A stretch of 64,000 nucleotides of DNA. Origin: Hyphococcus sp. Lineage in GTDB: Bacteria; Pseudomonadota; Alphaproteobacteria; Caulobacterales; Parvularculaceae. Location: NCBI GenBank assembly GCA_021776335.1, contig JAJFGB010000009.1, forward strand, positions 310,001-374,000, read 5' to 3'. Below are positions 1-64,000 of the stretch, one piece after another. Position numbers and translations under genes: made by a program. Positions within the stretch are counted from its first letter, which is position 1, and each line of letters begins with the position of its first letter. Under the pieces are notes generated by a model, which saw nothing but the letters and a program-made list of their open reading frames with translations, did not search any database and was not told the origin of the DNA.

Positions 1-1
1 T

Positions 2-169
2 TTGATGAATGGCCCGAACCCCGAAGAAGATGAGATTGAACGTAGCTGGGCGACGATTAGTTTTCAAAGCGACGATCAGTTCACCTGGGAGTCCAGGTTA
101 AATAAGGGGGCTGATCTGCCGGACCATTGGCCGGTAACGTTTCGAGAGATAGCGCGCAGAAAGAAATAG
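2..169 (+). CDS. C-terminal end of an unidentified protein (cut by window edge)
   Basis: An open frame enters from the left edge and stops at TAG 167-169, giving about 55 codons. It ends in a charged tail rich in Arg and Lys and contains several Trp residues. I do not recognise a family. FetB permeases are often preceded by their ATPase FetA, but no ABC ATPase motif is visible in this tail, so I do not call it fetA. The 44-base gap to the next gene and the same strand would allow an operon. It could be a chance open frame, although the uninterrupted reading and ordinary codon use make a real gene end more likely. Confidence 0.45.
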   Translation: MMNGPNPEEDEIERSWATISFQSDDQFTWESRLNKGADLPDHWPVTFREIARRKK

Positions 170-213
170 AAAAGCGATGTTGAAGAGGCGCTTTCGATTG
201 ATCGACCGTCAAG

Positions 214-972
214 ATGGAGGTTGAACCGATCCCGCTTGCGCGGCTGGGCTTCGCATTGGCGCCGGCGATTGTCGTTATTGCGCTGATGTGGCGATGGCGG
301 GTAGGGCATCAAAAAGCGCTCTATGCTTTTGTGCGCATGTTTGTGCAGCTTCTGATGATCGGCTATGCGCTGGTCTATATTTTTGCATCGGACTCTGGCT
401 TCGCCATCGCGGCGATCCTTGCTGTTATGGTGCTGGCGTCGAGCTGGATTGCGTTAAATACCATCAAGACCGGCAAGCGCGATCTTTTTTTGGCCTCCTT
501 CGTTTCAATTCTTGGCGGCGGCGGCATCACCCTGTTATTTGTAACGCAGGGAGTTCTGCAGCTGGCTCCCTGGTATGCGCCGAATATGATCATCCCCCTG
601 GCGGGGATGATTTTTGCCAGCAGTATGACGAGCATTTCACTGGCGGCGGAACGCTTGAGCGCCGAGCTTGGTAATGGCGTTTCATATCCCAAAGCGCGAG
701 ACACCGCGTTTCAGACCGCGATGATCCCAATCATCAATTCGTTATTTGCTGTGGGACTTGTATCGCTGCCTGGCATGATGACCGGACAAATTCTCTCTGG
801 CGTCTCGCCGCTGATCGCTGCGCGCTATCAGATCATGGTGATGTGCATGATTTTCGGCGCAACGGGTCTGTCGACGGCGTGTTTTCTTCATATGACGCGG
901 AACGCAGTTGTGTTTGCCGCGGGTCGAAATAGGGACTATCAGACCGGGACTAATCAAGAGGAAAAACCATGA
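214..972 (+). CDS. FetB-family (UPF0014) ABC transporter permease
   Basis: Predicted integral membrane permease of 252 residues, the usual size for the UPF0014/FetB family, whose studied E. coli member exports iron with the ATPase FetA. The N-terminal pattern, a membrane segment followed by a basic loop and then VRMFVQLLMIGYAL, is typical. About seven hydrophobic segments are visible, and a conserved central stretch, AGMIFASSMTSISLAAERL, fits the cytoplasmic coupling region. The ATPase partner is not seen in the window. The stop overlaps the start of the following dehydrogenase (ATGA), which suggests translational coupling although the functions look unrelated. Substrate (iron or another metal) is inferred from family only. 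Confidence 0.8.
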   Translation: MEVEPIPLARLGFALAPAIVVIALMWRWRVGHQKALYAFVRMFVQLLMIGYALVYIFASDSGFAIAAILAVMVLASSWIALNTIKTGKRDLFLASFVSILGGGGITLLFVTQGVLQLAPWYAPNMIIPLAGMIFASSMTSISLAAERLSAELGNGVSYPKARDTAFQTAMIPIINSLFAVGLVSLPGMMTGQILSGVSPLIAARYQIMVMCMIFGATGLSTACFLHMTRNAVVFAAGRNRDYQTGTNQEEKP

Positions 973-1859
973 CCAAAATCGCTTTTATCGGCCTTGGCAA
1001 TATGGGCGGCCCCATGGCGGCAAATCTCGCAAAGGCTGGCCATGATGTGACGGCGACTGACCTTTCCATCGGTGCTATTGACCGCGCGGTAGAGGCTGGT
1101 TGCAAGCGTGGCGACACTGTCGCTGATGCGGTGAAAGACGCAGACATTGTTGTGACGATGCTGCCGGCGGGTGCTCATGTGCGCTCGGTCTATACGGAAA
1201 GCTATGGCGTCATCGGGAATGCGAAAGCGGGTGCGCTCTTCATCGACAGCTCTACGATCGATGTGGACTCAGCGCGCGCCGTCAGCGGCGTTGCATCTGA
1301 AAAAGGTTTTGCGATGGTCGATGCGCCTGTTTCGGGCGGTGTGGCGGCGGCAACAGCGGGCGCCCTTACCTTTATGGTTGGCGGCGCCGACGAAGCGTTT
1401 CAACAGGCAAGGCCGGTGCTTGAAGGCATGGGTAAGAATATTTTTCACGCTGGCGCCGCCGGCAATGGTCAGGTTGCGAAAATCTGCAACAATATGCTGC
1501 TCGGCATTTCGATGATCGGTACTTGTGAGGCGTTTAATCTGGCTGAAAAGCTCGGTCTCGATGCGCAGACATTTTTTGACATTTCTTCGACAGCATCGGG
1601 GCAGTCCTGGTCGATGACAAGTTATTGTCCAGCGCCGGGACCAGTTCCCTCGGCGCCCTCGAACCGCGACTATCAGCCGGGGTTTGCGGCGGCAATGATG
1701 CTAAAGGATATGCGCCTTGCTCAGGAAGCGGCCCATAAAGCCAAAGCCGCAACGCCGTTGGGCGCTCAGGCTGAAGCGCTCTATGCGCTGATGGAATCGG
1801 CAGGTAAGGATGATCTGGATTTTTCCGGTGTCATGAAACTGATCAATGGGCGGCTTTAA
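969..1859 (+). CDS. mmsB: 3-hydroxyisobutyrate dehydrogenase
   Basis: NAD-dependent beta-hydroxyacid dehydrogenase of 296 residues, the normal family length. It begins with the Rossmann motif GLGNMGGPMA. It has the substrate-binding signature DAPVSGGVAAA and the catalytic-lysine region GQVAKICNNML. In valine breakdown this enzyme oxidises 3-hydroxyisobutyrate to methylmalonate semialdehyde in the cytoplasm. No other valine-pathway genes lie nearby. The ATG overlaps the stop of the upstream permease by four bases. The 3' end overlaps the convergent PilZ gene by 17 bases. A related beta-hydroxyacid dehydrogenase specificity (for example tartronate semialdehyde reductase) cannot be excluded, but 3-hydroxyisobutyrate is the best match. 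Confidence 0.88.
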   Translation: MTKIAFIGLGNMGGPMAANLAKAGHDVTATDLSIGAIDRAVEAGCKRGDTVADAVKDADIVVTMLPAGAHVRSVYTESYGVIGNAKAGALFIDSSTIDVDSARAVSGVASEKGFAMVDAPVSGGVAAATAGALTFMVGGADEAFQQARPVLEGMGKNIFHAGAAGNGQVAKICNNMLLGISMIGTCEAFNLAEKLGLDAQTFFDISSTASGQSWSMTSYCPAPGPVPSAPSNRDYQPGFAAAMMLKDMRLAQEAAHKAKAATPLGAQAEALYALMESAGKDDLDFSGVMKLINGRL

Positions 1860-2238
1860 CTGGCGCACCGGGCGGGCAAATCCCATCAATCCGGGTCTGG
1901 TCGTCGCTATACTCAACACCCGTTTCATAATCGTCTTGCCACACCACGCGCACGCGTTTCCGGGCGCCGTTTTGATCGAACTTTACGATGACTGTTTCGG
2001 GAAAGGCTTGCGGCGCCTTTAGCGTAAAACGGGCGCCGTTTTCACTCACTTCATTGACGACGCACCGGACGAAGGTATTTTTCCCCGTATAGACGCTGGC
2101 GAGGCGGAAAACCGCTTCACGCTGTGGACGATAGCGCGACCGGCTCTGGCGCGGCGGCGGCGGCGGGGTGCTGATTGCCGGCTTGGCGTTGCAAATCCTG
2201 GTGAGCCGGTTGGCGAGAATATCCTTGTCGTGCGTCAA
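1843..2238 (-). CDS. PilZ domain protein
   Basis: A 131-residue cytoplasmic protein made of a basic, proline-rich N-terminal part (PPPPPRQSRSRYRPQRE) followed by a single PilZ-like beta-barrel. The RxxxR-type basic patch lies near residues 32-38, and the later NGARFTLK and VRVVWQDDYETGVEY segments match the usual D/NxSxxG and GVxF positions. PilZ domains commonly bind cyclic di-GMP and act on motility or surface traits, which fits the flagellar genes elsewhere in the window but is not shown here. It stands alone, convergent with mmsB and with a short tail overlap. No partner domain is present. Similar alphaproteobacterial proteins often occur as single-domain PilZ adaptors. Confidence 0.75.
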   Translation of the reverse strand: MTHDKDILANRLTRICNAKPAISTPPPPPRQSRSRYRPQREAVFRLASVYTGKNTFVRCVVNEVSENGARFTLKAPQAFPETVIVKFDQNGARKRVRVVWQDDYETGVEYSDDQTRIDGICPPGAPVKAAH

Positions 2239-2399
2239 AGTTCTATTCCTTGCAGTTTGGGCGGGTCGGCGTCACTCTGTCTATGAATGAAACGTTAACC
2301 CTTGAATCAACCTCTACGGGAATACCAAATTGCATTATTGGCGCCGAAATCCGGCATTAGGTCTGGTGTTAGGGTATCGGCCTCCCCATCTTGGCCAGC

Positions 2400-4277
2400 A
2401 TGCCGCCAGATAGCGCCGATGAACTGGAGACGAAGGGCGAGGCCGCACCATTTGGGCGGTCGATCTCACGCATGTTTGCGATTTTATTGCGTCAGGAGCT
2501 AAAACGCTGGCGTTTTCGCATGGTGATGGCGTTTCTGATCACCGTGACTGCCAAGGGCCTTTCGGTGATCGCCCCGGTTTTTATGGGCGAGGGTATTAAC
2601 CAGTTAACCTCTGGCGGCGGGGCAGGCAGCCCGGAAATTGTGGCTGAAGCCGCGCAGGCGCCGGAACTTTCATTCGTCGCTTTGTTTATCATATTCGCCG
2701 TCGCCCGATTCCTCGCCAGTGCATTGCCTGCAGTTCGCGACGCTTTTTTTACGGCTGTTACTCAGGATGCGCAGCGCCTCGTATCGGTTGATGCGTTTCA
2801 CCATGCTCAAAATCTGGATCTGCAGTTTCACTTAACGCGTCGCTCAGGCGCTTTAAACCGGATCATGGAGCGCGGCGCCAGCGCCATGGAATATTTGCTG
2901 CGCTTTCTGGCGTTTAATATCGGGCCGACGCTGGTGGAGCTGGTCTTTGCCTCTATCGTGTTGGCGACACTTTACGGCATTCAGTATTCCGTTTCCGCGG
3001 TGATTACGGTTGCGATTTATGCAGCCTATACGATCACCATCACGGAATGGCGAAACAAACAGCGTCGCGCCTTCAACGCGGCCGATACGAAGCTGCGCGG
3101 TGTCGCCATCGACACGCTCGCGAATTTTGAAACGGTAAAGTCGTTTGCTGCGGAAAACCGGGAAGCTGTGCGTTATGACGGCGCCATCCGAGACTATAAC
3201 CAGCATTATATCAGGATTATGCAATCTCTGTCTGTCCTGAATGGCGGGCAGGAATTTATCATGGCGGCTGGTCTCTTGGCTGTCGCGATAATGGCGGGAT
3301 ATGGCATCGTTAATGGAACGATGCAGGCTGGCGATGTCTTCGCGATCATTTTAATGTTGGGCAACATATATCGCCCCTTGAATATCCTTGGATGGGCCTG
3401 GCGGGAGATTAAACAGGGCACCGTTGATATCGAAAAACTGTTCGACCTGATGGATACGAAGTCGGAGGTCGAAGATGCGCCGGATGCAAAGCCCTTCGGG
3501 CCGAAATCGGGTGATATCCGGTTTGAAAATGTCAGTTTTTCGCATGAAGGTCGCGCCAGTGGCATAGAGAATGTGAGCTTCAGCGTGCCGGGCGGTTCTT
3601 TTGTCGGTATTGTCGGGCCCTCCGGCGCAGGCAAATCGACAATATTGAAACTGCTATTCAGATTTTATGACCCGGCACAGGGGCGCATCATCGTTGACGG
3701 TCAAAATGTGCGCGACGTCACTCAGGAAACTTTGCGCAGAGCGTTGGGACTCGTGCCGCAAGAGGTTGTGCTATTCAATGACACGCTGCGCTTCAATCTC
3801 ACTTATGCGAAACCTGATGCGGATGATGAAGAGATCATGGTCGCGGCGCGTCGTGCTCAGCTTGGCGCGTTTATCGAAAGCCTGCCTGATGGCCTCGATA
3901 CGCGCGTCGGTGAGCGCGGACTGAAACTGTCAGGTGGTGAAAAACAGCGCGTTGGCGTTGCCAGGGCTATTCTTAGCGATCCGCCGATCCTGATCCTCGA
4001 TGAGGCGACATCGTCACTTGATTCCGGAACGGAAGAGGAAGTGCAAGCAGCGCTCAGGGAAGCGGCGCGTGGGCGCACGACAATTGCGGTGGCGCACCGA
4101 TTGTCAACGATCGCGAATGCTGATGTCATTTTGGTATTTGAAGATGGAGAGATCGTTGAACGCGGGACCCATCGTGAGTTGATTGCTGCCGACGGGCTAT
4201 ATGCTTCGCTGTGGCGGCGTCAAACAAGTGGTGATGAACTGACAACGCAGGCGTTCCACAAGCAGATAGCTGAATAA
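2400..4277 (+). CDS. ATM1/HMT1-type ABC transporter (fused membrane and ATPase)
   Basis: A half-transporter of about 625 residues with a six-helix membrane domain (roughly residues 40-320) and a C-terminal ATPase. Walker A is GPSGAGKST, the signature is LSGGEKQR, Walker B is ILILDEATSSLD and the switch His is in AVAHRLST. The order and the FYDPAQGRI spacing fit the ATM1 / heavy-metal-tolerance subfamily, which exports glutathione-linked sulfur or metal compounds as homodimers in the inner membrane. ATG at 2400 is chosen; TTG at 2391 is in frame and adds three residues. No clear ribosome binding site precedes either. It ends one base before the convergent histidine kinase gene. Substrate is inferred. 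Confidence 0.85.
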   Translation: MPPDSADELETKGEAAPFGRSISRMFAILLRQELKRWRFRMVMAFLITVTAKGLSVIAPVFMGEGINQLTSGGGAGSPEIVAEAAQAPELSFVALFIIFAVARFLASALPAVRDAFFTAVTQDAQRLVSVDAFHHAQNLDLQFHLTRRSGALNRIMERGASAMEYLLRFLAFNIGPTLVELVFASIVLATLYGIQYSVSAVITVAIYAAYTITITEWRNKQRRAFNAADTKLRGVAIDTLANFETVKSFAAENREAVRYDGAIRDYNQHYIRIMQSLSVLNGGQEFIMAAGLLAVAIMAGYGIVNGTMQAGDVFAIILMLGNIYRPLNILGWAWREIKQGTVDIEKLFDLMDTKSEVEDAPDAKPFGPKSGDIRFENVSFSHEGRASGIENVSFSVPGGSFVGIVGPSGAGKSTILKLLFRFYDPAQGRIIVDGQNVRDVTQETLRRALGLVPQEVVLFNDTLRFNLTYAKPDADDEEIMVAARRAQLGAFIESLPDGLDTRVGERGLKLSGGEKQRVGVARAILSDPPILILDEATSSLDSGTEEEVQAALREAARGRTTIAVAHRLSTIANADVILVFEDGEIVERGTHRELIAADGLYASLWRRQTSGDELTTQAFHKQIAE

Positions 4278-4278
4278 G

Positions 4279-7200
4279 CTAGCCTGTTCGGCTTTCGCCG
4301 CGGGCGACAGTCCATTTGGTCAACATCTCGTTGAGGCTGTCCTGTTTCACAGGCTTTGGCAGGTAGTCATCCATGCCTGCATCAAGGCAACGTTGGCGAT
4401 CTTCTCGCATGGCGTGCGCGGTGACGCCGATGACAGGAACGCTTACGCCGGTCAATTCCTGATGCTCACGGATTTTGGCTGTGGCTTCAACGCCATCCAT
4501 TTCCGGCATAGATAAATCCATCAAAACGATGTCTGCCCCGTCTGCCTTATATCTTTCGATGGCAATAGAGCCATCGGACGCCAATGTAACGTCACAGCAC
4601 AGTTTTTCGAGCATGGCTTTGACGACCATTTGATTGACGATGTTGTCTTCAGCCACCAGGACACGAAGTGGTTTTCCGTCATCAGTGAATGCGCAAAATG
4701 TTACTTCATTAGCAGCCGGTGCGCCGCGTGTGGATTTCTTTCGCAATTGTGCGACAGCGCCGTCATTGAGTGCGGTCAGAATCGAATCGAGCAGCATGGA
4801 AGCGCGCGCCGGTTTGACAAGATAAGCTGAAAATAATTTGTCAGCGAGGGCGGCTGGATCGCCTTTACGGCCGGCCGAGGTCAAAAGGATCAACGGGGTC
4901 AGTCCGATCGATTTCTCCGCCTTAATCCATTGCGCGAGCTCTTTGCCGCTCCCGCCAGGCATTTGAAAATCCAGTATCGCAATATCGTAGGGCCTTTTTT
5001 GCGCTGCCGCGGATTTCATCGCGCTGAAGCACTCTTCGGCATTCTCAAATGCGTCGGATTCAAGTCCCCAGGATGCAAGCTGCTCTGACAAGATGGTGCG
5101 ATTGACCGCGTTGTCATCAACGATGATCGCACGGATATTGTCGAATGCGCCGATCGGGGCAGTGAGTTCGTCAACATCCGTTTCGTCGATTGCGATAGGA
5201 ATCCTGACGCTGAAAGTGGAACCAATGCCGACTTCACTTGCCGCGGAGATCTCCCCGCCCATGGCTTCGACCATGCGTTTGCTGATGGCAAGCCCAAGGC
5301 CCGCGCCGTCATGGCGTCGCCGGGCGGTGCCGTCGACTTGTTCAAATTCTTCGAAGACAGATTCAATATTCTCGGGGGAGATACCGCAGCCAGTATCGGT
5401 GATGGCGATCGTCACATCAGCAATTTCGCCGCGTCGCGCGCCGCTCACTTCAATCAGTACATGCCCGCGGTCGGTGAATTTTACGGCGTTGCCGACGAGG
5501 TTGGTCACAATCTGACGGATACGCCCAGGGTCCCCGATAAATTTTCCGCGTAAACTCGGTTGATAGCGCACCATGAGTTCAAGCTGCTTTTCGACCACCG
5601 GGAATGCTAAAAGCCCGGCGACGTCTTCTATCGTTGTGCGCAGGTCGAACGACTCGCGCGCAAGGCGTAATTTTCCCGCTTCCAATCGAGAAAAATCGAG
5701 CACGTCATTGATAATCGTCAGCAAGCTATCGCCGGAACTGACGATAATGTTAGCCATGTCTGCTTGTTTGTCGGTAAGCCCAGTATCCAGCAGCAAGGAC
5801 GCCATGCCAACAACGCCATTCATTGGGGTCCGGATTTCATGACTCATATTGGCCAGAAATTCGGACTTCGCACGATTAGCGGCTTCGGCGGCGTCTTTCG
5901 CTGTGAGTAATGCGTCGGATAGGTCGCGCAATTCATCGGCTCGTTTTTGCGCGTCGGTGATATCGCTATAGGTTACGACATAGCCGCCGCAGGGGCGCTG
6001 GCGCGTAATCTCTTCGATGATGACGCCGTCTTTTTGGCGGCGAGTTGCCCGAAACTCTGATGCCAGTTGAAGCGCCTGATGCGACGCTGCGAAATATTCC
6101 GCCGCGGTCTCATACTCATACATGCCGCGACTAAGGCCAATGTCGAGGACGGGTTTGATGTTATTTCCTCGCGCCCAGACTTCCTGTGGTAATCCTGACA
6201 AACGCCAGGCCTTTTCGTTTATATCGACAATTGTGTGCTCTGCATCGAGAACGGTAACGCCTTGCGCCATTGATTCAAAGACTTCCGCCAGCATGCTGCT
6301 TTTTGCTTCAAGATCGGCGGTGCGTTCTTTAACAATATCTTCAAGCTTAGCGTTCGTTTCTTCCAATAATTGGCGTGTTCGATTGGCTTCGTTTTGCGCT
6401 TCAACCCTCGCGGTGACGTCGGTGGCGACGCCGCGATACCCCTTAAAGGCTCCATTTTCGTCAAAGACGGGTTTAGCGCTGCGTTTCATCCAAAAAGATT
6501 TGCCGCCATTTATCTCTACATAGGAAACAATACCGACGAATGGCTGTTTTGCCTTGATGGCTTCGCGCATATTTTCAAAAGTGTCGCCATTGATCTCTTC
6601 ATCGTCGGCGTAGAGGGAGAGTTTTGTTCCGATAAGCGCGCTGTGATCCATGCCGGTGACTTCTTCGGCGCGATCAGAAATGAAAGTGTAACGCAGCTCT
6701 GCGTCTATTTCCCAAGCCCAATCACCGGCGCTTTCGGCGAAATCGCGGTGGCGTTGTTCGCTTTCAAGAAGCAGGCGTTCTGCGGCAGCTTGCTTTGAGA
6801 TATCTTTTGTCCAGCCAATATACCCAATGAACTCACCCTGATCATTATACCGCGGCAGCCCACTGCCGGACACCATAATGAGTTCGCCGTCGGGCGTCGG
6901 CACCCGATATCGCAGATCACGGATAGGGCGGCGGTTGACGAAGGCGTCGTTTATTTCCCGGAGCACATCCGACTGATCCTCAGGGCAAATCTCAATCATC
7001 GTCTCGATGCCGCTGCGTAAAATGTCGTCGATGGACTGGCCGGTAACGTTTTCAAAGCTTGGTGAGAGATATACCAATTTTCCGTTGGCGTCGCGTTCCC
7101 ACGCCCAGTCGGATGCGGAGTCGAGAAAATCACGAAACTTTTCACTGTTGAGCTGAGCATTATTTTTGATTTGCTCTTCTCTGATGGAAAGATCGGCCAG

Positions 7201-7794
7201 GACGGCGCCAGCATGGGATAACTGATAATAGCCAATGATGGCGCTGCAGGCATAAATACACGCAATTATCGTCATCAGCGGGTCGGCGCTGATGAGCATT
7301 GCGATGGCGAGCGGCGCCGTGCAAAGCGACATGGCGGTTGCCGCAACACGAGGGGCGGCGGAAAGTGCGCTGGCGCCCCCAAAACCGCAATAAGCGCACC
7401 ATAGCGCCAGCATTACGCGCCCATTTGTATCAGTGGCTTGATACAAATATATGGCGCCGCATGCACAAGAGATGGCAAGACCGGTCGCTATGGGCATAAG
7501 AGAATTGATGCGTTTACGTTTCATCACCGCTGAGGCGGTATCGATGTCAAACGAAATCCATGATGGAATGTAAGAAACGAGCAAAGCAATAAAAAGCCCG
7601 TTGGTAAGCAGAACATATGATGCTGCTTCGTCTATGAATTGAAATCCATTGAATATCGAGACAATGGCGATACCCATCAGCAAACGCGGCATCTGCAGTT
7701 TTATCTCGCGCAATTGCCGATCAACGACGACATCAGGCGTTGTGTCGGGAACGGCGCGAAACATTCCCTGCATAGCTTTTGATGCGATGTGCAT
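4279..7794 (-). CDS. Membrane-bound PAS hybrid histidine kinase with two receiver domains
   Basis: A 1171-residue sensor. The first about 210 residues hold six or so membrane segments. They are followed by two PAS regions with matching DWAWE starts (about 220-335 and 345-465), a coiled coil, and a third PAS-like region (about 505-620). Then come the dimerisation/phosphoacceptor box NMSHEIRTPMNG (about residue 650), a HATPase domain with ITDTGCGIS and GAGLGLAIS motifs, and two receivers with AILDFQMPG and VLMDLSMPEMDG phosphoacceptor sites. No Hpt domain follows, so a separate phosphotransfer protein such as ChpT would be needed. No response regulator is adjacent, so it is an orphan. The signal sensed is unknown. 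Confidence 0.9.
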   Translation of the reverse strand: MHIASKAMQGMFRAVPDTTPDVVVDRQLREIKLQMPRLLMGIAIVSIFNGFQFIDEAASYVLLTNGLFIALLVSYIPSWISFDIDTASAVMKRKRINSLMPIATGLAISCACGAIYLYQATDTNGRVMLALWCAYCGFGGASALSAAPRVAATAMSLCTAPLAIAMLISADPLMTIIACIYACSAIIGYYQLSHAGAVLADLSIREEQIKNNAQLNSEKFRDFLDSASDWAWERDANGKLVYLSPSFENVTGQSIDDILRSGIETMIEICPEDQSDVLREINDAFVNRRPIRDLRYRVPTPDGELIMVSGSGLPRYNDQGEFIGYIGWTKDISKQAAAERLLLESEQRHRDFAESAGDWAWEIDAELRYTFISDRAEEVTGMDHSALIGTKLSLYADDEEINGDTFENMREAIKAKQPFVGIVSYVEINGGKSFWMKRSAKPVFDENGAFKGYRGVATDVTARVEAQNEANRTRQLLEETNAKLEDIVKERTADLEAKSSMLAEVFESMAQGVTVLDAEHTIVDINEKAWRLSGLPQEVWARGNNIKPVLDIGLSRGMYEYETAAEYFAASHQALQLASEFRATRRQKDGVIIEEITRQRPCGGYVVTYSDITDAQKRADELRDLSDALLTAKDAAEAANRAKSEFLANMSHEIRTPMNGVVGMASLLLDTGLTDKQADMANIIVSSGDSLLTIINDVLDFSRLEAGKLRLARESFDLRTTIEDVAGLLAFPVVEKQLELMVRYQPSLRGKFIGDPGRIRQIVTNLVGNAVKFTDRGHVLIEVSGARRGEIADVTIAITDTGCGISPENIESVFEEFEQVDGTARRRHDGAGLGLAISKRMVEAMGGEISAASEVGIGSTFSVRIPIAIDETDVDELTAPIGAFDNIRAIIVDDNAVNRTILSEQLASWGLESDAFENAEECFSAMKSAAAQKRPYDIAILDFQMPGGSGKELAQWIKAEKSIGLTPLILLTSAGRKGDPAALADKLFSAYLVKPARASMLLDSILTALNDGAVAQLRKKSTRGAPAANEVTFCAFTDDGKPLRVLVAEDNIVNQMVVKAMLEKLCCDVTLASDGSIAIERYKADGADIVLMDLSMPEMDGVEATAKIREHQELTGVSVPVIGVTAHAMREDRQRCLDAGMDDYLPKPVKQDSLNEMLTKWTVARGESRTG

Positions 7795-7936
7795 TCTAGC
7801 TTTCGCCCCCTGAAAATCAGTGCAATACCATCACTCAATATGGTAAATTTGGGGTTTAGCGGGCAGTTTTTGGTGTGCACGAACATCAGTAGTTAACAAA
7901 TCACTATTAGAATAAGGCCATTGGAATCATGGAGTA

Positions 7937-8917
7937 ATGGCGATGACGGTCGAGCCGGCGTCTGGGCGCAAGGAATTTCAGGGTTTTGACGCATTCTATG
8001 AGCGCGACATAGCACCCTTTTTGGCTGCAAATGAGGATGCGCGCCAACGTGCTGTTCTACATTCCGCGCTGATTGCGATCGCGACGGCGGTTTTCGTTTT
8101 TGCGGGGTTTTCATTCGGACCGTTTGGCGAAGGCAATATCCAGTTGGCTTTTGTTATCGGCGCAGTCGGCCTCATGGGCGCTGGATGGCGGCTCAATCGG
8201 ACACGCAATGATATTACCCGCGGGCTGTTGCAACACATTTGCCGCCGTCTTGGCTTTGGCTACAGCCTTGAAATGGATCGACCTGGTTATTGTACAGAAT
8301 TCGATCGTTTCGGTCTTTTGCCCAACTACAACCGGGAAGGTTGGGAAGATGAGGTGACCGGGCAGCGTCACGACGCCGACTTCACAATATGTGAAGCGCA
8401 TTTGAAATATAAATCATCCGGAAAAAACAGCAGTACGCGAACGGTATTTCACGGCCAACTTCTGGTGATCGACTATCACAAGGAGTTCCTCGGTCAGACG
8501 GTGATTAAACGCGACGCTGGCATATTCAATCGATTGATGAAGCCGGGAAAGAGTTTTCAGCGTGTCGGGCTTGTTTCGCCAAGATTTGAGAAGATCTTTG
8601 AAGCGTGGTCGACCGATCAGGTCGAGGCGCGAGAGCTTCTTGACCCGCTGGTGCTTGAGCGCTTTCAGGAGCTCGACCGGTTATTTGGCGGGGCCAAGCT
8701 GCGGGCGGCGTTTTCAAAAGGCAAAGTTTATGTCGCGCTGGAGACGGGGGATAAGCTGAACATGGGAACGATGTTCAAGCCACTTCAAGGACCGGAGCGC
8801 GTCGCAAAGGTTTTGCAGGAGTTCGACATGATTTTCGATTTGGTTGATGTTCTGTTGAAACAGGCAACAGGCCGTCTTGACGGCGCCATTACTGTCGATG
8901 CGATTAGATCTGCGTGA
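7937..8917 (+). CDS. DUF3137 membrane protein
   Basis: A 326-residue protein of the DUF3137 type. A short N-terminal cytoplasmic part is followed by two adjacent membrane segments (about residues 45-85). A soluble domain then starts with QHICRRLGFGYS and contains the characteristic HGQLLVIDYHKEF region. The function of this family is not known, and I see no catalytic motif. It is divergent from the histidine kinase, with a 142-base shared upstream region, and is followed by a 73-base gap to the DCC gene. ATG 7937 is used; a second in-frame ATG lies at 7943. Confidence 0.75.
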   Translation: MAMTVEPASGRKEFQGFDAFYERDIAPFLAANEDARQRAVLHSALIAIATAVFVFAGFSFGPFGEGNIQLAFVIGAVGLMGAGWRLNRTRNDITRGLLQHICRRLGFGYSLEMDRPGYCTEFDRFGLLPNYNREGWEDEVTGQRHDADFTICEAHLKYKSSGKNSSTRTVFHGQLLVIDYHKEFLGQTVIKRDAGIFNRLMKPGKSFQRVGLVSPRFEKIFEAWSTDQVEARELLDPLVLERFQELDRLFGGAKLRAAFSKGKVYVALETGDKLNMGTMFKPLQGPERVAKVLQEFDMIFDLVDVLLKQATGRLDGAITVDAIRSA

Positions 8918-8990
8918 GCCGCGACGGCAGGTCACAGTGGTTCGTCTGAAATAGCGCTTAGATTTCGTGCAGCAGGTATTTGAGAGCCAG

Positions 8991-9407
8991 ATGCAGGGTG
9001 AAGCGCACGACCGACCCATCATCGTCTTTGACGGCGTATGCGTGCTTTGCTCGCATTGGGTGGGTTTTTTGATTAAACGCGATTCTGGCCGGCTTTTTCG
9101 TTTCGCCACGATGCAAACACCTGCAGGCCGCGATTTGCTGTCGCAAGCCGGTCTCGATCCGGACGATCCGTCGAGCTTCATTCTGGTGCAAGACAGTAAA
9201 ATTCAGCGTCAGACCGATGCTATTGCAGCGGTGCTGAGAGCCCTTCCTGATCCGTGGCCCGCTGCAGGTAGCCTTATGCTTTTAGCGCCGCGGGTTATGC
9301 GGGATTGGTTATATTTTCGGGTCGCACGCAATCGTTATCATTTGTTCGGTAAACGCGATGCCTGCTACCTACCGACGCCGACAGACCAGGAGCGCTTTAT
9401 TCAATGA
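8991..9407 (+). CDS. DCC-family (DUF393) thiol-disulfide oxidoreductase-like protein
   Basis: A small cytoplasmic protein (138 residues from ATG 8991). It carries the family-defining DGVCVLCSHW motif near the N-terminus, where DGxCxLC gives the name DCC. The rest matches the family: FRFATMQT, then DSIxx-like and RD-rich segments, ending in the conserved FGKRDACYLPT. The family is annotated as putative thiol-disulfide oxidoreductases, but its reaction is unproven. ATG 8991 is preferred over the upstream GTG 8967 because family members start close to the DGVC motif and GAGAG lies five bases upstream. The stop overlaps the next gene's ATG, so the two are probably co-translated. Confidence 0.8.
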   Translation: MQGEAHDRPIIVFDGVCVLCSHWVGFLIKRDSGRLFRFATMQTPAGRDLLSQAGLDPDDPSSFILVQDSKIQRQTDAIAAVLRALPDPWPAAGSLMLLAPRVMRDWLYFRVARNRYHLFGKRDACYLPTPTDQERFIQ

Positions 9408-9943
9408 ACCGAACACTCTACCAAACCTTACTTGGTGACGCGTTCAAAACATTGCCCGATGAGATCAAAGCAATGCATGGCCGCGCAGAAAAAGCAAAAG
9501 GGTGCGCCGATATCGTACGGGGCGGATCGCCGCTAGCGCGGCTCATCTGTGCCTTGTCGCATGTGCCGAAAACCGGTCGCGGGGTCACTATTGAAACCTC
9601 ATTTGAACAGATAGATGGCGGCGAGCGCTGGACGCGACGCTTTGATGGCGAAGCATTTCAGACCGACATGTTAATTGACAAGCGGGCGCCACGACCGCAG
9701 CTCAGTGAAAAATTCGGCCCGTTTTTGTTCCGCTTGCGCATGATCGCCCACAAGGATGGTATTGATCTGATGCCGGAAAGCGTATCGCTTTGGGGTCTGA
9801 CCTTGCCAAAAATCCTGTGCCCCGAGGCGGTTGGTCTCGAGCGCGTAAAAGACGGACGCTACCATTTTGATGTATCGGTGCGATTCCCGCTGGCTGGCGA
9901 GGTGCTGAGCTATCAGGGCTGGATTGAACCTGTTGGCAGTTAA
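9404..9943 (+). CDS. DUF4166 domain protein
   Basis: A 179-residue protein resembling DUF4166. It has an N-terminal LYQTLLGDAFKTLP stretch, a central ERWTRRFDG segment typical of the family, and a C-terminal beta-rich part. The family has no established biochemical role. DUF4166 proteins are often found with DCC or oxidoreductase-type genes, and the ATGA overlap with the upstream DCC gene supports a two-gene unit here. No signal peptide or membrane segment is visible. A perfect hairpin follows directly. Confidence 0.75.
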   Translation: MNRTLYQTLLGDAFKTLPDEIKAMHGRAEKAKGCADIVRGGSPLARLICALSHVPKTGRGVTIETSFEQIDGGERWTRRFDGEAFQTDMLIDKRAPRPQLSEKFGPFLFRLRMIAHKDGIDLMPESVSLWGLTLPKILCPEAVGLERVKDGRYHFDVSVRFPLAGEVLSYQGWIEPVGS

Positions 9944-9947
9944 AATG

Positions 9948-9980
9948 GTTAGACGCCTGATCGTAGATCAGGCGTCTAAC
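9948..9980. terminator. Perfect 15-bp hairpin between convergent genes
   Basis: GTTAGACGCCTGATC, a three-base loop, then its exact reverse complement. It begins five bases after the DUF4166 stop and lies 41 bases before the end of the oppositely oriented DUF805 gene. No T-run follows on either strand, so it is not a textbook intrinsic terminator. A bidirectional terminator or RNA-stabilising element is the simplest reading. Confidence 0.6.
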
Positions 9981-10021
9981 ACTGCTTGCGTATCTTAAAC
10001 TGAGGTTGGGGCGACCGCCGT

Positions 10022-10381
10022 TTACGCAGCCGGCGCCAGAGGACCGTCACCATATTGATTTGGACCGTCCGATGCTTTGGTGAAGAAATAAATCAGTGCG
10101 ATCAGGCCAACGAGCGGAACGATGAATATCAGCACCCACCATCCCGATTTGCCGATATCGTGAAAGCGGCGTACACTGATTGCGATGTTTGGGACAAGAA
10201 CCCCGAGTGCAAAAAGCCCTGCAAGTAACTCTCCGGCGCCGACAACGCTACCGACCATGTAGAGGACGACATAGGCGATAAAATAGGCGAGCGTCCAATA
10301 CCAGTACTCCGAACGACGCGAGCGCGCATTGAAATTGGCATAGTTCGCAAGCACAGTTTTTACTGCTTCCATGAAACCCAT
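10022..10381 (-). CDS. DUF805 small membrane protein
   Basis: A 119-residue inner-membrane protein of the DUF805 family. It shows the family signature NARSRRSEYWYW near residue 20, three to four membrane segments, and the conserved RRFHDIGKSGWW loop. The family is widespread and functionally uncharacterised; some members sit near phage or stress genes. It is the last gene of the leftward run, but 60 bases separate it from the upstream helicase gene. That gap contains a GTTC-N7-GTTC element 41 bases before the start codon, so it may have its own promoter. A ribosome binding site (AGGGAGAG) is visible just before the ATG. Confidence 0.85.
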   Translation of the reverse strand: MGFMEAVKTVLANYANFNARSRRSEYWYWTLAYFIAYVVLYMVGSVVGAGELLAGLFALGVLVPNIAISVRRFHDIGKSGWWVLIFIVPLVGLIALIYFFTKASDGPNQYGDGPLAPAA

Positions 10382-10421
10382 AAAACTCTCCCTTTCTGAC
10401 GAGCGGCGTCAAACTAGACCT

Positions 10422-10436
10422 GTTCGTTTTGTGTTC
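10422..10436. promoter_or_regulatory. Candidate LexA (SOS) box upstream of DUF805 gene
   Basis: GTTC, seven bases (GTTTTGT), GTTC: an exact match to the alphaproteobacterial LexA site with an AT-rich spacer. It is intergenic and 41 bases upstream of the DUF805 start. Exact matches are expected about twice by chance in 64 kb counting both orientations, so location is the main support. I see no convincing -35/-10 around it. Confidence 0.4.
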
Positions 10437-10441
10437 AAGGA

Positions 10442-11527
10442 TCAGCGGACGACAATCAGGCGCTCTGCCGCCCTGGTAACGGCGGTATAGAGCCAGCGCG
10501 CACGGTGTTCACGGAACATATAGCTCTCGTCGAAAAGGACGATATTGTCCCATTGTGAGCCCTGCGCCTTATGGACAGTGAGGGCGTAGCCATAATCGAA
10601 CTCGTCTGCGCCCTTGCGCTGGGTCCATGGCACGGTCTCTGGTCCATCAAGGAAAAAAGCGCGCGGGACAGAGACATTTACTGCCTTGCCACCCTCTTCG
10701 GGGCGTACAGAGAAGCGCACGCGTCCCCCACGTGGCGACATCCGCCGGTCCACAGCCCAGATGCCGCCATTCAAGAGGCCTTTTTTCTTGTTGTTCCGTA
10801 AGCAAACAAGCTTTTCGTCCGCTTCGGGGGTCATGTCGGTGTACCCGTGAAGCTGACGCAACCTTTCATTGTAGCGTTTGCGCGTTTTGTTGGCGCCGAC
10901 CAGGATTTGATCCGCCGCCATGATGTCCTCGGTTGAGATGTCGTCGCGGCTGATCACGCGGCATTCTTCGGTCTGTTCGTCAAAAGACTCGCCTTCGCGT
11001 ACTGCCATGGAAAGGCGAATGATCGGATTATCCGCTGCCTGACGGTGAATTTCCGTCAGCATGAAATCAGGTTCACCTTCGGTGAAAAATCCGCCGCCTT
11101 TGACGGGAGGCAATTGCGCCGGGTCGCCAAGCACAAGCACGGGCTTGCCGAAGGACAAAAGATCGCGACCCAGATCTTCATCGACCATGGAACATTCATC
11201 AATGATGATGAGGTCAGCTTTCGACGCGGGCGCGTCGTGGCGCAGCGTAAACATCGGCTCGCCGTCTTCTTCGCCCGAGGCGGGGCGATAGATGAGGGCG
11301 TGAATGGTTGACGCGCCCGTGCATCCCTTTTGGCGCATGACGTGAGCGGCCTTGCCGGTAAATGCCGCAAAAGCGACATCGCCGCCGGCGTTTTCAGCAA
11401 AATGGCGCGCCAGCGTTGTCTTTCCGGCGCCGGCATAGCCAAAGAGCCGAAATAACGGGCTGTCGCCCGCCTTTAGCCAGCGGTCGACAGCAAGGAGCGC
11501 CGCATCCTGTTCCGGGGACCAATTCAT
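10442..11527 (-). CDS. SF1B DNA helicase (RecD2/Dda-like)
   Basis: A 361-residue ATP-dependent helicase without the N-terminal extension of full RecD2. Motif I is GYAGAGKTT, motif II IIIDECSM, motif III LGDPAQLPPV, then EIHRQ (motif IV). The C-terminal UvrD-like half has ALTVHKAQGSQWDN and the arginine-finger region YTAVTRAAERL. It probably unwinds DNA 5' to 3' in repair or replication restart, in the cytoplasm. Its ATG overlaps the stop of the upstream esterase gene. The compact size resembles phage Dda and the AAA family ATPase / viral RecD-like helicases common in alphaproteobacteria. Confidence 0.88.
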   Translation of the reverse strand: MNWSPEQDAALLAVDRWLKAGDSPLFRLFGYAGAGKTTLARHFAENAGGDVAFAAFTGKAAHVMRQKGCTGASTIHALIYRPASGEEDGEPMFTLRHDAPASKADLIIIDECSMVDEDLGRDLLSFGKPVLVLGDPAQLPPVKGGGFFTEGEPDFMLTEIHRQAADNPIIRLSMAVREGESFDEQTEECRVISRDDISTEDIMAADQILVGANKTRKRYNERLRQLHGYTDMTPEADEKLVCLRNNKKKGLLNGGIWAVDRRMSPRGGRVRFSVRPEEGGKAVNVSVPRAFFLDGPETVPWTQRKGADEFDYGYALTVHKAQGSQWDNIVLFDESYMFREHRARWLYTAVTRAAERLIVVR

Positions 11528-12357
11528 TCTGTTTCAGGTGGCTCCGTCTCAAAAAGCCATCGCATGCCGGTCCGAAAAGCGGCAGGCGCGGCGGAAAAAT
11601 GTGTTTCACCGACGAGCGTGACTGTCTTTAACGCCCAGGGTAATTCGCTTTGCGTCGACCAGTGGTTGATCCATGCAAGGGCCGGCGTGCGAAACCGTTC
11701 GTTATCATTGGAGCCGCTGGAGACAAAGACCCTGGATGACGATGATTTCAGGCTTGAATGATTTTCAAGAAAAAACGGCAAGTTGCGATGGAGAGCGGGA
11801 TTGCTCGCGATATGACCCCAGAAAAGTTCCGGCTTTGTCAGCGCTGAATATAAAACAAACTGACCGCCCAAAGACTGGCCAAAAATAATGCGTCGCGTGG
11901 GGTCGGATCTGTAGTCCTTCTCAATGAACGGCAAAAGCTCGCTTTTCAGGAAATTCTGAAATCTCGGCGCCCCGCCATAATGGTCACGATCGGGCGCCGC
12001 AGCCGTAAAATCCGTGCCGCGCAAATTGCCCGTTTCAAAATTGTCAGACCCATAGGCTATGCCAACGATAACTGCGTCCGGAACTTCACGGCCAAGAGAC
12101 AGATATTTGAAATACCCTGCCAGCAACGGAAATGTAATGCCGCCATCGAGAAGGTAGATTGTCGGATAGTCGCGCTCAGAGGCATCGTAATTATCGGGCA
12201 GGCGAACATAAATATGAAATGACCGCTCAAGGGTTTCTGATTCAACAAGGTGGTAGGCGGGATTATTGAGACTTTGGAGGTGTTCGAACTCGTCTGCTTG
12301 TGCGTTCGCAAAAAGCGCGATCAAAACACCCGATAATGCGATGAACAAATGTTTCAT
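11524..12357 (-). CDS. Secreted alpha/beta-hydrolase esterase (Esterase D/enterochelin esterase-like)
   Basis: Predicted exported hydrolase of 277 residues. A signal peptide (HLFIALSGVLIALFANAQA) is followed by a putative-esterase domain with the nucleophile elbow IIFGQSLGGQF. A downstream Asp/His pair is plausible in the FVSSGSNDNERF and GETHFSA segments. ATG 12357 is chosen because it begins exactly at the signal peptide; an upstream in-frame start at 12405 would add a non-signal extension. Substrate unknown. It has the same fold family as the esterase at 47285-48133, but the two are clearly different sequences. It sits between exonuclease III and the helicase in a leftward run. Confidence 0.82.
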   Translation of the reverse strand: MKHLFIALSGVLIALFANAQADEFEHLQSLNNPAYHLVESETLERSFHIYVRLPDNYDASERDYPTIYLLDGGITFPLLAGYFKYLSLGREVPDAVIVGIAYGSDNFETGNLRGTDFTAAAPDRDHYGGAPRFQNFLKSELLPFIEKDYRSDPTRRIIFGQSLGGQFVLYSALTKPELFWGHIASNPALHRNLPFFLENHSSLKSSSSRVFVSSGSNDNERFRTPALAWINHWSTQSELPWALKTVTLVGETHFSAAPAAFRTGMRWLFETEPPETE

Positions 12358-12386
12358 GCTGATGCCTCGTTTTTCGCGCAGCGCGC

Positions 12387-13169
12387 TCACGCCAACTCCA
12401 CCCACACCGGCACATGGTCCGAGGGTTTTTCCTTGCCACGTTCGCTGCGATCAACGCCGGCGGTTTTGAAACGGTCCGCCGCCTGCGGGCTGAGCAATAG
12501 ATGATCGATGCGAATGCCGTGATCCTTCTCCCATGAGCCGCGCTGGTAGTCCCAGAAAGTATAGCGCACGCCCGTCGGGTCGGCCTGTCGTAAGGCGTCG
12601 GTCAATCCGAGATAAAGAATTTCGCGAAATGCAGCGCGGGTTTCCGGCCGGTAGAGGGCGTCATCGATCCATGCTGCGGGGTCATAGGCGTCCTCGGCTT
12701 GCTGAATAACGTTGTAATCGCCAGCCAGGACAAGCGCTTCCTCGTTTTCCAATAATTGTTCGGCGTGGGTTTTGAGGCGCTTCATCCAATTCAGCTTGTA
12801 ATCATATTTTGGGCCAGGCGTGGGATTGCCATTGGGCAGATAAAGACCGCCGACGCGCACCGGCGCTGTGTCATCAGGCATGATCAGGGCTTCGATATAA
12901 CGCGCTTGCTCATCACTCTCGTCGCCGGGCAGCCCCTTCATGACATCTTCAATGGGATGCCTGGAGAGCAGCGCGACGCCATTATAGGTTTTCTGCCCAT
13001 GAACGGCGACATTATAGCCGCGGTCTTCAAATTCCAGCGCCGGGAATTTCTCATCGATGCATTTGATTTCCTGCAAAACCGCGACGTCGGGCTTTGTTTT
13101 GTCGAACCAGTCAAGGATGCGGGGCAGGCGGGCGTTGATGGAATTGACGTTAAATGTCGCGATCTTCAT
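12387..13169 (-). CDS. xthA: Exodeoxyribonuclease III (AP endonuclease)
   Basis: A 260-residue member of the exonuclease III / endonuclease-exonuclease-phosphatase fold. It starts with MKIATFNVNSINARL and has the metal-binding Glu in VLQEIKC. It also has GLYLPNGNP, the catalytic LAGDYNV region, and the C-terminal IRIDHLLLS and PSDHVPVWV motifs. It removes abasic sites and 3' blocks in base-excision repair. ATG 13169 is chosen because conserved sequence begins there; a longer in-frame opening to 13430 has no homologous character. The gene overlaps the preceding SRPBCC gene by 20 bases. In many alphaproteobacteria xth lies close to erpA and dgt, as it does here at larger spacing. Confidence 0.93.
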   Translation of the reverse strand: MKIATFNVNSINARLPRILDWFDKTKPDVAVLQEIKCIDEKFPALEFEDRGYNVAVHGQKTYNGVALLSRHPIEDVMKGLPGDESDEQARYIEALIMPDDTAPVRVGGLYLPNGNPTPGPKYDYKLNWMKRLKTHAEQLLENEEALVLAGDYNVIQQAEDAYDPAAWIDDALYRPETRAAFREILYLGLTDALRQADPTGVRYTFWDYQRGSWEKDHGIRIDHLLLSPQAADRFKTAGVDRSERGKEKPSDHVPVWVELA

Positions 13170-13644
13170 GGGGACCCTGTTCAGCGGCTGCTTTGACGCG
13201 GTGAAGCGCTGCTCTGAGATAGCCGGGCCACAGGGATTTGACAACGAACCACAAAAGGGGCTCGGCGATCGGAGTTCTGGGGAAAAAATAATAGGTCCAG
13301 TCGATCTGGGTCTTTTCAGCGCCGGTTGTCGTGAAGTGCCACTCGCCGCGGGCGCTGCGAACGATCGCTGCAAATAACCCGGTGAAGTCAGACACGTTGT
13401 AAGCGAACGTTGAGTTTTGGGTGAAGGCAATCAATTCTTCGTTTACGGATGAATTATCCGTTAATGTGTGTCTGCGGCGCTGGCCGACAGCTGTCCAGGG
13501 CGCATCATGGCCCTCCGTTTGGACGATGCCGGGCAGGAAGCCATGTTTTTTGATCAGTGCGCGCGCTTCGATCCCTGTCGCAACAGCGAAAGTTTGCGAC
13601 AAAGGCGCATTGATCGTGAGCGCGACAGAAGTCTGGACGTGCAT
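13150..13644 (-). CDS. SRPBCC (START-like) superfamily protein
   Basis: A 164-residue protein with the SRPBCC/polyketide-cyclase fold pattern: an N-terminal beta strand with VALTINAPLSQTFAV, a central set of strands (WTAVGQRRRHTL, NVSDFTG, EWHFTTTGAEKTQIDWTY), and a long C-terminal helix (LWPGYLRAALHRVKAAAE). The fold binds hydrophobic ligands in a cavity; no specific ligand can be assigned. ATG 13644 is preferred over an in-frame start at 13692 because the fold begins there. It follows the nitroreductase gene by 19 bases and overlaps xth. Confidence 0.75.
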   Translation of the reverse strand: MHVQTSVALTINAPLSQTFAVATGIEARALIKKHGFLPGIVQTEGHDAPWTAVGQRRRHTLTDNSSVNEELIAFTQNSTFAYNVSDFTGLFAAIVRSARGEWHFTTTGAEKTQIDWTYYFFPRTPIAEPLLWFVVKSLWPGYLRAALHRVKAAAEQGPHEDRDI

Positions 13645-13663
13645 GGCGAACCTTGTTGTTTTC

Positions 13664-14335
13664 TTATTCGCAGATAAATGTCGTGAAATCATCCGCAGAT
13701 ACGCGCGGCGACCGCAGGCTGTTCACTTTTGCGGCCGGATCGGCATAGCCCAGCGCCATCCCACAATAAAGCTGTTCATTTTCCTCAAACCCGAAGAAAC
13801 CTGAAACAGTTCTGGCGCGCGCAGCCCAGGCTTCCTGCATACAGGTGGCAAGGCCTTTATCTATGGCGGTGAGGGCGATGGTGTCCATAAACATCCCTAA
13901 ATGCGCCCATTGGCCTTTGTCGAACTGTCGGTCGAGGGAAAAGAAGAGACCGACCGGCGCGCCGAAGAACTCATAATTACGCAATAGATGCTGAATACGC
14001 GCTGGTTTGTCTTCGCGTGGAATGCCGAGGAGAGCATACATCGCTTCACCGACCTCGAGCCGTCTATCGCGCCAGGGCGATTGCAGCTTTGGCGGGTAGA
14101 TCGCGAGCTCCGATTCATCCGCCAGCGGATTATCTGCAATGGCCTGTTTAACGGTGTTGATCAGGCGGTCGCGCCCTGCGCCCATCACCACATGGACTTT
14201 CCAGGGCTGAAGGTTGCCGCCTGACGGCGCCCAGCGGGCGATATCGAGAATCTCGCGCACCTGTCCCTTGGTGACTGGCTTATCGAGAAATGCGCGCGTT
14301 GATATGCGGGTTTTGATGGCGTCGGTGACGTTCAT
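13664..14335 (-). CDS. Nitroreductase-family FMN oxidoreductase
   Basis: A 223-residue NfnB/NfsA-like flavoprotein. The N-terminal IKTRISTRAFLDKPV with RxSxRxF and the ARWAPSGGNLQPWKV stretch bind FMN. The later HLGMFMDTIALTAIDKGLATCMQE and LYCGMALGYADP segments match the family. It would reduce nitroaromatics or quinones with NAD(P)H; the natural substrate is unknown. ATG 14335 is chosen since the family starts right before the RxSxRxF motif. It heads the leftward run and is divergent from the ClpP-fold gene. Confidence 0.9.
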   Translation of the reverse strand: MNVTDAIKTRISTRAFLDKPVTKGQVREILDIARWAPSGGNLQPWKVHVVMGAGRDRLINTVKQAIADNPLADESELAIYPPKLQSPWRDRRLEVGEAMYALLGIPREDKPARIQHLLRNYEFFGAPVGLFFSLDRQFDKGQWAHLGMFMDTIALTAIDKGLATCMQEAWAARARTVSGFFGFEENEQLYCGMALGYADPAAKVNSLRSPRVSADDFTTFICE

Positions 14336-14445
14336 TGTTTTTGCGCCGTTAAGGACTATCTTTTCTATTGATGCTGTAACGCCATAAATCAATCATTCAT
14401 GACAGCACAGCCAGATTTGGCGCAGTATGCGAAAGGGATGACGAT

Positions 14446-15105
14446 TTGAATAGGACAATGCGATCCCGGATCATGCTGGCGGCGACGTTGATCATGTTCA
14501 CCCTGACCGCTGTCATGATCACGCGCAATGAGGAATTTGTATTTCGTGATGAGGGGCGGCTGGTCGTCGAACGCGATCAGGCGGATCCTCGTACTGTCAT
14601 TTTCAAATGGCGCAGCGAAGTCGATGTGCCCATGGCGCGGCGGTTTGCCGAAGCTTTTGATGAATGGAAATCAAAATCAAACCACATCATTATTGATCTT
14701 CATTCACCCGGCGGTGTCATTCACGAAGGCGAGGCGGTGATTCGGGTGATCGAAGATATGAAGAGGACCCATATTGTCGACACGCAGGTGGGCCGCCGGC
14801 GGGCGTGCTATTCCATGTGTGTGCCGATTTTCCTGATGGGCGAAGAGCGCTTGGCCGCCGCCAATGCACGCTTCATGTTTCACGAGCCCACAGCCTATGA
14901 TTACTTTACTGGTGAAGAGGTCAAAGAGCCGGAATTTGAAAAACGCCATACGAGTGAAAAATTTTTCAACCGCTATTTCGTCAATTCAAAAATGGATCCG
15001 GTGTGGCGCGATGGGCTGAGAGCCGAATGGCGCGGCAAAGATGTCTGGAGGACCGGTCAGGCGCTGATGGATGAAGGATCGAATATTGTGACCGTGCTGG
15101 AGTAA
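14446..15105 (+). CDS. ClpP/crotonase-fold periplasmic protein
   Basis: A 219-residue protein with one N-terminal membrane segment (IMLAATLIMFTLTAVMI), so it is anchored to or exported across the inner membrane. It then carries a ClpP-like domain: IIIDLHSPGGVIHEG resembles the oxyanion loop, and RACYSMCVPIFLMG occupies the place of the nucleophile region (Ser between two Cys). FMFHEP follows, with a His as in related proteins (COG3904 type). Activity as a protease is plausible but unproven. The start is TTG 14446, supported by AAAGGGA about eight bases upstream; ATG 14458 is an alternative. Confidence 0.65.
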   Translation: MNRTMRSRIMLAATLIMFTLTAVMITRNEEFVFRDEGRLVVERDQADPRTVIFKWRSEVDVPMARRFAEAFDEWKSKSNHIIIDLHSPGGVIHEGEAVIRVIEDMKRTHIVDTQVGRRRACYSMCVPIFLMGEERLAAANARFMFHEPTAYDYFTGEEVKEPEFEKRHTSEKFFNRYFVNSKMDPVWRDGLRAEWRGKDVWRTGQALMDEGSNIVTVLE

Positions 15106-15108
15106 CCG

Positions 15109-15582
15109 TCAAACAGCAGGGTCCAATCCCTTTGGGAGCAAGAAAATATTATCGATACGCAGCAACTGATTGTGATTTTGCTCCCAATTTCTGGCTGCCT
15201 CATGCGCGAACGATTGTCCGCGAATTAATTGCTTCCAAACCTTCGACACACGGTCATCTCGTCTGGCTACCGTTATCATGAAAACCCTTCTGGCGAGCTC
15301 GGTTGTCTCGTTTTGTGGCTGGCTTCCTGAATATATCCAAAATTCTTTTGCTGCGTCCGCAAAGTTCTGTTTTTTGGCGTGATTCAGTTTCGGACATTCA
15401 AAGAAATCAATTTGGTGATGTGCTAAGGCATGATTGCGATGATCAAAACAAAGAACAAGAACGGTTGCTATGTCAATTTCTGAAAGACGAGCGAGTGACT
15501 TTTCAAGTTTTTTTGCGCGCTGCGCGTTAACCGAAGCCATATAATTTGGAAACTTCGAGTAGATCCACGCTATCGGATTCAC
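15109..15582 (-). CDS. Hypothetical protein
   Basis: An unrecognised 157-residue protein. It has no signal peptide, membrane segment or known motif. It is rich in charged residues and aromatic His/Trp/Phe, with a predicted helical pattern and a WKQLIRGQSFAHEAARNW segment near residue 117. Its GTG start overlaps the stop of erpA (GTGA), which suggests coupling. A later ATG at 15540 would give 143 residues. The codon use looks more AT-rich than its neighbours, hinting at later acquisition. Confidence 0.5.
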   Translation of the reverse strand: MNPIAWIYSKFPNYMASVNAQRAKKLEKSLARLSEIDIATVLVLCFDHRNHALAHHQIDFFECPKLNHAKKQNFADAAKEFWIYSGSQPQNETTELARRVFMITVARRDDRVSKVWKQLIRGQSFAHEAARNWEQNHNQLLRIDNIFLLPKGLDPAV

Positions 15583-15920
15583 AAACTAAAGCTCGTCCCG
15601 CATCCGCAGCTCGCCGTTGCATTCGGATTGTTGATCTTGAATGCGGCGCCAATAAGCTCGTCAGAAAAGTCGATTTCCGATCCCGCCATATAGTCGACCG
15701 AGACTGAATCAACGAGCACCGAAAAACCATCCGCATCGAGAACAAGATCATCGTCTTCTCGGGTTTTCACGATGTCGAACTTATATTGGAAGCCGGAGCA
15801 TCCGCCCCCTTCGACGGCAACACGCAGCATGGCCCCCGCGGGTTCCTTGGTGAGGATTGCAGCGATTTTCGCAGCCGCGCGGCTGGAAACGCTGACAGGA
15901 GGCTCGGTCGTGACGCTCAT
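15579..15920 (-). CDS. erpA: Iron-sulfur cluster insertion protein ErpA
   Basis: A 113-residue A-type carrier (HesB/IscA family) that delivers [Fe-S] clusters to target enzymes. The three conserved cysteines are visible in GGGCSGFQYKF and at the C-terminus in SCGCGTSF. The length and the C-terminal CGCG pattern favour ErpA over IscA, and it is not part of an isc operon. In alphaproteobacteria erpA commonly lies next to dgt and xth, which agrees with this position. It is divergent from dgt with a 181-base intergenic region. Confidence 0.9.
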   Translation of the reverse strand: MSVTTEPPVSVSSRAAAKIAAILTKEPAGAMLRVAVEGGGCSGFQYKFDIVKTREDDDLVLDADGFSVLVDSVSVDYMAGSEIDFSDELIGAAFKINNPNATASCGCGTSFSL

Positions 15921-16101
15921 ATCGGCTCTTTTCTACTCTACGCCGGTAAATAAGCACTTTCCGGGCCGATTTCGAGGGGCGGGTCTCAAATGCCGGTAGA
16001 TTGATCGCCTAACATTCAGATTGGCCCCAGCATAGCGGAATCGCTCAATAAGGCCCATTAGAGGACGCGGGCAGTGAAATTTGAGAGACCAGGGCAGGGT
16101 A

Positions 16102-17325
16102 ATGAACAAGCCGGATATAAAATTTGAACAGCAGCGCGGGCCAGCGTTTCCAGCGCCGCTGGCGCCCTATGCGGCGCGGGCTCAGGCCAGCCGCGGGCGG
16201 CTTTGTCCGGAGCCTGAAAGCGCTACCCGAACGGCGTTTCAGCGCGACCGCGACCGGGTCATTCACGCGGTGGCCTTTCGTCGGCTGAAACACAAAACGC
16301 AGGTTTTCGTCTCCCATGAGGGTGACCATTTCAGGACGCGGCTAACCCATTCGCTGGAGGTGGCGCAGATCGCACGCACGCTGGCGAGATCGCTGCAGCT
16401 CGACGAGGATCTGGCTGAGTGCCTGGCGCTTGCTCATGATCTTGGCCACCCGCCTTTTGGTCACACGGGCGAGGACGTTTTGAAGGAATGCATGGCGCCC
16501 TTTGACGGCTTTGATCACAACGCCCAAACCCTAAGACTTCTGACTAAACTTGAACGCCGGCATGCGGCATTTGACGGGCTTAATCTCACCTGGGAAAGCC
16601 TCGAGGGCGTTGTGAAGCATAATGGCCCTTTGACCGGGCCTCTGGCCCGCGACCACGACGCTTTACCGGCGGCAATTGTCGAATATGCGGCGCAGCATGA
16701 CCTCTGGCTCGGGACATTTCCGTCCCTGGAGGCGCAGACCGCCGCCATCGCTGACGACATTGCCTATAACAATCATGATGTGGATGATGGCCTGCGCGCA
16801 GGGCTTTTCAGCTTTGAAGAGGCGCGGGCGTTGCCACTTGTGGGTGATGCGTTGTGTCAGGCGGAAGCACGCTATCCTGAAGCCCCCGCGGGTATCCTGA
16901 TTGCGGAGGCGGTGTCCGACCTTATTGGCTCCATGGTGACTGACGTGCTGGCGGAAACAAAAGCGCGGCTTGAAACTATTTCTCCACAGGACACCAATGC
17001 GGTGCGTAATGCGGGAGAGGCGTTATGCGGGTTTTCCCCAAAAATGGAGGCCGACCTTCAGGGCCTCCGTACCTTTTTGCATGAAAACATGTACCGGCAT
17101 TTCAAAGTCAATCGCGCCCGAAGCCAGGCCAAAAGAATTGTTAAATCTTTGTTTAACTTGTTCTTTTCCGAGCCGGAGACCTTGCCGCCAGAGTGGCGAG
17201 CCCAATATGAAGGCGCGGATGAAGCACAGCTTGCTCGGGTGGTGTGTGACTACATCGCGGGCATGACCGACCGTTATGCGATACGCGAACACCGGCGCCT
17301 TTTTGGCGTCGAATTTTCGGACTAG
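16102..17325 (+). CDS. dgt: dGTP triphosphohydrolase (type 2)
   Basis: A 407-residue HD-domain enzyme that cleaves dGTP (or other dNTPs) to the deoxynucleoside and triphosphate. The arginine-rich start RTAFQRDRDRVIHAVAFRRL is typical. The metal-binding HD motif is LAHDLGHPPFGHTGE, with upstream DHFRTRLTHSLEV and the downstream IADDIAYNNHDVDDGL Asp. ATG 16102 is chosen because GGGCAGGG lies just upstream; TTG 16081 would add seven residues. In related genomes argS usually follows; here the next gene is the SPOR protein after 119 bases. Confidence 0.92.
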   Translation: MNKPDIKFEQQRGPAFPAPLAPYAARAQASRGRLCPEPESATRTAFQRDRDRVIHAVAFRRLKHKTQVFVSHEGDHFRTRLTHSLEVAQIARTLARSLQLDEDLAECLALAHDLGHPPFGHTGEDVLKECMAPFDGFDHNAQTLRLLTKLERRHAAFDGLNLTWESLEGVVKHNGPLTGPLARDHDALPAAIVEYAAQHDLWLGTFPSLEAQTAAIADDIAYNNHDVDDGLRAGLFSFEEARALPLVGDALCQAEARYPEAPAGILIAEAVSDLIGSMVTDVLAETKARLETISPQDTNAVRNAGEALCGFSPKMEADLQGLRTFLHENMYRHFKVNRARSQAKRIVKSLFNLFFSEPETLPPEWRAQYEGADEAQLARVVCDYIAGMTDRYAIREHRRLFGVEFSD

Positions 17326-17444
17326 CGTTCTCGGCAACCATAGTCCGGTGCTAAACTACGGATCGAAAGCGATTCGTAAATTCATGCGGCGGTTGCAGAC
17401 GCCGTTATAGTTTCAGGGGCGCTGGCAAGGAGCGGCTTTTTAAG

Positions 17445-18293
17445 ATGACCAATGCAAGCGAAACCTTCGAAGACGAATACGAAGAATATGACGAGTTTGA
17501 CGACGAAAATAATGAAGAACGCGGCCTGTCAGGTTTTGCTGTCCTGATTATGGGACTTGTGATGATCGGCGCGTTTTTCTCCGTTGTCTGGATCGCCTAT
17601 CAGCAGGGCATCAAAACCGGGCAGGACGGGCTCGGTGGCAATACGCCATTTGTCGCTGCGGAACCGGAGCCGATCAAAATCGAAAACGCAGCGAATGACG
17701 CGCCGGTTGAGGATCGCGAAGTCTATGACGTCTTTGATGGCGAGGATGACGAGCCGGTCACAGTACTGGCGCAAGGTCCCGAAGAGCCTATCGATCGCAG
17801 CAGCGATGATCCAATTGGTGATTTGTCGGTGGAAACAGGCGATGCGCCTGCGGCGGCGAATAACGAGATCGAGGATCGGCTGGCCAGCCTTGCTTTGGAA
17901 GACGCCGCGGCGCTGGACGACGATCCCGTTGCCGATGATCCTGATCCGGTTCCGGCAACACCGACATTGGCTGTTAGTACAGGCACGCAGCAAAGTGACA
18001 CACTGCCGCCAGCGCCTGAGCCAGTCAGTCAAAACCCGCTCTCGGGCAGCCACGTTGTTCAGATCGGCGCCTTTCGCTCAAATAATGATGCGCTGACACA
18101 ATGGTCACGCATCGCGGCAAAGCTCGGCGATTATGCCGATGGCAAGTCACCGCATGTTGAGCGTGCGGATCTGGGCGCCCGCGGCGTTTATCATCGCCTC
18201 CGGGTCGGGCCGTTTAATTCATCGAGCGAAGCGAGTGATTATTGCGCCGGCCTAAAAGAGCGCGGACAAGATTGCCTGATCAAGGCGAAATAG
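17445..18293 (+). CDS. SPOR-domain membrane protein
   Basis: A 282-residue bitopic protein. It has an acidic N-terminal cytoplasmic segment (Asp/Glu-rich, residues 1-27), one membrane helix (AVLIMGLVMIGAFFSVVWIA), and a long acidic and proline-rich periplasmic linker. It ends in a C-terminal SPOR domain (about residues 204-280) with HVVQIGAFRSNNDA and HRLRVGPFNSSSEA. SPOR domains bind denuded septal peptidoglycan, so a cell-division role is likely. It precedes nagZ by 16 bases, as in other alphaproteobacteria. Confidence 0.88.
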   Translation: MTNASETFEDEYEEYDEFDDENNEERGLSGFAVLIMGLVMIGAFFSVVWIAYQQGIKTGQDGLGGNTPFVAAEPEPIKIENAANDAPVEDREVYDVFDGEDDEPVTVLAQGPEEPIDRSSDDPIGDLSVETGDAPAAANNEIEDRLASLALEDAAALDDDPVADDPDPVPATPTLAVSTGTQQSDTLPPAPEPVSQNPLSGSHVVQIGAFRSNNDALTQWSRIAAKLGDYADGKSPHVERADLGARGVYHRLRVGPFNSSSEASDYCAGLKERGQDCLIKAK

Positions 18294-18309
18294 CGCGGCA
18301 GTAGAGTAA

Positions 18310-19329
18310 ATGCCCACAGCGGCGATTTATGACTGCGAAGGCCCAAGGCTGAACGCAGAGGAAAAAGCGTTTTTCCGGGACGTAGACCCTTGGGGTTTTA
18401 TCGTTTTTGCACGACACTGTTCGTCTGCGGCGGCGTTGCGCGCCCACTGCGATGAATTACGCGATTGTGTGGGCAGGGCGGACGCACCGATCCTGATCGA
18501 TCAGGAGGGTGGGCGCGTGGCGCGCATGAAACCACCGGTGTTTCGAGCCCATCCTGCACCCGCAATCTTCGGTGCGTTGTGGCGGCTCGATCCTGAAAAG
18601 GCGAAAGAGGCGACGCACCTTAATGCGCTTTTATTGGCGCGGATGGTCTCTGATGCGGGCGTCACCGTTAATTGTGTCCCCATGCTTGATGCGCCGCAGC
18701 CAGACGCTGATCCAGCGGTAATTGGCGACCGCGCCTGCGCCAAACACACAGACATCATTACAGCGCTGGGCCAGGAGGTGATGGCGGGAACTGTTGCCGG
18801 CGGCGCCTTGCCGGTGATCAAGCATATGCCTGGCCATGGCCGGGCGCTTTGCGACAGTCATCATGAATTGCCGCGCGTTTCAGCTCGGAAAGAGGATTTG
18901 CGAAACGTCGATTTTCAGCCCTTCATGGCGCTTAAAGGCGCGCCCATGGGCATGACAGCGCATGTTGTTTACGAGGCTTATGACGTGGCGCGGCCAGCGA
19001 CCCTGTCACCGGTGATTGTCAGTGATGTGATCCGGCGCGAAATTGGCTTTGATGGTTTGTTGTTTACGGATGATTTGCGCATGAAGGCGTTGGGCGGCGC
19101 CTTTGATGCGCGTGTTCGCGACAGTTTTGCCGCGGGTTGTGACATAGCCCTGTGCTGCAATTTCACGCTTGCCGAGAAAAAAGAGAGTGCGCGGACGTTG
19201 ATTGAGTTGAAAGACGCCGCCGCCAGGCGCGCCGTCGCTGCGATGGCGTGCTTGCAGGTGGTGGAAAGACCGGATACGGAACCGCTATATGGGCGCCTGG
19301 ACGCCCTCTTGAAGCCAGTAATGGCGTGA
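18310..19329 (+). CDS. nagZ: Beta-N-acetylhexosaminidase NagZ
   Basis: A 339-residue GH3 family enzyme that removes N-acetylglucosamine from cytoplasmic anhydro-muropeptides during peptidoglycan recycling. The motifs are LIDQEGGRVARM, the signature KHMPGHGRALCDSHHELP carrying the Asp/His acid-base pair, and the nucleophile Asp in LFTDDLRMKAL. No signal peptide is present, as expected for NagZ. It lies between the SPOR protein and scpA in the conserved order. Confidence 0.93.
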   Translation: MPTAAIYDCEGPRLNAEEKAFFRDVDPWGFIVFARHCSSAAALRAHCDELRDCVGRADAPILIDQEGGRVARMKPPVFRAHPAPAIFGALWRLDPEKAKEATHLNALLLARMVSDAGVTVNCVPMLDAPQPDADPAVIGDRACAKHTDIITALGQEVMAGTVAGGALPVIKHMPGHGRALCDSHHELPRVSARKEDLRNVDFQPFMALKGAPMGMTAHVVYEAYDVARPATLSPVIVSDVIRREIGFDGLLFTDDLRMKALGGAFDARVRDSFAAGCDIALCCNFTLAEKKESARTLIELKDAAARRAVAAMACLQVVERPDTEPLYGRLDALLKPVMA

Positions 19330-19389
19330 GTTTTCACCAGCGAGACGATAATCATAGTCGGCGATCAGAATCGCCCGTAAAGTGAGCAA

Positions 19390-20229
19390 ATGGCGGACGG
19401 CGGTAACATAATAGTCAAGGAAGCGGCGGGCGACGAGCCCTTCGATGCACCGGTGCGCGGGTCAAACGGCGACGCCGATATCGATGCGCTGATTGTCAAT
19501 CTCGACGGCTATGAAGGCCCGCTTGATGTCCTGCTTGATCTGGCGCGCACCCAGAAAGTCGATATCCGCAAGATTTCCATGGTCGCGCTGGTCGATCAAT
19601 ATCTGTTGTTTGTCGACGCCGCCAAGCAGCGCAATCTTGAGCTTGCGGCAGATTATCTCGTGATGGCGGCGTGGCTAGCCTATCTCAAATCGAAGCTGCT
19701 GTTGCCGGTCGACGATGAAGATGGCGACGAGCCGACGGCGGATGAAATGGCCGCGCGGCTGGCCTTTCAGTTGCAGCGTCTGGAAGCCATGCGCAAAGCG
19801 GTTGAAGGCCTGCAGGCGATGCCGCGGCTGGGCATTACTGTGTTTCCCCGCGGCGCACCCGAGGGTGTGCGCGTCACCAGAACGCCTGACTGGCAGGCCA
19901 ACCTTTATGAATTGCTGCGCGCTTATACGACACAGCGTGTTGCTGCGGTGGACAGGGACTACAAAGTTGATCCGCCGAAAGTTTATTCCATAGAAATGGC
20001 GCGCTTACGGTTGGAGCGCATTCTCGGGGCGATTCCCGATTGGTCCGAATTACGCACCCTGACCGAAGCAAGCGATGTCGATGCGCCTGAGGCGTCGATC
20101 GTGGCGAGCGCATTTAATGCGGCGCTTGAATTTGCCAGGGAAGGCCGCCTTGAACTGCGCCAGTTAGGCCATTTTGAACCGATTTATGTCCGTACCCGTC
20201 AGGAAACAGATAAAAGAGATAAGCCATGA
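19390..20229 (+). CDS. scpA: Segregation and condensation protein A
   Basis: A 279-residue kleisin that joins SMC and ScpB in the bacterial condensin complex. Diagnostic sequence is NLDGYEGPLDVLLDLARTQKVDI near residue 33 and LAADYLVMAAWLAYLKSKLL, the N-terminal SMC-binding helices. The C-terminal winged-helix part ends in GRLELRQLGHFEPIYVR. A non-conserved acidic leader of about 30 residues precedes the domain. The stop overlaps the scpB start by four bases. Confidence 0.93.
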   Translation: MADGGNIIVKEAAGDEPFDAPVRGSNGDADIDALIVNLDGYEGPLDVLLDLARTQKVDIRKISMVALVDQYLLFVDAAKQRNLELAADYLVMAAWLAYLKSKLLLPVDDEDGDEPTADEMAARLAFQLQRLEAMRKAVEGLQAMPRLGITVFPRGAPEGVRVTRTPDWQANLYELLRAYTTQRVAAVDRDYKVDPPKVYSIEMARLRLERILGAIPDWSELRTLTEASDVDAPEASIVASAFNAALEFAREGRLELRQLGHFEPIYVRTRQETDKRDKP

Positions 20230-21047
20230 CAGACATCGACGCCGACGCGGGGCGCGATTTTCAGGGGCTCGACGCCCGCGAGGCTCAAGAAGCCCTGGCA
20301 GATGAATTAACCAGCGACAATGAAGAGACAGTGAGTGTGACGAACGAAACGAAAGACCCGGAGAACGCGGCTTCAAGTGAGTGGAGTGAGGAAGACCTTG
20401 CTGCACATATGCGCATGGCTGAGGCGCTTTTGTTTGCGGCGGCCGAACCGCTCGATCAAAAGAGCATCGAAGACCGGTTGCCTGAAGGCGCTGACATTCC
20501 GCAGCTCATTGAGCGGTTGACGGCTGATTATGCCGCGCGCGGCATTATCCTGAAAAAGGTCGACGCTAAATGGCGTTTTGTCACCGCCGCCGATGTCGCC
20601 CACGTGCTGGAAAAAGAAAAAGTGCAACAGCGTCGGCTGTCACGTGCAGCCCTCGAAACCCTGGCGATCATCGCATATCACCAGCCCTGCACGCGCGCCG
20701 ATATCGAAGATGTGCGCGGCGTGACCGTTGCGAAGGGATCGCTTGACCAATTGCTGGAAGTTGGGTGGGTCCGAATGCGCGGCAAGCGCCAGGATGTGCC
20801 GGGACGGCCCACTTTATATGGAACGACGCAAGCCTTTCTCGATCATTTCTCGATCGAGAGTATTCAGGATTTGCCGGGGCTCGCTGATCTTAAAGCCGCT
20901 GGATTGCTTGATGCACGCCTGCCGCCGGGCTTTTCCGTGCCATCGCCTCTCGATAGCGATGGTGACGAAGAGAGCGAGGAGGGTGCAGAAGCCGAATTCG
21001 CGCAGGACTTCCTGGCCGAAGAAACCGAGGAAAACGTGGACGCCTGA
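20226..21047 (+). CDS. scpB: Segregation and condensation protein B
   Basis: A 273-residue winged-helix protein, the ScpA partner in SMC condensin. The central domain shows MAEALLFAAAEPLD and then LSRAALETLAIIAYHQPCTRADIEDVRGV, and GRPTLYGTT close to its end. N- and C-terminal acidic low-complexity extensions (about 55 and 35 residues) flank it and make it longer than the typical ScpB. It overlaps scpA, so the pair is likely translated together. Confidence 0.92.
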   Translation: MTDIDADAGRDFQGLDAREAQEALADELTSDNEETVSVTNETKDPENAASSEWSEEDLAAHMRMAEALLFAAAEPLDQKSIEDRLPEGADIPQLIERLTADYAARGIILKKVDAKWRFVTAADVAHVLEKEKVQQRRLSRAALETLAIIAYHQPCTRADIEDVRGVTVAKGSLDQLLEVGWVRMRGKRQDVPGRPTLYGTTQAFLDHFSIESIQDLPGLADLKAAGLLDARLPPGFSVPSPLDSDGDEESEEGAEAEFAQDFLAEETEENVDA

Positions 21048-21126
21048 GCGGATTATTTATCAGCGTTTGCGCTTCGCGCAGGGTGGTATTACCTATAGGG
21101 TCGTTTAACAGCATTAGAGGCGTATT

Positions 21127-21360
21127 ATGGGTGCGATCGGCCCCTGGCAAATTGTCATCGTTCTTCTTCTGGCCCTGCTCCTGTTTGGCGGCGGTGGACG
21201 GATTTCTTCAATGATGGGCGATTTCGCCAAAGGCATTAAATCATTCCGCAAGGGCCTTCAGGACGACGATAAAGAAAAATCTCTTGAAGAGCGCGGTGAA
21301 CAGGCGATGGACGTTACGCCTGTGAAAGATGAAGACAAAACAAGTTCGAGCGCTGACTAA
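21127..21360 (+). CDS. tatA: Twin-arginine translocase subunit TatA
   Basis: A 77-residue protein with one N-terminal membrane helix ([18 protein letters not shown]), a hinge, and the amphipathic helix [19 protein letters not shown], followed by a charged tail. TatA multimerises to form the passage for folded proteins carrying twin-arginine signals. FG at the hinge is conserved. It is the first of the tatABC cluster, 79 bases after scpB. Confidence 0.92.
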
Positions 21361-21394
21361 TCGCACGCGCTGCAGTCGCGAGACGGCGTAAATC

Positions 21395-21778
21395 ATGAAC
21401 CTGCTCCCGCAATTTGGTTTTTTTGAACTGATGCTGATCGCGGTCATCGCGCTTGTCGTCGTTGGCCCGAAAGACCTGCCGAAATTAATGCGGTCCGCCG
21501 GGCAGATGGTCGCGAAAGCACGACGCATGGCCGGTGAGTTTACTGCTGCATTCGATCAGATGGCGCGTGAGACGGAAATGGAGGAAATGCGCCAGGAGAT
21601 CGAGGCGCTGAAAAAAGACAATATCTTTGCCGACGCCAAACGGTCTGTCGATGAGGCTATGGCGCCGATCGACAAAGAGCTTCGGGATGAGGCCAACGAA
21701 GTGAAAGACGCGATGACCACACCGGTTGACAATGGTCCTGAGGCGGACGCCGCAGAAGACGTTGCAGAAAAATCATGA
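21395..21778 (+). CDS. tatB: Twin-arginine translocase subunit TatB
   Basis: A 127-residue protein with an N-terminal membrane helix containing the TatB-typical Glu (GFFELMLIAVIALVVVGPKDLP). A long amphipathic and then acidic helical tail follows (QEIEALKKDN). TatB with TatC binds twin-arginine signal peptides. GPKDLP at the hinge separates it from TatA. Its stop overlaps the tatC start. Confidence 0.92.
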   Translation: MNLLPQFGFFELMLIAVIALVVVGPKDLPKLMRSAGQMVAKARRMAGEFTAAFDQMARETEMEEMRQEIEALKKDNIFADAKRSVDEAMAPIDKELRDEANEVKDAMTTPVDNGPEADAAEDVAEKS

Positions 21779-22602
21779 GCGACGTCGAAAAACATGAGAT
21801 GTCGTCGGAAGAAGACGAACTGCAACAGTCCGCCGCGCCCCTGATGGACCACCTTGTTGAGCTGCGCCGGCGCCTGATCATCTCGATCGCTGCAATCTCT
21901 GTCGGCTTTGTTTTTTGTTTTGCGTTTTCAATCCAGATTTATGAATTTCTGGTGATACCATTCAAGAATGCGGTTGGCGCAGTTACCGAGGAACCGACGC
22001 TTTATTTTGCGCCGCTGGAATTTTTCTTTACGCGTGTGCGCCTGGCCGCGCTTGGCGGCATTGCACTCGCATTCCCAATCGTCGTCTTTCAGATTTATCA
22101 ATTTGTGGCGCCGGGACTTTACAAGAAAGAACGCAATGCGGCGTTGCCGTTTCTGGCGGCGATGCCAGTTTTGTTCACGGTGGGTGCGGCGCTGGTTTAT
22201 TTTGTGTTGATGCCCTTTGTGATGCGGTTTGCCGTCGGCATGGAACAGGACGCCGGTGAGGGGTCGGGCGTTACAATTGAGCTCCTTACCCGCGTCGGCG
22301 ATTATCTTTCACTGATCACGACGCTGATCATGGCTTTCGGGTTTGCCTTTCAACTGCCGGTATTTCTGACGCTGCTGGCGCGGGCGGGGTTAATTGATGC
22401 GGACTTTCTCCGGCGCCACCGCAAGGTCGCCATTGTCGTCATTTTTATCATCGCGGCCTTCATGACGCCGCCGGACCCGATCAGCCAGCTTGTTCTTGGC
22501 GGCGCAATTATCGCGCTTTACGAGATTTCGGTTCTGTCGGTGCGTCTGGCGGAGCGAAAATCGCGCGACGACGTGGATGAGGCGGAGAGTGCTTCAGCCT
22601 GA
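21775..22602 (+). CDS. tatC: Twin-arginine translocase subunit TatC
   Basis: A 275-residue six-helix membrane protein, the signal-peptide receptor of the Tat system. Conserved sequence includes MDHLVELRRRL just before helix 1, the FFTRVRLAALGGIALAFP segment, and FQIYQFVAPGLYKKER with the functional Pro and Glu. FMTPPDPISQ precedes the last helices. It has a 25-residue acidic cytoplasmic leader. It completes tatABC, with serS 58 bases downstream. Confidence 0.94.
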   Translation: MSDVEKHEMSSEEDELQQSAAPLMDHLVELRRRLIISIAAISVGFVFCFAFSIQIYEFLVIPFKNAVGAVTEEPTLYFAPLEFFFTRVRLAALGGIALAFPIVVFQIYQFVAPGLYKKERNAALPFLAAMPVLFTVGAALVYFVLMPFVMRFAVGMEQDAGEGSGVTIELLTRVGDYLSLITTLIMAFGFAFQLPVFLTLLARAGLIDADFLRRHRKVAIVVIFIIAAFMTPPDPISQLVLGGAIIALYEISVLSVRLAERKSRDDVDEAESASA

Positions 22603-22660
22603 TTGGGGATAGGCCTCGCGCGGCTGGACCGATGCCAGTGAACCCGCTAGACGAGCACGC

Positions 22661-23938
22661 ATGTTCGATATCAGACAAATACGGGACAATCCCGACCAGT
22701 TCGACGCAGGTCTCGCACGCCGGGGCCTATCTCCTAAAGCTGCCGACATCTTGTTGCTGGACAAGGAAGCGCGGAAATTTACTGAAACGCTGAATGATTT
22801 GCAGGCGCGCAGGAATGCGGCATCCAAAGAGATCGGCGCGGCCAAGGCCAAAGGCGATGATGATGAGTTCAACCGTTTGCGCGCGGATGTGGACAGCATC
22901 AAGAACCAGATGCCAACGGCGGAAGCAGAGCAAAAGAAAAAACTCGACGCTATCCATGAGATTCTTTCGGGATTGCCGAATATTCCCGCTGATGATGTGC
23001 CGCTGGGCGCCGACGAAGCGGCGAATGTCGAAATCCGACGCTGGAGCGAGCCGAGGACAATTGATAGCGCCAAGGAACACTTCGACCTCGGTGAGGCGTT
23101 GGAGCTGATGGATTTTGAAACCGCGGCGAAAATGTCGGGTTCTAGGTTTGTCTTATTGAAAGGCCAGCTCGCACGGCTTGAACGCGCAATCGCCGGTTTC
23201 ATGCTTGATCTCCATACCGGAGAATTTGGTTACACCGAATGTGCGCCGCCTTTTCTTGTGCGCGATGAAGCACTGTTTGGCGTCGGACAGTTGCCGAAAT
23301 TTGCCGAAGACCTTTTCAAGACCACAGGCGATCACTGGTTGATCCCGACGGCTGAGGCGTCGCTCACCAATATTGTCCGTGAAAAGATCCTTAGCGAAGA
23401 TGAATTGCCCTTGCGCTTCACTGCCTGGACGCCATGTTTTCGGTCAGAAGCCGGGGCGGCAGGGCGAGATACGCGGGGCATGATCCGTCAGCATCAGTTC
23501 TCGAAGGTCGAACTTGTTTCGATCACCACGCCGGACCAATCGGATGACGAGCATGAACGCATGACGAGTTGCGCTGAGGAAGTGTTGAAACGCCTCGATT
23601 TGCCTTATCGCACCATGGTGCTCTCGACCGGGGATATGGGTTTTTCCGCGCGGAAGACCTACGACCTTGAGGTCTGGTTGCCAGGGCAGGGGCAATATCG
23701 CGAGATTTCATCTTGCTCGAACTGCGGCGACTTTCAGGCCAGGCGTATGAACACGCGCGCGCGCGCCAAAGGTGAAAAAGAGACGCGCTTTGTGAACACG
23801 CTGAATGGCTCGGGCCTCGCGGTCGGCCGCACCATGGTGGCGGTGCTTGAAAATTATCAAGAGTCGGACGGCTCGGTCGCTATACCCGATGTGCTGAAAC
23901 CATATATGGGCGGCGCTGAGAAGATCGAGAAAGCATGA
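22661..23938 (+). CDS. serS: Seryl-tRNA synthetase
   Basis: A 425-residue class II synthetase. Residues 1-105 form the tRNA-binding coiled coil ([15 protein letters not shown] start, then long charged helices). The catalytic core contains TAEASLTN, motif 2 [20 protein letters not shown] and motif 3 [20 protein letters not shown]. It charges tRNA-Ser and tRNA-Sec. It overlaps surE by four bases, following the usual alphaproteobacterial order. Confidence 0.96.
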
Positions 23939-24711
23939 GTATGCGTATTCTCTGTTCCAATGATGACGGCATCCATGCGCGCGGGCTTGAAAGCCTTGTC
24001 AAAATCGCGCGGGAGCTTTCTGACGATGTCTGGGTGGTGGCGCCGCAGGAAGAACAGTCTGGCGCGGCGAGGGCTTTGACGCTTGCTCATCCAATCCGCA
24101 TCCGGAAATACGAAGAAAAACGATTTTCCGTAACAGGCACGCCCACCGATGCCGTGATGATGGGCATCACAAAGATTCTCGGCGATAAAAAACCGGACCT
24201 CGTCTTATCCGGTGTTAATAACGGCCAGAACGTCGCCGAAGACGTGACATTTTCAGGCACGATTGCCGCCGCCTTGCAAGGCATGACCTTTGGCGTTCCC
24301 TCGATTGCTCTGTCGTTGTCACGGTTTTCCCGTGAAACGGCGCGCTGGCAAACGCCGGAGGCCCATGGAAGTTCAATCATTCGCCGGCTGCTGGAACAGG
24401 GATGGCCAAGCGATGTTGTGATCAACGTTAACTTTCCTGATGCGGAACCGGACGATGTTAAAGGTATTGAAGTTACGAGCCAGGGCCATCGTGATGCATT
24501 TCAGCTCTATGCCGAGGAGCGCAAGGATTTGAGAGGCGGCACATACTACTGGTATGGATATACCGGACAGCTATCCGATCCGCCTGAAGGCACTGACCTG
24601 CGGGCGATTTATGATGGGCGAATATCGGTGACGCCGCTGCATTTGGCGCTGACCCATTTGGATAGTCACGCCGCCCTCTCCAAGGCTTTGACCGGGCCTG
24701 CATCACGCTAA
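23935..24711 (+). CDS. surE: 5'/3'-nucleotidase SurE
   Basis: A 258-residue metal-dependent phosphatase. The N-terminal [14 protein letters not shown] holds the paired Asp that bind the divalent metal. [26 protein letters not shown] and [19 protein letters not shown] are family signatures. It dephosphorylates nucleoside monophosphates and is linked to stationary-phase survival. In most relatives pcm (protein-isoaspartate methyltransferase) follows and overlaps it; here 112 intergenic bases lead straight to the LysM lipoprotein. Confidence 0.94.
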
Positions 24712-24754
24712 TCCGCATAACTTGGTAAAAATACGTTAAGAAATTTCACGAACT

Positions 24755-24770
24755 TTAACGTCTTATTAAC
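24755..24770 (+). promoter_or_regulatory. CtrA-binding box (TTAA-N7-TTAAC)
   Basis: TTAACGTCTTATTAAC matches the full CtrA consensus with the exact seven-base spacing. It lies in an AT-rich intergenic stretch 54 bases upstream of the LysM/LytM lipoprotein start, a suitable position for promoter control. Further TTAA half sites occur just upstream at 24736. The nearby presence of sciP supports CtrA control in this organism. Confidence 0.65.
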
Positions 24771-24823
24771 CGAAGTTTATAAACTCTATCCGAATCATTC
24801 ACGAGTGTTTGCGGGAGTTGGCG

Positions 24824-26005
24824 ATGAAGTTTTTGCCTGGGGTGTTAGTTGCGTTTGTCTTTGTGGGGGTCGCGGCTTGCGGCAATCACAATAATGCGTC
24901 GGTGGTCTATGGCGCCGATGCGAGCCGTCAGGCCCGCATCTATAATTCACCTGACGACATTTACCGCAAACAACAGATTGAACGTGCGCGCCAGGTCGAG
25001 ATTCAAGCACAGGCGCGGGCCCAAGCGCCAGCGCCGCAATATGCCGTTGCGAGAGACATTGAGCCTGTGCAGCTGACGCCGGTGTCGGCGATTTATCTTG
25101 ATCAACCTGAGCCACAGCGTGCGGCGCGTGAACGCTCCCAAAAGGCCAAGGGTTACGTAGAGGTGCAGCGCGGCGATACCGTATTTGCTGTTGCACGCCG
25201 TTTTAACGTCTCGCCCCAGGCCATCATCGAAACCAATAATTTGCGCGCGCCGTATGATTTATCCGTCGGACAAGCGTTGAAATTGCCAAGGGGCGCCACC
25301 GTCGCCGCCGTTGACACGCCGACACGCCGCGTGGTCGCTCGCGATACGCTATACAATGTTCGCCACGGAGATACGCTTTATTCGATCTCCCGCGCCTCCC
25401 GTGTGCCAGTAGAAACGATCGCAAAGGCGAACCGGCTGCGTGCGCCTTATACGTTGTCAATCGGGCAGCAGGTTGTGGTGCCGCAGGCGCCTGTAGGCGA
25501 CATTCGCACTGCAACGCCCGTCCGTTCTCAGGCGTCGGTGCGCCCGCAGGAAATGCGGCCGGCGCGCGACGTTGGCGATTTGGCACGTAACGTCGCCTAT
25601 ACGGCGCCCGTGCCGGTGTCGCCGAAATCACTATTCGCCTGGCCCGTGCGTGGCGCGGTGATTGCTGGTTACGGTCCTGGTGAACTTGGGCGTCGCAATG
25701 AAGGCGTAAATATTGCTGCGCCGTCGGGCACAGCGGTGCGCGCGTCTGCGGATGGCGAGGTTGTTTATCGTGGTGCTGAGCTTGAAGGTTATGGCAATCT
25801 ATTGCTGGTTCGGCATCAGGACGGATTTGTCACCGCCTATGCGCATAATGATACAATGTTGGTGCGCAAGGGCCAAAAAGTGCGGCAGGGACAGATCATC
25901 GCCAAAGTCGGCTCAACCGGCGCGGTGAAAACGCCGCAGCTTCATTTTGAAATTCGCCAGGATCGTCGCTCTGTCGATCCGGTGGCGTTGCTTGGGTCGC
26001 AATAA
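24824..26005 (+). CDS. NlpD-like lipoprotein: two LysM and a degenerate LytM (M23) domain
   Basis: A 393-residue outer-membrane-type lipoprotein. Signal peptide and lipobox are visible as FVFVGVAAC, with Cys at about residue 19. Two LysM repeats follow (GYVEVQRGDTVFAVARRF and LYNVRHGDTLYSISRAS), then a C-terminal M23 domain (about 275-390). The metal site is degenerate: the usual HxGxD is NEGVNI, while AYAHND and LHFEIR remain. That pattern marks an amidase activator (NlpD/EnvC/DipM type) rather than an active peptidase. ATG 24824 starts exactly at the signal peptide with GGGAG upstream. A CtrA box lies in front, and an intrinsic terminator follows. Confidence 0.88.
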   Translation: MKFLPGVLVAFVFVGVAACGNHNNASVVYGADASRQARIYNSPDDIYRKQQIERARQVEIQAQARAQAPAPQYAVARDIEPVQLTPVSAIYLDQPEPQRAARERSQKAKGYVEVQRGDTVFAVARRFNVSPQAIIETNNLRAPYDLSVGQALKLPRGATVAAVDTPTRRVVARDTLYNVRHGDTLYSISRASRVPVETIAKANRLRAPYTLSIGQQVVVPQAPVGDIRTATPVRSQASVRPQEMRPARDVGDLARNVAYTAPVPVSPKSLFAWPVRGAVIAGYGPGELGRRNEGVNIAAPSGTAVRASADGEVVYRGAELEGYGNLLLVRHQDGFVTAYAHNDTMLVRKGQKVRQGQIIAKVGSTGAVKTPQLHFEIRQDRRSVDPVALLGSQ

Positions 26006-26078
26006 AATTTTTTAGCGAAATCGCGCTAGCAAGCGGGGCGGCGATAGGAAAAAAAGAAAGTTTGTTGAGTAACAATTG

Positions 26079-26107
26079 GCGGGCCTTGGGCCCGCTTTTT
26101 TCTTTTT
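26079..26107 (+). terminator. Intrinsic terminator of the NlpD-like gene
   Basis: GCGGGCC, loop TTG, GGCCCGC, then a run of T residues (26096-26107). It is oriented to stop rightward transcription after the lipoprotein gene. The T-run reaches the last codon of the convergent flhF gene. Confidence 0.85.
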
Positions 26108-27203
26108 ACGCGATCCGCCCAGGACGGCTGGCGATAATTCGCCGCGCCAGAAATTCTGCATTAGCCGATAAGAGGCCTTCTGAAATAAACGGTGTTTCAG
26201 AAAAATGCGCGAGCGCCAGACCGCCTTCATAGGCGCCGCATAAACCCGCGCCGACACGCTTGGTTGCGTCAAATTTCGTGAGAATGCAACGCTGCACGCC
26301 GATCTCTTTGAAGGCGAGCGCCCAGTCGACATATTCATCAGCATCGCCGCTTGCGGGCAACACCAGGACAGGCTCGGCGCCGCAGGTTTCCTGGTAGCTT
26401 CGCAAGGCTGCAATATCACCGCTGTCATAAGGGCTCACGCCTGGCGTATCGAGGATGACTGCGCCGCTCGGTCTGTTGGTCTTGAGGATTTGCGCGACAT
26501 CCAAGGGCGACTCGACAATAAAATAATCAACGTTGAGTGCGTCGCCGTAGGAGCGGATCTGCTCGATTGCCCCGGCGCGCCCAGCATCGGCTGTAATCAT
26601 AAACGGCACGGCTCCCTGCTGGTTTGCCGCTGCAGCGAGTTTTGCAGAGCAGGATGTCTTGCCGGCGCCTGTGGGGCCAACCAGCATTATTGGCGCGGTC
26701 GGTGCGAAATGAATGGGCGCAAATGTAAATGCCTGGCTGAAAGCGGCTTCAAGACGGCAATAGTCATCGTCAATGCGCGAATTTTTGGCGCCGTTGATCA
26801 GGGCGGCGAGAAGATTGGCGCCAACGCCATGTGGCGCCAGTGCTTCAGCCATGGACCGCACCTTGGTGTCGCTCATATCAATGCGTGGCGCACCTTTTCC
26901 ACCGGTCAACGCGCCGCTCAATCTGGAAAGTGCATTTTCTGAAAACTGCTGTTCGATGGACTCGTTCAATCGCGCGCCAGCGCCTGTTTTGAAAGCGCCT
27001 TCATCAATTGCATCGCGGGCGGCGCCAGCAAATTGTGCCTTTGGGGCCGGTTCAGGCGCGGAGGGCGCTGGCTTGTCGGACGCCGTCACTTCTACATCGC
27101 CACTCGGTAACTCGCGCACTGAGACGATGGCGGCATTGCCGCCAAGGGCTCTGCGCGCCTTGGCTTTAGCCGCATCGAGGCCGGAGGCGATAAATTTCAT
27201 CAT
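26106..27203 (-). CDS. flhF: Flagellar SRP-type GTPase FlhF
   Basis: A 365-residue SRP-family GTPase. It has a divergent N-terminal part (KFIASGLDAAKAKARRALGG, then a low-complexity stretch) and a GTPase domain. G1 is LVGPTGAGKTSCSAKLA, G3-like is LDTPGVSPYD and G4-like is LTKFDATKRVG. FlhF sets flagellar placement or number, usually at the pole. It is the last gene in the leftward flhA block, 96 bases after flhA. The basic N-terminal region is shorter than in gammaproteobacterial FlhF, so the annotation is by domain and context. Confidence 0.82.
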   Translation of the reverse strand: MMKFIASGLDAAKAKARRALGGNAAIVSVRELPSGDVEVTASDKPAPSAPEPAPKAQFAGAARDAIDEGAFKTGAGARLNESIEQQFSENALSRLSGALTGGKGAPRIDMSDTKVRSMAEALAPHGVGANLLAALINGAKNSRIDDDYCRLEAAFSQAFTFAPIHFAPTAPIMLVGPTGAGKTSCSAKLAAAANQQGAVPFMITADAGRAGAIEQIRSYGDALNVDYFIVESPLDVAQILKTNRPSGAVILDTPGVSPYDSGDIAALRSYQETCGAEPVLVLPASGDADEYVDWALAFKEIGVQRCILTKFDATKRVGAGLCGAYEGGLALAHFSETPFISEGLLSANAEFLARRIIASRPGRIA

Positions 27204-27283
27204 AGAGACACAACCAAACTAGAGCATTTTCAGCGCAAGAGGACCCGGATTTACAGGTCGAACCCCGGCCGAATAGATTCCTG

Positions 27284-27300
27284 GAACGGTCAGACCGTTC
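27284..27300. repeat. Inverted repeat at the end of flhA
   Basis: GAACGGTC, one base, GACCGTTC: eight-base arms, perfect. As RNA it would fold as a six-pair stem with a five-base loop. It touches the flhA stop codon and lies upstream of flhF. No T-run follows, so a weak attenuator or processing site is possible; it may also be incidental. Confidence 0.4.
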
Positions 27301-29390
27301 TAGATCTGACCGAGGTTATTGAGCCTAGTATGGGGGTGAATTTCGTTTTGGGAAAGGACCACTGTTTGCGGCCGAACGCGCTCTATGACCGACCTGACGA
27401 AAGGCCGCAAACCTGCGCTTGTGACGATGGCCGCGCTTTCGCCTTCCTGGGCTGCCTGTTCGAGCTTGCCGAGGGCGGCGGCGACAAAGTCCTGGAGTTT
27501 GGATGGCGCCATGGCGAGTTGGCGGTCAGCATGCTCACCGATCAGGGCATCAGCGAATTCGTTTTCCCAGGCGGCCGACAACGTCACGATTGGGGCTGAG
27601 CCATTGGGCCCCTTCAATGCGCCGCAAATTTGGCGGGCAAGGCGGGCTCGGACGAGTTCCACCAACTGCCCGGCGCCTTGCGATTGCGGCGCCGCTTCGG
27701 CAACGGCTTCCAGGATAGTTGGAAGATCGCGGATCGATATTTTCTCCGCCAGCAAGGCCTGCAGAACACGCTGGATCGTTGTAACCGTCGCGATACTGGG
27801 AATAAGATCGCTGACAAGGTTGCGATGTTTGTCGGGCAGGGTGTCGATCAATTTCTTCGTTTCCGCGTATGACAGAAGTTCCGGCGCCTCGCCTTTGATG
27901 ATCTCGGTGAGATGCGTGGTCAACACAGTTGCAGCGTCCACGACGGTCAAACCTTTGAGCGATGCCTCCTCGCGTTGGGATTCGTCGATCCACATGGCGT
28001 CCAGTCCGAATGCGGGCTCTTTGGTCGGTTCGCCGACAAGACCAATGACGCCGCCGACAGGGTCCATCACAAGGTAATGTCCTGGCTTTAATTCGCCGCG
28101 CGTAACCTCCTGCTCCTTTAGGCGTATGACATAGGTATTCGCGCCGAGTTGCATATTGTCGAGAATGCGGACCGGCGGCGTGACGAAACCCATCTCTTGT
28201 GCGATCGCGCGACGCAGCGCTTTGACCTGGTCGGTGAGACGTGGGCCTTTTTCAGCATGAATGAGCGGCAACAATCCGTAACCGAGTTCAACGCGCAAAT
28301 CATCAATGGCGAGCATATGTGCAGGATCCTCCTCCAACACCGGCGCCTTTGCCTTGTCATTTTTTGTTTTTTGTACGGCTGTTGCGGTTTTACGTTTTTG
28401 GACGGACCACGCACCGGCCCCGACACCGACAGCTAGAAGCAGGAAGGGTGCAAACGGCATTCCCGGCAGCACCGCAAGAATTAAAAGGACGCCCGCAACG
28501 ATGGCGAGCGCTTTAGGATATTCGGCGAACTGGGCGGTCATCAGTTTGTCAGCGGCGCCGTCGGCGCCGGCTTTTGAAACAAGAAGGCCAGCGGCGACCG
28601 AAACGATCAGCGCCGGGATTTGGCTGACCAGACCGTCACCGATGGTGAGCAGCGTATAAGAAGCGCCGGCGTCACTGAGCGACATGTTCATCTGCACGAC
28701 GCCGATGACGATACCGCCGATGATATTGATGAGCGTAATTAAAAGCCCCGCAATAGCGTCGCCGCGCACAAATTTTGAGGCGCCGTCCATGGCGCCGAAG
28801 AAGTTTGATTCGTCTTCGAGTTTTTTGCGACGCGCGCGAGCATCGTCTTCAGTGATCAGGCCTGCTGAGAGGTCAGCGTCGATTGCCATTTGTTTGCCAG
28901 GCATGGCGTCCAGTGAAAACCGTGCAGCGACTTCAGCAATTCGGCCAGAACCGCGTGTGATAACAACGAAATTCACGATTACCAGAATGGCGAAGACGAT
29001 AATCCCGATGACGTAGTTACCCTGCATCACAAACCCGCCAAAGGCTTCGATCACGCTGCCCGCAGCATCGGGACCTTCATGTCCCTTGGAAAGGATAAGC
29101 CGGGTCGACGCGACATTGAGACCGAGTCGGAACATCGTTGCGATCAGGAGTATCGATGGAAAGGTCGAAAATTCCAGGGCCTTACGGGCAAATAACGCCG
29201 TCATCAACACCATCACAGAAAATGTGATGGATGACGCAAGCAAAATATCCAGAAGCCAACGCGGCGTTGGAAGGATCAACATCGCCAGAATTGCGATAAT
29301 TGCGCCGGCATACAGAACGTCGCCGTGCAGCACCTGCCGCATCATTGCAGGCAAGTTCAGGTCTTTTGCTGACGGAATAGCGGTCGCCAT
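27300..29390 (-). CDS. flhA: Flagellar export protein FlhA
   Basis: A 696-residue core component of the flagellar type III export gate. About eight membrane helices occupy residues 20-320. Between them lies the conserved cytoplasmic FHIPEP-type loop, here around VVITRGSGRIAEVAARFSLD and MPGKQMAIDADLSAG. The C-terminal cytoplasmic ring domain starts after residue about 350 (YGLLPLIHAEKGPRL, then ITPPVRI-like FVTPPVRILDN). It lies downstream of flbD with a 28-base gap and is on the same strand as the fliF operon. Confidence 0.95.
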   Translation of the reverse strand: MATAIPSAKDLNLPAMMRQVLHGDVLYAGAIIAILAMLILPTPRWLLDILLASSITFSVMVLMTALFARKALEFSTFPSILLIATMFRLGLNVASTRLILSKGHEGPDAAGSVIEAFGGFVMQGNYVIGIIVFAILVIVNFVVITRGSGRIAEVAARFSLDAMPGKQMAIDADLSAGLITEDDARARRKKLEDESNFFGAMDGASKFVRGDAIAGLLITLINIIGGIVIGVVQMNMSLSDAGASYTLLTIGDGLVSQIPALIVSVAAGLLVSKAGADGAADKLMTAQFAEYPKALAIVAGVLLILAVLPGMPFAPFLLLAVGVGAGAWSVQKRKTATAVQKTKNDKAKAPVLEEDPAHMLAIDDLRVELGYGLLPLIHAEKGPRLTDQVKALRRAIAQEMGFVTPPVRILDNMQLGANTYVIRLKEQEVTRGELKPGHYLVMDPVGGVIGLVGEPTKEPAFGLDAMWIDESQREEASLKGLTVVDAATVLTTHLTEIIKGEAPELLSYAETKKLIDTLPDKHRNLVSDLIPSIATVTTIQRVLQALLAEKISIRDLPTILEAVAEAAPQSQGAGQLVELVRARLARQICGALKGPNGSAPIVTLSAAWENEFADALIGEHADRQLAMAPSKLQDFVAAALGKLEQAAQEGESAAIVTSAGLRPFVRSVIERVRPQTVVLSQNEIHPHTRLNNLGQI

Positions 29391-29418
29391 TTAAAATTTC
29401 ACCTTGTCTCGCACCAGT

Positions 29419-30762
29419 TCACGCGCTTTGGCGTTCGGCGCCGGGAGCCGGCACAGCGACACCCTCGTCAGTATATAGCTTTAGTTTATTACGTAGCGTA
29501 CGGATCGATATGCCGAGAATATTAGCGGCATGGGTGCGATTGCCGACGCAATGATCCAGAGTTTTCAGGATTAAATCCTGCTCGACCTGTGCAACCGTCT
29601 GTCCCACCATCGTTTCTGCGATATGTTCGCTGTCAGGCGCCGCCGCAAAATGGCGCATTGTTGACCCGTCAGGCGGGCGAATCGCATCGGCGTCAATTTC
29701 GTCGCCGCCCGCGAGTAAGACCGCGCGGTGCATGGCGTTTTCCAACTCACGCACATTGCCCGGCCAGGGCGATGCGGCGATGATGCGTTGTGCGGCCTCG
29801 GTAATCGGCCGCTCCGGAACACCGTTGAGTATCGCATATTTTTTTGAAAAATGTTTCGCCAGAGCGAGGACGTCGAGTGGGCGCTGGCGCAGCGGCGGTA
29901 CATCGAGATTGACGACATTCAGGCGAAACAACAAGTCTTCGCGGAAGGTTCCATTTTTCACGTCATCTGCGAGATTTCGGTTCGACGTTGCGATGATGCG
30001 AATGTCAACTTTGACTGGCTTTGAGCCGCCGACGCGATCGACCACGCGTTCTTGCAATACCCGCAAAAGTTTTGCCTGTAACCGCACATCCATCTCGGAA
30101 ATTTCATCGAGCAGGAGCGTGCCGCCATCGGCTTCTTCGAATTTCCCAATGCGGCGCGCAACAGCCCCCGTGAAGGCGCCTTTTTCATGGCCGAAGAGTT
30201 CAGACTCCAGCAGATTTTCCGGGATCGCGGCGCAATTGATCGAAATAAAGGGTTTGTTTGCGCGCTTGGATTTCGCGTGAACATGTTTGGCGATGACTTC
30301 TTTACCCGCGCCGGATTCGCCGGTGATCATTATCGAGGCTTCTGAAGGCGCAATTTTGTTGGCGAGGGAAATAATTTTCATCATCGCCGGGTCTGCGGCG
30401 ATCATATCCGACGCCTCCTCAGCGACAGCTTCGAGTACCGCGGCAATCAAATCAGCATCCGGGGGCAGGGGAATATATTCTTTGGCGCCTGCGCGAATAG
30501 CGGCGACCGCCGCGTCTGCGTCTGATTTTACACCGCACGCAACGACTGGCGCCGCAATACGCTCGGCGGCCAGCGCCTCAATCAAACCTTTGATGTCCTG
30601 ACGCACATCCACCATCAACAGGTCAGCGCCCTGACCTTTACGCAAAGCCGCGAGTGCTGAATTCAGATCAGGCGCGAAAGCAACGCGTGCGCCGCGATCC
30701 ATGGCCATTTTAGCCGCAGTTGATAATTCGCTTGACTGTGCGCCAATGATGAGGAGCCGCAT
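29419..30762 (-). CDS. flbD: Sigma-54 flagellar transcription activator FlbD
   Basis: A 447-residue NtrC-type activator with an N-terminal receiver-like domain (1-115), an AAA+ domain with GESGAGKEVIAKHVH and the sigma-54-contacting loop HEKGAFTGA, and a Fis-type helix-turn-helix near the C-terminus (HAANILGISIRTLRNKL). The receiver is degenerate: the usual acidic pair after beta-1 is IIGAQ and the conserved Lys near beta-5 is replaced in YIPLPPD, as known for Caulobacter FlbD. It probably activates the two sigma-54 promoters between fliK and flgK in this window and may repress the fliF promoter. Confidence 0.93.
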   Translation of the reverse strand: MRLLIIGAQSSELSTAAKMAMDRGARVAFAPDLNSALAALRKGQGADLLMVDVRQDIKGLIEALAAERIAAPVVACGVKSDADAAVAAIRAGAKEYIPLPPDADLIAAVLEAVAEEASDMIAADPAMMKIISLANKIAPSEASIMITGESGAGKEVIAKHVHAKSKRANKPFISINCAAIPENLLESELFGHEKGAFTGAVARRIGKFEEADGGTLLLDEISEMDVRLQAKLLRVLQERVVDRVGGSKPVKVDIRIIATSNRNLADDVKNGTFREDLLFRLNVVNLDVPPLRQRPLDVLALAKHFSKKYAILNGVPERPITEAAQRIIAASPWPGNVRELENAMHRAVLLAGGDEIDADAIRPPDGSTMRHFAAAPDSEHIAETMVGQTVAQVEQDLILKTLDHCVGNRTHAANILGISIRTLRNKLKLYTDEGVAVPAPGAERQSA

Positions 30763-30785
30763 GGGGCTTTCTCCCGTTCTTCTGT

Positions 30786-31112
30786 CTAAAGGTCGTCGTC
30801 TTTGACGATTTCGGTCATGGTGACGCCAAGAGAGCCATCGACCATCACCAGTTCGCCGCGTGCGATCAGGCGATCGTTCACATATAGGTCGATCGGCTCG
30901 CCAACTTTTCGATTCAATTCGATGATGGCGCCTTCGTTAAGTTGACGCAGCTGCGCCACGTCAATTTTTGTCTTGCCGAGGACAGCGGAAATTTTTACCG
31001 GGACATTCTCGAATGTCGATGGATTGACGCGCGTCGCTGGCGCAGCCGGCGGTGCGTCTTCGGTCAGATCGGGTAATATCTGTTCGTCGGTCGTGCTTGG
31101 TAATGCACTCAT
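30786..31112 (-). CDS. fliN: Flagellar motor switch protein FliN
   Basis: A 108-residue C-ring protein. The C-terminal SpoA domain (VPVKISAVLGKTKIDVAQL to GSLGVTMTEIV) is complete and contains VGEPIDLYVNDRLIARGELV. The first 35 residues are a variable acidic/proline leader. ATG 31112 is preferred over upstream in-frame starts because GTGAGGAAA lies correctly spaced and the fliH stop is eight bases before. It acts in torque generation and export-ATPase docking. Confidence 0.93.
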   Translation of the reverse strand: MSALPSTTDEQILPDLTEDAPPAAPATRVNPSTFENVPVKISAVLGKTKIDVAQLRQLNEGAIIELNRKVGEPIDLYVNDRLIARGELVMVDGSLGVTMTEIVKDDDL

Positions 31113-31119
31113 GATTTCC

Positions 31120-31728
31120 TCACTTTTCGCCGTGCGCCGTAACGCCGTCATCCATACTTTCAAATATTGCTTCGATTTCTTTAGTAATCGCCGTCATATC
31201 GCGGGTGATGGCGCCGCCGCGCCATTCTATCCGGCAATCACCGGCCGCGATCGCGGGGCTTGTTTCGATCACAGCAAACTCCGTCATATTCTTGCTGGCG
31301 ATCATATTCTTCAGATCTGTGATTGACGCGGCGGTTGTGTCGTGCGGCAACAGGACCCGCACGGGCGTACGATCCGGCGTCGCGGCAAGATATTTATTGA
31401 GCAGGCCGAGCACGATATCGACTTGACGGTCTGCGGCGGCGCCTATGCAAAATGTTGTCACGATGTCGCGGGCTGTGGTTGCGAGCATTTTTCGCTGTTC
31501 GATCACTGCTGTTTCGAATTCGCTGCGCGCCGTCACCAGCTGCGCTGAGATCTTTGTTAAGAGCTCACTTTGCGCACGTGCGTGCTCGGCGATAAACGTT
31601 TTTAAGGCTGCGTCATGTGCGGCACAGCGCGTCCGCTCGATGTCTGCAGCGGTAAACACCGGCTCTGGCGCACTGGCATGTTCGCCGAATTCATCGAAGA
31701 AGAATGGTTTTGCGTTTTTCCTGACCAT
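31120..31728 (-). CDS. fliH: Flagellar assembly protein FliH (FlbE)
   Basis: A 202-residue helical protein at the position of Caulobacter flbE, between fliG and fliN. The opening RKNAKPFFFDEFGE is typical of alphaproteobacterial FliH/FlbE, followed by a long coiled-coil region rich in Ala, Gln and Glu. The C-terminal part has CRIEWRGGAITRD, matching the FliH/YscL end. FliH regulates the export ATPase FliI and links it to the C-ring. Sequence conservation is low, so context carries much of the call. Confidence 0.82.
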   Translation of the reverse strand: MVRKNAKPFFFDEFGEHASAPEPVFTAADIERTRCAAHDAALKTFIAEHARAQSELLTKISAQLVTARSEFETAVIEQRKMLATTARDIVTTFCIGAAADRQVDIVLGLLNKYLAATPDRTPVRVLLPHDTTAASITDLKNMIASKNMTEFAVIETSPAIAAGDCRIEWRGGAITRDMTAITKEIEAIFESMDDGVTAHGEK

Positions 31729-32747
31729 CAGTAGATAACCTCATCGTCAGTTGTTTTGGAGAGGTAAATCTCACCGTCTTCGGCGAGGCGTTTAGCGATT
31801 TCGACAATTTTTGCCTGCGCGATGTCAACTTCCCGCACGCGGACTGGACCCATGATGTCGATATCGTCGCGCAAAATAGTCGATGCGCGCTCCGACATGT
31901 TGGTGAAGAACAGCTCTTTCATGGTTTCGTCAGCGCCTTTAAGCGCTCTCGCGAGCACTGATTTGTCGAGCTGACGCAACAGTACCTGAATATCGGTGTT
32001 GTCGAGTCGTACGAGATCCTCAAAGACGAACATCAGCGATTTAATTTTTTCCGCTGCTGACGGGTTTTTCGTTTCAAGCGTTTCCATGAAACGGCGTTCC
32101 ACCGGGCGCTCGAAATGATTGAAGATCTCCGCCATCGCCTCGTGAGGGTCTTTTTCATGCCCCCGTGACAGCGCCGCCATGAATTCGGTGCGCAATGTCT
32201 GCTCGATCTGGTCGATAACTTCTTTTTGAACCGGCCCAAGCGACAGCAGGCGGTTGAGAATGTCCTCGGCCATCAACTCCGGCAGTGCGGACAATACTTT
32301 TGCCGCATGTTCGGGTTTGATACGGGACAAAACCACAGCCACGGTTTGTGGATGTTCATTGCGTAAATAGCCGGCAAGGGTGCGCTCATTAACATTGGCT
32401 AGTTTGTCCCACATGGTTTTTCCAGCGGGACCGCGAATGTCATCAAGGATCGTTGCGACCTTGTCTTCAGGCAAAATGTTTTTCAGAAATCGCCGCGCTG
32501 AATTGACTGAGCCCGTGATCGAACCGGTTGCTGAAAGGCTTGAAACGAAATCATAGAGTACGCCCTCGACAATTTCGGATGTGACGGCGCCGAGATTGGT
32601 GATCGCCAGGGTGATGTCGCGCAGTTCATCGTCGTCGAAGCTCTCCCAGAGCAGCTTTCCATTTTCTTCGCCGATTGAGAGCATGACCACGGCGGCGCGT
32701 TCCGCGCCGGTCAGTTGACCTGGATCTGTTATGGTTTTCACGCTCAT
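31728..32747 (-). CDS. fliG: Flagellar motor switch protein FliG
   Basis: A 339-residue C-ring protein of normal length. It has an N-terminal FliF-binding domain (LTGAERAAVVMLSIGEENGKL), a middle domain with EHPQTVAVVLSRIKPEHAAKV, and a C-terminal torque domain with MFVFEDLVRLDNTDIQVLLR carrying the charged residues that contact the stator. Its ATG overlaps the fliF stop and its stop shares a base with the fliH start. Confidence 0.95.
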   Translation of the reverse strand: MSVKTITDPGQLTGAERAAVVMLSIGEENGKLLWESFDDDELRDITLAITNLGAVTSEIVEGVLYDFVSSLSATGSITGSVNSARRFLKNILPEDKVATILDDIRGPAGKTMWDKLANVNERTLAGYLRNEHPQTVAVVLSRIKPEHAAKVLSALPELMAEDILNRLLSLGPVQKEVIDQIEQTLRTEFMAALSRGHEKDPHEAMAEIFNHFERPVERRFMETLETKNPSAAEKIKSLMFVFEDLVRLDNTDIQVLLRQLDKSVLARALKGADETMKELFFTNMSERASTILRDDIDIMGPVRVREVDIAQAKIVEIAKRLAEDGEIYLSKTTDDEVIY

Positions 32748-34375
32748 GATGCTTCCTGCATCCAGTTACGCAGAATGCCTGCGGACTCATCTGTGTGGGC
32801 TTTTACGATTTCGGAAACTTTTTTGATTGAGGACGCTTTGACCTGGCCCTCCACCTGGGCGAGATCGATGCGTTGCTCCAACCCGTTCTCCGGGGCGTAG
32901 GCGAGCGCCGGCGCGGCGCCTTGATGTTCACTCGCGCCTGTTGCGGGTTCGCGATAGACCGGTGCGGCGAGAACCGGGTTTTGTTCCGGCGCTGCCAGCA
33001 TTGGGCGTAGTACGAATACCACCAGTCCGAATGCAATCACTGCCAGGGCGCCGATTTCGGCAAGACGCATCACGTCCTCGCGCGCGAATGTTTGAGGCGC
33101 CGCCACCGGCGCGCCGGCATCGATAATGGGTAATGGGCTGAATTGAATGCCGACGATTGAAACCTGATCGCCGCGCGCTTCATTATAGCCAATTGCGGAT
33201 TTTACGAGTGTTTCAATGAGCGCCAGCTCTTCCTGGGAGCGTGGCGCATAGATTTGCGCGCCGTCGACTGCGGTTTGCGTTGTGCCGTTGATCGCCACAG
33301 CCGCCGAAAGGCGTTTGACGATAAGGCCTTCTTCTATAACTGCGTTGCGGACAGTTTTTGAAATTTCGTAGTTGGTCGTTTCTTCTGTTCGCTGCTGTGC
33401 CGATGTTGCTGCTTGGGCGCCCTGAGTAAACTGCTGTGCGCCGGGCAGGGTGTTTCCAACCGTGACGCCTTGCGCAATACCCGGCTCATTGCTGTTTGAT
33501 GATTCTTCTATGGTGGTTGAGGAAAGCACTGTCTGACTGTCGGGGTCGACGATTTCGGCGCTTTCGGTGACGCGGCTAAAGTCCATCTCGGTGGAAACTT
33601 CAACACGGACATTATCCGCGCCAACAATCCGGCCGATAATATCTTCAACATTTCGGCGAATGCGCGCCTCGGCGGCGATTTTCTTGTCTTCAACGGCTCC
33701 GCTCATTGCGTCGGCACTGTCGCCCTCGGCGCCGGAAGCGAGAAGCTGACCTGCCGAATCGAGAATGGTGACCCTTGAGGCGTCCAGGGCTGGCACCGCG
33801 GAAGCGGTGAGGTTGACGATGGCGCGCACGGCGCGGCTGTCGAGCCCGCCCGGTGCATCAACAACAATCGAAGCTGATGCCATCTGGCGGTCGCGCGCGA
33901 AAAGCTCGCGTTCCGGCAATACGAGGTGAACGCGGGCCGATCTTACGCCATGGATCGACGATAGGGTTCGCGCCAATTCGCCTTCAAGGGCGCGCAGGCG
34001 GTTGATGCCTTGTTGAAATGAAGTAGCGCCGAGGGTCTGATTATCGTCAAATATCTCATAGCCGACGCCGCCGCCGACCACCACGCCCTCACTGGCGAGG
34101 CGGATGCGCTGCGCGCTGACGTTGTCGCGGTCGACCAGAATAGTGACGAGAGACCCGGTATCGCGCATTTCGTGGCGCACGCCGTCCTGTTCAAGCCGTT
34201 GGATGACGCTTTGCGCCTCGCTGAAGTTTAGATCTGCATATAGAACGCTCATGGAAGGCGTGCCGATACGCGCAATAATGAGCGCCAGCGCAGCGGCGAC
34301 ACCGATAGTAACGCCAATAACGACGCCAAGGCGCGCAATGCCGAATGATCGGACGAGACTGATGATTTCGTTCAC
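32744..34375 (-). CDS. fliF: Flagellar MS-ring protein FliF
   Basis: The M-ring protein, about 543 residues from GTG 34375. It has an N-terminal membrane helix (ARLGVVIGVTIGVAAALALIIA) and ring-building domains with LYADLNFSEAQSVIQRLEQ and the QGINRLRALEGELARTLSS motif. A second helix lies near residue 430 (ALAVIAFGLVVFVLRPML), and the FliG-binding tail ends the protein. GTG 34375 matches the usual MNEI-type start; GTG 34423 is in frame with GAGGAGG sequences but adds a non-homologous extension. It leads the fliF-fliG-fliH-fliN-flbD-flhA block. Confidence 0.93.
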   Translation of the reverse strand: MNEIISLVRSFGIARLGVVIGVTIGVAAALALIIARIGTPSMSVLYADLNFSEAQSVIQRLEQDGVRHEMRDTGSLVTILVDRDNVSAQRIRLASEGVVVGGGVGYEIFDDNQTLGATSFQQGINRLRALEGELARTLSSIHGVRSARVHLVLPERELFARDRQMASASIVVDAPGGLDSRAVRAIVNLTASAVPALDASRVTILDSAGQLLASGAEGDSADAMSGAVEDKKIAAEARIRRNVEDIIGRIVGADNVRVEVSTEMDFSRVTESAEIVDPDSQTVLSSTTIEESSNSNEPGIAQGVTVGNTLPGAQQFTQGAQAATSAQQRTEETTNYEISKTVRNAVIEEGLIVKRLSAAVAINGTTQTAVDGAQIYAPRSQEELALIETLVKSAIGYNEARGDQVSIVGIQFSPLPIIDAGAPVAAPQTFAREDVMRLAEIGALAVIAFGLVVFVLRPMLAAPEQNPVLAAPVYREPATGASEHQGAAPALAYAPENGLEQRIDLAQVEGQVKASSIKKVSEIVKAHTDESAGILRNWMQEAS

Positions 34376-34481
34376 AGTGTATTTGCCAAATTTCCCCGGT
34401 CGTGACCTCCACGACCTCCTCACCCGGCAAATTTTGCCCCCTTTGTCGTAAAGAAAGCGTTTCTTTGGCCAACTTGCATAG

Positions 34482-34514
34482 AAAAAAGCCCGCGCGATAT
34501 TCGCGCGGACTTTC
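34482..34514 (-). terminator. Intrinsic terminator of sciP
   Basis: On the minus strand TCCGCGCG, a short AATAT loop, CGCGCGGGC, then TTTTTTC. It lies 27 bases after the sciP stop and before fliF, which separates the two transcription units. Confidence 0.82.
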
Positions 34515-34540
34515 TACAGCCCCCAGAAGTTAAGAGGAGA

Positions 34541-34831
34541 TTACCGGTATTGTTGGACCCGAGTTGCACGCAAACCCGGCAAGCCGAATTGGTCGATTGC
34601 TTTCTGCCAGGACAAAAACTCCTCGACAGTTAGCGTATATCGTTCGCACGCTTCTTCAAGCGTGAGCAGCCCGCCTCTTACGGCTGCGACGACCTCGGCC
34701 TTGCGCCGGATGACCCAGCGTTTGGTTGATGTCGGCGGAAGGTCTTTTAGAGTCAGCGGCGTGCCGTCAGGTCCGATTACATACGGATCTTTTTTGACGG
34801 GCGGCGCGGCAGTGTTTGCTACGACAGTCAT
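34541..34831 (-). CDS. sciP: CtrA inhibitor SciP
   Basis: A 96-residue DUF1153-type helix-turn-helix protein matching SciP, which binds CtrA and blocks its transcriptional activation after cell-cycle entry. Diagnostic sequence is YVIGPDGTPLTLKDLPP, then RWVIRRKAEVVAAV and GLLTLEEACERYTLTVEEF. ATG 34831 is chosen as it gives the normal length; an in-frame start at 34858 adds nine residues. The gene has its own terminator and a CtrA-like box upstream, in line with CtrA-dependent expression in Caulobacter. The flagellar neighbourhood also matches that organism. Confidence 0.92.
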   Translation of the reverse strand: MTVVANTAAPPVKKDPYVIGPDGTPLTLKDLPPTSTKRWVIRRKAEVVAAVRGGLLTLEEACERYTLTVEEFLSWQKAIDQFGLPGLRATRVQQYR

Positions 34832-34890
34832 GAGCGCTAAAATCCCCTTGGAACGCAACTACGATGACACTGACCTTAGCCGCCTTGCTT

Positions 34891-34905
34891 TTAAAAAACG
34901 GCTAA
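34891..34905 (-). promoter_or_regulatory. Possible CtrA box upstream of sciP
   Basis: On the minus strand TTAG, seven bases (CCGTTTT), TTAA: one mismatch to the CtrA consensus. It lies 60 bases upstream of the sciP start in an AT-rich intergenic region. Caulobacter sciP is CtrA-activated, which makes this reasonable but unproven. Confidence 0.45.
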
Positions 34906-34992
34906 GCGTCAAGGTAAAAGCTTCTATAAGTGGTTGATTATTCGTGAAAAAATTGGCCGCGAAAATTGTGTCAATACAGAACAATTTTTCGT

Positions 34993-36207
34993 TTATGCCG
35001 CAGTTTGGGTCAGTGTCCGCCACAGTTCATCGGCAACTGTAATAACGCGTGTATTGGCTGAATAGGCGCGTTGTGTTTCTATAAGTGTCGAGAACTCTTG
35101 CCCAATATCCACTGTTGAGATTTCAAGCGCAGCGCTTTCTATTGTGCCTGCGCGTCCCGTTTGGGGAATCTCAAGAGAGAGGTCGCCTGCGTCAGGGTTT
35201 AAAGAAAAGGTTGACGAGGCGCCGTCGTCGAGCCCGTCTGCATTAACAAAATTCGCGAGAGCGATTTGGTAGATGTCACGACTAAGTCCATTTGAGAACA
35301 AAGCTGCGATGCGCCCGCCCTCGGTGATTTCCACGCCCGTAAGGCTGCCTGAGGCTGCGCCATCAGCAGTTGCAGTTGTAAACTGCGTTGCGCGCGCGGC
35401 GTGACTGAGGGATGTAATGTTAAGGTCAATGGCTTGTCCGGCATTTGCGGCAATTGTGAGTGTTGACGGAAATGATGAAGCGGCCTGATCGATGAGGCCA
35501 TTGGCGCCGAAAACGAGCGATCCGGTTGCAACTGTCTCCTGGGCGCCATCAGTGAAGGATGCGTCACCACTCCATTGGCTAGCGCCGGTTTTGGTCATTG
35601 AAAAGGCAAGCTGGCGCGCTGCGCCTGCTGCGTCGAAAACCTGCAAATTCTGAGTGATTGATGCGCCAATGGGCGCGTTTGCGTCGATATTACCGGCCAG
35701 TGTAATCGTTGAAGTGGGCGCTGCCAGGCTGGGAAGATTGTCGATATCGACGGTTTCCAAGCCGTTGAGCCCGCCAATGGCGAAGCTGCCATCTGCGGCG
35801 ACAGGCGCGGCGCGAAGGAAAAATCCGGCATCGTTCATCAAGGTTCCATCGGCTTGTGCGGCAAACCCACCGGAACGGGTAAAGAGAAATGGCTCATTCG
35901 CAGGGCTGCCATTTGCGTTTTCAGACACCACAAAAAATCCATCGCCGGAAACAGCGAGATCCGTTGCCGAGTTGGTGCGCGCAATAGCGCCTTGTTCACT
36001 GATAAGCTGGCGGTTCACCGCGCTTGCGCCGCCGCCGCTGATGCCGCCGCCCGAGGATGCATTTGTAACGAGGTCCGAAAAGTCTGTTCGCGCCCGTTTA
36101 AAACCCGCTGTCTGGGTGTTGGCAATATTGTTGGAGACCGCCTCAAGACCAGTCGCGAATGCATTAATGCCGGACAGGCCGATTGCGAAAACACCGGAAA
36201 AGCTCAT
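34993..36207 (-). CDS. flgE: Flagellar hook protein FlgE
   Basis: A 404-residue hook subunit. The N-terminal rod-type motif GLSGINAFATGLEAVSNNIAN and NTQTAGFKRARTDFSDLV are conserved. The middle is a variable, Ser/Ala/Gly-rich surface domain. The C-terminal helix EFSTLIETQRAYSANTRVI completes the D0 domain. It assembles outside the cell after export through FlhA/FliF. It is the third gene of the fliK-flgD-flgE unit, 21 bases after flgD. Confidence 0.94.
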   Translation of the reverse strand: MSFSGVFAIGLSGINAFATGLEAVSNNIANTQTAGFKRARTDFSDLVTNASSGGGISGGGASAVNRQLISEQGAIARTNSATDLAVSGDGFFVVSENANGSPANEPFLFTRSGGFAAQADGTLMNDAGFFLRAAPVAADGSFAIGGLNGLETVDIDNLPSLAAPTSTITLAGNIDANAPIGASITQNLQVFDAAGAARQLAFSMTKTGASQWSGDASFTDGAQETVATGSLVFGANGLIDQAASSFPSTLTIAANAGQAIDLNITSLSHAARATQFTTATADGAASGSLTGVEITEGGRIAALFSNGLSRDIYQIALANFVNADGLDDGASSTFSLNPDAGDLSLEIPQTGRAGTIESAALEISTVDIGQEFSTLIETQRAYSANTRVITVADELWRTLTQTAA

Positions 36208-36228
36208 TTCATAAACTCCGTAATTAAT

Positions 36229-36882
36229 CTAAAAATCTGCATCGACGCGGGAAACAAGATCGAGCGAAAAGCGCTGGCCGGCGATCTCGATTTCTGGAGC
36301 GCCATCTTCAAATGCGACAGCGTCGACGCGGCCGCGCGCGGCAATCTCAACAGAGAGAGGCTCTCCATCAATATCCGTTGCCTCTACGGCCAGCCGATAG
36401 GCGCCCTGAGGCGCACGCCCGCCATTGCCGGTTTCGCCATTCCAGATCAATTTATGTGCGCCGGCATTTGACGCTCCTGCGAGCGTCGCAACCAAAGCGC
36501 CACTTGTGTCAAAAATGTTGATCGAAATATCGCCGGCATTTTCCGGTAGGTTGTAGGTCCAGCGGGCCTCTTCATTGGTAAGCGTCGCGACGTCACTGCT
36601 GACGCTGGCAATGCGGCCGACCATGGCGAGGGCAGTTTCACTTGCCGAGGCGCTTTGCAGCGCGAGGAGCGCCTCTAAATGCTGGTTGGTCTGGATTGAC
36701 TGCTCGACAGAAGCGAACTGGACGAGTTGTTCGGTGAATTTTTCTGTATCGAGCGGTTCGAGCGGATCTTGATGACGCAGCTGCGTCGTCAACAACGTCA
36801 AAAACGTATCGAAATTGTCCGTCAGTTGCGAAAGCGCCTGCGGTTGTTGGGCTGCCGGAGAAGAAAGGGCGGTAACGTCCAT
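36229..36882 (-). CDS. flgD: Flagellar hook cap FlgD
   Basis: A 217-residue scaffold for hook assembly. The N-terminal FDTFLTLLTTQLRHQDPLEPLD and KFTEQLVQFASVEQSI are the export/assembly segment. The rest folds as FlgD Ig-like and Tudor-like domains, including the conserved HKLIWNGETGNG. It lies between fliK and flgE, as in the Caulobacter hook operon. Confidence 0.94.
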   Translation of the reverse strand: MDVTALSSPAAQQPQALSQLTDNFDTFLTLLTTQLRHQDPLEPLDTEKFTEQLVQFASVEQSIQTNQHLEALLALQSASASETALAMVGRIASVSSDVATLTNEEARWTYNLPENAGDISINIFDTSGALVATLAGASNAGAHKLIWNGETGNGGRAPQGAYRLAVEATDIDGEPLSVEIAARGRVDAVAFEDGAPEIEIAGQRFSLDLVSRVDADF

Positions 36883-36893
36883 GAGGTTGGTCC

Positions 36894-37796
36894 TTATAAT
36901 CGTAGATCGACGGCGCCGGTCGAAAACGGTGCAGCAAAAACAGGCTCGTATTGTGAAGCGGTCATCACTGTGGGGTTGAGCTCTGTCTTCGCTTCATCAG
37001 CGTTATCGCGAAGCGAAAAGGTGAATTGGTGTTGCTCAACATCCTGACCGAATGAAGAAAGAGCGTTGCGCAAGCCAGCTTCATCGCGTGAAAAAAGATC
37101 GAGCGCATCCTGATTTTCAAATTGCAGAGACATGACGGCCTCGCCGTCATCGCTAACAGTGAGGTGTGCGTCCACACGGCCGAGCTGTGGCGGGTCGAGG
37201 CGCAATTCAAATGAGGTGGCGCCGCTATCGAGCTTTTTTGCAAGAAAGTGGGCAAAATTTTGCGTGGGCGCTGAGGCTTGCGCCTGCTGAACCGGACGCG
37301 CGGCCTTCGGTGACGATGTTTTTGCAAGCGCCGCCTCTCGCAGCGTCGTCGCCTCAACCCGGGCGGTCTGCGCTGGCGCGGATGACTGAGCTGTAATTGC
37401 TGCAGCCGATGCGGCGGCGATCAGCGGCGCGGCTGGGGGTGACAGCTGCGCCGGCAATGGCGGTTGCGGCATTTCTTTGGCGTTCTGTGGCGGGTTTTCC
37501 GGCAAATGAGCCTTATTCAGTTTCGATGAGTCATGCGCATTCAATGTTACGTTTGCGCCAGAGGGTTCTTGGCTGGCTGCGCGCGTTTCACCGCCCGCGC
37601 CGGATGCAGATTGTGTTTTTTGATCCACCATGCCTTGCGTGGGCGTAGCGCCAAATGTCGTCAGTGACGTCGATGCGCGTACTTCAAGGGCGATCATTGC
37701 CGTTGAGAATGAAAATTCGGGGGCGGTGTCATCGCGCGTGGCTGGTTTTGCCTGTTGGGCTGACGCGGCTTCAGAATTTGCAACTGTTTCAATCAT
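36894..37796 (-). CDS. fliK: Flagellar hook-length control protein FliK
   Basis: A 300-residue ruler protein. Most of it is low-complexity Ala/Gln/Pro/Ser sequence. The conserved C-terminal domain (about residues 185-275) has LRLDPPQLGRVDAHLTVSD and AGLRNALSSFG. FliK measures hook length and switches export specificity through FlhB. ATG 37796 is chosen; the upstream TTG 37829 lies in front of the predicted transcription start of the sigma-54 promoter (near 37824), so it cannot be used from that promoter. It heads the hook operon. Confidence 0.9.
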   Translation of the reverse strand: MIETVANSEAASAQQAKPATRDDTAPEFSFSTAMIALEVRASTSLTTFGATPTQGMVDQKTQSASGAGGETRAASQEPSGANVTLNAHDSSKLNKAHLPENPPQNAKEMPQPPLPAQLSPPAAPLIAAASAAAITAQSSAPAQTARVEATTLREAALAKTSSPKAARPVQQAQASAPTQNFAHFLAKKLDSGATSFELRLDPPQLGRVDAHLTVSDDGEAVMSLQFENQDALDLFSRDEAGLRNALSSFGQDVEQHQFTFSLRDNADEAKTELNPTVMTASQYEPVFAAPFSTGAVDLRL

Positions 37797-37834
37797 TGAA
37801 AGGCCGTGGCTCGCTTTGTTCGCGCGCAAGTAAT

Positions 37835-37851
37835 CGCAAGCGGCGGGCCAG
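37835..37851 (-). promoter_or_regulatory. Sigma-54 promoter of fliK-flgD-flgE
   Basis: On the minus strand CTGGCCCGCCGCTTGCG: the invariant GG and GC are ten bases apart, with TGGC and TTGC retained. The predicted start of transcription is near 37824, about 28 bases before the fliK ATG. FlbD is the likely activator. Confidence 0.75.
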
Positions 37852-38007
37852 AGGATTACGATGAGGAAATACGCGCGTTGCGATGGATAACAAAAAATGA
37901 ATCCAGTGTTTTGGCGGAAAAATCAGCCTGCAGAATTTACCGCAGGCGTCGTTTTTTGCCGGGCGCCGATCGCGCGCTGAAGTACGCTTTTCGTCTGCGC
38001 GTTGAGG

Positions 38008-38024
38008 TTGGCGCACCCATTGCA
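38008..38024 (+). promoter_or_regulatory. Sigma-54 promoter of flgK-flgL
   Basis: TTGGCGCACCCATTGCA matches the -24/-12 consensus, with GG and GC ten bases apart and TTGCA intact. It points to flgK with a leader of about 160 bases. It is divergent from the fliK promoter 160 bases away. Confidence 0.78.
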
Positions 38025-38098
38025 ATTTACCTTCCGCATTGACGCGAAAGGATGGCGCTCATCATGCGGAAATCGGCGCAGATATTGGCGCATAGAAA

Positions 38099-38150
38099 TA
38101 CCGGGCAGGAAAACCCGGTAATTTTTGACCATGTGTTTTTACCGGGCAGG
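38099..38150 (+). repeat. Pair of identical 11-base elements, candidate FlbD enhancers
   Basis: TACCGGGCAGG occurs at 38099-38109 and again at 38140-38150, 41 bases apart. It lies in the flgK leader 75-125 bases downstream of the sigma-54 promoter. Caulobacter has FlbD-binding ftr elements at the matching place between its divergent flaN and flbG operons. Sequence identity with ftr is not checked here. Confidence 0.5.
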
Positions 38151-38194
38151 CAAGTTTTGCCGGCCGGGAAGTGCTGGGCGAAGGGGCATTGCAC

Positions 38195-39550
38195 ATGAGC
38201 TTGACCGTCGCCCTCAACACCGCCGTATCCGGTCTTTTTGCCAATCAAAGTGCGATTGCTGCGACATCGGAGAATATTGCCAATGTCAACACGGCAAACT
38301 TCGCCCGGCGGGAATCCACTTTCGTTACCGACGCCATTCCCGGGCAGTTTGCCGGTGTCAGTGTCGAAATCACCCGTGCTGGCGTCAACCGGTTTCTGCA
38401 ATCCGCGGGTTATGACAGCGCGTCAGACGCGGGTGCGACCTCGGTTGTCGCGCAAGCTATTGCCCGGGTTGAAGCTTCGCTCGGCACGCCTGGTGAAGAC
38501 CTTTCCTTTGCCAATAAACTTGATGAGGCGTTCGGGGCTTTGGCGCTGTTAAGCGCAGCGCCGTCGTCGGTGGCCGCGAAAGCGGTTGCCGTAAACGCGC
38601 TTGATGCCGCATTTGGCGCTGTCAATCGAACACTTAGCGCCGTTGATAGCGAGATTACCGCCGCGGATGCGCGGCTTCAGTCACAAACGGCGCGCGTCAA
38701 TACATTGCTTGAGGAGGTCTTTAATCTCAATCAGATTGTTTCAGGCAGCAACGGCGCAGGCGACGAAATAGATGCGCGGTTGAATGAACTCTCCAAACTG
38801 ATCGATATAAACGTAACGCGCGCCGATGATGGTCGTGTGACGGTTGCAACCTCAAGCGGCCAATTGCTGGCGAATGCTGGCGGTTACGCGGCGCTGGGAT
38901 TTACTGGCGGCGGCTCGGCCGCCATTAGCCTGTCGAATGTTGATCCTGCGAGCGGTGGTCAGACTTTGGTTTCCGCCAATATCAATAGCGATATCACCGG
39001 CGGTGAGATTGGCGGTCTCATTGCCCTGCGCAATACCGAGCTTCCGGCTTTGCGTCAGATCGTTGAAAACGCTGCGCGGGGCATCGCGACGGAGTTGAAT
39101 AACGTCTATGCAGGCAATGCATCGGTCGGGGTAACGGCCCCGACAACCACACCGCTGATTACTGAAACGGGTGGTGGGTTTTTCGTCAATCAGGCAATCC
39201 TTGGCGATCCGGCGCAGTTTGCCGCGGCCCGGCCGACCGGGGGTGGACCAGGCGGCGCCAATGATGGCGCCGGCGCCGCGGCGCTTGCGGCGCTCTCTAC
39301 TAGCGGCGCTGCGAATAATGTTGCAACGGCGGTCACGCAGATTGGCGCTGCTGCACGCATTGCCACTGATGCAAATGCAACAGCGGCGTCATTCGCCTCA
39401 GAAATTGAAACACGGCTTGCCTCTGAAGGCGGCGTCAATCTTGATGAGGAATTGTCGAACCTCATCCTGTTCCAGCGCGCCTATAACGCCAACGCCCGTG
39501 TTATCGCCGCTGTCGACGAACTTTATCAGTCGCTGCTCAACATTCTCTAG
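38195..39550 (+). CDS. flgK: Flagellar hook-associated protein FlgK
   Basis: A 451-residue hook-filament junction protein. The N-terminal rod motif SLTVALNTAVSGLFANQSAI plus TSENIANVNTANFARRE is conserved. The C-terminal D0 helix has LSNLILFQRAYNANARVIAAVDELYQ. The centre is an Ala/Gly/Ser-rich variable region. ATG 38195 is chosen over an upstream in-frame start at 38171 because homology starts there and GAAGGGG lies upstream. It is followed nine bases later by flgL. Confidence 0.93.
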   Translation: MSLTVALNTAVSGLFANQSAIAATSENIANVNTANFARRESTFVTDAIPGQFAGVSVEITRAGVNRFLQSAGYDSASDAGATSVVAQAIARVEASLGTPGEDLSFANKLDEAFGALALLSAAPSSVAAKAVAVNALDAAFGAVNRTLSAVDSEITAADARLQSQTARVNTLLEEVFNLNQIVSGSNGAGDEIDARLNELSKLIDINVTRADDGRVTVATSSGQLLANAGGYAALGFTGGGSAAISLSNVDPASGGQTLVSANINSDITGGEIGGLIALRNTELPALRQIVENAARGIATELNNVYAGNASVGVTAPTTTPLITETGGGFFVNQAILGDPAQFAAARPTGGGPGGANDGAGAAALAALSTSGAANNVATAVTQIGAAARIATDANATAASFASEIETRLASEGGVNLDEELSNLILFQRAYNANARVIAAVDELYQSLLNIL

Positions 39551-39559
39551 GAACGCGCC

Positions 39560-40477
39560 ATGAACCGTATTTCTGACATTGGTTTACAGCAAATGTTGTT
39601 ACAGGGGTTTCAGCGCGCGCAAGGCGCTGCGCAAACCAGCCAGATACAGCTTTCAAGCGGTAAAGAATTCCAGACCTATGGCGGTTATGGCGCAGATGCG
39701 TTGCGGCTATTATCGGCTGAGGGCGTTTTTACAAGGGCGACGGCATATGAAAACGCTGGTCAGATTGCACTGACGCGCCTTGAGACCCAGGAAGCCAGCC
39801 TGACGACGATTGCGGATGGCATCGCCGAAACCCGTCAGAGTTTTGTCCAGACACTGGCGACAGGAAATGCAGAATTGCTGCTGCCGGGCCTTGAGGCCAC
39901 AGCACAACGTATTTTAACCGCGCTGAATGTTCAATTGGGCGACGTTTATGTCTTTGGCGGCGATGACGGGACGGTCCCGCCAGTCGCCGCGCGAACGCTT
40001 GCGGATATTGGCGCTGCGTCGTCAATCAATGCATTGTTTACAGAGGGCGCGGTCACGTCTTTGGCGATCGAAGAGGGCGTTAATATCAATGGCGGCCCGC
40101 GCGCAAGCGATGTCGCCCGTGATTTGTTAGTTGAACTACAGGACTTGGCGAATGCGCCAACAACGCTGGGGCCGTTTCAGGGGAATCTGACAGCAGCGCA
40201 ACGTAATTTCCTGGTGAGCAAAGTGGCGATCTTCGATCAACTCGCTGCGAACCTCAATCAGGACCTTGGTCTCAATGGCGTCGGCCAGGCGCAGGCCGAC
40301 GACGCCGTTCAGCGCAATCAGCAACGCCGCGATCTGGCAGAAATCGTTGCGGTTGAAATTGAGGACATTGATATCGCCGAAGTGATCTCCCGCCTCAATC
40401 AGGACCAGCTCGCCATTGAAGCATCGGGGCGTGCGCTGGCGCAGGCGAGCCAGCTTTCGCTCCTCAATTTTATCTAG
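39560..40477 (+). CDS. flgL: Flagellar hook-associated protein FlgL
   Basis: A 305-residue flagellin-like junction protein. The N-terminal QIQLSSGKEFQTYGGYGADALRLL and the YVFGGDDGTVPP region are typical of FlgL in alphaproteobacteria. The C-terminal helix RALAQASQLSLLNFI matches the flagellin C-terminus. It sits second in the flgK operon. Its 3' end is only five bases from the convergent sulfotransferase gene. Confidence 0.9.
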   Translation: MNRISDIGLQQMLLQGFQRAQGAAQTSQIQLSSGKEFQTYGGYGADALRLLSAEGVFTRATAYENAGQIALTRLETQEASLTTIADGIAETRQSFVQTLATGNAELLLPGLEATAQRILTALNVQLGDVYVFGGDDGTVPPVAARTLADIGAASSINALFTEGAVTSLAIEEGVNINGGPRASDVARDLLVELQDLANAPTTLGPFQGNLTAAQRNFLVSKVAIFDQLAANLNQDLGLNGVGQAQADDAVQRNQQRRDLAEIVAVEIEDIDIAEVISRLNQDQLAIEASGRALAQASQLSLLNFI

Positions 40478-40482
40478 GCATA

Positions 40483-42099
40483 TTAATCCAGCGTGTAATT
40501 AAACAGTCCAGCCCATTTGTTTAACTGGGGCAGGACCGCCTGCATCTCGCTTTCATAATGCCGCCATTTGCCGATCGATGTGGTATAGGGTTTTTGAATG
40601 ACCTGTTTTGCGCTTGGCGTCCGAATGATACGTTGTTTTGCTAGCTCGTGATAGCGAAGAAGCCGGTCGTCCCATTCAAGATCCAAAAACTTCAACAAGG
40701 GCTCCACTTCGCCCTGAATGTCCTGGATGATATTTTCATAGCGCACTGTGTGGAGCTTTAGCGGCAATTTTTCTCGGCACAATTGGCCCAATCCCATCAC
40801 TTGATCGTAGTAAGCAGCCGCTTTTTCAAGTGAAAGGAACTGAAACATGGCGGCGTTCATGGCAAAGGTCTGTTGAAAGCAACTCAGGACCGCGTCGCGC
40901 GGGTCACGCAATGCGAAGATAAACTTGGCCTTCGGGAAAAACCGATGGATGAAGCCAACAAGCGCAATATCGAGGGGCAGTTTGTCGATGACCAGCCCGC
41001 CGGGCGTTTTCATATGGGCGCGCGTTCGGCGCCAGTAGGCGTCCCGATAGTGATTGATGGCGTGCGCGGACAGGTCGGGCAAGCGTTCAAGTCCATCAGC
41101 TGTCAAAATGAAATCGGTCCAGGCATCGGCGAGGTTTTCTTTTTCCTCCAGAACGGTGATGTCTGGATGCGAGGTTAGAATCTGATCCAGCATGGTGGTG
41201 CCGGAACGTGGAAACCCGACCAGAAAAATGGGATCACTGTCGTTTAGGTCGTCAATCTTTGTCCAACAGGTGACATCAACGGTCTCAAAGAACGATTTCA
41301 GGCGCGCGAGATTTTCCGGCGATCGCGGGCTCTGTTCATGCGCGACCATATGGGCGTAATGGGCCTTATGAATGTCGTTCGCCATTTTGAAAGCGGCAAA
41401 GGCGTCGTCATAACGCTCCAGTTTTTCGAGCGATTTACCTAGCCGCCCCCAAAGCAGGGCGGCGTTTTCAGCGGCCGGCTTTTGGGCCTGCAGATATTGA
41501 TGAAGCCGCGCTGCGACGGCGTCATGATTGTCGTCTCGCGCATCAAGCTCTGCCAGGGTGAGGTTTGCTACGGCATTGTCCGGCTGTACCGTCACAGCGC
41601 GATCAGCAAAGCGCCGCGCATTATCGAGATCATGCTCGGCTTCAAGAAAATGCGCATATTTCGCAAGCGCTTCCCCGTGTTGCGGATTGGTTTCAATGGC
41701 GCGTTCATAGGCCCTGCGGGCGCTGTCGTGATCTTCGAGGGCGGCGTAGATTGAGGCCAGATTGTAATGGGCTTCGGTAAAGCCGGGCGCTAGCGTCGTG
41801 ACCTTTTCGAGCGCCGCGCGGGCGCCGGCATAATCACCGAGTTGTTTCAGGAGCGCGCCAAGTGAATTTAAGATGGGCGGCTGGTTGGGCGCCAGCGCAT
41901 CAGCCTTTGTGTAGGCGGCAAAGGCCTCGTTGGTTTGGCCCTGGCGCGCGTGGCACAATCCGAGAACTTGCAGGGCATTGGGATCGTTCTGGTTTTCCGC
42001 CAGCATGGCGTTAGCAAGCGTGATGGCTCGGGCAAAATCGCCGCGTTGGGCGGCGGCGGCGGCCTCCTGAAATCTCTGGGCGTAATTTTGCTGGTCCAT
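40483..42099 (-). CDS. TPR-repeat sulfotransferase
   Basis: A 538-residue cytoplasmic protein. Residues about 1-250 hold at least six tetratricopeptide repeats (for example NALQVLGLCHARQGQ, NSLGALLKQLGDYAGAR, AHYNLASIYAALEDHDSAR). The C-terminal half is a sulfotransferase with the PAPS-binding loop FLVGFPRSGTTMLDQIL and a later FIFALRDPRDAVLSCF 3'-phosphate-binding segment. The enzyme would transfer sulfate from PAPS to a sugar, lipid or protein; the acceptor is unknown. The TPR region may recruit the acceptor. The tail-to-tail position with flgL is not evidence for a flagellar role. Confidence 0.87.
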   Translation of the reverse strand: MDQQNYAQRFQEAAAAAQRGDFARAITLANAMLAENQNDPNALQVLGLCHARQGQTNEAFAAYTKADALAPNQPPILNSLGALLKQLGDYAGARAALEKVTTLAPGFTEAHYNLASIYAALEDHDSARRAYERAIETNPQHGEALAKYAHFLEAEHDLDNARRFADRAVTVQPDNAVANLTLAELDARDDNHDAVAARLHQYLQAQKPAAENAALLWGRLGKSLEKLERYDDAFAAFKMANDIHKAHYAHMVAHEQSPRSPENLARLKSFFETVDVTCWTKIDDLNDSDPIFLVGFPRSGTTMLDQILTSHPDITVLEEKENLADAWTDFILTADGLERLPDLSAHAINHYRDAYWRRTRAHMKTPGGLVIDKLPLDIALVGFIHRFFPKAKFIFALRDPRDAVLSCFQQTFAMNAAMFQFLSLEKAAAYYDQVMGLGQLCREKLPLKLHTVRYENIIQDIQGEVEPLLKFLDLEWDDRLLRYHELAKQRIIRTPSAKQVIQKPYTTSIGKWRHYESEMQAVLPQLNKWAGLFNYTLD

Positions 42100-42184
42100 T
42101 TAACGGCCAATAGCCTGAAATGGCTCAATCCTGAAATAGGGCGGGGTGGCGCCGGTGCAGCGCAATCCCTATGTTCCGGCCGAA

Positions 42185-43345
42185 ATGACCAAATTGATGG
42201 ATATATCTGCGATCGATGCACCCCGGATCGACTTGGGCGTGCCCGCTGGCGCGCGCGTCGTGGTGGCGATGTCCGGCGGCGTCGATTCATCAGTGACGGC
42301 GGCGCTGGCAAAGCTTTCCGGCTATGATGTCGTTGGCGTGACGTTGCAGCTTTATGATCATGGTGTTGCGATTCAGAAAAAAGGCGCGTGCTGTGCCGGT
42401 CAGGATATTCATGACGCGCGCCGCGTCGCCGAGGCGATGGGCTTTCCGCATTATGTGCTCGATTATGAAAGCCGCTTTACCGATGCGGTGATGAATGACT
42501 TTGCCGATACTTATCTTGCGGGCGCAACGCCGATCCCATGCGTGCGCTGCAACGAGCAGGTAAAGTTCAAGGATCTGTTGGAGACCGCGCGTGATCTTGG
42601 CGGCGAAGCCATGGCGACCGGACATTATATCCGCCGGGTTGACGGGCCGGCCGGTCCTGAACTCCACCGTGCGCTCGATGCGGCGAAAGACCAAAGCTAT
42701 TTTCTGTTTTCGACAACGCGTGAACAGCTCGATTATTTGAGGTTTCCGCTTGGCGGTTTGCCCAAAGAAGAAGTGCGCCGCATTGCCGGCGAACTGGGTC
42801 TTGTGGTTGCCGATAAACCTGACAGCCAGGATATTTGTTTCGTTCCTGAGGGCAAATACGCAAGCGTTGTTGAGCGGCTGCGTCCGGGCGCTGCTGCGCC
42901 GGGAGAAATCATTCATGTGGACGGCGCCATCATGGGCCGTCATCCCGGCGTCATTCACTATACAGTGGGTCAACGGCGCGGTCTCGGCGTTGCGACGGGC
43001 GATCCTCTTTATGTTGTGCGCCTTGATCCGGCAAAAAAGCAGGTCATTGTAGGGCCGCGTGAAGCGCTGCTGGTTGAGCGCGTGCGTCTGAAAGAAGTCA
43101 CGTGGCTTGGCGATGGCGATGGCGAAGCAGCGGCCCGCGCCGGAACGCGCCTTGCGGTTAAAGTGCGCTCGACCAGGCCGCCGAAAGAGGCGAGCCTTGT
43201 CTGGGATAATGGCTGGGCGGTCGACCTTGCCGAACCCGAAGAAGGCGTTGCGCCCGGTCAGGCTTGTGTCTTTTACTCACCGGATGCGGGTGAGACCCGC
43301 GTCCTCGGCGGCGGCTGGATCGCCGGTACAAGGGCCGCGGCATGA
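42185..43345 (+). CDS. mnmA: tRNA-specific 2-thiouridylase MnmA
   Basis: A 386-residue enzyme that thiolates U34 of tRNA-Lys, -Glu and -Gln. The PP-loop is [10 protein letters not shown], followed by [10 protein letters not shown]. The catalytic cysteine pair is in [11 protein letters not shown] (Cys about 119) and [10 protein letters not shown] (Cys about 218). The beta-barrel C-terminal part includes [14 protein letters not shown] 42185 is chosen because it begins the conserved frame; an in-frame start at 42146 has no homologous content. Its stop overlaps the GNAT gene. Confidence 0.94.
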
Positions 43346-43776
43346 CAGTCGTTCGTGGGCTTGAGAAAAGCGACGAAGCGGCCTGGCAGCGGCTATGGGC
43401 CGATTACCTTTCCTTTTATAATACCGAGTTATCGCAACAGGTTACGGACAACCTCTTCGAGCGCCTGTTAACAGGCGAGCCGCATTTTGGCTTTGTCGCT
43501 GAACGCGATGGCGAGATCATCGGCTTCGTTCATGCACTGCCTCATGCAACGACATGGTCGGAGAACGGGTATCTCTATCTGGAGGATCTTTTTGTCGATC
43601 CTTCGGTGCGCGGCTCAGGCGCCGGCCGCAAACTGATCGAGGCGGTCTATGCCGAGGCCGATAAGCGGGGTCACAACCGCGTCTACTGGCACACGGATAC
43701 CGGAAACGAAACGGCCCGGGCCTTGTACGATAAACTTGCAACCTTAAGCGACTTCGTTCAGTACCGGCGCTCGTAA
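43342..43776 (+). CDS. GNAT-family N-acetyltransferase
   Basis: A 144-residue acetyltransferase. Motif A is [23 protein letters not shown], which binds acetyl-CoA, followed by [21 protein letters not shown], the usual C-terminal NxxA/xxLYxxxG pattern. The substrate is not predictable; the close match to the AAC(6')-like / diamine acetyltransferase layout is family-level only. ATGA overlap with mnmA suggests translational coupling. Confidence 0.88.
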
Positions 43777-43795
43777 ATTCTATTCGGGGTGCGTC

Positions 43796-44167
43796 ATGGC
43801 CAAAAAGCTGAAATATGATTGTCTGAAATGTACAGCCTATTGCTGCACCTATACCCATATTCCAACGACGAAGACCGATATCAAACGCCTTGCCAAGCAC
43901 CATGGCGTCACCGAAGAGCAGGCGAAAAAGAAGTTCACCAAAAAGGGCGACAAGACCAACCCGCGTGTTTTGCGTCACCGCGATGACGAACATTTTGTGA
44001 CGGCTTGCATGTTTCTCGACCAGGATACCCGCAACTGCACGATCTATGAGGGCCGGCCGAAAATCTGCCGTGAATTCCCAACGCAAAATCGCTGTGGCTA
44101 TTACGATTTTCTGACATTTGAGCGCGAAGTCCAGGATGATCCGACCTGGGTCGCGACAACGGACTAA
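43796..44167 (+). CDS. YkgJ-type cysteine-cluster protein
   Basis: A 123-residue protein with the YkgJ cysteine arrangement: CLKCTAYCCTYTHIP near the N-terminus and CMFLDQDTRNCTIYEGRPKICREFP in two blocks towards the C-terminus, then NRCGYYDF. The eight-Cys pattern probably binds zinc or an iron-sulfur centre. The function of the family is unknown. It has the same strand and short spacing as mnmA, the GNAT gene and the FAD oxidoreductase. Confidence 0.82.
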   Translation: MAKKLKYDCLKCTAYCCTYTHIPTTKTDIKRLAKHHGVTEEQAKKKFTKKGDKTNPRVLRHRDDEHFVTACMFLDQDTRNCTIYEGRPKICREFPTQNRCGYYDFLTFEREVQDDPTWVATTD

Positions 44168-44174
44168 ACCGCTC

Positions 44175-45278
44175 GTGGCCGAAAACGCTGACGCCCTTGT
44201 CATTGGCGCCGGCGTTATTGGGTTGGCCGTGGGCCGTGCGCTGGCAAAGGCCGGGCGCGATGTGATCGTCGCCGAACAGCATGACGCTTTTGGGACGGAA
44301 ACCTCAGCGCGCAATTCAGAAGTTATTCACGCAGGCATCCAATACCATCCTGGCGGCATGCGGGCGCGCCTTGCCGTCAAGGGGCGCGATGCGCTTTATG
44401 AATTTTGCGGGAGCCATCACGTCAATCATAAGCGCTGCGGTAAACTGCTGGTGGCCAATGGCGAAGATGACATCGCCCGCCTTAAGTTTTTCAAGGAAAA
44501 TGCGGAAAAGAACGGTGTTGACGATCTGCGCATCATCGATGCTGTTGAAGCGCAAAAACTCGAGCCGGGTATCCGCTGTGACGCGGCGATCCTGTCGCCG
44601 TCATCGGGGATTGTTGACAGTCATGGGCTGATGCTGGCGCTGCTTGGCGATCTTGAGAATGCAGGCGGCGCGCTGGCGCTGTCATCGCCGGTGATCGGCG
44701 GCCGTGCGCTCGATGGCGGGATCGAGATTGATTTTGGCGGCGCTTATCCGATCACTTTGCGCGCGAAGACGGTCGTGAATTGCGCGGGGCTCCATGCCGA
44801 TAAAGTCGCGCACTCGATAGAGGGCATTCCACTCAAGACAATCCCGCAATTGAAATTCGGTAAGGGCCAGTATTTTACTTATTCCGGCGCCGCACCTTTT
44901 TCACGATTGATTTATCCGCTGCCATCGCCGGACAGTCAGGGCGTTCATTATACGCGCGACCTCGGCGGTCAGGGGAAGCTTGGGCCCGATCTAAAATTCG
45001 TTGCATCGAATAATGACTATGATGTGGACGAAGCACGCCGCAATATTTTTGCCGACACCGCGCGGCGGTTCTGGCCCGACATAGATGCCGAGCGCCTGGT
45101 TCCAGGCTATGCGGGTATCCGCCCGAAAATCAAAGGACCGGGCGAGGAGGGGGATTTCACTTTCTCCGATAAAACCGTTCATGGCGTTGCGGGCTATCTT
45201 GGTCTTTACGGCATTGAATCGCCGGGGCTGACCACATGTCTTGCGATCGCCGATCACGCAGCAGCGTTGCTTGACTGA
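44175..45278 (+). CDS. FAD-dependent oxidoreductase, L-2-hydroxyglutarate oxidase-like
   Basis: A 367-residue DAAO-superfamily flavoprotein. The N-terminal ALVIGAGVIGLAVGRALAKAG binds FAD, followed by HDAFGTETSARNSEVIHAGI, where the SARNSEV sequence and GIQY are typical of LhgO/YgaF. C-terminal GYAGIRPKI and GIESPGLTTCLAIADHAA fit the family. It would oxidise L-2-hydroxyglutarate to 2-oxoglutarate, passing electrons to quinone or oxygen. GTG 44175 is used, seven bases after the YkgJ stop; the in-frame upstream reading overlaps that gene. Confidence 0.82.
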   Translation: MAENADALVIGAGVIGLAVGRALAKAGRDVIVAEQHDAFGTETSARNSEVIHAGIQYHPGGMRARLAVKGRDALYEFCGSHHVNHKRCGKLLVANGEDDIARLKFFKENAEKNGVDDLRIIDAVEAQKLEPGIRCDAAILSPSSGIVDSHGLMLALLGDLENAGGALALSSPVIGGRALDGGIEIDFGGAYPITLRAKTVVNCAGLHADKVAHSIEGIPLKTIPQLKFGKGQYFTYSGAAPFSRLIYPLPSPDSQGVHYTRDLGGQGKLGPDLKFVASNNDYDVDEARRNIFADTARRFWPDIDAERLVPGYAGIRPKIKGPGEEGDFTFSDKTVHGVAGYLGLYGIESPGLTTCLAIADHAAALLD

Positions 45279-45347
45279 TCCCGCCGGATTTGTGCCGCCC
45301 GCGTCAAATCGCTAAGCTTCTCTCGGGGTGACATGGAGGGGCGGCGC

Positions 45348-46466
45348 ATGAGTGCAAGAGATCTTGAAGACCGGCGTGGCGGTTCACCGAGCGGCGAAGA
45401 AGAACTCCGTTTTATCCGGAACTTTCACGACATTTTTCTCAGCATCGGGCTGGCGATGTTTGGCCTCGGTCTCGGCCTGGTGTCGATGCTCATTGTGGGT
45501 CAGTCGCTGTCGTTTGACAGCTTTGCGCAGGTGCAGCGTTCCGGCTGGACGATGGCGGGCGTTTTATTTGCAGACGCCGCGATCATGTGGCTGATCGCCG
45601 AATTTTTCGCTCGCACGCGACGGCTGTTTTTGCCGGCAATTGTTATCCTGCTCGGTTTTGTGTGGTTCTTCGCCGGTGGTGTCATCGCTGCTTACGTGAC
45701 CATGTTCTCCGATGGCGATTATGCGAGCTTTAATGAAGCGGCGAGACAGTTGGAGCTATTACCGCTAACCGCTTCAGCTGGCGTGACGATTGCGATCTTT
45801 GCTTATTATCTGCGTATGAAACTGCCTTTCGCCATGGGACTTGGCGGCGTGGCGCTCGCGGTCACCGCAATTGCTTTTCTTGGCTATACGGATAAGGCGC
45901 TTTTGATGTCGCTGGGCGGGAAGCTGCAACTTTTATCCGGGCTCTTTCTTTTTACTCTTGGCGTCTTTTTCGATGCCCGAGATCCTGCGCGCCGCACGCG
46001 GCTATCCGACAATGGTTTCTGGCTGCATTTCTTTGCAGCGCCGCTGATCTTCAATGCGATGACGACCATGGTCACGGGCGGCGGGCTGTTTGCGCAAAAT
46101 TTGCGCGGCAATCCATTTGCCGTTGGCGGCGAACCCACCGCCACGGCCGGGCTCACTTTGGGGCTTGTTCTGTTCTTCGCGGTCGTCTCACTGCTCATCA
46201 ATCGCCGCGCACTGCTTGTGGCCGGCCTTTTGTCGGCGGCGGCGTCGATCTCCGCTCTCCTCGGCAGCGCCGGCCTCGGCGGCGCCTGGATCGCGGCGAT
46301 GACACTGCTCTTGCTGGGCGGGGCGATGGTGCTCCTCGGCGGCGGCTGGCATTCAGTACGGCGGGTGCTCGTTGCGCCTTTCCCAAAAACCGGCCTTGTG
46401 GCGCGGATTATCCCGCCGGAACCGGATCGTGAGGAGGCCGCCGCCACATCTGCCGCCCGGAGCTGA
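45348..46466 (+). CDS. Multi-pass membrane protein, unknown function
   Basis: A 372-residue inner-membrane protein with about ten hydrophobic segments, starting FLSIGLAMFGLGLGLVSMLIV, and a cytoplasmic charged N-terminus. I do not recognise a family. The tail ends in an RIIPPEPDREE basic/acidic segment. ATG 45348 is chosen because GGAGGGG lies seven bases upstream; ATG 45333 is also in frame. It is the last gene before tRNA-Met. Confidence 0.7.
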   Translation: MSARDLEDRRGGSPSGEEELRFIRNFHDIFLSIGLAMFGLGLGLVSMLIVGQSLSFDSFAQVQRSGWTMAGVLFADAAIMWLIAEFFARTRRLFLPAIVILLGFVWFFAGGVIAAYVTMFSDGDYASFNEAARQLELLPLTASAGVTIAIFAYYLRMKLPFAMGLGGVALAVTAIAFLGYTDKALLMSLGGKLQLLSGLFLFTLGVFFDARDPARRTRLSDNGFWLHFFAAPLIFNAMTTMVTGGGLFAQNLRGNPFAVGGEPTATAGLTLGLVLFFAVVSLLINRRALLVAGLLSAAASISALLGSAGLGGAWIAAMTLLLLGGAMVLLGGGWHSVRRVLVAPFPKTGLVARIIPPEPDREEAAATSAARS

Positions 46467-46566
46467 TATCCGGCCTTTATCAATAGGATGGCCTTGCGGG
46501 CCCTCGCGCCGCACGTTATACGCCTGCGCTCCCGGCGCATGTTTCCCACGCCGGCGTCTTGGTTTT

Positions 46567-46643
46567 GGCGGGGTAGCTCAGTTGGTGAGAGCGCAGGATT
46601 CATAACCCTGAGGTCGGCGGTTCAAATCCACCTCCCGCTACCA
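46567..46643 (+). tRNA. tRNA-Met (CAU, elongator type)
   Basis: A 77-base cloverleaf with encoded CCA. It reads GGCGGGG acceptor arm, GCTC/GAGC D-stem, a CAGGA-TTCATAA-CCCTG anticodon arm with CAT at positions 34-36, a TTCAAAT T-loop and CTCCCGCTA CCA. The GGCGGGGTAGCTCAG opening is that of alphaproteobacterial elongator tRNA-Met rather than initiator. Two A-C mismatches are visible, one at the base of the anticodon loop (31:39) and one in the T-stem (GGCGG/CCACC). A T-run (46647-46651) follows. Confidence 0.88.
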
Positions 46644-46713
46644 TTACTTTTTCAGAGATCTTTTCGTCCTTCGCCGCTGCCTGGAACCGGTGAACAACGT
46701 TCTATGGAGGCGA

Positions 46714-46839
46714 TCAACCATCGCTTCCTTGCGCGCGCCGCAACGCCGACGGCGCTAGCCCCGTCGCGCGCAGAAACTGCCTGCTGAAAGCGCTTTGGTC
46801 GCGATAGCCTGCGTTGAGTGCAATCTCTGCAATCGCGAT
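46714..46839 (-). pseudogene. 3' remnant of an AraC-family regulator gene
   Basis: On the minus strand this encodes about 41 residues, including [18 protein letters not shown] and then SRQFLRATGLAPSALRR, ending in a stop at 46714-46716. That is the second helix-turn-helix of an AraC protein. It matches the end of the intact gene at 54126-54875: positions 46742-46839 align without gaps to 54163-54260, with about 8 differences in 98 bases by eye. The rest of the gene is absent; the break is directly joined to the IS66 remnant. Confidence 0.85.
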
Positions 46840-47068
46840 CAATGGAACAAACAACAATACTGCCAAGCGCGCCGTAGGCAGCATCGCGTTAGGGCGTATA
46901 AATTATATGTTCGTCGGATCAGACCGAGGCGGCGCCGCCGCCGCGACCCATATGCTCATCGAGGCCGTCAAACCCAATTGCGTCGATCCGCAAGCCTGGC
47001 TTACGGACGTCCTGACCCGCATCGCAGATCATTCGATCAATAAAATTGACCAACACCTACTGTGGAAT
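46838..47068 (+). pseudogene. C-terminal remnant of an IS66-family transposase
   Basis: A frame running through here encodes [16 protein letters not shown], then [32 protein letters not shown] and IDQHLLWN. These follow the C-terminal sequence of IS66 TnpC transposases (usually NNxAERAIRPxALGRKNxLFAGSDxGG ... WN). About 75 residues remain; the catalytic core and both inverted repeats are missing. The frame then runs on through unrelated sequence to 47179. No tnpA or tnpB is seen. This is a scar of a former insertion. Confidence 0.85.
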
Positions 47069-47284
47069 ATTGAGTTAAATTCTTCAGATTATGTTCGCGT
47101 CGGGCGCTTACTTTTGACGGGCTTCAAGCTCAGCCCAAAATCCACTCCAGATGAGAACTGCCATAACCACACGCTTTAGCTTGTGAGTGGAACGGTTCGT
47201 CGCAATTCCTTTGATGTGTTGCATAGATGCGGTGAGGTTTCGCCCTCAAGGCAGACATCTCTGCCAAAATCGTCGGGGAACATC

Positions 47285-48133
47285 ATGAAGAACATTGCTG
47301 CTTTGGTTTTCTTGCTTTTACCGCCTTTCATTGGCGCCGAGGCCAGTGAACAAGAATCATATGCACAAAAATCATACGAAATGCCGAGAACACAGGTCGT
47401 GCCTATCCGGGATACAAAGTCGGACAGGCAATATGAGCTCTATATAAAACTGCCAGAGGACTATGAAGAAAACACCGACGTAAAATACCCGGTGATCTAT
47501 ACGGGAGACGCCATCTGGCAAATGGATATGCTGTCCGGTTCCACAGAGTATCTGATGCCAAATGTTATTTTGGTCGGCATCTCCTGGCAAAAAGACCTCG
47601 GTGATGAAAGGGCGCATGCCAGCAGGTTTCGGGATTATTCGCTGGTGAAGAACACAGATGTGACGCGGCCAAGAGGCCAGGCAGACAATCACCTGTCATT
47701 CATTCGTGACGATGTTATCAAATTTGTCGAGAACACCTACCGGGCAGATCCTGATGAACGCGCCTATTTTGGGTATTCCCTGGGGGTACAGTTGGGCGCG
47801 TATATTTTGTTCGCGCAGCCGGACACATTCAAACATTATATTTTTGGCAGTCCAGCTTTCAGTGAACGAAGCGGGCAATACATTGATGAGTTTGAAGCCA
47901 AAATGGCGCCCCGGCAAAAAGACCTCAACGTAAATGTTTTTGTGTCGCTTGGTGAATTGGAAGAAAACGAGATCGGGTTCGTTGAAGACTTTGTGTCAGT
48001 GTTGCAGCGTAGAAGCCAGACAGGTTTAACGCTTACCGGGCTTGAGATAATTGAAGATTCCACCCACCAAACCGCGTTTCCCGAAGCCGCAATACGCGGC
48101 ATAAAATGGCTGTCACAGCTGACAAGTGAATGA
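47285..48133 (+). CDS. Secreted alpha/beta-hydrolase (putative esterase)
   Basis: A 282-residue exported hydrolase with a signal peptide (NIAALVFLLLPPFIGAEA), followed by a putative-esterase domain. The nucleophile elbow is YFGYSLGVQLGA, so Ser is in GYSLG. An acidic residue and a His in EIIEDSTHQTAF could complete the triad. ATG 47285 is chosen at the signal peptide with GGGGAA upstream. Related by fold to the esterase at 11524-12357. It is the first intact gene after the AraC/IS66 scar. Substrate unknown. Confidence 0.82.
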   Translation: MKNIAALVFLLLPPFIGAEASEQESYAQKSYEMPRTQVVPIRDTKSDRQYELYIKLPEDYEENTDVKYPVIYTGDAIWQMDMLSGSTEYLMPNVILVGISWQKDLGDERAHASRFRDYSLVKNTDVTRPRGQADNHLSFIRDDVIKFVENTYRADPDERAYFGYSLGVQLGAYILFAQPDTFKHYIFGSPAFSERSGQYIDEFEAKMAPRQKDLNVNVFVSLGELEENEIGFVEDFVSVLQRRSQTGLTLTGLEIIEDSTHQTAFPEAAIRGIKWLSQLTSE

Positions 48134-48202
48134 TCTTCACACGCACTGAAAACAAATTCACCTACAGAAATCCAAATTAATGAAAAGCTCCAGGAATTTA
48201 AT

Positions 48203-49411
48203 ATGATGATCAGGTCGACGTTCAAAAGTTTAATCGCCGTCGCTTTATTTAGCGGTTTTAGCGGCTTTGCCGCTGCAGGCGCCGCAGAAAATACCGAAGA
48301 AAATGATAGTAGCGCACCGGAAGCGACAGCGGCCGAGGCCGAGTTGTCATTCCGGGATCTTACTCTCCTGGAAAAAGCCTTTATCGACACCGCGCCTGCG
48401 GCCAGAGAGGGCGCCCTTCCAGTGGGTGAATTGGGCGTGGACGGCGGCGAAAAAGCCATGATTGTCAAGCTGGCCGAGGAGATCGGTGACGGCAAGCACG
48501 GCAAATACGACAGCCTGCTTATCACCCAGGGCGGCAAGCTCCTGTTCGAAAGTTACACCCAGCGCGGTCGCATCAATCTGGCCCACGGCCAGGCGTCAGC
48601 CACCAAGGCCTACACCAGCCTGGCGCTTGGCCGCGCTATCCAGCTCGGGTATCTGACCATGGCCGATCTGGATAAGCCGATCATTAGTTTTCTGAAAGAC
48701 CTGGACCGGACAAAACTTGTGGAGGGCGCAGAAAAAATCACACTCCATAAGGCATTGACCATGCACGGGGGGCTTAGCGTCAGTGACGAAAAATGGGAAG
48801 AGCTTCAGGAAAACCCCGCTGCATTAAAGGGCCAGGGTCTGGTTCAGACCCTTCTTGAGCATAGCGGGCCTATTACCGCAGAGTCTCAGACCTATTTATA
48901 TGGAAACCACAATCCAATGTTGGTGATGACGGTCATCGACGCCGTGGCGCCAGGCACCGCCGAGGATTTCATCAAAAATGAAATCCTCGATAAATTGGGC
49001 ATCACAAATTACAGCTGGGAGACACATGTTAGCGGCCTGCCACAAGCGGGTTGGATGGTGAGCATGACATCTCGCGATATGCTCAAATGGGGCAGCGTTG
49101 TCCTCAATAAAGGCAAATGGGATGGCGAACAGTTTATTCCGGCAGACTATCTCGCCAAGGCCACCAGCGGGCTTGTTAAACCAACTGAAGATTGGATGCC
49201 TGACACCTACCGTTACGGCTATTTTTGGTATCAAACGCCCATAGCGGTCGGTGATAAAAACTATAATGCCACGTTTGCATGGGGCGGCGGCGGACAACGT
49301 GTGATCGTGGTTGCCGACCTTGACCTAACAATTGTGATCACCGGCCATGACCGCGAAGACACAATAATGACTCAGGTTTCAAAAACCATCCTACCTGCGT
49401 TTGTTGAATAG
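48203..49411 (+). CDS. Secreted beta-lactamase-fold serine hydrolase
   Basis: A 402-residue exported protein with a signal peptide ending at AAAGAA, then an acidic Ala/Glu linker. The catalytic domain (about 90-400) resembles class C beta-lactamase / D-Ala-D-Ala peptidases. SxxK is SATK (about residue 133), the YxN element is YGN, and the late loop FAWGGGGQ stands for the KTG region. Such proteins are often esterases or 6-aminohexanoate-dimer-like hydrolases rather than true beta-lactamases. ATG 48203 and 48206 are both possible. Its stop lies 11 bases before the next ATG. Confidence 0.83.
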   Translation: MMIRSTFKSLIAVALFSGFSGFAAAGAAENTEENDSSAPEATAAEAELSFRDLTLLEKAFIDTAPAAREGALPVGELGVDGGEKAMIVKLAEEIGDGKHGKYDSLLITQGGKLLFESYTQRGRINLAHGQASATKAYTSLALGRAIQLGYLTMADLDKPIISFLKDLDRTKLVEGAEKITLHKALTMHGGLSVSDEKWEELQENPAALKGQGLVQTLLEHSGPITAESQTYLYGNHNPMLVMTVIDAVAPGTAEDFIKNEILDKLGITNYSWETHVSGLPQAGWMVSMTSRDMLKWGSVVLNKGKWDGEQFIPADYLAKATSGLVKPTEDWMPDTYRYGYFWYQTPIAVGDKNYNATFAWGGGGQRVIVVADLDLTIVITGHDREDTIMTQVSKTILPAFVE

Positions 49412-49421
49412 GGATGGAATC

Positions 49422-50312
49422 ATGAAACCTGTTTTGCCTTCAATGGCGCTGTTGTTTTCTGTACTGATGATGAGCAGCGGCAGCTATGGCCAGGATAATA
49501 TTCCCATTCCAGATGGTCCCTATCTTGGGCAAATGCCACCCGGCTCAACCGCTGAAGTTTTTGCGCCCGGCATTGTTAATACAGAAGGAAATCGTGAAAT
49601 TGAGGGCATGTTTGCGCCGGGTATGAATGAGTTTTATTTCATCCGGAGACCACTTGGCGAGGAATCCAAGTACAATGTATTGACTGTCATTGAGTACAAA
49701 AATAATCAATGGCAAGAGGCTCATGTCAAACAAGGCGTGAGTGAAGGATCATTCTCTCCCGATGGGATGACCCTCTACTTTGCAAAAGAATATATGGAGC
49801 GCACCAGCGCCGGTTGGTCTGCGCTAAAAAGCCTTGGGGCGCCTTTCAAAGACATCGCCATCATGCGGCTTTCGGCGGCGTCCAGCGGAACCTATTATTT
49901 TGATACCTTTACCCCAGAACTGGATACGCCTCTGCGCTATTCACGTTTGATAGACGGCCAATATGAACAACCAAAGTCACTGGGCCCGCAGTTTGCCATC
50001 GGCACATACAATGCCCACCCCTTCATTGCGCCCGATGAGTCCTACATTATCTGGGATAGCAGAAGAGAAGGCGGATATGGCACATCTGACCTCTATATCA
50101 GCTATCGAGCGGCCGATGGCGCATGGGGCCCTGCCATCAATATGGGCGACAAGATAAATACCGCCAGTGCCGAAAACTATCCGAGTGTGTCACCCGATGG
50201 AAAATTTCTCTTCTTTGATCGACGGGGAAAATCCGCAAACGATGATGACCCTCCTGTCGATATCTACTGGGTGGATGCGCAGATTATTGAAACGCTCAGG
50301 CCCAGGCCATAA
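49422..50312 (+). CDS. Secreted PD40 beta-propeller protein (paralogue 1)
   Basis: A 296-residue exported protein. A signal peptide (MALLFSVLMMSSGSYGQ) is followed by the shared opening GPYLGQMPPGSTAEVFAPG and a run of PD40/WD40-like blades with repeated FSPDGMTLYF, FIAPDESYIIWDSRREGG and VSPDGKFLFFDR. It ends DIYWVDAQIIETLRP, as in the two copies at 52309 and 53194. PD40 repeats form beta-propellers that bind proteins or sugars; no catalytic site is evident. ATG 49422 has AGGGATGG upstream. A near-identical 5' end is repeated at 51297. Confidence 0.85.
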   Translation: MKPVLPSMALLFSVLMMSSGSYGQDNIPIPDGPYLGQMPPGSTAEVFAPGIVNTEGNREIEGMFAPGMNEFYFIRRPLGEESKYNVLTVIEYKNNQWQEAHVKQGVSEGSFSPDGMTLYFAKEYMERTSAGWSALKSLGAPFKDIAIMRLSAASSGTYYFDTFTPELDTPLRYSRLIDGQYEQPKSLGPQFAIGTYNAHPFIAPDESYIIWDSRREGGYGTSDLYISYRAADGAWGPAINMGDKINTASAENYPSVSPDGKFLFFDRRGKSANDDDPPVDIYWVDAQIIETLRPRP

Positions 50313-50429
50313 CAGGCCGCGCCTGTAAGCGAGGGCGTTAAAGGGGCAACGTCAATGCGATCACGATTTCGAATACACATCGCGTACGTCAAGTGCGCTT
50401 GAACAGAAGAATAACCGAGGGAGTTGGTA

Positions 50430-51209
50430 ATGAAAAAAATAATGGGATTAACGTTGAGCCTGATGTCGTTGGCTGCATGCCAACACAGCGACCTGGGCAG
50501 CCGCCCGGACAACTACCAGGGCATCTCAGATCAAACCCCAACCGGCTCAAGCGCAATATCAGCGGACGGCCTTGTGGCTGCTTATGATTTCGAAACTTAT
50601 ACGAATGATGGCATGCTAAAAGACTTTGGCCCGTTCCAAAATCACGGCAAGGTCCAACAAACGCAAGAAACGGATGGCTTATTTGGGAAGGCGCGCATTT
50701 TTAAAACGCTGGAGGATGTTGTCGATGTTCCCGAAAATGACAGCGTGAATCTGCCCGGCCCGCTCACCATTGCTGCGTGGGTAAAGCTCAACACCCCCAA
50801 TCTGCATCAACATATTTATTCATGTGATGACATCTACGTATTGTGGACAACAACGGGCAATCAATACCGGCTTGCCGATACTCAGGCCAATGGCCTGACC
50901 ACGGAAAAAGACACAACACCGCTTGGCGCGTGGCACAGTGTGGTCGCCGTTCTTGCCGCCACCGAAGGGGATGCGTTAAACAACGACAACATTAAAATCT
51001 ATATCGATGGACAGGAGATCGAGGGTGGCACAGGACCCGTTTGGGGACCGGCTACGCTTCGTGAAGCGGACGGTTGCCTGATTGGCGCGGCAGTATCCGG
51101 TTCGCCAGCCCATCAAAATCTGATTTTTGATGGTGTGCTTGATGAACTACACGTTTTCTCCCGTGCGCTTTCCGAAACAGAAATACAAATTTACAGCACC
51201 AGAAATTAA
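50430..51209 (+). CDS. LamG-domain lipoprotein
   Basis: A 259-residue lipoprotein. The signal ends in the lipobox SLAAC, with Cys near residue 17, followed by a Ser/Thr/Pro-rich spacer. A concanavalin-A-like LamG domain then runs from AAYDFETYTNDGMLKDFG to the end, with VNLPGPLTIAAWVKL and VLDELHVFSRALSETEI typical of LamG jellyroll modules. It probably binds carbohydrates or another ligand at the outer membrane. ATG 50430 has GAGGGAG upstream. No enzyme domain is present. Confidence 0.83.
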   Translation: MKKIMGLTLSLMSLAACQHSDLGSRPDNYQGISDQTPTGSSAISADGLVAAYDFETYTNDGMLKDFGPFQNHGKVQQTQETDGLFGKARIFKTLEDVVDVPENDSVNLPGPLTIAAWVKLNTPNLHQHIYSCDDIYVLWTTTGNQYRLADTQANGLTTEKDTTPLGAWHSVVAVLAATEGDALNNDNIKIYIDGQEIEGGTGPVWGPATLREADGCLIGAAVSGSPAHQNLIFDGVLDELHVFSRALSETEIQIYSTRN

Positions 51210-51296
51210 TAACGGCCAGGTGACCGCTGGCCGATTGAAATTACGTCTTTATCGCTAAAACATTGGAAGCCTCAAAACAAACACGGATAAGCAATC

Positions 51297-51422
51297 ATGA
51301 AACCTGTTTTGCCTTCAGTGGCGCTGTTGTTTTCTGTACTGATGATGAGCAGCGGTAGCTATGGCCAAGATGATAGTTTCATCAGCTGCAGCAAATTCCG
51401 GTCGCTGCATAACAAGGGCTGA
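51297..51422 (+). pseudogene. Truncated copy of the PD40 gene 5' end
   Basis: The first 78 bases from ATG 51297 repeat the start of the gene at 49422 with four differences by eye. They encode the same signal peptide through SGSYGQD. The frame then departs from homology and ends at TGA 51420-51422, giving 41 residues. No propeller sequence remains. It is either a broken tandem paralogue or an accidental secreted short peptide. Confidence 0.75.
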
Positions 51423-51500
51423 TATCCACTTATAAATCGACACATAAATGTGCAAAAACCAGGCCGCTTCTGCCAAACCTGAAACCACCTAAGGAATCCC

Positions 51501-52127
51501 ATGCAAAACTTGTCAAAACTGCTGCTATTAAGCGCCTCCCTTTTATTCCTGGCCACTAAGGCCAGTGCTTTCGAAACCATCGCGATCAATCCAACCAACA
51601 AAGCAGCACTATTGGACGGCCGTTGTGGCAACGATGAATGGGAAGCAGCAACAAAGATCGAGCTGCCAGCGCAGGCTTCCATTTATCTCATGCAGGATGA
51701 AGACTCCTTCTACATTTGCGCCAAAGGCAAAGCGGAAGACTACACGGTCTTAGATCTTTACATAGAACATGCAGAAACTGGCCAACTCCACCATTTTCAT
51801 CTCTCCGCTCAAATGGGAGAAAGTGTACTCACAGAGGAAGGATGGGAACAGGCATCCGGCAAGTGGGAGCTCAAAGACTATGCTGGATTCTGGGTGCCCT
51901 TTTCTGGGCTTGAGGATCCCGAAAATAGAAAGGATCCTAAATTCGAAAGAGGAACGCACAGGCAAGTCCAGGTGTTACGCAAAAAATTTTCGGGTAACAC
52001 TTGGAATATGATGTTTGGCGTAAGCGCCATTAATCACGAAGGTAACTCTGGAGCAGAATTCTTTTACCCCGAAAAAGCAGTAGCTGACGATAAGGCGACC
52101 TGGGGGAAGTTTTCATTTTCTGAATGA
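51501..52127 (+). CDS. Secreted CBM9-like domain protein
   Basis: A 208-residue exported protein with a signal peptide (LLLLSASLLFLATKASA). It is followed by a beta-sandwich resembling carbohydrate-binding family 9 / DOMON-like domains: LLDGRCGNDEWEAATKIELP near the start and SFYICAKGKAEDYTVLDLYI in the middle. No catalytic domain is attached. It probably binds a ligand in the periplasm or at the surface. It lies between the truncated PD40 copy and two intact PD40 genes. Confidence 0.7.
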   Translation: MQNLSKLLLLSASLLFLATKASAFETIAINPTNKAALLDGRCGNDEWEAATKIELPAQASIYLMQDEDSFYICAKGKAEDYTVLDLYIEHAETGQLHHFHLSAQMGESVLTEEGWEQASGKWELKDYAGFWVPFSGLEDPENRKDPKFERGTHRQVQVLRKKFSGNTWNMMFGVSAINHEGNSGAEFFYPEKAVADDKATWGKFSFSE

Positions 52128-52217
52128 AAGCTCTAAATACAATTAGTGAGGCTTAGGGGGCATGCCGCCTGACAAAAAAATCAACAGGAATGCAAACAGC
52201 AACGGCTATCGCCGTAG

Positions 52218-52235
52218 GGCGGGATTAATCCCGCC
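52218..52235. repeat. 18-base perfect palindrome (REP-like)
   Basis: GGCGGGATTAATCCCGCC equals its own reverse complement. It sits in the 181-base gap before the second PD40 gene, preceded by GTAG, in the style of repetitive extragenic palindromes. I see only this copy in the window. The rest of the gap holds no gene. Confidence 0.5.
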
Positions 52236-52308
52236 TCTTAAGCTATGGTGGCGGGGTAAACCCAGTCCCACGCGCGTAGCGCCTACTGAAATCAAATTAG
52301 GAAAAATT

Positions 52309-53181
52309 ATGAAGCGTGTTTGTGCCTCAATGCTCTCACTACTTTCTGTGCTGATGATGAGTAGCGGCAGCCATGCCCGGGAGTTCCCCGTGCTCGAAGG
52401 CCCCTATCTCGGGCAAACGCCACCGGGTTTAACCCCTGAAGTTTTTGCGCCCGGTATCATTTCGACAGAGGGGTGGGAATATGGCGTCGCTTTCACACCT
52501 GACATGAAAGAGATCTATTTTATTAGAGAGGTAGAGGTTGAGGGAAATTTAAAACAAGAATTTGTTGTTTTTCAAAATAAAAATAATCGATGGCGCGAGA
52601 CTGTCCTGGGACCCAGAGTGGGCCAACCCACTTTCTCGCCCGACGGTAAGATCATGCATTTGGGCCGCCGCTATAAGGAGCGTACCAGGGATGGCTGGTC
52701 AGAGAGAAAAAATCTTGGAGGACCATTCGAAGACATCCGCATTATGCGCATGACGTCGTCATCCAAAAAAACCTATTATTTTGACGAGGTAGGTTCAGAT
52801 GACGGAGATAGTGTTCTTCGATATTCACGGCTGGTAGACGGCAAGCGTGAAGCGCCCAATCCGCTCAGCAAAGAGATAAACACAGGAAAATACAATGCCC
52901 ATCCCTTCATTGCACCAGATGGGTCCTATCTCATCTGGGATGGTCAAAGAGATAGCGTCGTTCGTAATGCTGATCTTTTTATCAGTTTCCGACAGCAAGA
53001 TGGCTCATGGGGTGAGGCTATCAAAATGGGCGCTGCGATAAATACAGAGGCGTCGGAGTTTGCCGCGAGCGTGACGCCAGATGGTAAATATCTTTTCTTC
53101 AACAGGAATATGGGCCCAGACAATACAGATACATTCTGGGTGGATGCGCAGATCATTGAAACGCTCAGACCCAAACCATAA
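52309..53181 (+). CDS. Secreted PD40 beta-propeller protein (paralogue 2)
   Basis: A 290-residue exported protein with a signal peptide (SMLSLLSVLMMSSGSHA), the GPYLGQTPPGLTPEVFAPG opening, and PD40 blades such as FSPDGKIMHLG, FIAPDGSYLIWDGQR and VTPDGKYLFFNR. It ends FWVDAQIIETLRP. It is a clear paralogue of the genes at 49422 and 53194. ATG 52309 with AGGAAA upstream is preferred to the longer in-frame reading from 52162, whose extra 49 residues come from the palindrome region. Confidence 0.85.
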   Translation: MKRVCASMLSLLSVLMMSSGSHAREFPVLEGPYLGQTPPGLTPEVFAPGIISTEGWEYGVAFTPDMKEIYFIREVEVEGNLKQEFVVFQNKNNRWRETVLGPRVGQPTFSPDGKIMHLGRRYKERTRDGWSERKNLGGPFEDIRIMRMTSSSKKTYYFDEVGSDDGDSVLRYSRLVDGKREAPNPLSKEINTGKYNAHPFIAPDGSYLIWDGQRDSVVRNADLFISFRQQDGSWGEAIKMGAAINTEASEFAASVTPDGKYLFFNRNMGPDNTDTFWVDAQIIETLRPKP

Positions 53182-53193
53182 AGAGACAAAAAG

Positions 53194-54063
53194 ATGAAAT
53201 CTGCTTTTGCTTTTATCGGACTGGTTTTTTCAGCGCTGGCAACCACAAGCGGTAGCCACGCCCGGGATTTTCCAGAGCTTGAAGGACCCTATATGGGGCA
53301 AACGCCCCCGGGCATGACAGCAGAGGCGTTTGCGCCGGGTATTTTCTCCACTGAAGCTTGGGAACTCGAAGGCGTTTTTGCACCCGGCATGGATGAATTT
53401 TACTTCACCACAAGGGGCGGCAATTACACTCGGCCCACCGTTTTCGGCTTCCGCCAGGAAAATAATATCTGGAAAAAATATATCGAGTTCACGCGGGACG
53501 GTGAAGTGACATTTTCGCCTGATGGCAAGCGCATGCATATGGCGGAAGGTTACAAGGAGCGTGTTGCAAGCGGCTGGTCAGAGCGAAAAAGCCTGGGGCC
53601 CATGTTTGAGCGTGAGGACTGGGGCATTATGCGTCTGACGGCGTCAGCGAGAGACACTTATGTGTTTGATGATTATAAAAGTGGCGATGTGATCCGCATT
53701 TCAACGCTCGTGGACGGCAAGCGCCAGGCGCCCAAAGAGATGGGCCCGGTGGTCAACACAGGCAAATGGACAGCCCACCCCTTCATCGCGCCAGATGAAA
53801 GTTATTTGATTTGGGATAGTGAGCGGGAAGGCGGCTTCGGAGAATCCGACCTTTATATCAGCTTCCGCCAAAAAGACGGATCCTGGGGCCCTGCTATCAA
53901 TATGGGCGACAAAGTGAACTCCGACAAATGGGATGCCTATGCCAGCGTCACCCCCGACGGCAAATACATCTTGTTCAATAGGGGCGTAGACCCAGAAAAT
54001 GACAATGTGGATATCTACTGGGTAAGTGCAAAAATCATTGATGCGTTGAGACCGAAAGAGTGA
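53194..54063 (+). CDS. Secreted PD40 beta-propeller protein (paralogue 3)
   Basis: A 289-residue exported protein. After its signal peptide (FAFIGLVFSALATTSGSHA) comes LEGPYMGQTPPGMTAEAFAP and the same blade pattern, with FSPDGKRMHMAEGYKERV, FIAPDESYLIWDSEREGG and VTPDGKYILFNRG. It ends DIYWVSAKIIDALRP. It follows paralogue 2 by 12 bases, so the two share a transcript. The three copies differ at many positions, which points to old duplications or separate selection. Confidence 0.85.
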   Translation: MKSAFAFIGLVFSALATTSGSHARDFPELEGPYMGQTPPGMTAEAFAPGIFSTEAWELEGVFAPGMDEFYFTTRGGNYTRPTVFGFRQENNIWKKYIEFTRDGEVTFSPDGKRMHMAEGYKERVASGWSERKSLGPMFEREDWGIMRLTASARDTYVFDDYKSGDVIRISTLVDGKRQAPKEMGPVVNTGKWTAHPFIAPDESYLIWDSEREGGFGESDLYISFRQKDGSWGPAINMGDKVNSDKWDAYASVTPDGKYILFNRGVDPENDNVDIYWVSAKIIDALRPKE

Positions 54064-54125
54064 GCATTACCTGCTCACTAAAGGAGGCGCTATATGCGAG
54101 GGGGCGGCGCAGAAAAATAAATGAC

Positions 54126-54875
54126 TTACAAAAGGGGGGCGTCACGGCCGCGTGCGCGTCGGAACGCCGACGGCGTTAGCCCCGTCGCGCGAAGAAATTG
54201 CCGGCTGAAAGCACTCTGGTCGCGATAGCCTGCATTGAGTGCAACCTCTGCAATCGCGATGGGTGATTGCAGCAACTGCCGGCGCGCCAGATCAAGTCGT
54301 TGTTTCAGAACCCATTGTCCTGTGGACAGGCCGAATATGCGGCGGAAGCGGCGATCAAGCTGATAGGGCGACAACCCGGCAATTGCAGAAAGCGTTTTTA
54401 TATTCGGGGCGTCGCCGAGATGCTTGTTGATATGATCTGTGACGGCTTTTAACCGCGCGTGATCGTCATGGCTTGTATCCGGCGCGCGTAAATCCTGCGA
54501 GATGCCGACGATGCCGGTTACGCTGCCTTGGTCGTCGCGCAGGGCGCGCTTGTTGGTCAGGCACCAACCAATCGAGTGGTTCGGGTACATGTGGAGTTCG
54601 AGCTGGTTGAGGATCGGCTCGCCGGTTTTCAAAACCTCCCGGTCTTGCTTTTCATAGCTGCGCCCAAGGGATGCGCCAAGCACCTGGGAAGGGGTCTTGC
54701 CGATGAGCGCTGCGTTGTCCCGTATACTGCACCGCGTCGCCAGGGTGGTGTTGGCGACAACATAACGGCCCTCAGTGTCTTTGACAAAAAACACAATATC
54801 AGGAAGGCTGTCAAACAGCTCTTCAATTGGCCAGTTTTCCTTATAGATAGGTAAGTTTCTCCTATAGTCGCGCAT
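54126..54875 (-). CDS. PAS-AraC transcription regulator of the hydroxyproline operon
   Basis: A 249-residue regulator. An N-terminal PAS domain has LFDSLPDIVFFVKDTEGRY and VTGIVGISQD. A C-terminal AraC domain has HLGDAPNIKTLSAIAGLSPYQ in the first helix-turn-helix and [20 protein letters not shown] in the second. It is divergent from the hydroxyproline genes, with a short shared control region, and probably senses hydroxyproline or an intermediate. ATG 54875 is chosen; an in-frame TTG at 54908 would add 11 residues. Its 3' end is repeated, as a remnant, next to tRNA-Met at 46714. Confidence 0.85.
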   Translation of the reverse strand: MRDYRRNLPIYKENWPIEELFDSLPDIVFFVKDTEGRYVVANTTLATRCSIRDNAALIGKTPSQVLGASLGRSYEKQDREVLKTGEPILNQLELHMYPNHSIGWCLTNKRALRDDQGSVTGIVGISQDLRAPDTSHDDHARLKAVTDHINKHLGDAPNIKTLSAIAGLSPYQLDRRFRRIFGLSTGQWVLKQRLDLARRQLLQSPIAIAEVALNAGYRDQSAFSRQFLRATGLTPSAFRRARGRDAPLL

Positions 54876-54970
54876 CCATAGTTTTTCATCTATTGTGCAA
54901 AAAATCAAGTTTCAAATTGATTTTGCGCCAAGACGGTGCGGGATAGCGGGATTATAGGGAGCTGCTTGTT

Positions 54971-55134
54971 GATTTTGTCTGCGGGGGGAGATGCTGATGA
55001 TTGCGTGCTCCAATGCATATTCCGGTTGTATGCCCGCATTGATGGTGACCTTTGATGATTTTATCTGCGAGGAGATGCTGATGACCGCGCCCGCCAATGT
55101 TTTTTCCGGCTGTATGCCTGCATTGATGACGCCC
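54971..55134 (+). repeat. In-frame tandem duplication of a translation start region
   Basis: Unit 1 (about 54971-55050) and unit 2 (about 55057-55134) both carry GATTTT-TCTGCG, a Shine-Dalgarno (GGGGGGAG or GAGGAG), ATGCTGATG and then about 17 similar codons ending CCGCATTGATG or CTGCATTGATG. The start codons are 84 bases (28 codons) apart and in frame. The duplication repeats SGCMPALM in the longer reading. Confidence 0.85.
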
Positions 55135-56028
55135 TGCGATGGAGATGGTCGTCCGGATTTTGATGCGCTTTCCCGTAAAGGCAAAGAGCTGGTTGAGGCC
55201 GGCATGAGTGCGGTTGTTTATTGCGGTTCCATGGGAGACTGGCCGCTATTGAGTGATGAACAACGCATGGAAGGCATCGAAGCGCTTTGCAAAGAAGGCG
55301 TTCCCGTCATTGTCGGCACCGGCGCGCAAAACACAGCGCGCGCCGCGGCGCTCGCTCGCCATGGGGCGTCTGTTGGCGCCGCAGGATTGATGGTGATCCC
55401 GAGAGTATTGTCGCGCGGCGTTTCTCCTCATGCGCAGCATCATCATTTCGCAGCAATACTCAGTGCCGCGCCGGACCTGCCTGCGGTTATCTATAACAGC
55501 CCTTATTATGGTTTTGAGACCAAGGCGGACCTCTTTTTCAAGATCCGCGCAGACCATCCAAATCTCGTTGGCTTTAAGGAATTTGGCGGCTCACAATCCC
55601 TGAGCTACGCAGCGGAACATATCACATCCGCCGATCCTGATGTCATTTTGATGGTCGGCGTCGACACGCAAGTGTTTCATGGTTTTGTTAATTGCGCCGC
55701 TGGCGGCGCGATCACCGGCGTTGGCAACGCGCTGCCCAGGGAAGTGCTCCACCTTGTCACTTTATGCGAGCGCGCCGCTGCAGGCGATCAAAAGGCGCGC
55801 CAGTTCGCGCGCGAACTTGATGATGCGCTCCATGTGCTCTCCACGTTCGATGAAGGTCCGGATCTTGTGCTTTATTACAAGCATTTGATGGTGCTGGAGG
55901 GGCATTCGGAATACGAACACCAGATTTATGCGGCGGATGCGCTGACGCCCCCACAGAAAGCTTTCATTGAGCAGAGCTGGCGGCAATTTCGCGAATGGTG
56001 GTCGAACTGGCCGGGCAAGGAAAGCTGA
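55081..56028 (+). CDS. Pyrroline-4-hydroxy-2-carboxylate deaminase (DapA family)
   Basis: A 315-residue DHDPS-family aldolase-type enzyme. It converts delta1-pyrroline-4-hydroxy-2-carboxylate to 2-oxoglutarate semialdehyde with loss of ammonia. The family start is NVFSGCMPALMTPCDGDG, then VVYCGSMGDWPLL. The Schiff-base Lys is in LVGFKEFGG (about residue 166) and the Tyr in VIYNSPYYGF. ATG 55081 fits the usual length and has GAGGAG upstream. The duplicated start region lets translation also begin at 54997 (343 residues), in frame. It is the first gene of the operon, divergent from the PAS-AraC regulator. Confidence 0.88.
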   Translation: MTAPANVFSGCMPALMTPCDGDGRPDFDALSRKGKELVEAGMSAVVYCGSMGDWPLLSDEQRMEGIEALCKEGVPVIVGTGAQNTARAAALARHGASVGAAGLMVIPRVLSRGVSPHAQHHHFAAILSAAPDLPAVIYNSPYYGFETKADLFFKIRADHPNLVGFKEFGGSQSLSYAAEHITSADPDVILMVGVDTQVFHGFVNCAAGGAITGVGNALPREVLHLVTLCERAAAGDQKARQFARELDDALHVLSTFDEGPDLVLYYKHLMVLEGHSEYEHQIYAADALTPPQKAFIEQSWRQFREWWSNWPGKES

Positions 56029-56038
56029 ACAACAACCG

Positions 56039-56968
56039 ATGAAAGTGATCGATTCGCATACGGGCGGCGAGCCGACGCGCGTCATTCTCGAAGGCGGGCC
56101 GGATCTTGGAGCCGGACCGCTTGATGAGCGCTGCGCGCTGTTCGCTCGGGATTTCGACCACTTTCGCACGATGTGTGTGCGAGAGCCGCGTTGTTCGGAT
56201 GCGACGGTCGGCGCCTTGTTGTGCGAACCTCATGATTCTACATGCTCCGTAGGCGTTATTTTCTTCAACACAGCTGGGTATCTCGGCATGTGCGGGCACG
56301 GAACCATCGGGTTGGCGGCGACGCTTGCTTATCTCGGGCGCCTTGAGCCCGGTGAGCATCGCTTCGAAACCCCGGTCGGTGTTGTTAAAGTCAATCTCCT
56401 CAATGCCAATGAAGTGCGAATCGAAAATGTCGAGAGCTACAGATATCGAAAAAGTGTCAGTGTCGATGTGCCCGACATTGGTCCAGTGGTTGGCGACATC
56501 GCCTGGGGCGGTAATTGGTTTTTTCTGATCGACGGCGCCCCCGCAGCGCTCACGCTGGATAATGTGCAGGAACTGACATACGCATCGACGAAAATCCGGC
56601 GTGCGCTTAACAAGGCTGGCGTGACGGGAGAGGGCGGCGTCGAAATCGATCACATCGAATTTTTTGAAGAGCCCGCCAGTAAAGGCGCCGACAGCCGCAA
56701 CTTCGTTCTTTGCCCGGGCGGCGCCTATGACCGTTCGCCATGCGGCACCGGCACCTGCGCCAAGCTGGCATGCCTTGCAGCTGACGGAAAGTTGTTGCCG
56801 GGAGAGGATTGGATTCAGGAAAGCATTGTCGGCAGCCGTTTTACAGGCTCCTATCGCTATGACGAGGCCGGGCGCATTATCCCCTCCATCACCGGTTCTG
56901 CCTATATTTGTGGCGAGGCCTGGTTGACGTTCCAGGAAGGCGATCCATTTCGTCTCGGCATTGCATGA
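56039..56968 (+). CDS. 4-hydroxyproline 2-epimerase
   Basis: A 309-residue member of the proline racemase superfamily. It turns trans-4-hydroxy-L-proline into cis-4-hydroxy-D-proline. Both catalytic cysteines are present: GMCGHGTIG (Cys about 85) and RSPCGTGTCAKL (Cys about 235). This excludes the trans-3-hydroxyproline dehydratase subgroup, which has Thr in place of the second Cys or Ser/Thr at the first. The N-terminal IDSHTGGEPTR is typical. ATG 56039 is chosen ten bases after the previous stop; its stop overlaps the next ATG. Confidence 0.92.
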   Translation: MKVIDSHTGGEPTRVILEGGPDLGAGPLDERCALFARDFDHFRTMCVREPRCSDATVGALLCEPHDSTCSVGVIFFNTAGYLGMCGHGTIGLAATLAYLGRLEPGEHRFETPVGVVKVNLLNANEVRIENVESYRYRKSVSVDVPDIGPVVGDIAWGGNWFFLIDGAPAALTLDNVQELTYASTKIRRALNKAGVTGEGGVEIDHIEFFEEPASKGADSRNFVLCPGGAYDRSPCGTGTCAKLACLAADGKLLPGEDWIQESIVGSRFTGSYRYDEAGRIIPSITGSAYICGEAWLTFQEGDPFRLGIA

Positions 56969-58239
56969 GCCGCAACAATGCAAACGGATCGGTGGTGATC
57001 ATCGGCGCTGGCATCATCGGGATCGCCTGTGCGCATTATCTGGCGCAAGCGGGTCGACAGGTGACGGTGCTTGATAGAGGTACGATCGCGGGCGCCTGTT
57101 CGCATGGTAATTGCGGCCATATCATTCCCAGTCATGTCCTGCCGTTGAATGCGCCGGCGGCGTTGAAGACCGCGATGTTGTCGCTGTTTAATCCGAAAGC
57201 GTCGTTTCGTGTGAAGCCGCAACTTCGACCGTCATTCATTAATTGGATGATGCAATTCGCTATGCACTGTACACAGCGGCGAATGCTTGACGGCGCGGCA
57301 CATTTGAAATCGATACTCGATTCATCCTTCAAAGAATTCGAAGCGCTCAATGAACAAGGCACGCTTGATTGTGATTGGCGCCATTCCGGGCTGCTTTACG
57401 CGTTTAAGTCAAAGCGTGGTTTTGAGGATTTTGCTAAAACCGACGCGATGCTGGCGCGCCAATTCGGCGTAAGGGCGCAACGGATTGAAGGCGATGCATT
57501 ATCGACATTTGACCCAGCGCTGAAGCCCGATCTCGCCGGCGGCTATTTCTATGAACAGGACGCGCTGACGCGCCCCGACCGGTTCGCGGCCGCCTGGGTG
57601 CAACGATTACGCGACACAGGCGTTGAATTTGTTGAGCATTGCGAAGCTCAATCCCTGGAAAAAACGGACGGTAAAATAACGCGTGTGACGACGTCAAAAG
57701 GCGTCTATGGCGCCGACGACATCGTCATTGCCGCCGGCGCGTTAAGCGGCGGCTTTGCAAAGGAATTGGCGTGTTCGATACCGGTGCTTCCGGGAAAAGG
57801 TTATTCACTGACCGTGCCGCGGCCGGCCCAATGCCCGAAAACATCCGTCATATTGCCGGAACGCAATGTCGCGATTACGCCATTTTCAGATGGGTTGCGC
57901 TTCGGATCGATGATGGAGTTTGTCGGTTTCGATAACAGCCTGCCGCAGCACAGGATGCGTCAACTCGAAGAGAGCGGGACGGCTTATTTGCGCACCGCCC
58001 CGCCGGACGGCGCACGGGAAGAATGGTTTGGCTGGCGGCCGATGACATGGGACAGTTTGCCGATCATTGGACCCGTCCCGAAGCTTAACAACGCTTTCAT
58101 CGCGACTGGCCATGGCATGTTGGGCTTGATGCTGGCGCCCGCGACGGGTCGACTCATTGCAGAAATGCTGGATAAAAGACCCGTTCATATTCCTGACGCG
58201 CCATTTTCGCCCGCTCGTTTCAACAACAGTTTCATTTAA
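56965..58239 (+). CDS. FAD-dependent D-hydroxyproline dehydrogenase (DadA-like)
   Basis: A 424-residue DAAO-superfamily flavoprotein. The FAD-binding VVIIGAGIIGIACAHYLAQAG is followed by ACSHGNCGHI. The C-terminal part has VLPGKGYSLTV, then RPMTWDSLPIIGPVP and GHGMLGLMLAPATGRLIAE. In this operon it is expected to oxidise cis-4-hydroxy-D-proline to pyrroline-4-hydroxy-2-carboxylate, feeding electrons to the respiratory chain. It overlaps the epimerase stop (ATGA) and is followed by the aldehyde dehydrogenase. General D-amino-acid dehydrogenase activity is an alternative. Confidence 0.88.
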   Translation: MSRNNANGSVVIIGAGIIGIACAHYLAQAGRQVTVLDRGTIAGACSHGNCGHIIPSHVLPLNAPAALKTAMLSLFNPKASFRVKPQLRPSFINWMMQFAMHCTQRRMLDGAAHLKSILDSSFKEFEALNEQGTLDCDWRHSGLLYAFKSKRGFEDFAKTDAMLARQFGVRAQRIEGDALSTFDPALKPDLAGGYFYEQDALTRPDRFAAAWVQRLRDTGVEFVEHCEAQSLEKTDGKITRVTTSKGVYGADDIVIAAGALSGGFAKELACSIPVLPGKGYSLTVPRPAQCPKTSVILPERNVAITPFSDGLRFGSMMEFVGFDNSLPQHRMRQLEESGTAYLRTAPPDGAREEWFGWRPMTWDSLPIIGPVPKLNNAFIATGHGMLGLMLAPATGRLIAEMLDKRPVHIPDAPFSPARFNNSFI

Positions 58240-58258
58240 AACATAATCGGAGACAGAT

Positions 58259-59695
58259 ATGTCGGATTTTCAAAATTACATTGACGGAAAATGGGTGTCA
58301 TCACCCGCTCAGATTCAAAACATCAACCCGTCCGACACCAATGATATTATCGGCGACTATGCGCGTGCAGACAAAGCGCAGGCCGAGGAAGCCATTGCCG
58401 CTGCATCAGCGGCAAGCGAAAGCTGGCGGCGCAGCAATATTCAACAACGGTTTGACAGTCTTGACGCTATCGGGACGGAAATTCTCGCCCGCAAGGAAGA
58501 GTTAGGGCGTCTTCTGGCGCGGGAAGAAGGCAAAACCCTGCCTGAAGCGATCGGAGAAGCGGCGCGTGCCGGGCAGGTTTTCAAGTTCTTCGCTGGCGAG
58601 GCGCTGCGCATTCAAGGCGAGTTTATGTCGTCAGTGCGTCCGGGCGTTGAGATTGAGATTAGCCGGGAAGCGGTTGGCGTTGTCGGCATTATCACGCCGT
58701 GGAATTTTCCGATTGCGATCCCAGCCTGGAAAATTGCGCCTGCGCTTGCCTATGGAAACACAGTCGTCTTTAAGCCCGCTGAGCTTGTGCCGGGAAGCGC
58801 ATGGGCGCTTAGCGAAATTGTTTCCCGTTCCGGTTTGCCTGAGGGCGTTTTCAATCTGGTTGCGGGCGCCGGCCGGGAAGTTGGTCAGGCCATGCTTGAT
58901 GATCCACGCGTTAACGCCGTTTCTTTTACGGGGTCGGTGGGCACGGGCGCTGCTGTCGCTGGGGCCTGTAGCGCGCGCGGCGCGAAATTTCAGCTTGAGA
59001 TGGGCGGCAAGAATCCGCTGATCGTGCTGGCGGATGCAGATATGGACAACGCTGTCGCCTGCGCGTTGAACGGCGCCTATTTTTCCACGGGACAACGCTG
59101 CACTGCCTCATCGCGGTTGATTATTGAAGCATCGGTGCACGATCAGTTCGTTGACGCATTGAAAACGAAGGTTGAAAGCCTGACGGTTGGCAACGCGCTT
59201 GATGAGGGCACGCAAATCGGTCCCGTTGTTGATCAACGTCAGTTCGATCAAAATGCACGCTATCTTGATATCGGCAAGAGCGAGGGCGCTGATCTTGTTT
59301 GTGGCGGCGATATTGTTGAGCGCAAAACGCCGGGTTTTTATATGACACCGGCGCTTTTTGCCGATACTGGAAATGACATGCGCGTCAATCAGGAAGAAAT
59401 TTTCGGTCCGGTGGCGACGACCATTAAGGCCGGCGATGTTGAAGAAGCGCTCGCTATCGCCAATGATACAGCATTTGGCCTTTCCGCCGGCTTGTGCACC
59501 ACGTCGTTGAAATCGGCGGTGAAATTCAAGCGCGAAAGCCGCGCCGGTATGGTCATGGTCAATCTGCCGACGGCGGGCGTCGATTATCATGTGCCGTTCG
59601 GCGGCGCGAAGGGATCAAGCTTCGGCTCGCGCGAACAGGGACGCTATGCAGCGGAGTTTTATACAACGGTTAAGACGGCTTATTTGGGCGCATGA
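58259..59695 (+). CDS. 2-oxoglutarate semialdehyde (2,5-dioxovalerate) dehydrogenase
   Basis: A 478-residue NAD(P)-dependent aldehyde dehydrogenase of standard length. NAD-binding and active-site sequence includes ITPWNFPIAIPAWKIAPAL, SFTGSVGTG, the general base Glu in LEMGGKNPL, and the nucleophile Cys in STGQRCTAS (about residue 281). In hydroxyproline breakdown it oxidises 2-oxoglutarate semialdehyde to 2-oxoglutarate. The assignment rests on operon context; sequence alone gives only the ALDH superfamily. CGGAGA lies just upstream of the ATG. Confidence 0.88.
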   Translation: MSDFQNYIDGKWVSSPAQIQNINPSDTNDIIGDYARADKAQAEEAIAAASAASESWRRSNIQQRFDSLDAIGTEILARKEELGRLLAREEGKTLPEAIGEAARAGQVFKFFAGEALRIQGEFMSSVRPGVEIEISREAVGVVGIITPWNFPIAIPAWKIAPALAYGNTVVFKPAELVPGSAWALSEIVSRSGLPEGVFNLVAGAGREVGQAMLDDPRVNAVSFTGSVGTGAAVAGACSARGAKFQLEMGGKNPLIVLADADMDNAVACALNGAYFSTGQRCTASSRLIIEASVHDQFVDALKTKVESLTVGNALDEGTQIGPVVDQRQFDQNARYLDIGKSEGADLVCGGDIVERKTPGFYMTPALFADTGNDMRVNQEEIFGPVATTIKAGDVEEALAIANDTAFGLSAGLCTTSLKSAVKFKRESRAGMVMVNLPTAGVDYHVPFGGAKGSSFGSREQGRYAAEFYTTVKTAYLGA

Positions 59696-59857
59696 TATTT
59701 TTTTGAGCATCATCTGTGCGGCGCGGTTATGTCCCGCGGGGTAGGGTGTCACAGTTTGCTTGATTTGCTGCGCGGTAATCGGCCACTATTGATCTAAGTT
59801 GAATTTTTCAGCACGCGCTTGTGTGTTCACAACAGTTCAGACGGGACCGGAGACGCC

Positions 59858-60964
59858 GTGAAGATTGTCGCAATCAAAGTCTACCAGGTGGATTTGCCGC
59901 TGGTCGAGGGTCGCTATTCCTGGTCTGAGGGCAAGTTTGTTGAAGTGTTTGACAGCACTGTCGTTGAGCTAATTACCGATGACGGTCATGTGGGGTACGG
60001 TGAGATTTGCCCGTTAGGGCCGTTTTACCTGCCCGCGTTCGGCCCAGGCGCTCGTGCCGGGATCGGTGAACTCTCTGCAACGCTCCTGGGACAAGACCCG
60101 ACGGCTATCGGACCCATCAACCAGCTTATGGACAAAGCGTTGTTAGGGCATCCTTACGTCAAATCCGCGATTGATATGGCGTGCTGGGATCTTCTTGGCA
60201 AAGCGACCGGGAAATCAGTTTGCGCTTTGATGGGCGGTAAGTTTGGCGAAAGCGTTGCGCTTTATCGCGCGATCAGCCAACGGCCGGCTGATGAAATGGC
60301 TGCAAATGTCGCCGCTCATCGTGCGGACGGGTACACAAAGTTTCAGCTTAAGGTTGGTGGTAAACCCGAAGACGATATCGCGCGGATCAACGCAGCCGCT
60401 GAAACATTGACGGACGGAGAAGTGCTTGTTGCCGATGCAAATACCGGCTGGCGCGTTGACGATGCCATCAGGGTTGTAAATGCTGTTCGTGATCGGGACG
60501 TCTATATCGAACAGCCTTGTCGATCTTACGAGCATTGCCTGACGATCAGACGCCGAACATCTTTACCCTTCATTCTGGATGAAAACATTACCGGCGTTGA
60601 TGCTTTGCTGCGCGGCCATGCTGATGGCGCAATGGATGCCATCAATTTAAAAATTTCCAAAGTTGGCGGGCTGACAAAAGCGCGCCTGATCCGGGATATA
60701 TGTGTGTCGCTGAATATACCGATGACCATTGAAGACAGTTGGGGCGGTGACATCATCACCGCCGCGATTGCACATCTGGCGCATTCGACGCCGGAGGCGC
60801 TGCGGTTTTCAGCAACCGACTTCAATAGTTATGTCACTGTTCAAAATGCGACCGGCGCGCCACAGCGTGTATCGGGTCACATGATCGCTTCGGACGAAGC
60901 AGGCCTTGGTATTGCACCGAATATGGATGTGTTGGGAAAACCGGTCGCTGAGTACAAATCCTGA
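59858..60964 (+). CDS. Enolase-superfamily (MLE subgroup) enzyme, probably acting on hydroxyproline or proline betaine
   Basis: A 368-residue muconate-lactonizing-type enzyme. Metal ligands appear in [14 protein letters not shown] and LDENITG, and general-base lysines in FQLKVGG and NLKISKVGG. In the usual KxK motif the first Lys is Gln here. Related enzymes beside proline racemases include cis-3-hydroxy-L-proline dehydratase and hydroxyproline-betaine 2-epimerase; context favours one of these but does not decide. GTG 59858 has CGGAG upstream. A 162-base gap separates it from the aldehyde dehydrogenase; nothing else is seen there. Confidence 0.78.
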
Positions 60965-61079
60965 CGCGCGGCAGCCTGCTTTTTCCGGGACTATGTCGGT
61001 GCTGAAGCCGCGACTTGGCCGGTGGTAACAAAAAACCCTTATAAAAGCTGGGCTGTAGAAAATTTCGGCTGAATCTGGC

Positions 61080-61109
61080 TTGACATGTTCTTGCTTTGTT
61101 CTGTTGAAT
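61080..61109 (+). promoter_or_regulatory. SOS promoter with embedded LexA box (61087-61101)
   Basis: TTGACA (61080-61085) and TTGAAT (61104-61109) form a -35/-10 pair with an 18-base spacer. The spacer contains GTTC-TTGCTTT-GTTC, the exact alphaproteobacterial LexA site. A bound LexA would block polymerase. It stands immediately before the nth-like-imuA-imuB genes, which is the class of genes expected to be SOS controlled. Confidence 0.82.
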
Positions 61110-61135
61110 GGGGCATGCAATATTTTCTGCCCTTC

Positions 61136-61810
61136 ATGTCGGATAACAGGCTGAGCGGGGTCCATTGGCGTCTTTTGAGCGTATTTGGCAAACCGCCAGA
61201 ATGTTTTCGCCTCGATCCGGTCAGCCAGATGGTGCTGACCATGCTCAGTGCCAGAACGCGCGACAGGATTGCCAAAAGGGTCTTTGAGAGGCTGGCGAAC
61301 AATTATGCGCGGTGGGAAGAACTGGCGCGAACGCCTTCGGGCAATATTGAACAGATGATAAGCCCGGTCACTTTTGCAGAACGCAAATCCGTGTTTCTTC
61401 CACAGGCGTTGCATCAGGTTGAACATCGGCGTGGTGAGTTAAGTCTGAACTTTCTCGATGCATGGAGTTTGGATGCGGCGCTGGCATGGCTCGAAGCCTT
61501 GCCCGGGATTGGTCCTAAAACAAGCGCGGCCATTTTAAACTTCAGCCCTTTGCACAAGCCTGCGCTGGTTGTTGATACGGCGCATTGGCGCGCGGCGCGA
61601 CGGCTCGGTCTTATTCCAAAGAATGCAAACCTTGCGGCGGCGCCCCGTTTGCTGGCGCGGCAAATCCCACAGAACTGGACCGCTGATGATGTCGAAGATC
61701 ACCATGTTCTGATGCAGTCTTTGGGCAGAACCTATTGCACCCATGAAGATCCTGCATGCGATGCCTGTCCGCTTTGCGCCTCATGCGCCTATGGTCGTCA
61801 TGCACGCTGA
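61136..61810 (+). CDS. Endonuclease III (Nth)-family DNA glycosylase
   Basis: A 224-residue helix-hairpin-helix glycosylase with a [4Fe-4S] cluster. The HhH is LEALPGIGPKTSAAIL, with the catalytic Lys position kept. The catalytic Asp is in VVDTAHWRAARR. The C-terminal cluster motif is C-x6-C-x2-C-x5-C (CTHEDPACDACPLCASC). It probably removes oxidised pyrimidines or cuts abasic sites. ATG 61136 lies downstream of the predicted transcription start; ATG 61115 and 61085 are in frame but would start within or before the promoter. Its end overlaps imuA, so it is part of the SOS unit. Confidence 0.82.
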   Translation: MSDNRLSGVHWRLLSVFGKPPECFRLDPVSQMVLTMLSARTRDRIAKRVFERLANNYARWEELARTPSGNIEQMISPVTFAERKSVFLPQALHQVEHRRGELSLNFLDAWSLDAALAWLEALPGIGPKTSAAILNFSPLHKPALVVDTAHWRAARRLGLIPKNANLAAAPRLLARQIPQNWTADDVEDHHVLMQSLGRTYCTHEDPACDACPLCASCAYGRHAR

Positions 61811-62600
61811 GCGCAACATTCATAAACTTCGCCAGTCCATTGCGGCGCAGGAACGCCAGGGCGCGCAAGCCTGGCCTGCCGTTTCCCTGGGCGAGGGCGG
61901 GTTTGACAGCGCCATGGCGCCTGGCGGCATTGGACTGGGTGCGCTGCATGAATTTTTGCCGGCGTCCTATGGCGATTTCTCAGCACTTAGCGGGTTTTGC
62001 TTTGGGATTTTGACGCAAATACTTCGCATACATACTGGTGTGGTTTTGCTTGCGGTGCCGGCATTCCAGCAGCTTCGCGAAGGCGCCTTTTATCCACCTG
62101 GTCTTGCCGCCTATGGGTGTGACCCTGACAGGCTGATCCAGGTGAAGGTTCAAAAAAGCCAGAATGTGCTCTGGGCCCTGGAGGAGGGGTTGGAAAACGC
62201 AGCGATCTCAGCGGTCATTGGCGTTCTTCCCGGCAATGATCGCATCTATGACTTCACTGCCAGCCGCCGCCTTGCCATGCGCGCGTCGGAAACTGGCGCG
62301 ACGGCGCTTCTTCTGCGCGATCAACATGATGCGGATTTCTCAACAGCTGCCGAGACACGATGGTCTGTTGCCGCAGCGCCAAGCGAAGCGCGCGCCTGGC
62401 CAGGCATGCGCATACCAAGGCTCGAAAAGCCGCAATGGCGGGTCAGTTTGACAAAATCAAAAAGAGGCGCGTCAGGGAGTTGGCGCATTGGATGGGATTA
62501 TGAGGCGTTTTCTTTCCGTTTGGATTCCCCGTTGGCCGATCGAACACCGGGTGCGGCGCCTGGCGATCAAGCCTGGCGGGGATGGGCTGCAGCCTCATGA
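61800..62600 (+). CDS. imuA: Translesion mutagenesis factor ImuA
   Basis: A 266-residue RecA/SulA-like protein. It has GLGALHEFLPASYGDFSALSG near residue 40, the place of the degenerate ATP-binding region, then HTGVVLLAVPAFQQLREG, YGCDPDRLIQVKVQ and RLAMRASETGATALLLRD. ImuA acts with ImuB and DnaE2 in SOS-induced mutagenesis. ATG 61800 is chosen because homology starts there; the longer in-frame reading from 61743 lies within the nth-like gene. It overlaps nth-like by 11 bases and imuB by about 100. Confidence 0.87.
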   Translation: MHAERNIHKLRQSIAAQERQGAQAWPAVSLGEGGFDSAMAPGGIGLGALHEFLPASYGDFSALSGFCFGILTQILRIHTGVVLLAVPAFQQLREGAFYPPGLAAYGCDPDRLIQVKVQKSQNVLWALEEGLENAAISAVIGVLPGNDRIYDFTASRRLAMRASETGATALLLRDQHDADFSTAAETRWSVAAAPSEARAWPGMRIPRLEKPQWRVSLTKSKRGASGSWRIGWDYEAFSFRLDSPLADRTPGAAPGDQAWRGWAAAS

Positions 62601-64000
62601 AGCTGTGCCTTTCGTTTTGTCCGCGGCGTCTGCACATGGGCTGCGGGTCACGGCAACCAATGAAGCGGCTGAAAAAACCGGGCTATATGCCGGCATGCCG
62701 CTTTCAGACGCCCGGGCGATGTATCCCTCGCTGACAGTCGAGGCAGCAGATCCGAAGGGAGACAGCGCGGCGCTGAGGCAACTGACATTGTGGCTTCAAC
62801 ATTATAGTCCGTATACGCGTGATGACGCAGCGGATGGAATTGACGTCGACATCACCGGATGCGCCCATCTATTTGGCGGAGAAACTGTGATGCTCAAGGA
62901 AATAGCGCGCCGCTTACAGGATTTTGGCCTGACGGCAAAACTCGCTATCGGACCGACAATTGGCGCCGCCTGGGCGGCGGCGCGTTATGCACCTTGCGCG
63001 CGGGTGATCATGACGCGGGAAACACTTCATGATCATTTGGCGCCGTTGCCTGTGGCGGGATTGCGTCTCGAGCCATCACTTGTGGCGGTGCTTTCAAAGC
63101 TTGGCTTGAAGCAAATTCGCGATCTTCTCGGTAAACCACGTGCGCCTTTGGCGGCGCGTTTCGGGCCCGAACTTGTATCGCGGCTCGACCAGGCTTTTGG
63201 CCGGGAAAATGAAAGTTTCTCTCCGTTATCGACGCCGCCTGTTTATCGCGTGGACGGCCGTTTTGTGGAACCCATCATCACCACCTCTGCGATTGAATAC
63301 GCCATTGCCCGCCTTGCTGAAAATCTTGGCGCCAAACTCATCAGCGCCGGCATGGGCGCACGGAAACTTGTGTTGAGCCTATATAGGGTCGATGGGTGGG
63401 TTGAGACGCTTGAGGTTCAAACAAGCGCGCTCGCTTTAAGTCGCGATGCAGGCCACCTCGCGCAACTTTTGTGTGAACGCCTTGATAAGATAAAAGACCA
63501 TACGGGCTTTGGGTTTGAATCGGCGGTGCTCAGCGCTTTCAATGTGGAAATATATATTCCGCATCAAAGCATTTTAAAAAACGAAAAGACGAGGCGGGAA
63601 AATCCTGATGATCTTCCACGCTTGCTTGATCGCCTGGTGAACCGGTTCGGGGCGAAAAATGTAACGCGTTATACGCCCAATGAAAGCTATCTTCCTGAAA
63701 GGGCCGTTCAGCTTCGCTCTGCGCTTCATGCCGCCCGGCGGCATGACTGGAAACATCATACGCACACGTTACAGAGCGGCGATCATATTGGCCGACCTGT
63801 ATTGATGTTTTCAGCGCCTGAGCCCGTTGCAACAATTGCTGAGGTGCCCGATGGTCCGCCCATAAGGTTTAAATGGCGGCGCGTTTCTCATCGCGTCACG
63901 AGAGTTGACGGCCCCGAGCGCATCGCGCCTGAATGGTGGCGTCAAAGCGATGGCGAAAGCCGGCAAACGCGAGATTACTATCGCGTAGAAGATGAGACGG
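62500..64000 (+). CDS. imuB: ImuB, Y-family polymerase-like protein (runs off the window)
   Basis: About 500 codons are visible, still open at the right edge. The start is RRFLSVWIPRWPIEHRVRRL, and ITGCAHLFGGE, VAGLRLEPSLVAVLSKLGL and RPVLMFSAPEP follow, the usual ImuB layout. The catalytic acids of true Y-family polymerases are missing: the first motif has WIPRWP in place of DxDxFFA, and no SxDE motif is seen (DGIDVDITG instead). This is expected, as ImuB recruits DnaE2 rather than synthesising DNA. ATG 62500 overlaps imuA by 101 bases. dnaE2 would be predicted just past the edge. Confidence 0.9.
   Translation, partial: MRRFLSVWIPRWPIEHRVRRLAIKPGGDGLQPHEAVPFVLSAASAHGLRVTATNEAAEKTGLYAGMPLSDARAMYPSLTVEAADPKGDSAALRQLTLWLQHYSPYTRDDAADGIDVDITGCAHLFGGETVMLKEIARRLQDFGLTAKLAIGPTIGAAWAAARYAPCARVIMTRETLHDHLAPLPVAGLRLEPSLVAVLSKLGLKQIRDLLGKPRAPLAARFGPELVSRLDQAFGRENESFSPLSTPPVYRVDGRFVEPIITTSAIEYAIARLAENLGAKLISAGMGARKLVLSLYRVDGWVETLEVQTSALALSRDAGHLAQLLCERLDKIKDHTGFGFESAVLSAFNVEIYIPHQSILKNEKTRRENPDDLPRLLDRLVNRFGAKNVTRYTPNESYLPERAVQLRSALHAARRHDWKHHTHTLQSGDHIGRPVLMFSAPEPVATIAEVPDGPPIRFKWRRVSHRVTRVDGPERIAPEWWRQSDGESRQTRDYYRVEDET

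Follow-up and report, generated by a model that had tools for sequence, protein, structure and literature searches.

The window, a stretch of 64,000 nucleotides from the genome of a Hyphococcus species (Parvularculaceae), contains, beside its only tRNA gene, a block of predicted exported proteins that is bounded on both sides by a copy of the 3' end of an araC gene. The features of this locus, numbered from the first base of the window, are:

46567-46643, +, tRNA-Met (CAT), the only tRNA gene of the window
46660-46733, -, native flank beyond araC; includes the initial codons of an old IS3-family transposase relic that the sister genome G017 also has
46733-46839, -, displaced araC 3' end (the remnant), adjoining the tRNA gene at its probable native place; 97/107 identical to 54154-54260
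46840-47111, +, C-terminus of an IS66 transposase (PF13817; aligns with a complete IS66), with CGCTTAC at 47105-47111 as the probable right terminus
47132-47284, +, block leader, similar in G006 and G024 and partly in G007
47285-48133, +, predicted exported esterase (PF00756)
48203-49411, +, predicted exported serine hydrolase of the beta-lactamase family (PF00144)
49422-50312, +, PD40a, predicted exported PD40-repeat protein (from the Pfam search, there as 49401-50309)
50430-51209, +, protein with a LamG domain (PF13385); its start resembles a lipobox by eye (Pfam search, as 50424-51206)
51293-51382, +, 5' part of a PD40 gene that is otherwise lost, 92% to 49418-49507
51501-52127, +, predicted exported protein of 208 aa, with no family in Pfam or NCBIfam
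52309-53181, +, PD40b (Pfam search, as 52162-53178)
53194-54063, +, PD40c, amino acid identity 94% to G007 (C43) and 92% to G017 (C9)
54064-54153, +, right edge of the block, resembling G007 as far as 54093
54126-54908, -, intact PAS-AraC regulator (PAS and HTH_18/AraC), bordering the hydroxyproline genes
54154-54260, -, second copy of the araC 3' end, within the intact gene
54991-56968, +, DHDPS-family enzyme and 4-hydroxyproline epimerase, syntenic with G017

Between the repeats lie about 7.3 kb with seven intact genes, all of which have signal-like starts by eye, consistent with the exported-only content described in an earlier note on this DNA. The beta-lactamase family name of the serine hydrolase is no evidence for drug resistance, and PADLOC recognized no family among 10 proteins. 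The truncated start of a fourth PD40 gene at 51293-51382 is absent from the earlier note; the same scrap precedes the 208-aa gene in G007.

The direct repeat (46733-46839 and 54154-54260) spans 107 nt, 97 of which are identical (91%; E 3.7e-36 in a search of the same genome), and both copies represent the 3' end of a minus-strand PAS-AraC gene. The match between 46742-46839 and 54163-54260 that had been recognized by eye is thereby confirmed, with 8 of the 10 differences falling within those 98 bases. The stop codon of the intact gene at 54126 lies beyond the repeat, in the right end of the block (54064-54153); the regulator retains its DNA-binding domain, and its approximately 8 terminal residues, which are outside the repeat, may be encoded by block DNA. 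A search of the genome for full copies of the remnant gene, as the earlier note had proposed, returned, besides the remnant itself and the intact gene, one match at E<=1e-10, to an AraC protein that is unrelated (34%); there is no further full copy.

Comparison with relatives points to the remnant, rather than the intact copy, as the end that kept its original neighbor. The native flank is present behind the remnant and absent behind the intact araC copy; it shares the IS3 relic with G017, the nearest sister compared (peptides NVVHRFQAAAKDEK in the window and RKVIRRFQSAAKDEKADMFDYIERFYNP in G017; the assignment to IS3 comes from the annotation of relatives), and 46660-46833 matches L033 (11860-11686) at 77%. 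At the syntenic place G017 has a single araC end and carries neither the block nor the repeat. As the remnant and the bases behind it match the araC end of G017, it probably stands at the native place of the gene and is probably not a second, destroyed regulator; the idea that it represents a second araC lost in this genome is disfavored on the same grounds, and by the lack of another full copy in the search above. The absence of block and repeat from G017 in turn indicates that the approximately 7.3 kb entered the 3' end of araC after the two lineages split. An ortholog of araC was found in 6 of the 27 other genomes of the genus, and its downstream side is readable in five (the contig of G015 ends behind araC); neither these five nor two more distant loci have the block beside araC, as a donor would.

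The block itself is foreign, as judged from its low G+C and its low silent divergence from G007. Its G+C of 0.498 is the lowest among all 7-kb stretches of the window, taken in 500-base steps. Silent divergence from G007 is 0.15 for PD40c, 0.20 for the 208-aa gene and 0.45 for the hydrolase, against 1.86, saturation and 2.35 for three resident genes; from G017 it is 0.24 for PD40c and 0.46 for PD40a, against 0.78-1.03 for seven resident genes. Comparisons of PD40a and PD40b with G007 and G006, and of PD40b with G017, were excluded as paralogous, and the araC value (dS 0.50) was excluded as it takes in a non-homologous tail. Related gene sets occur at other sites in G007, G006, G017 and G024, that of G024 being not the full set but two PD40 genes, a HEAT protein and a PD40 scrap. 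Searched against plasmids, the block matched one PD40 gene (70%) and fragments of IS66, and our literature search found nothing joining Parvularculaceae with a genomic island. A set of hydrolase and PD40 genes, with export predicted by eye, seems to move between species of one genus, in one genome within an inverted-end unit.

Taken together, these observations suggest that a foreign block entered the 3' end of araC, most likely by homologous recombination at araC, a reading to which we assign a probability of about one half. The ancestral order would have been tRNA-Met, some DNA, the IS3 relic, araC and the hydroxyproline genes, as in the one sister G017. Once the lineages had separated, foreign DNA of about 7.3 kb, made up of the IS66 scrap and the exported-protein block, would have entered the 3' end of araC, bringing its own araC end, so that the gene is complete on the block side; the native last 107 bp of araC lie beside the tRNA gene, where they would have been left by this event. 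The recombination may have been a single-crossover integration of a circle on which both the block and an araC end lay; alternatively, a replacement may have relied on homology at araC and been joined illegitimately at IS66. The donor would have been a close relative with the block already beside araC. The duplicated stretch of a resident gene on both sides of foreign DNA is what single-crossover or homology-guided integration predicts. A study of conjugation in E. coli reports a PCR product of a gene-end duplication in 56 of 60 clones, with 14 sequenced and duplications of 109-950 bp, which its authors attributed to a single crossing-over with a circle (PMC3240628). Several points count against our reading, namely that no donor was found in the loci compared, that the alleles are misordered, that the junction 46839/46840 has no clear microhomology by eye, and that the illegitimate variant is described as rare in experiments and usually accompanied by a deletion. 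After a single crossover, similarity to G017 should be greater for the intact copy towards the N-terminus and for the remnant towards the tRNA gene; read from the N-terminal side, the differences run R, R, I, R, I, I, I, I, I, R, where R marks a site at which the remnant agrees with G017 and I one at which the intact copy does. This mixed pattern misfits the expectation, but 10 sites are too few for a decision.

The earlier note had instead proposed that an IS66-mediated rearrangement cut a second araC gene, or that the block arrived by recombination between two araC copies. The join of the first araC copy to an IS66 transposase C-terminus is borne out by a PF13817 match in 46814-47179 (E 9.4e-10); this region also aligns with an IS66 transposase annotated as complete, over its residues 405-496 (E 5e-23). 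In that complete element GTAAGCG and CGCTTAC flank the genes on the outside, and we take the CGCTTAC motif at 47105-47111 to be the IS66 terminus. The position of these two IS66 parts, the C-terminus and the probable right end, between remnant and block agrees with an IS66-mediated cut, but an IS66 insertion should show two ends and a target duplication, and nothing else of the element remains; moreover, the probable end faces the block, and the araC side is broken inside IS66. The proposed search for other IS66 copies found no other IS66 transposase in the genome: the remnant is its single PF03050 match at E<=1, and around C5:281391, where 31 nt resemble the IS66 part, no IS66 protein is matched. 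G007, whose block lies at a different site, carries 41 nt of this part (37/41; weak at the protein level, E 0.031) at the same block edge, suggesting that IS66 predates the insertion and probably came with the block as a passenger. Destruction of a second regulator by IS66 is therefore improbable, given also the match of remnant and flank to the single araC end of the sister; what stands of the earlier proposal is that two araC ends took part in an insertion that postdates the divergence from G017. A more credible, if still rather unlikely, alternative is a tandem duplication of araC in this lineage, followed by entry of the block and IS66 between the copies and a deletion from IS66 into the outer copy. 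The remnant junction indeed falls inside both araC and IS66, the block itself has paralogous copies and a truncated gene start, and 7 of the 10 repeat differences are silent (P 0.008 with both copies taken as free, 0.07 with one), as if both had once been under selection, though the remnant may instead have drifted. However, this history needs at least three steps, and the genome has no other full araC copy.

Related gene sets in G006 and G024 lie between inverted ends, that of G006 with a 9-bp direct repeat (L099, 7102 and 11498) and that of G024 with no matching target repeat by eye. The block could have transposed as such a unit and later lost both ends, but we consider this scarcely probable, as the window has no match to these ends at <=3 mismatches and shows, in place of a short target duplication, 107 bp of araC, far from the 9 bp of G006. 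Across 28 genomes of the genus the inverted-end pattern (<=2 mismatches) is paired on one contig in G006 and G024 only, with scattered single matches in 10 others; plasmids yielded nothing but matches at E 3 and 9. Least probable of all, and by a wide margin unlikely, is an integrative element of tRNA-Met whose integrase and att site are gone. It would account for the genes upstream of the tRNA matching in 23/23 other genomes compared (without G001, G005, G006 and G019, which have a poor tRNA match or a contig end) while the 3' side differs within the genus, and in G027 a tyrosine integrase gene lies 1.2 kb from the tRNA on this side, the only one within a few kb among the matches listed. Yet the repeat in the window is araC and not tRNA; the longest exact match to the tRNA 3' end within 15 kb is 11 nt, and behind tRNA-Met in ten genomes the best are 13/18 or 18/25. 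Among the matches listed in a search for tyrosine integrases (PF00589), the five in this genome are all elsewhere, the only one on this contig at a distance of 160 kb. For tyrosine integrases and for a repeated tRNA end, the absence already remarked on in the earlier note is upheld, and its suggestion of the tRNA as integration point is correspondingly weak. The protein behind tRNA-Met, one per genome in 20 others, belongs to Pfam families other than integrases in 17, mostly of ordinary metabolism or transport, is the G027 integrase in one and has no family in two; the 17/20 suggest that the site resembles a gene-order break more than a classical island. Proximity of the block to a tRNA as a rule was likewise rejected: a tRNA lies within 1 kb at 3 of 22 loci with PD40c relatives (window, G006 and G003; 19 without), the 12 loci outside the genus have no tRNA whatever in the 10-17 kb read, and the idea, formed after the first cases, is counted as unproven. 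It is doubtful that these exported-protein genes (PD40, serine hydrolase, esterase, HEAT) constitute a mobile unit of their own in Parvularculaceae, which would move in an inverted-end, transposase-free form (G006, G024) and by recombination at gene ends that duplicates about 100 bp (window), leaning towards 3' sites of tRNA-Met, tRNA-Leu and tRNA-Thr.

Among known systems, tRNA-associated genomic islands as described (PMC11537424) share with this locus the variable DNA 3' of a tRNA gene, but the window has neither an integrase (tyrosine, as searched) nor a repeated tRNA end. Mobile insertion cassettes (PMC3913671), in the account given there, might fit the G006 and G024 form, with inverted ends, passenger genes and no recognized transposase, whereas the window copy has no inverted ends. 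Homology-facilitated illegitimate recombination, proposed for the immunity-gene arrays of V. cholerae (PMC5361080), resembles the locus in that a module enters with one homologous side and the displaced gene part stays; unlike those arrays, the window has no effector-immunity module, and the displaced part is an araC end. The single-crossover integration with gene-end duplication cited above (PMC3240628) likewise places foreign DNA between two gene-end copies of about 0.1-1 kb, one of them truncated; it concerns, as reported, a laboratory plasmid and lacZ, whereas the present case is natural, 9% diverged and with no donor found. The locus is a real gene-transfer scar of a kind already known: a legible natural case in which DNA was inserted at the end of a gene and the gene stayed whole, and for which the native place, an insertion-free sister and the other addresses of related cargo are all available.

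The window (G000:C10:310001-374000, in the organism's own 4.18-Mb genome of 11 contigs) contains about 7.3 kb of exported-protein genes enclosed between two copies of an araC gene end. In the araC search, the closest loci bearing names belong to MAGs called Marinicaulis sp. The features of the locus are as follows:

46567-46643, tRNA-Met
46733-46839, minus strand, last part of an araC gene (the remnant), behind the tRNA-Met
about 46840 to a probable right end at 47111, C-terminus of an IS66 transposase, after the remnant and before the block genes
following genes, plus strand, seven intact block genes with signal-like starts judged by eye
54126-54908, minus strand, intact araC, containing the second 107-bp copy at 54154-54260

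A search of the own genome aligned the two 107-bp copies with 97/107 identical positions (E 3.7e-36), bearing out the match between two minus-strand gene ends claimed in the earlier note. Within the block, 51293-51382 is the truncated start of a fourth gene for a PD40-repeat protein, 92% identical to 49418-49507; in G007, another genome of the genus, such a scrap also precedes the gene for the 208-aa protein, though PD40a and LamG are absent there. The DHDPS gene has a further repeat at its 5' end (54987-55057 and 55071-55141; 79%, 84 bp apart), of which the nearest sister compared, G017, seems to have a single copy, as judged from overlapping matches.

The block is foreign DNA. With a G+C content of 0.498 it lies below both of its flanks (0.581 and 0.555), and its PD40c gene is 93% identical in DNA to that of G007 across 957 bp, whereas the resident genes compared reach 70-79%. 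Silent divergence from G007, computed by the Nei-Gojobori method, is 0.15 for PD40c, 0.20 for the 208-aa gene and 0.45 for the serine hydrolase, against 1.86, saturation and 2.35 (M3 peptidase) for resident genes. The corresponding values against G017 are 0.24 (PD40c) and 0.46 (PD40a) versus 0.78-1.03 for seven resident genes, and those against G006 are 0.44 (PD40c), 0.59 (esterase) and 0.80 (hydrolase) versus 1.44 and saturation for two resident genes.

In G017 the genes before the tRNA match the window at 80-83%, and the araC and hydroxyproline genes at 78-81%. The earlier note proposed seeking a sister in which tRNA-Met is followed directly by araC; G017 has araC, but a further 4.1 kb separates tRNA-Met from the araC flank. 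Encoded there are three proteins, none of which reaches the cut-off of a Pfam family, together with the relic of an IS3-family transposase immediately behind araC (L033 11807-11968); the first codons of this relic persist in the window flank at 46660-46733. Together, remnant and flank (46660-46833) align at 77% with the G017 araC end and flank (L033 11860-11686), and the last bases common to both flanks encode the same relic start; the flank of the intact copy has no match to that of the G017 araC end. As only the remnant side resembles G017, the IS3 relic probably predates the split between the two genomes, and the remnant probably marks the original position of the araC end, the 7.3 kb having entered later within the araC 3' end, to judge from one sister genome. 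Arrival of the block by an event involving two AraC ends, one of the earlier proposals, is supported by this one-sided resemblance; the other, that the remnant is a second, destroyed AraC regulator, is disfavoured by its native place. A break caused by IS66 is likewise not borne out. The scrap probably travelled in together with the block: the G007 block has at the same edge a 41-nt piece of the same IS66 part (37/41; protein match weak, E 0.031). A search of the own genome with PF03050 (E≤1) gave the window scrap alone, and hence no further IS66 copy.

The genes upstream of tRNA-Met match the window in all 23 other genus genomes compared. On the 3' side, compared in 24 genomes over downstream stretches of 2-12 kb, long common stretches that start, in one member or more, less than 200 bp from the tRNA occur only in G007/G010/G020/G026 and in G022/G025; others begin further out, as between G008 and G021, where the start lies at 1.7 and 3.3 kb, and the araC side is common to G000 and G017. 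Each of these three sets contains a length difference beside the tRNA: G020 and G025 exceed their sisters by 1.7 and 1.4 kb, and the 4.1 kb of G017 corresponds to almost nothing ahead of the araC flank in the window. In the ten genomes tested, the DNA behind tRNA-Met contains no repeat of the tRNA's 3' end, in agreement with the earlier note. In G027 a tyrosine integrase gene (L105 4747-5979) lies 1.2 kb behind the same tRNA-Met.

Orthologs of araC, with at least 64% identity, are present in 6/27 other genus genomes (in G019 as the final 73 residues only, at a contig end). In G018, G004 and G019 the gene faces a peptidase gene, of the PepQ/aminopeptidase kind in G018 (below curated cut-offs) and alike by eye in the other two; a search for the G018 peptidase in G000 and G017, run without positive control, returned nothing. 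As the stretches read around araC in five of the six ortholog genomes, two of them under 5 kb, contain no tRNA, the pairing of tRNA-Met with araC is confined, among the loci read, to the window and G017.

Gene sets related to the block at other addresses in the genus
G007: hydrolase, PD40 start scrap, 208-aa, PD40c; between M3-like peptidase and riboflavin genes (names by eye)
G006: esterase, hydrolase, HEAT, PD40c; behind tRNA-Leu; inverted-end unit, L099 7102-11506
G017: PD40a, PD40c; on a different contig from araC, near a contig end
G024: two PD40 genes and a HEAT gene; inverted-end unit, L100 3259-6446

The site of the G007 block is occupied by other DNA in G010 (610 bp) and in G026 (1019 bp). 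As related sets occupy differing sites with differing content, comparison of these sequences indicates that the cargo is mobile and that its gene set changes. PD40c relatives (E 1e-40) occur in 21/398 genomes of the order, counting the own genome. A leader before the first block gene (window 47132-47284; L099 7351-7475 in G006; L100 6145-6278 in G024) is conserved although that gene differs among genomes; the window leader has no Rfam match. A PD40 gene with about 70% DNA identity to that of the window lies on plasmid pSU1 of the gammaproteobacterium Agarilytica rhodophyticola (L224 5908-6777), and in G012 a PD40 pair with a serine hydrolase (L124 4428-7413) lies near a tyrosine integrase (G012:C27:3573-4070).

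The G006 genes (L099 7111-11497) lie between ends with a common inverted ATTCCGTGTCATTT, 14 bp long there and 15 bp in G024. Outside the G006 ends stands a direct repeat of 9 bp, CCCTTGTTG, with its copies at 7102 and 11498. The ends of the two units share 96% identity over 79 bp and 99% over 98 bp, and presumably recall the IS256 family; their flanks do not match each other, and by eye neither unit contains a transposase-like ORF. Since a search of the window found these ends absent, the unit is a separate route of related cargo and not that of the window copy. Transposase action leaves a short target repeat, whereas that around the window block is 107 bp of araC.

The scar is thus genuine, and the best reading is that homology guided the uptake of a mobile block into the end of a gene, at a variable site behind a tRNA. 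A circle carrying the block and an araC end might have integrated by single crossover, duplicating the gene end; alternatively, homologous recombination at araC on one side could have been combined with an illegitimate join on the other, the displaced gene part remaining. Both routes would require a donor with the block adjoining araC, and none was found in the five readable of the six genus genomes with an ortholog. Seven of the ten differences between the araC copies are silent (P 0.008 if both evolved freely, 0.07 if the remnant alone did), and the resemblance of the ten sites to G017 is mixed along the repeat, in an order other than that predicted by a single crossover. This internal evidence does not choose between the two routes.

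The type of event is already known, and the interest of the locus rests in its cargo and in several comparison points. Homology combined with illegitimate joining that leaves a displaced part has been proposed for the immunity arrays of V. cholerae (PMC5361080); the one-sided illegitimate route is described as experimentally rare and usually accompanied by deletion. Single-crossover integration of a circle, as described for E. coli, gives a gene-end duplication like that at the window araC, the duplication product being reported in 56/60 clones, of which 14 were sequenced, with lengths of 109-950 bp (PMC3240628).
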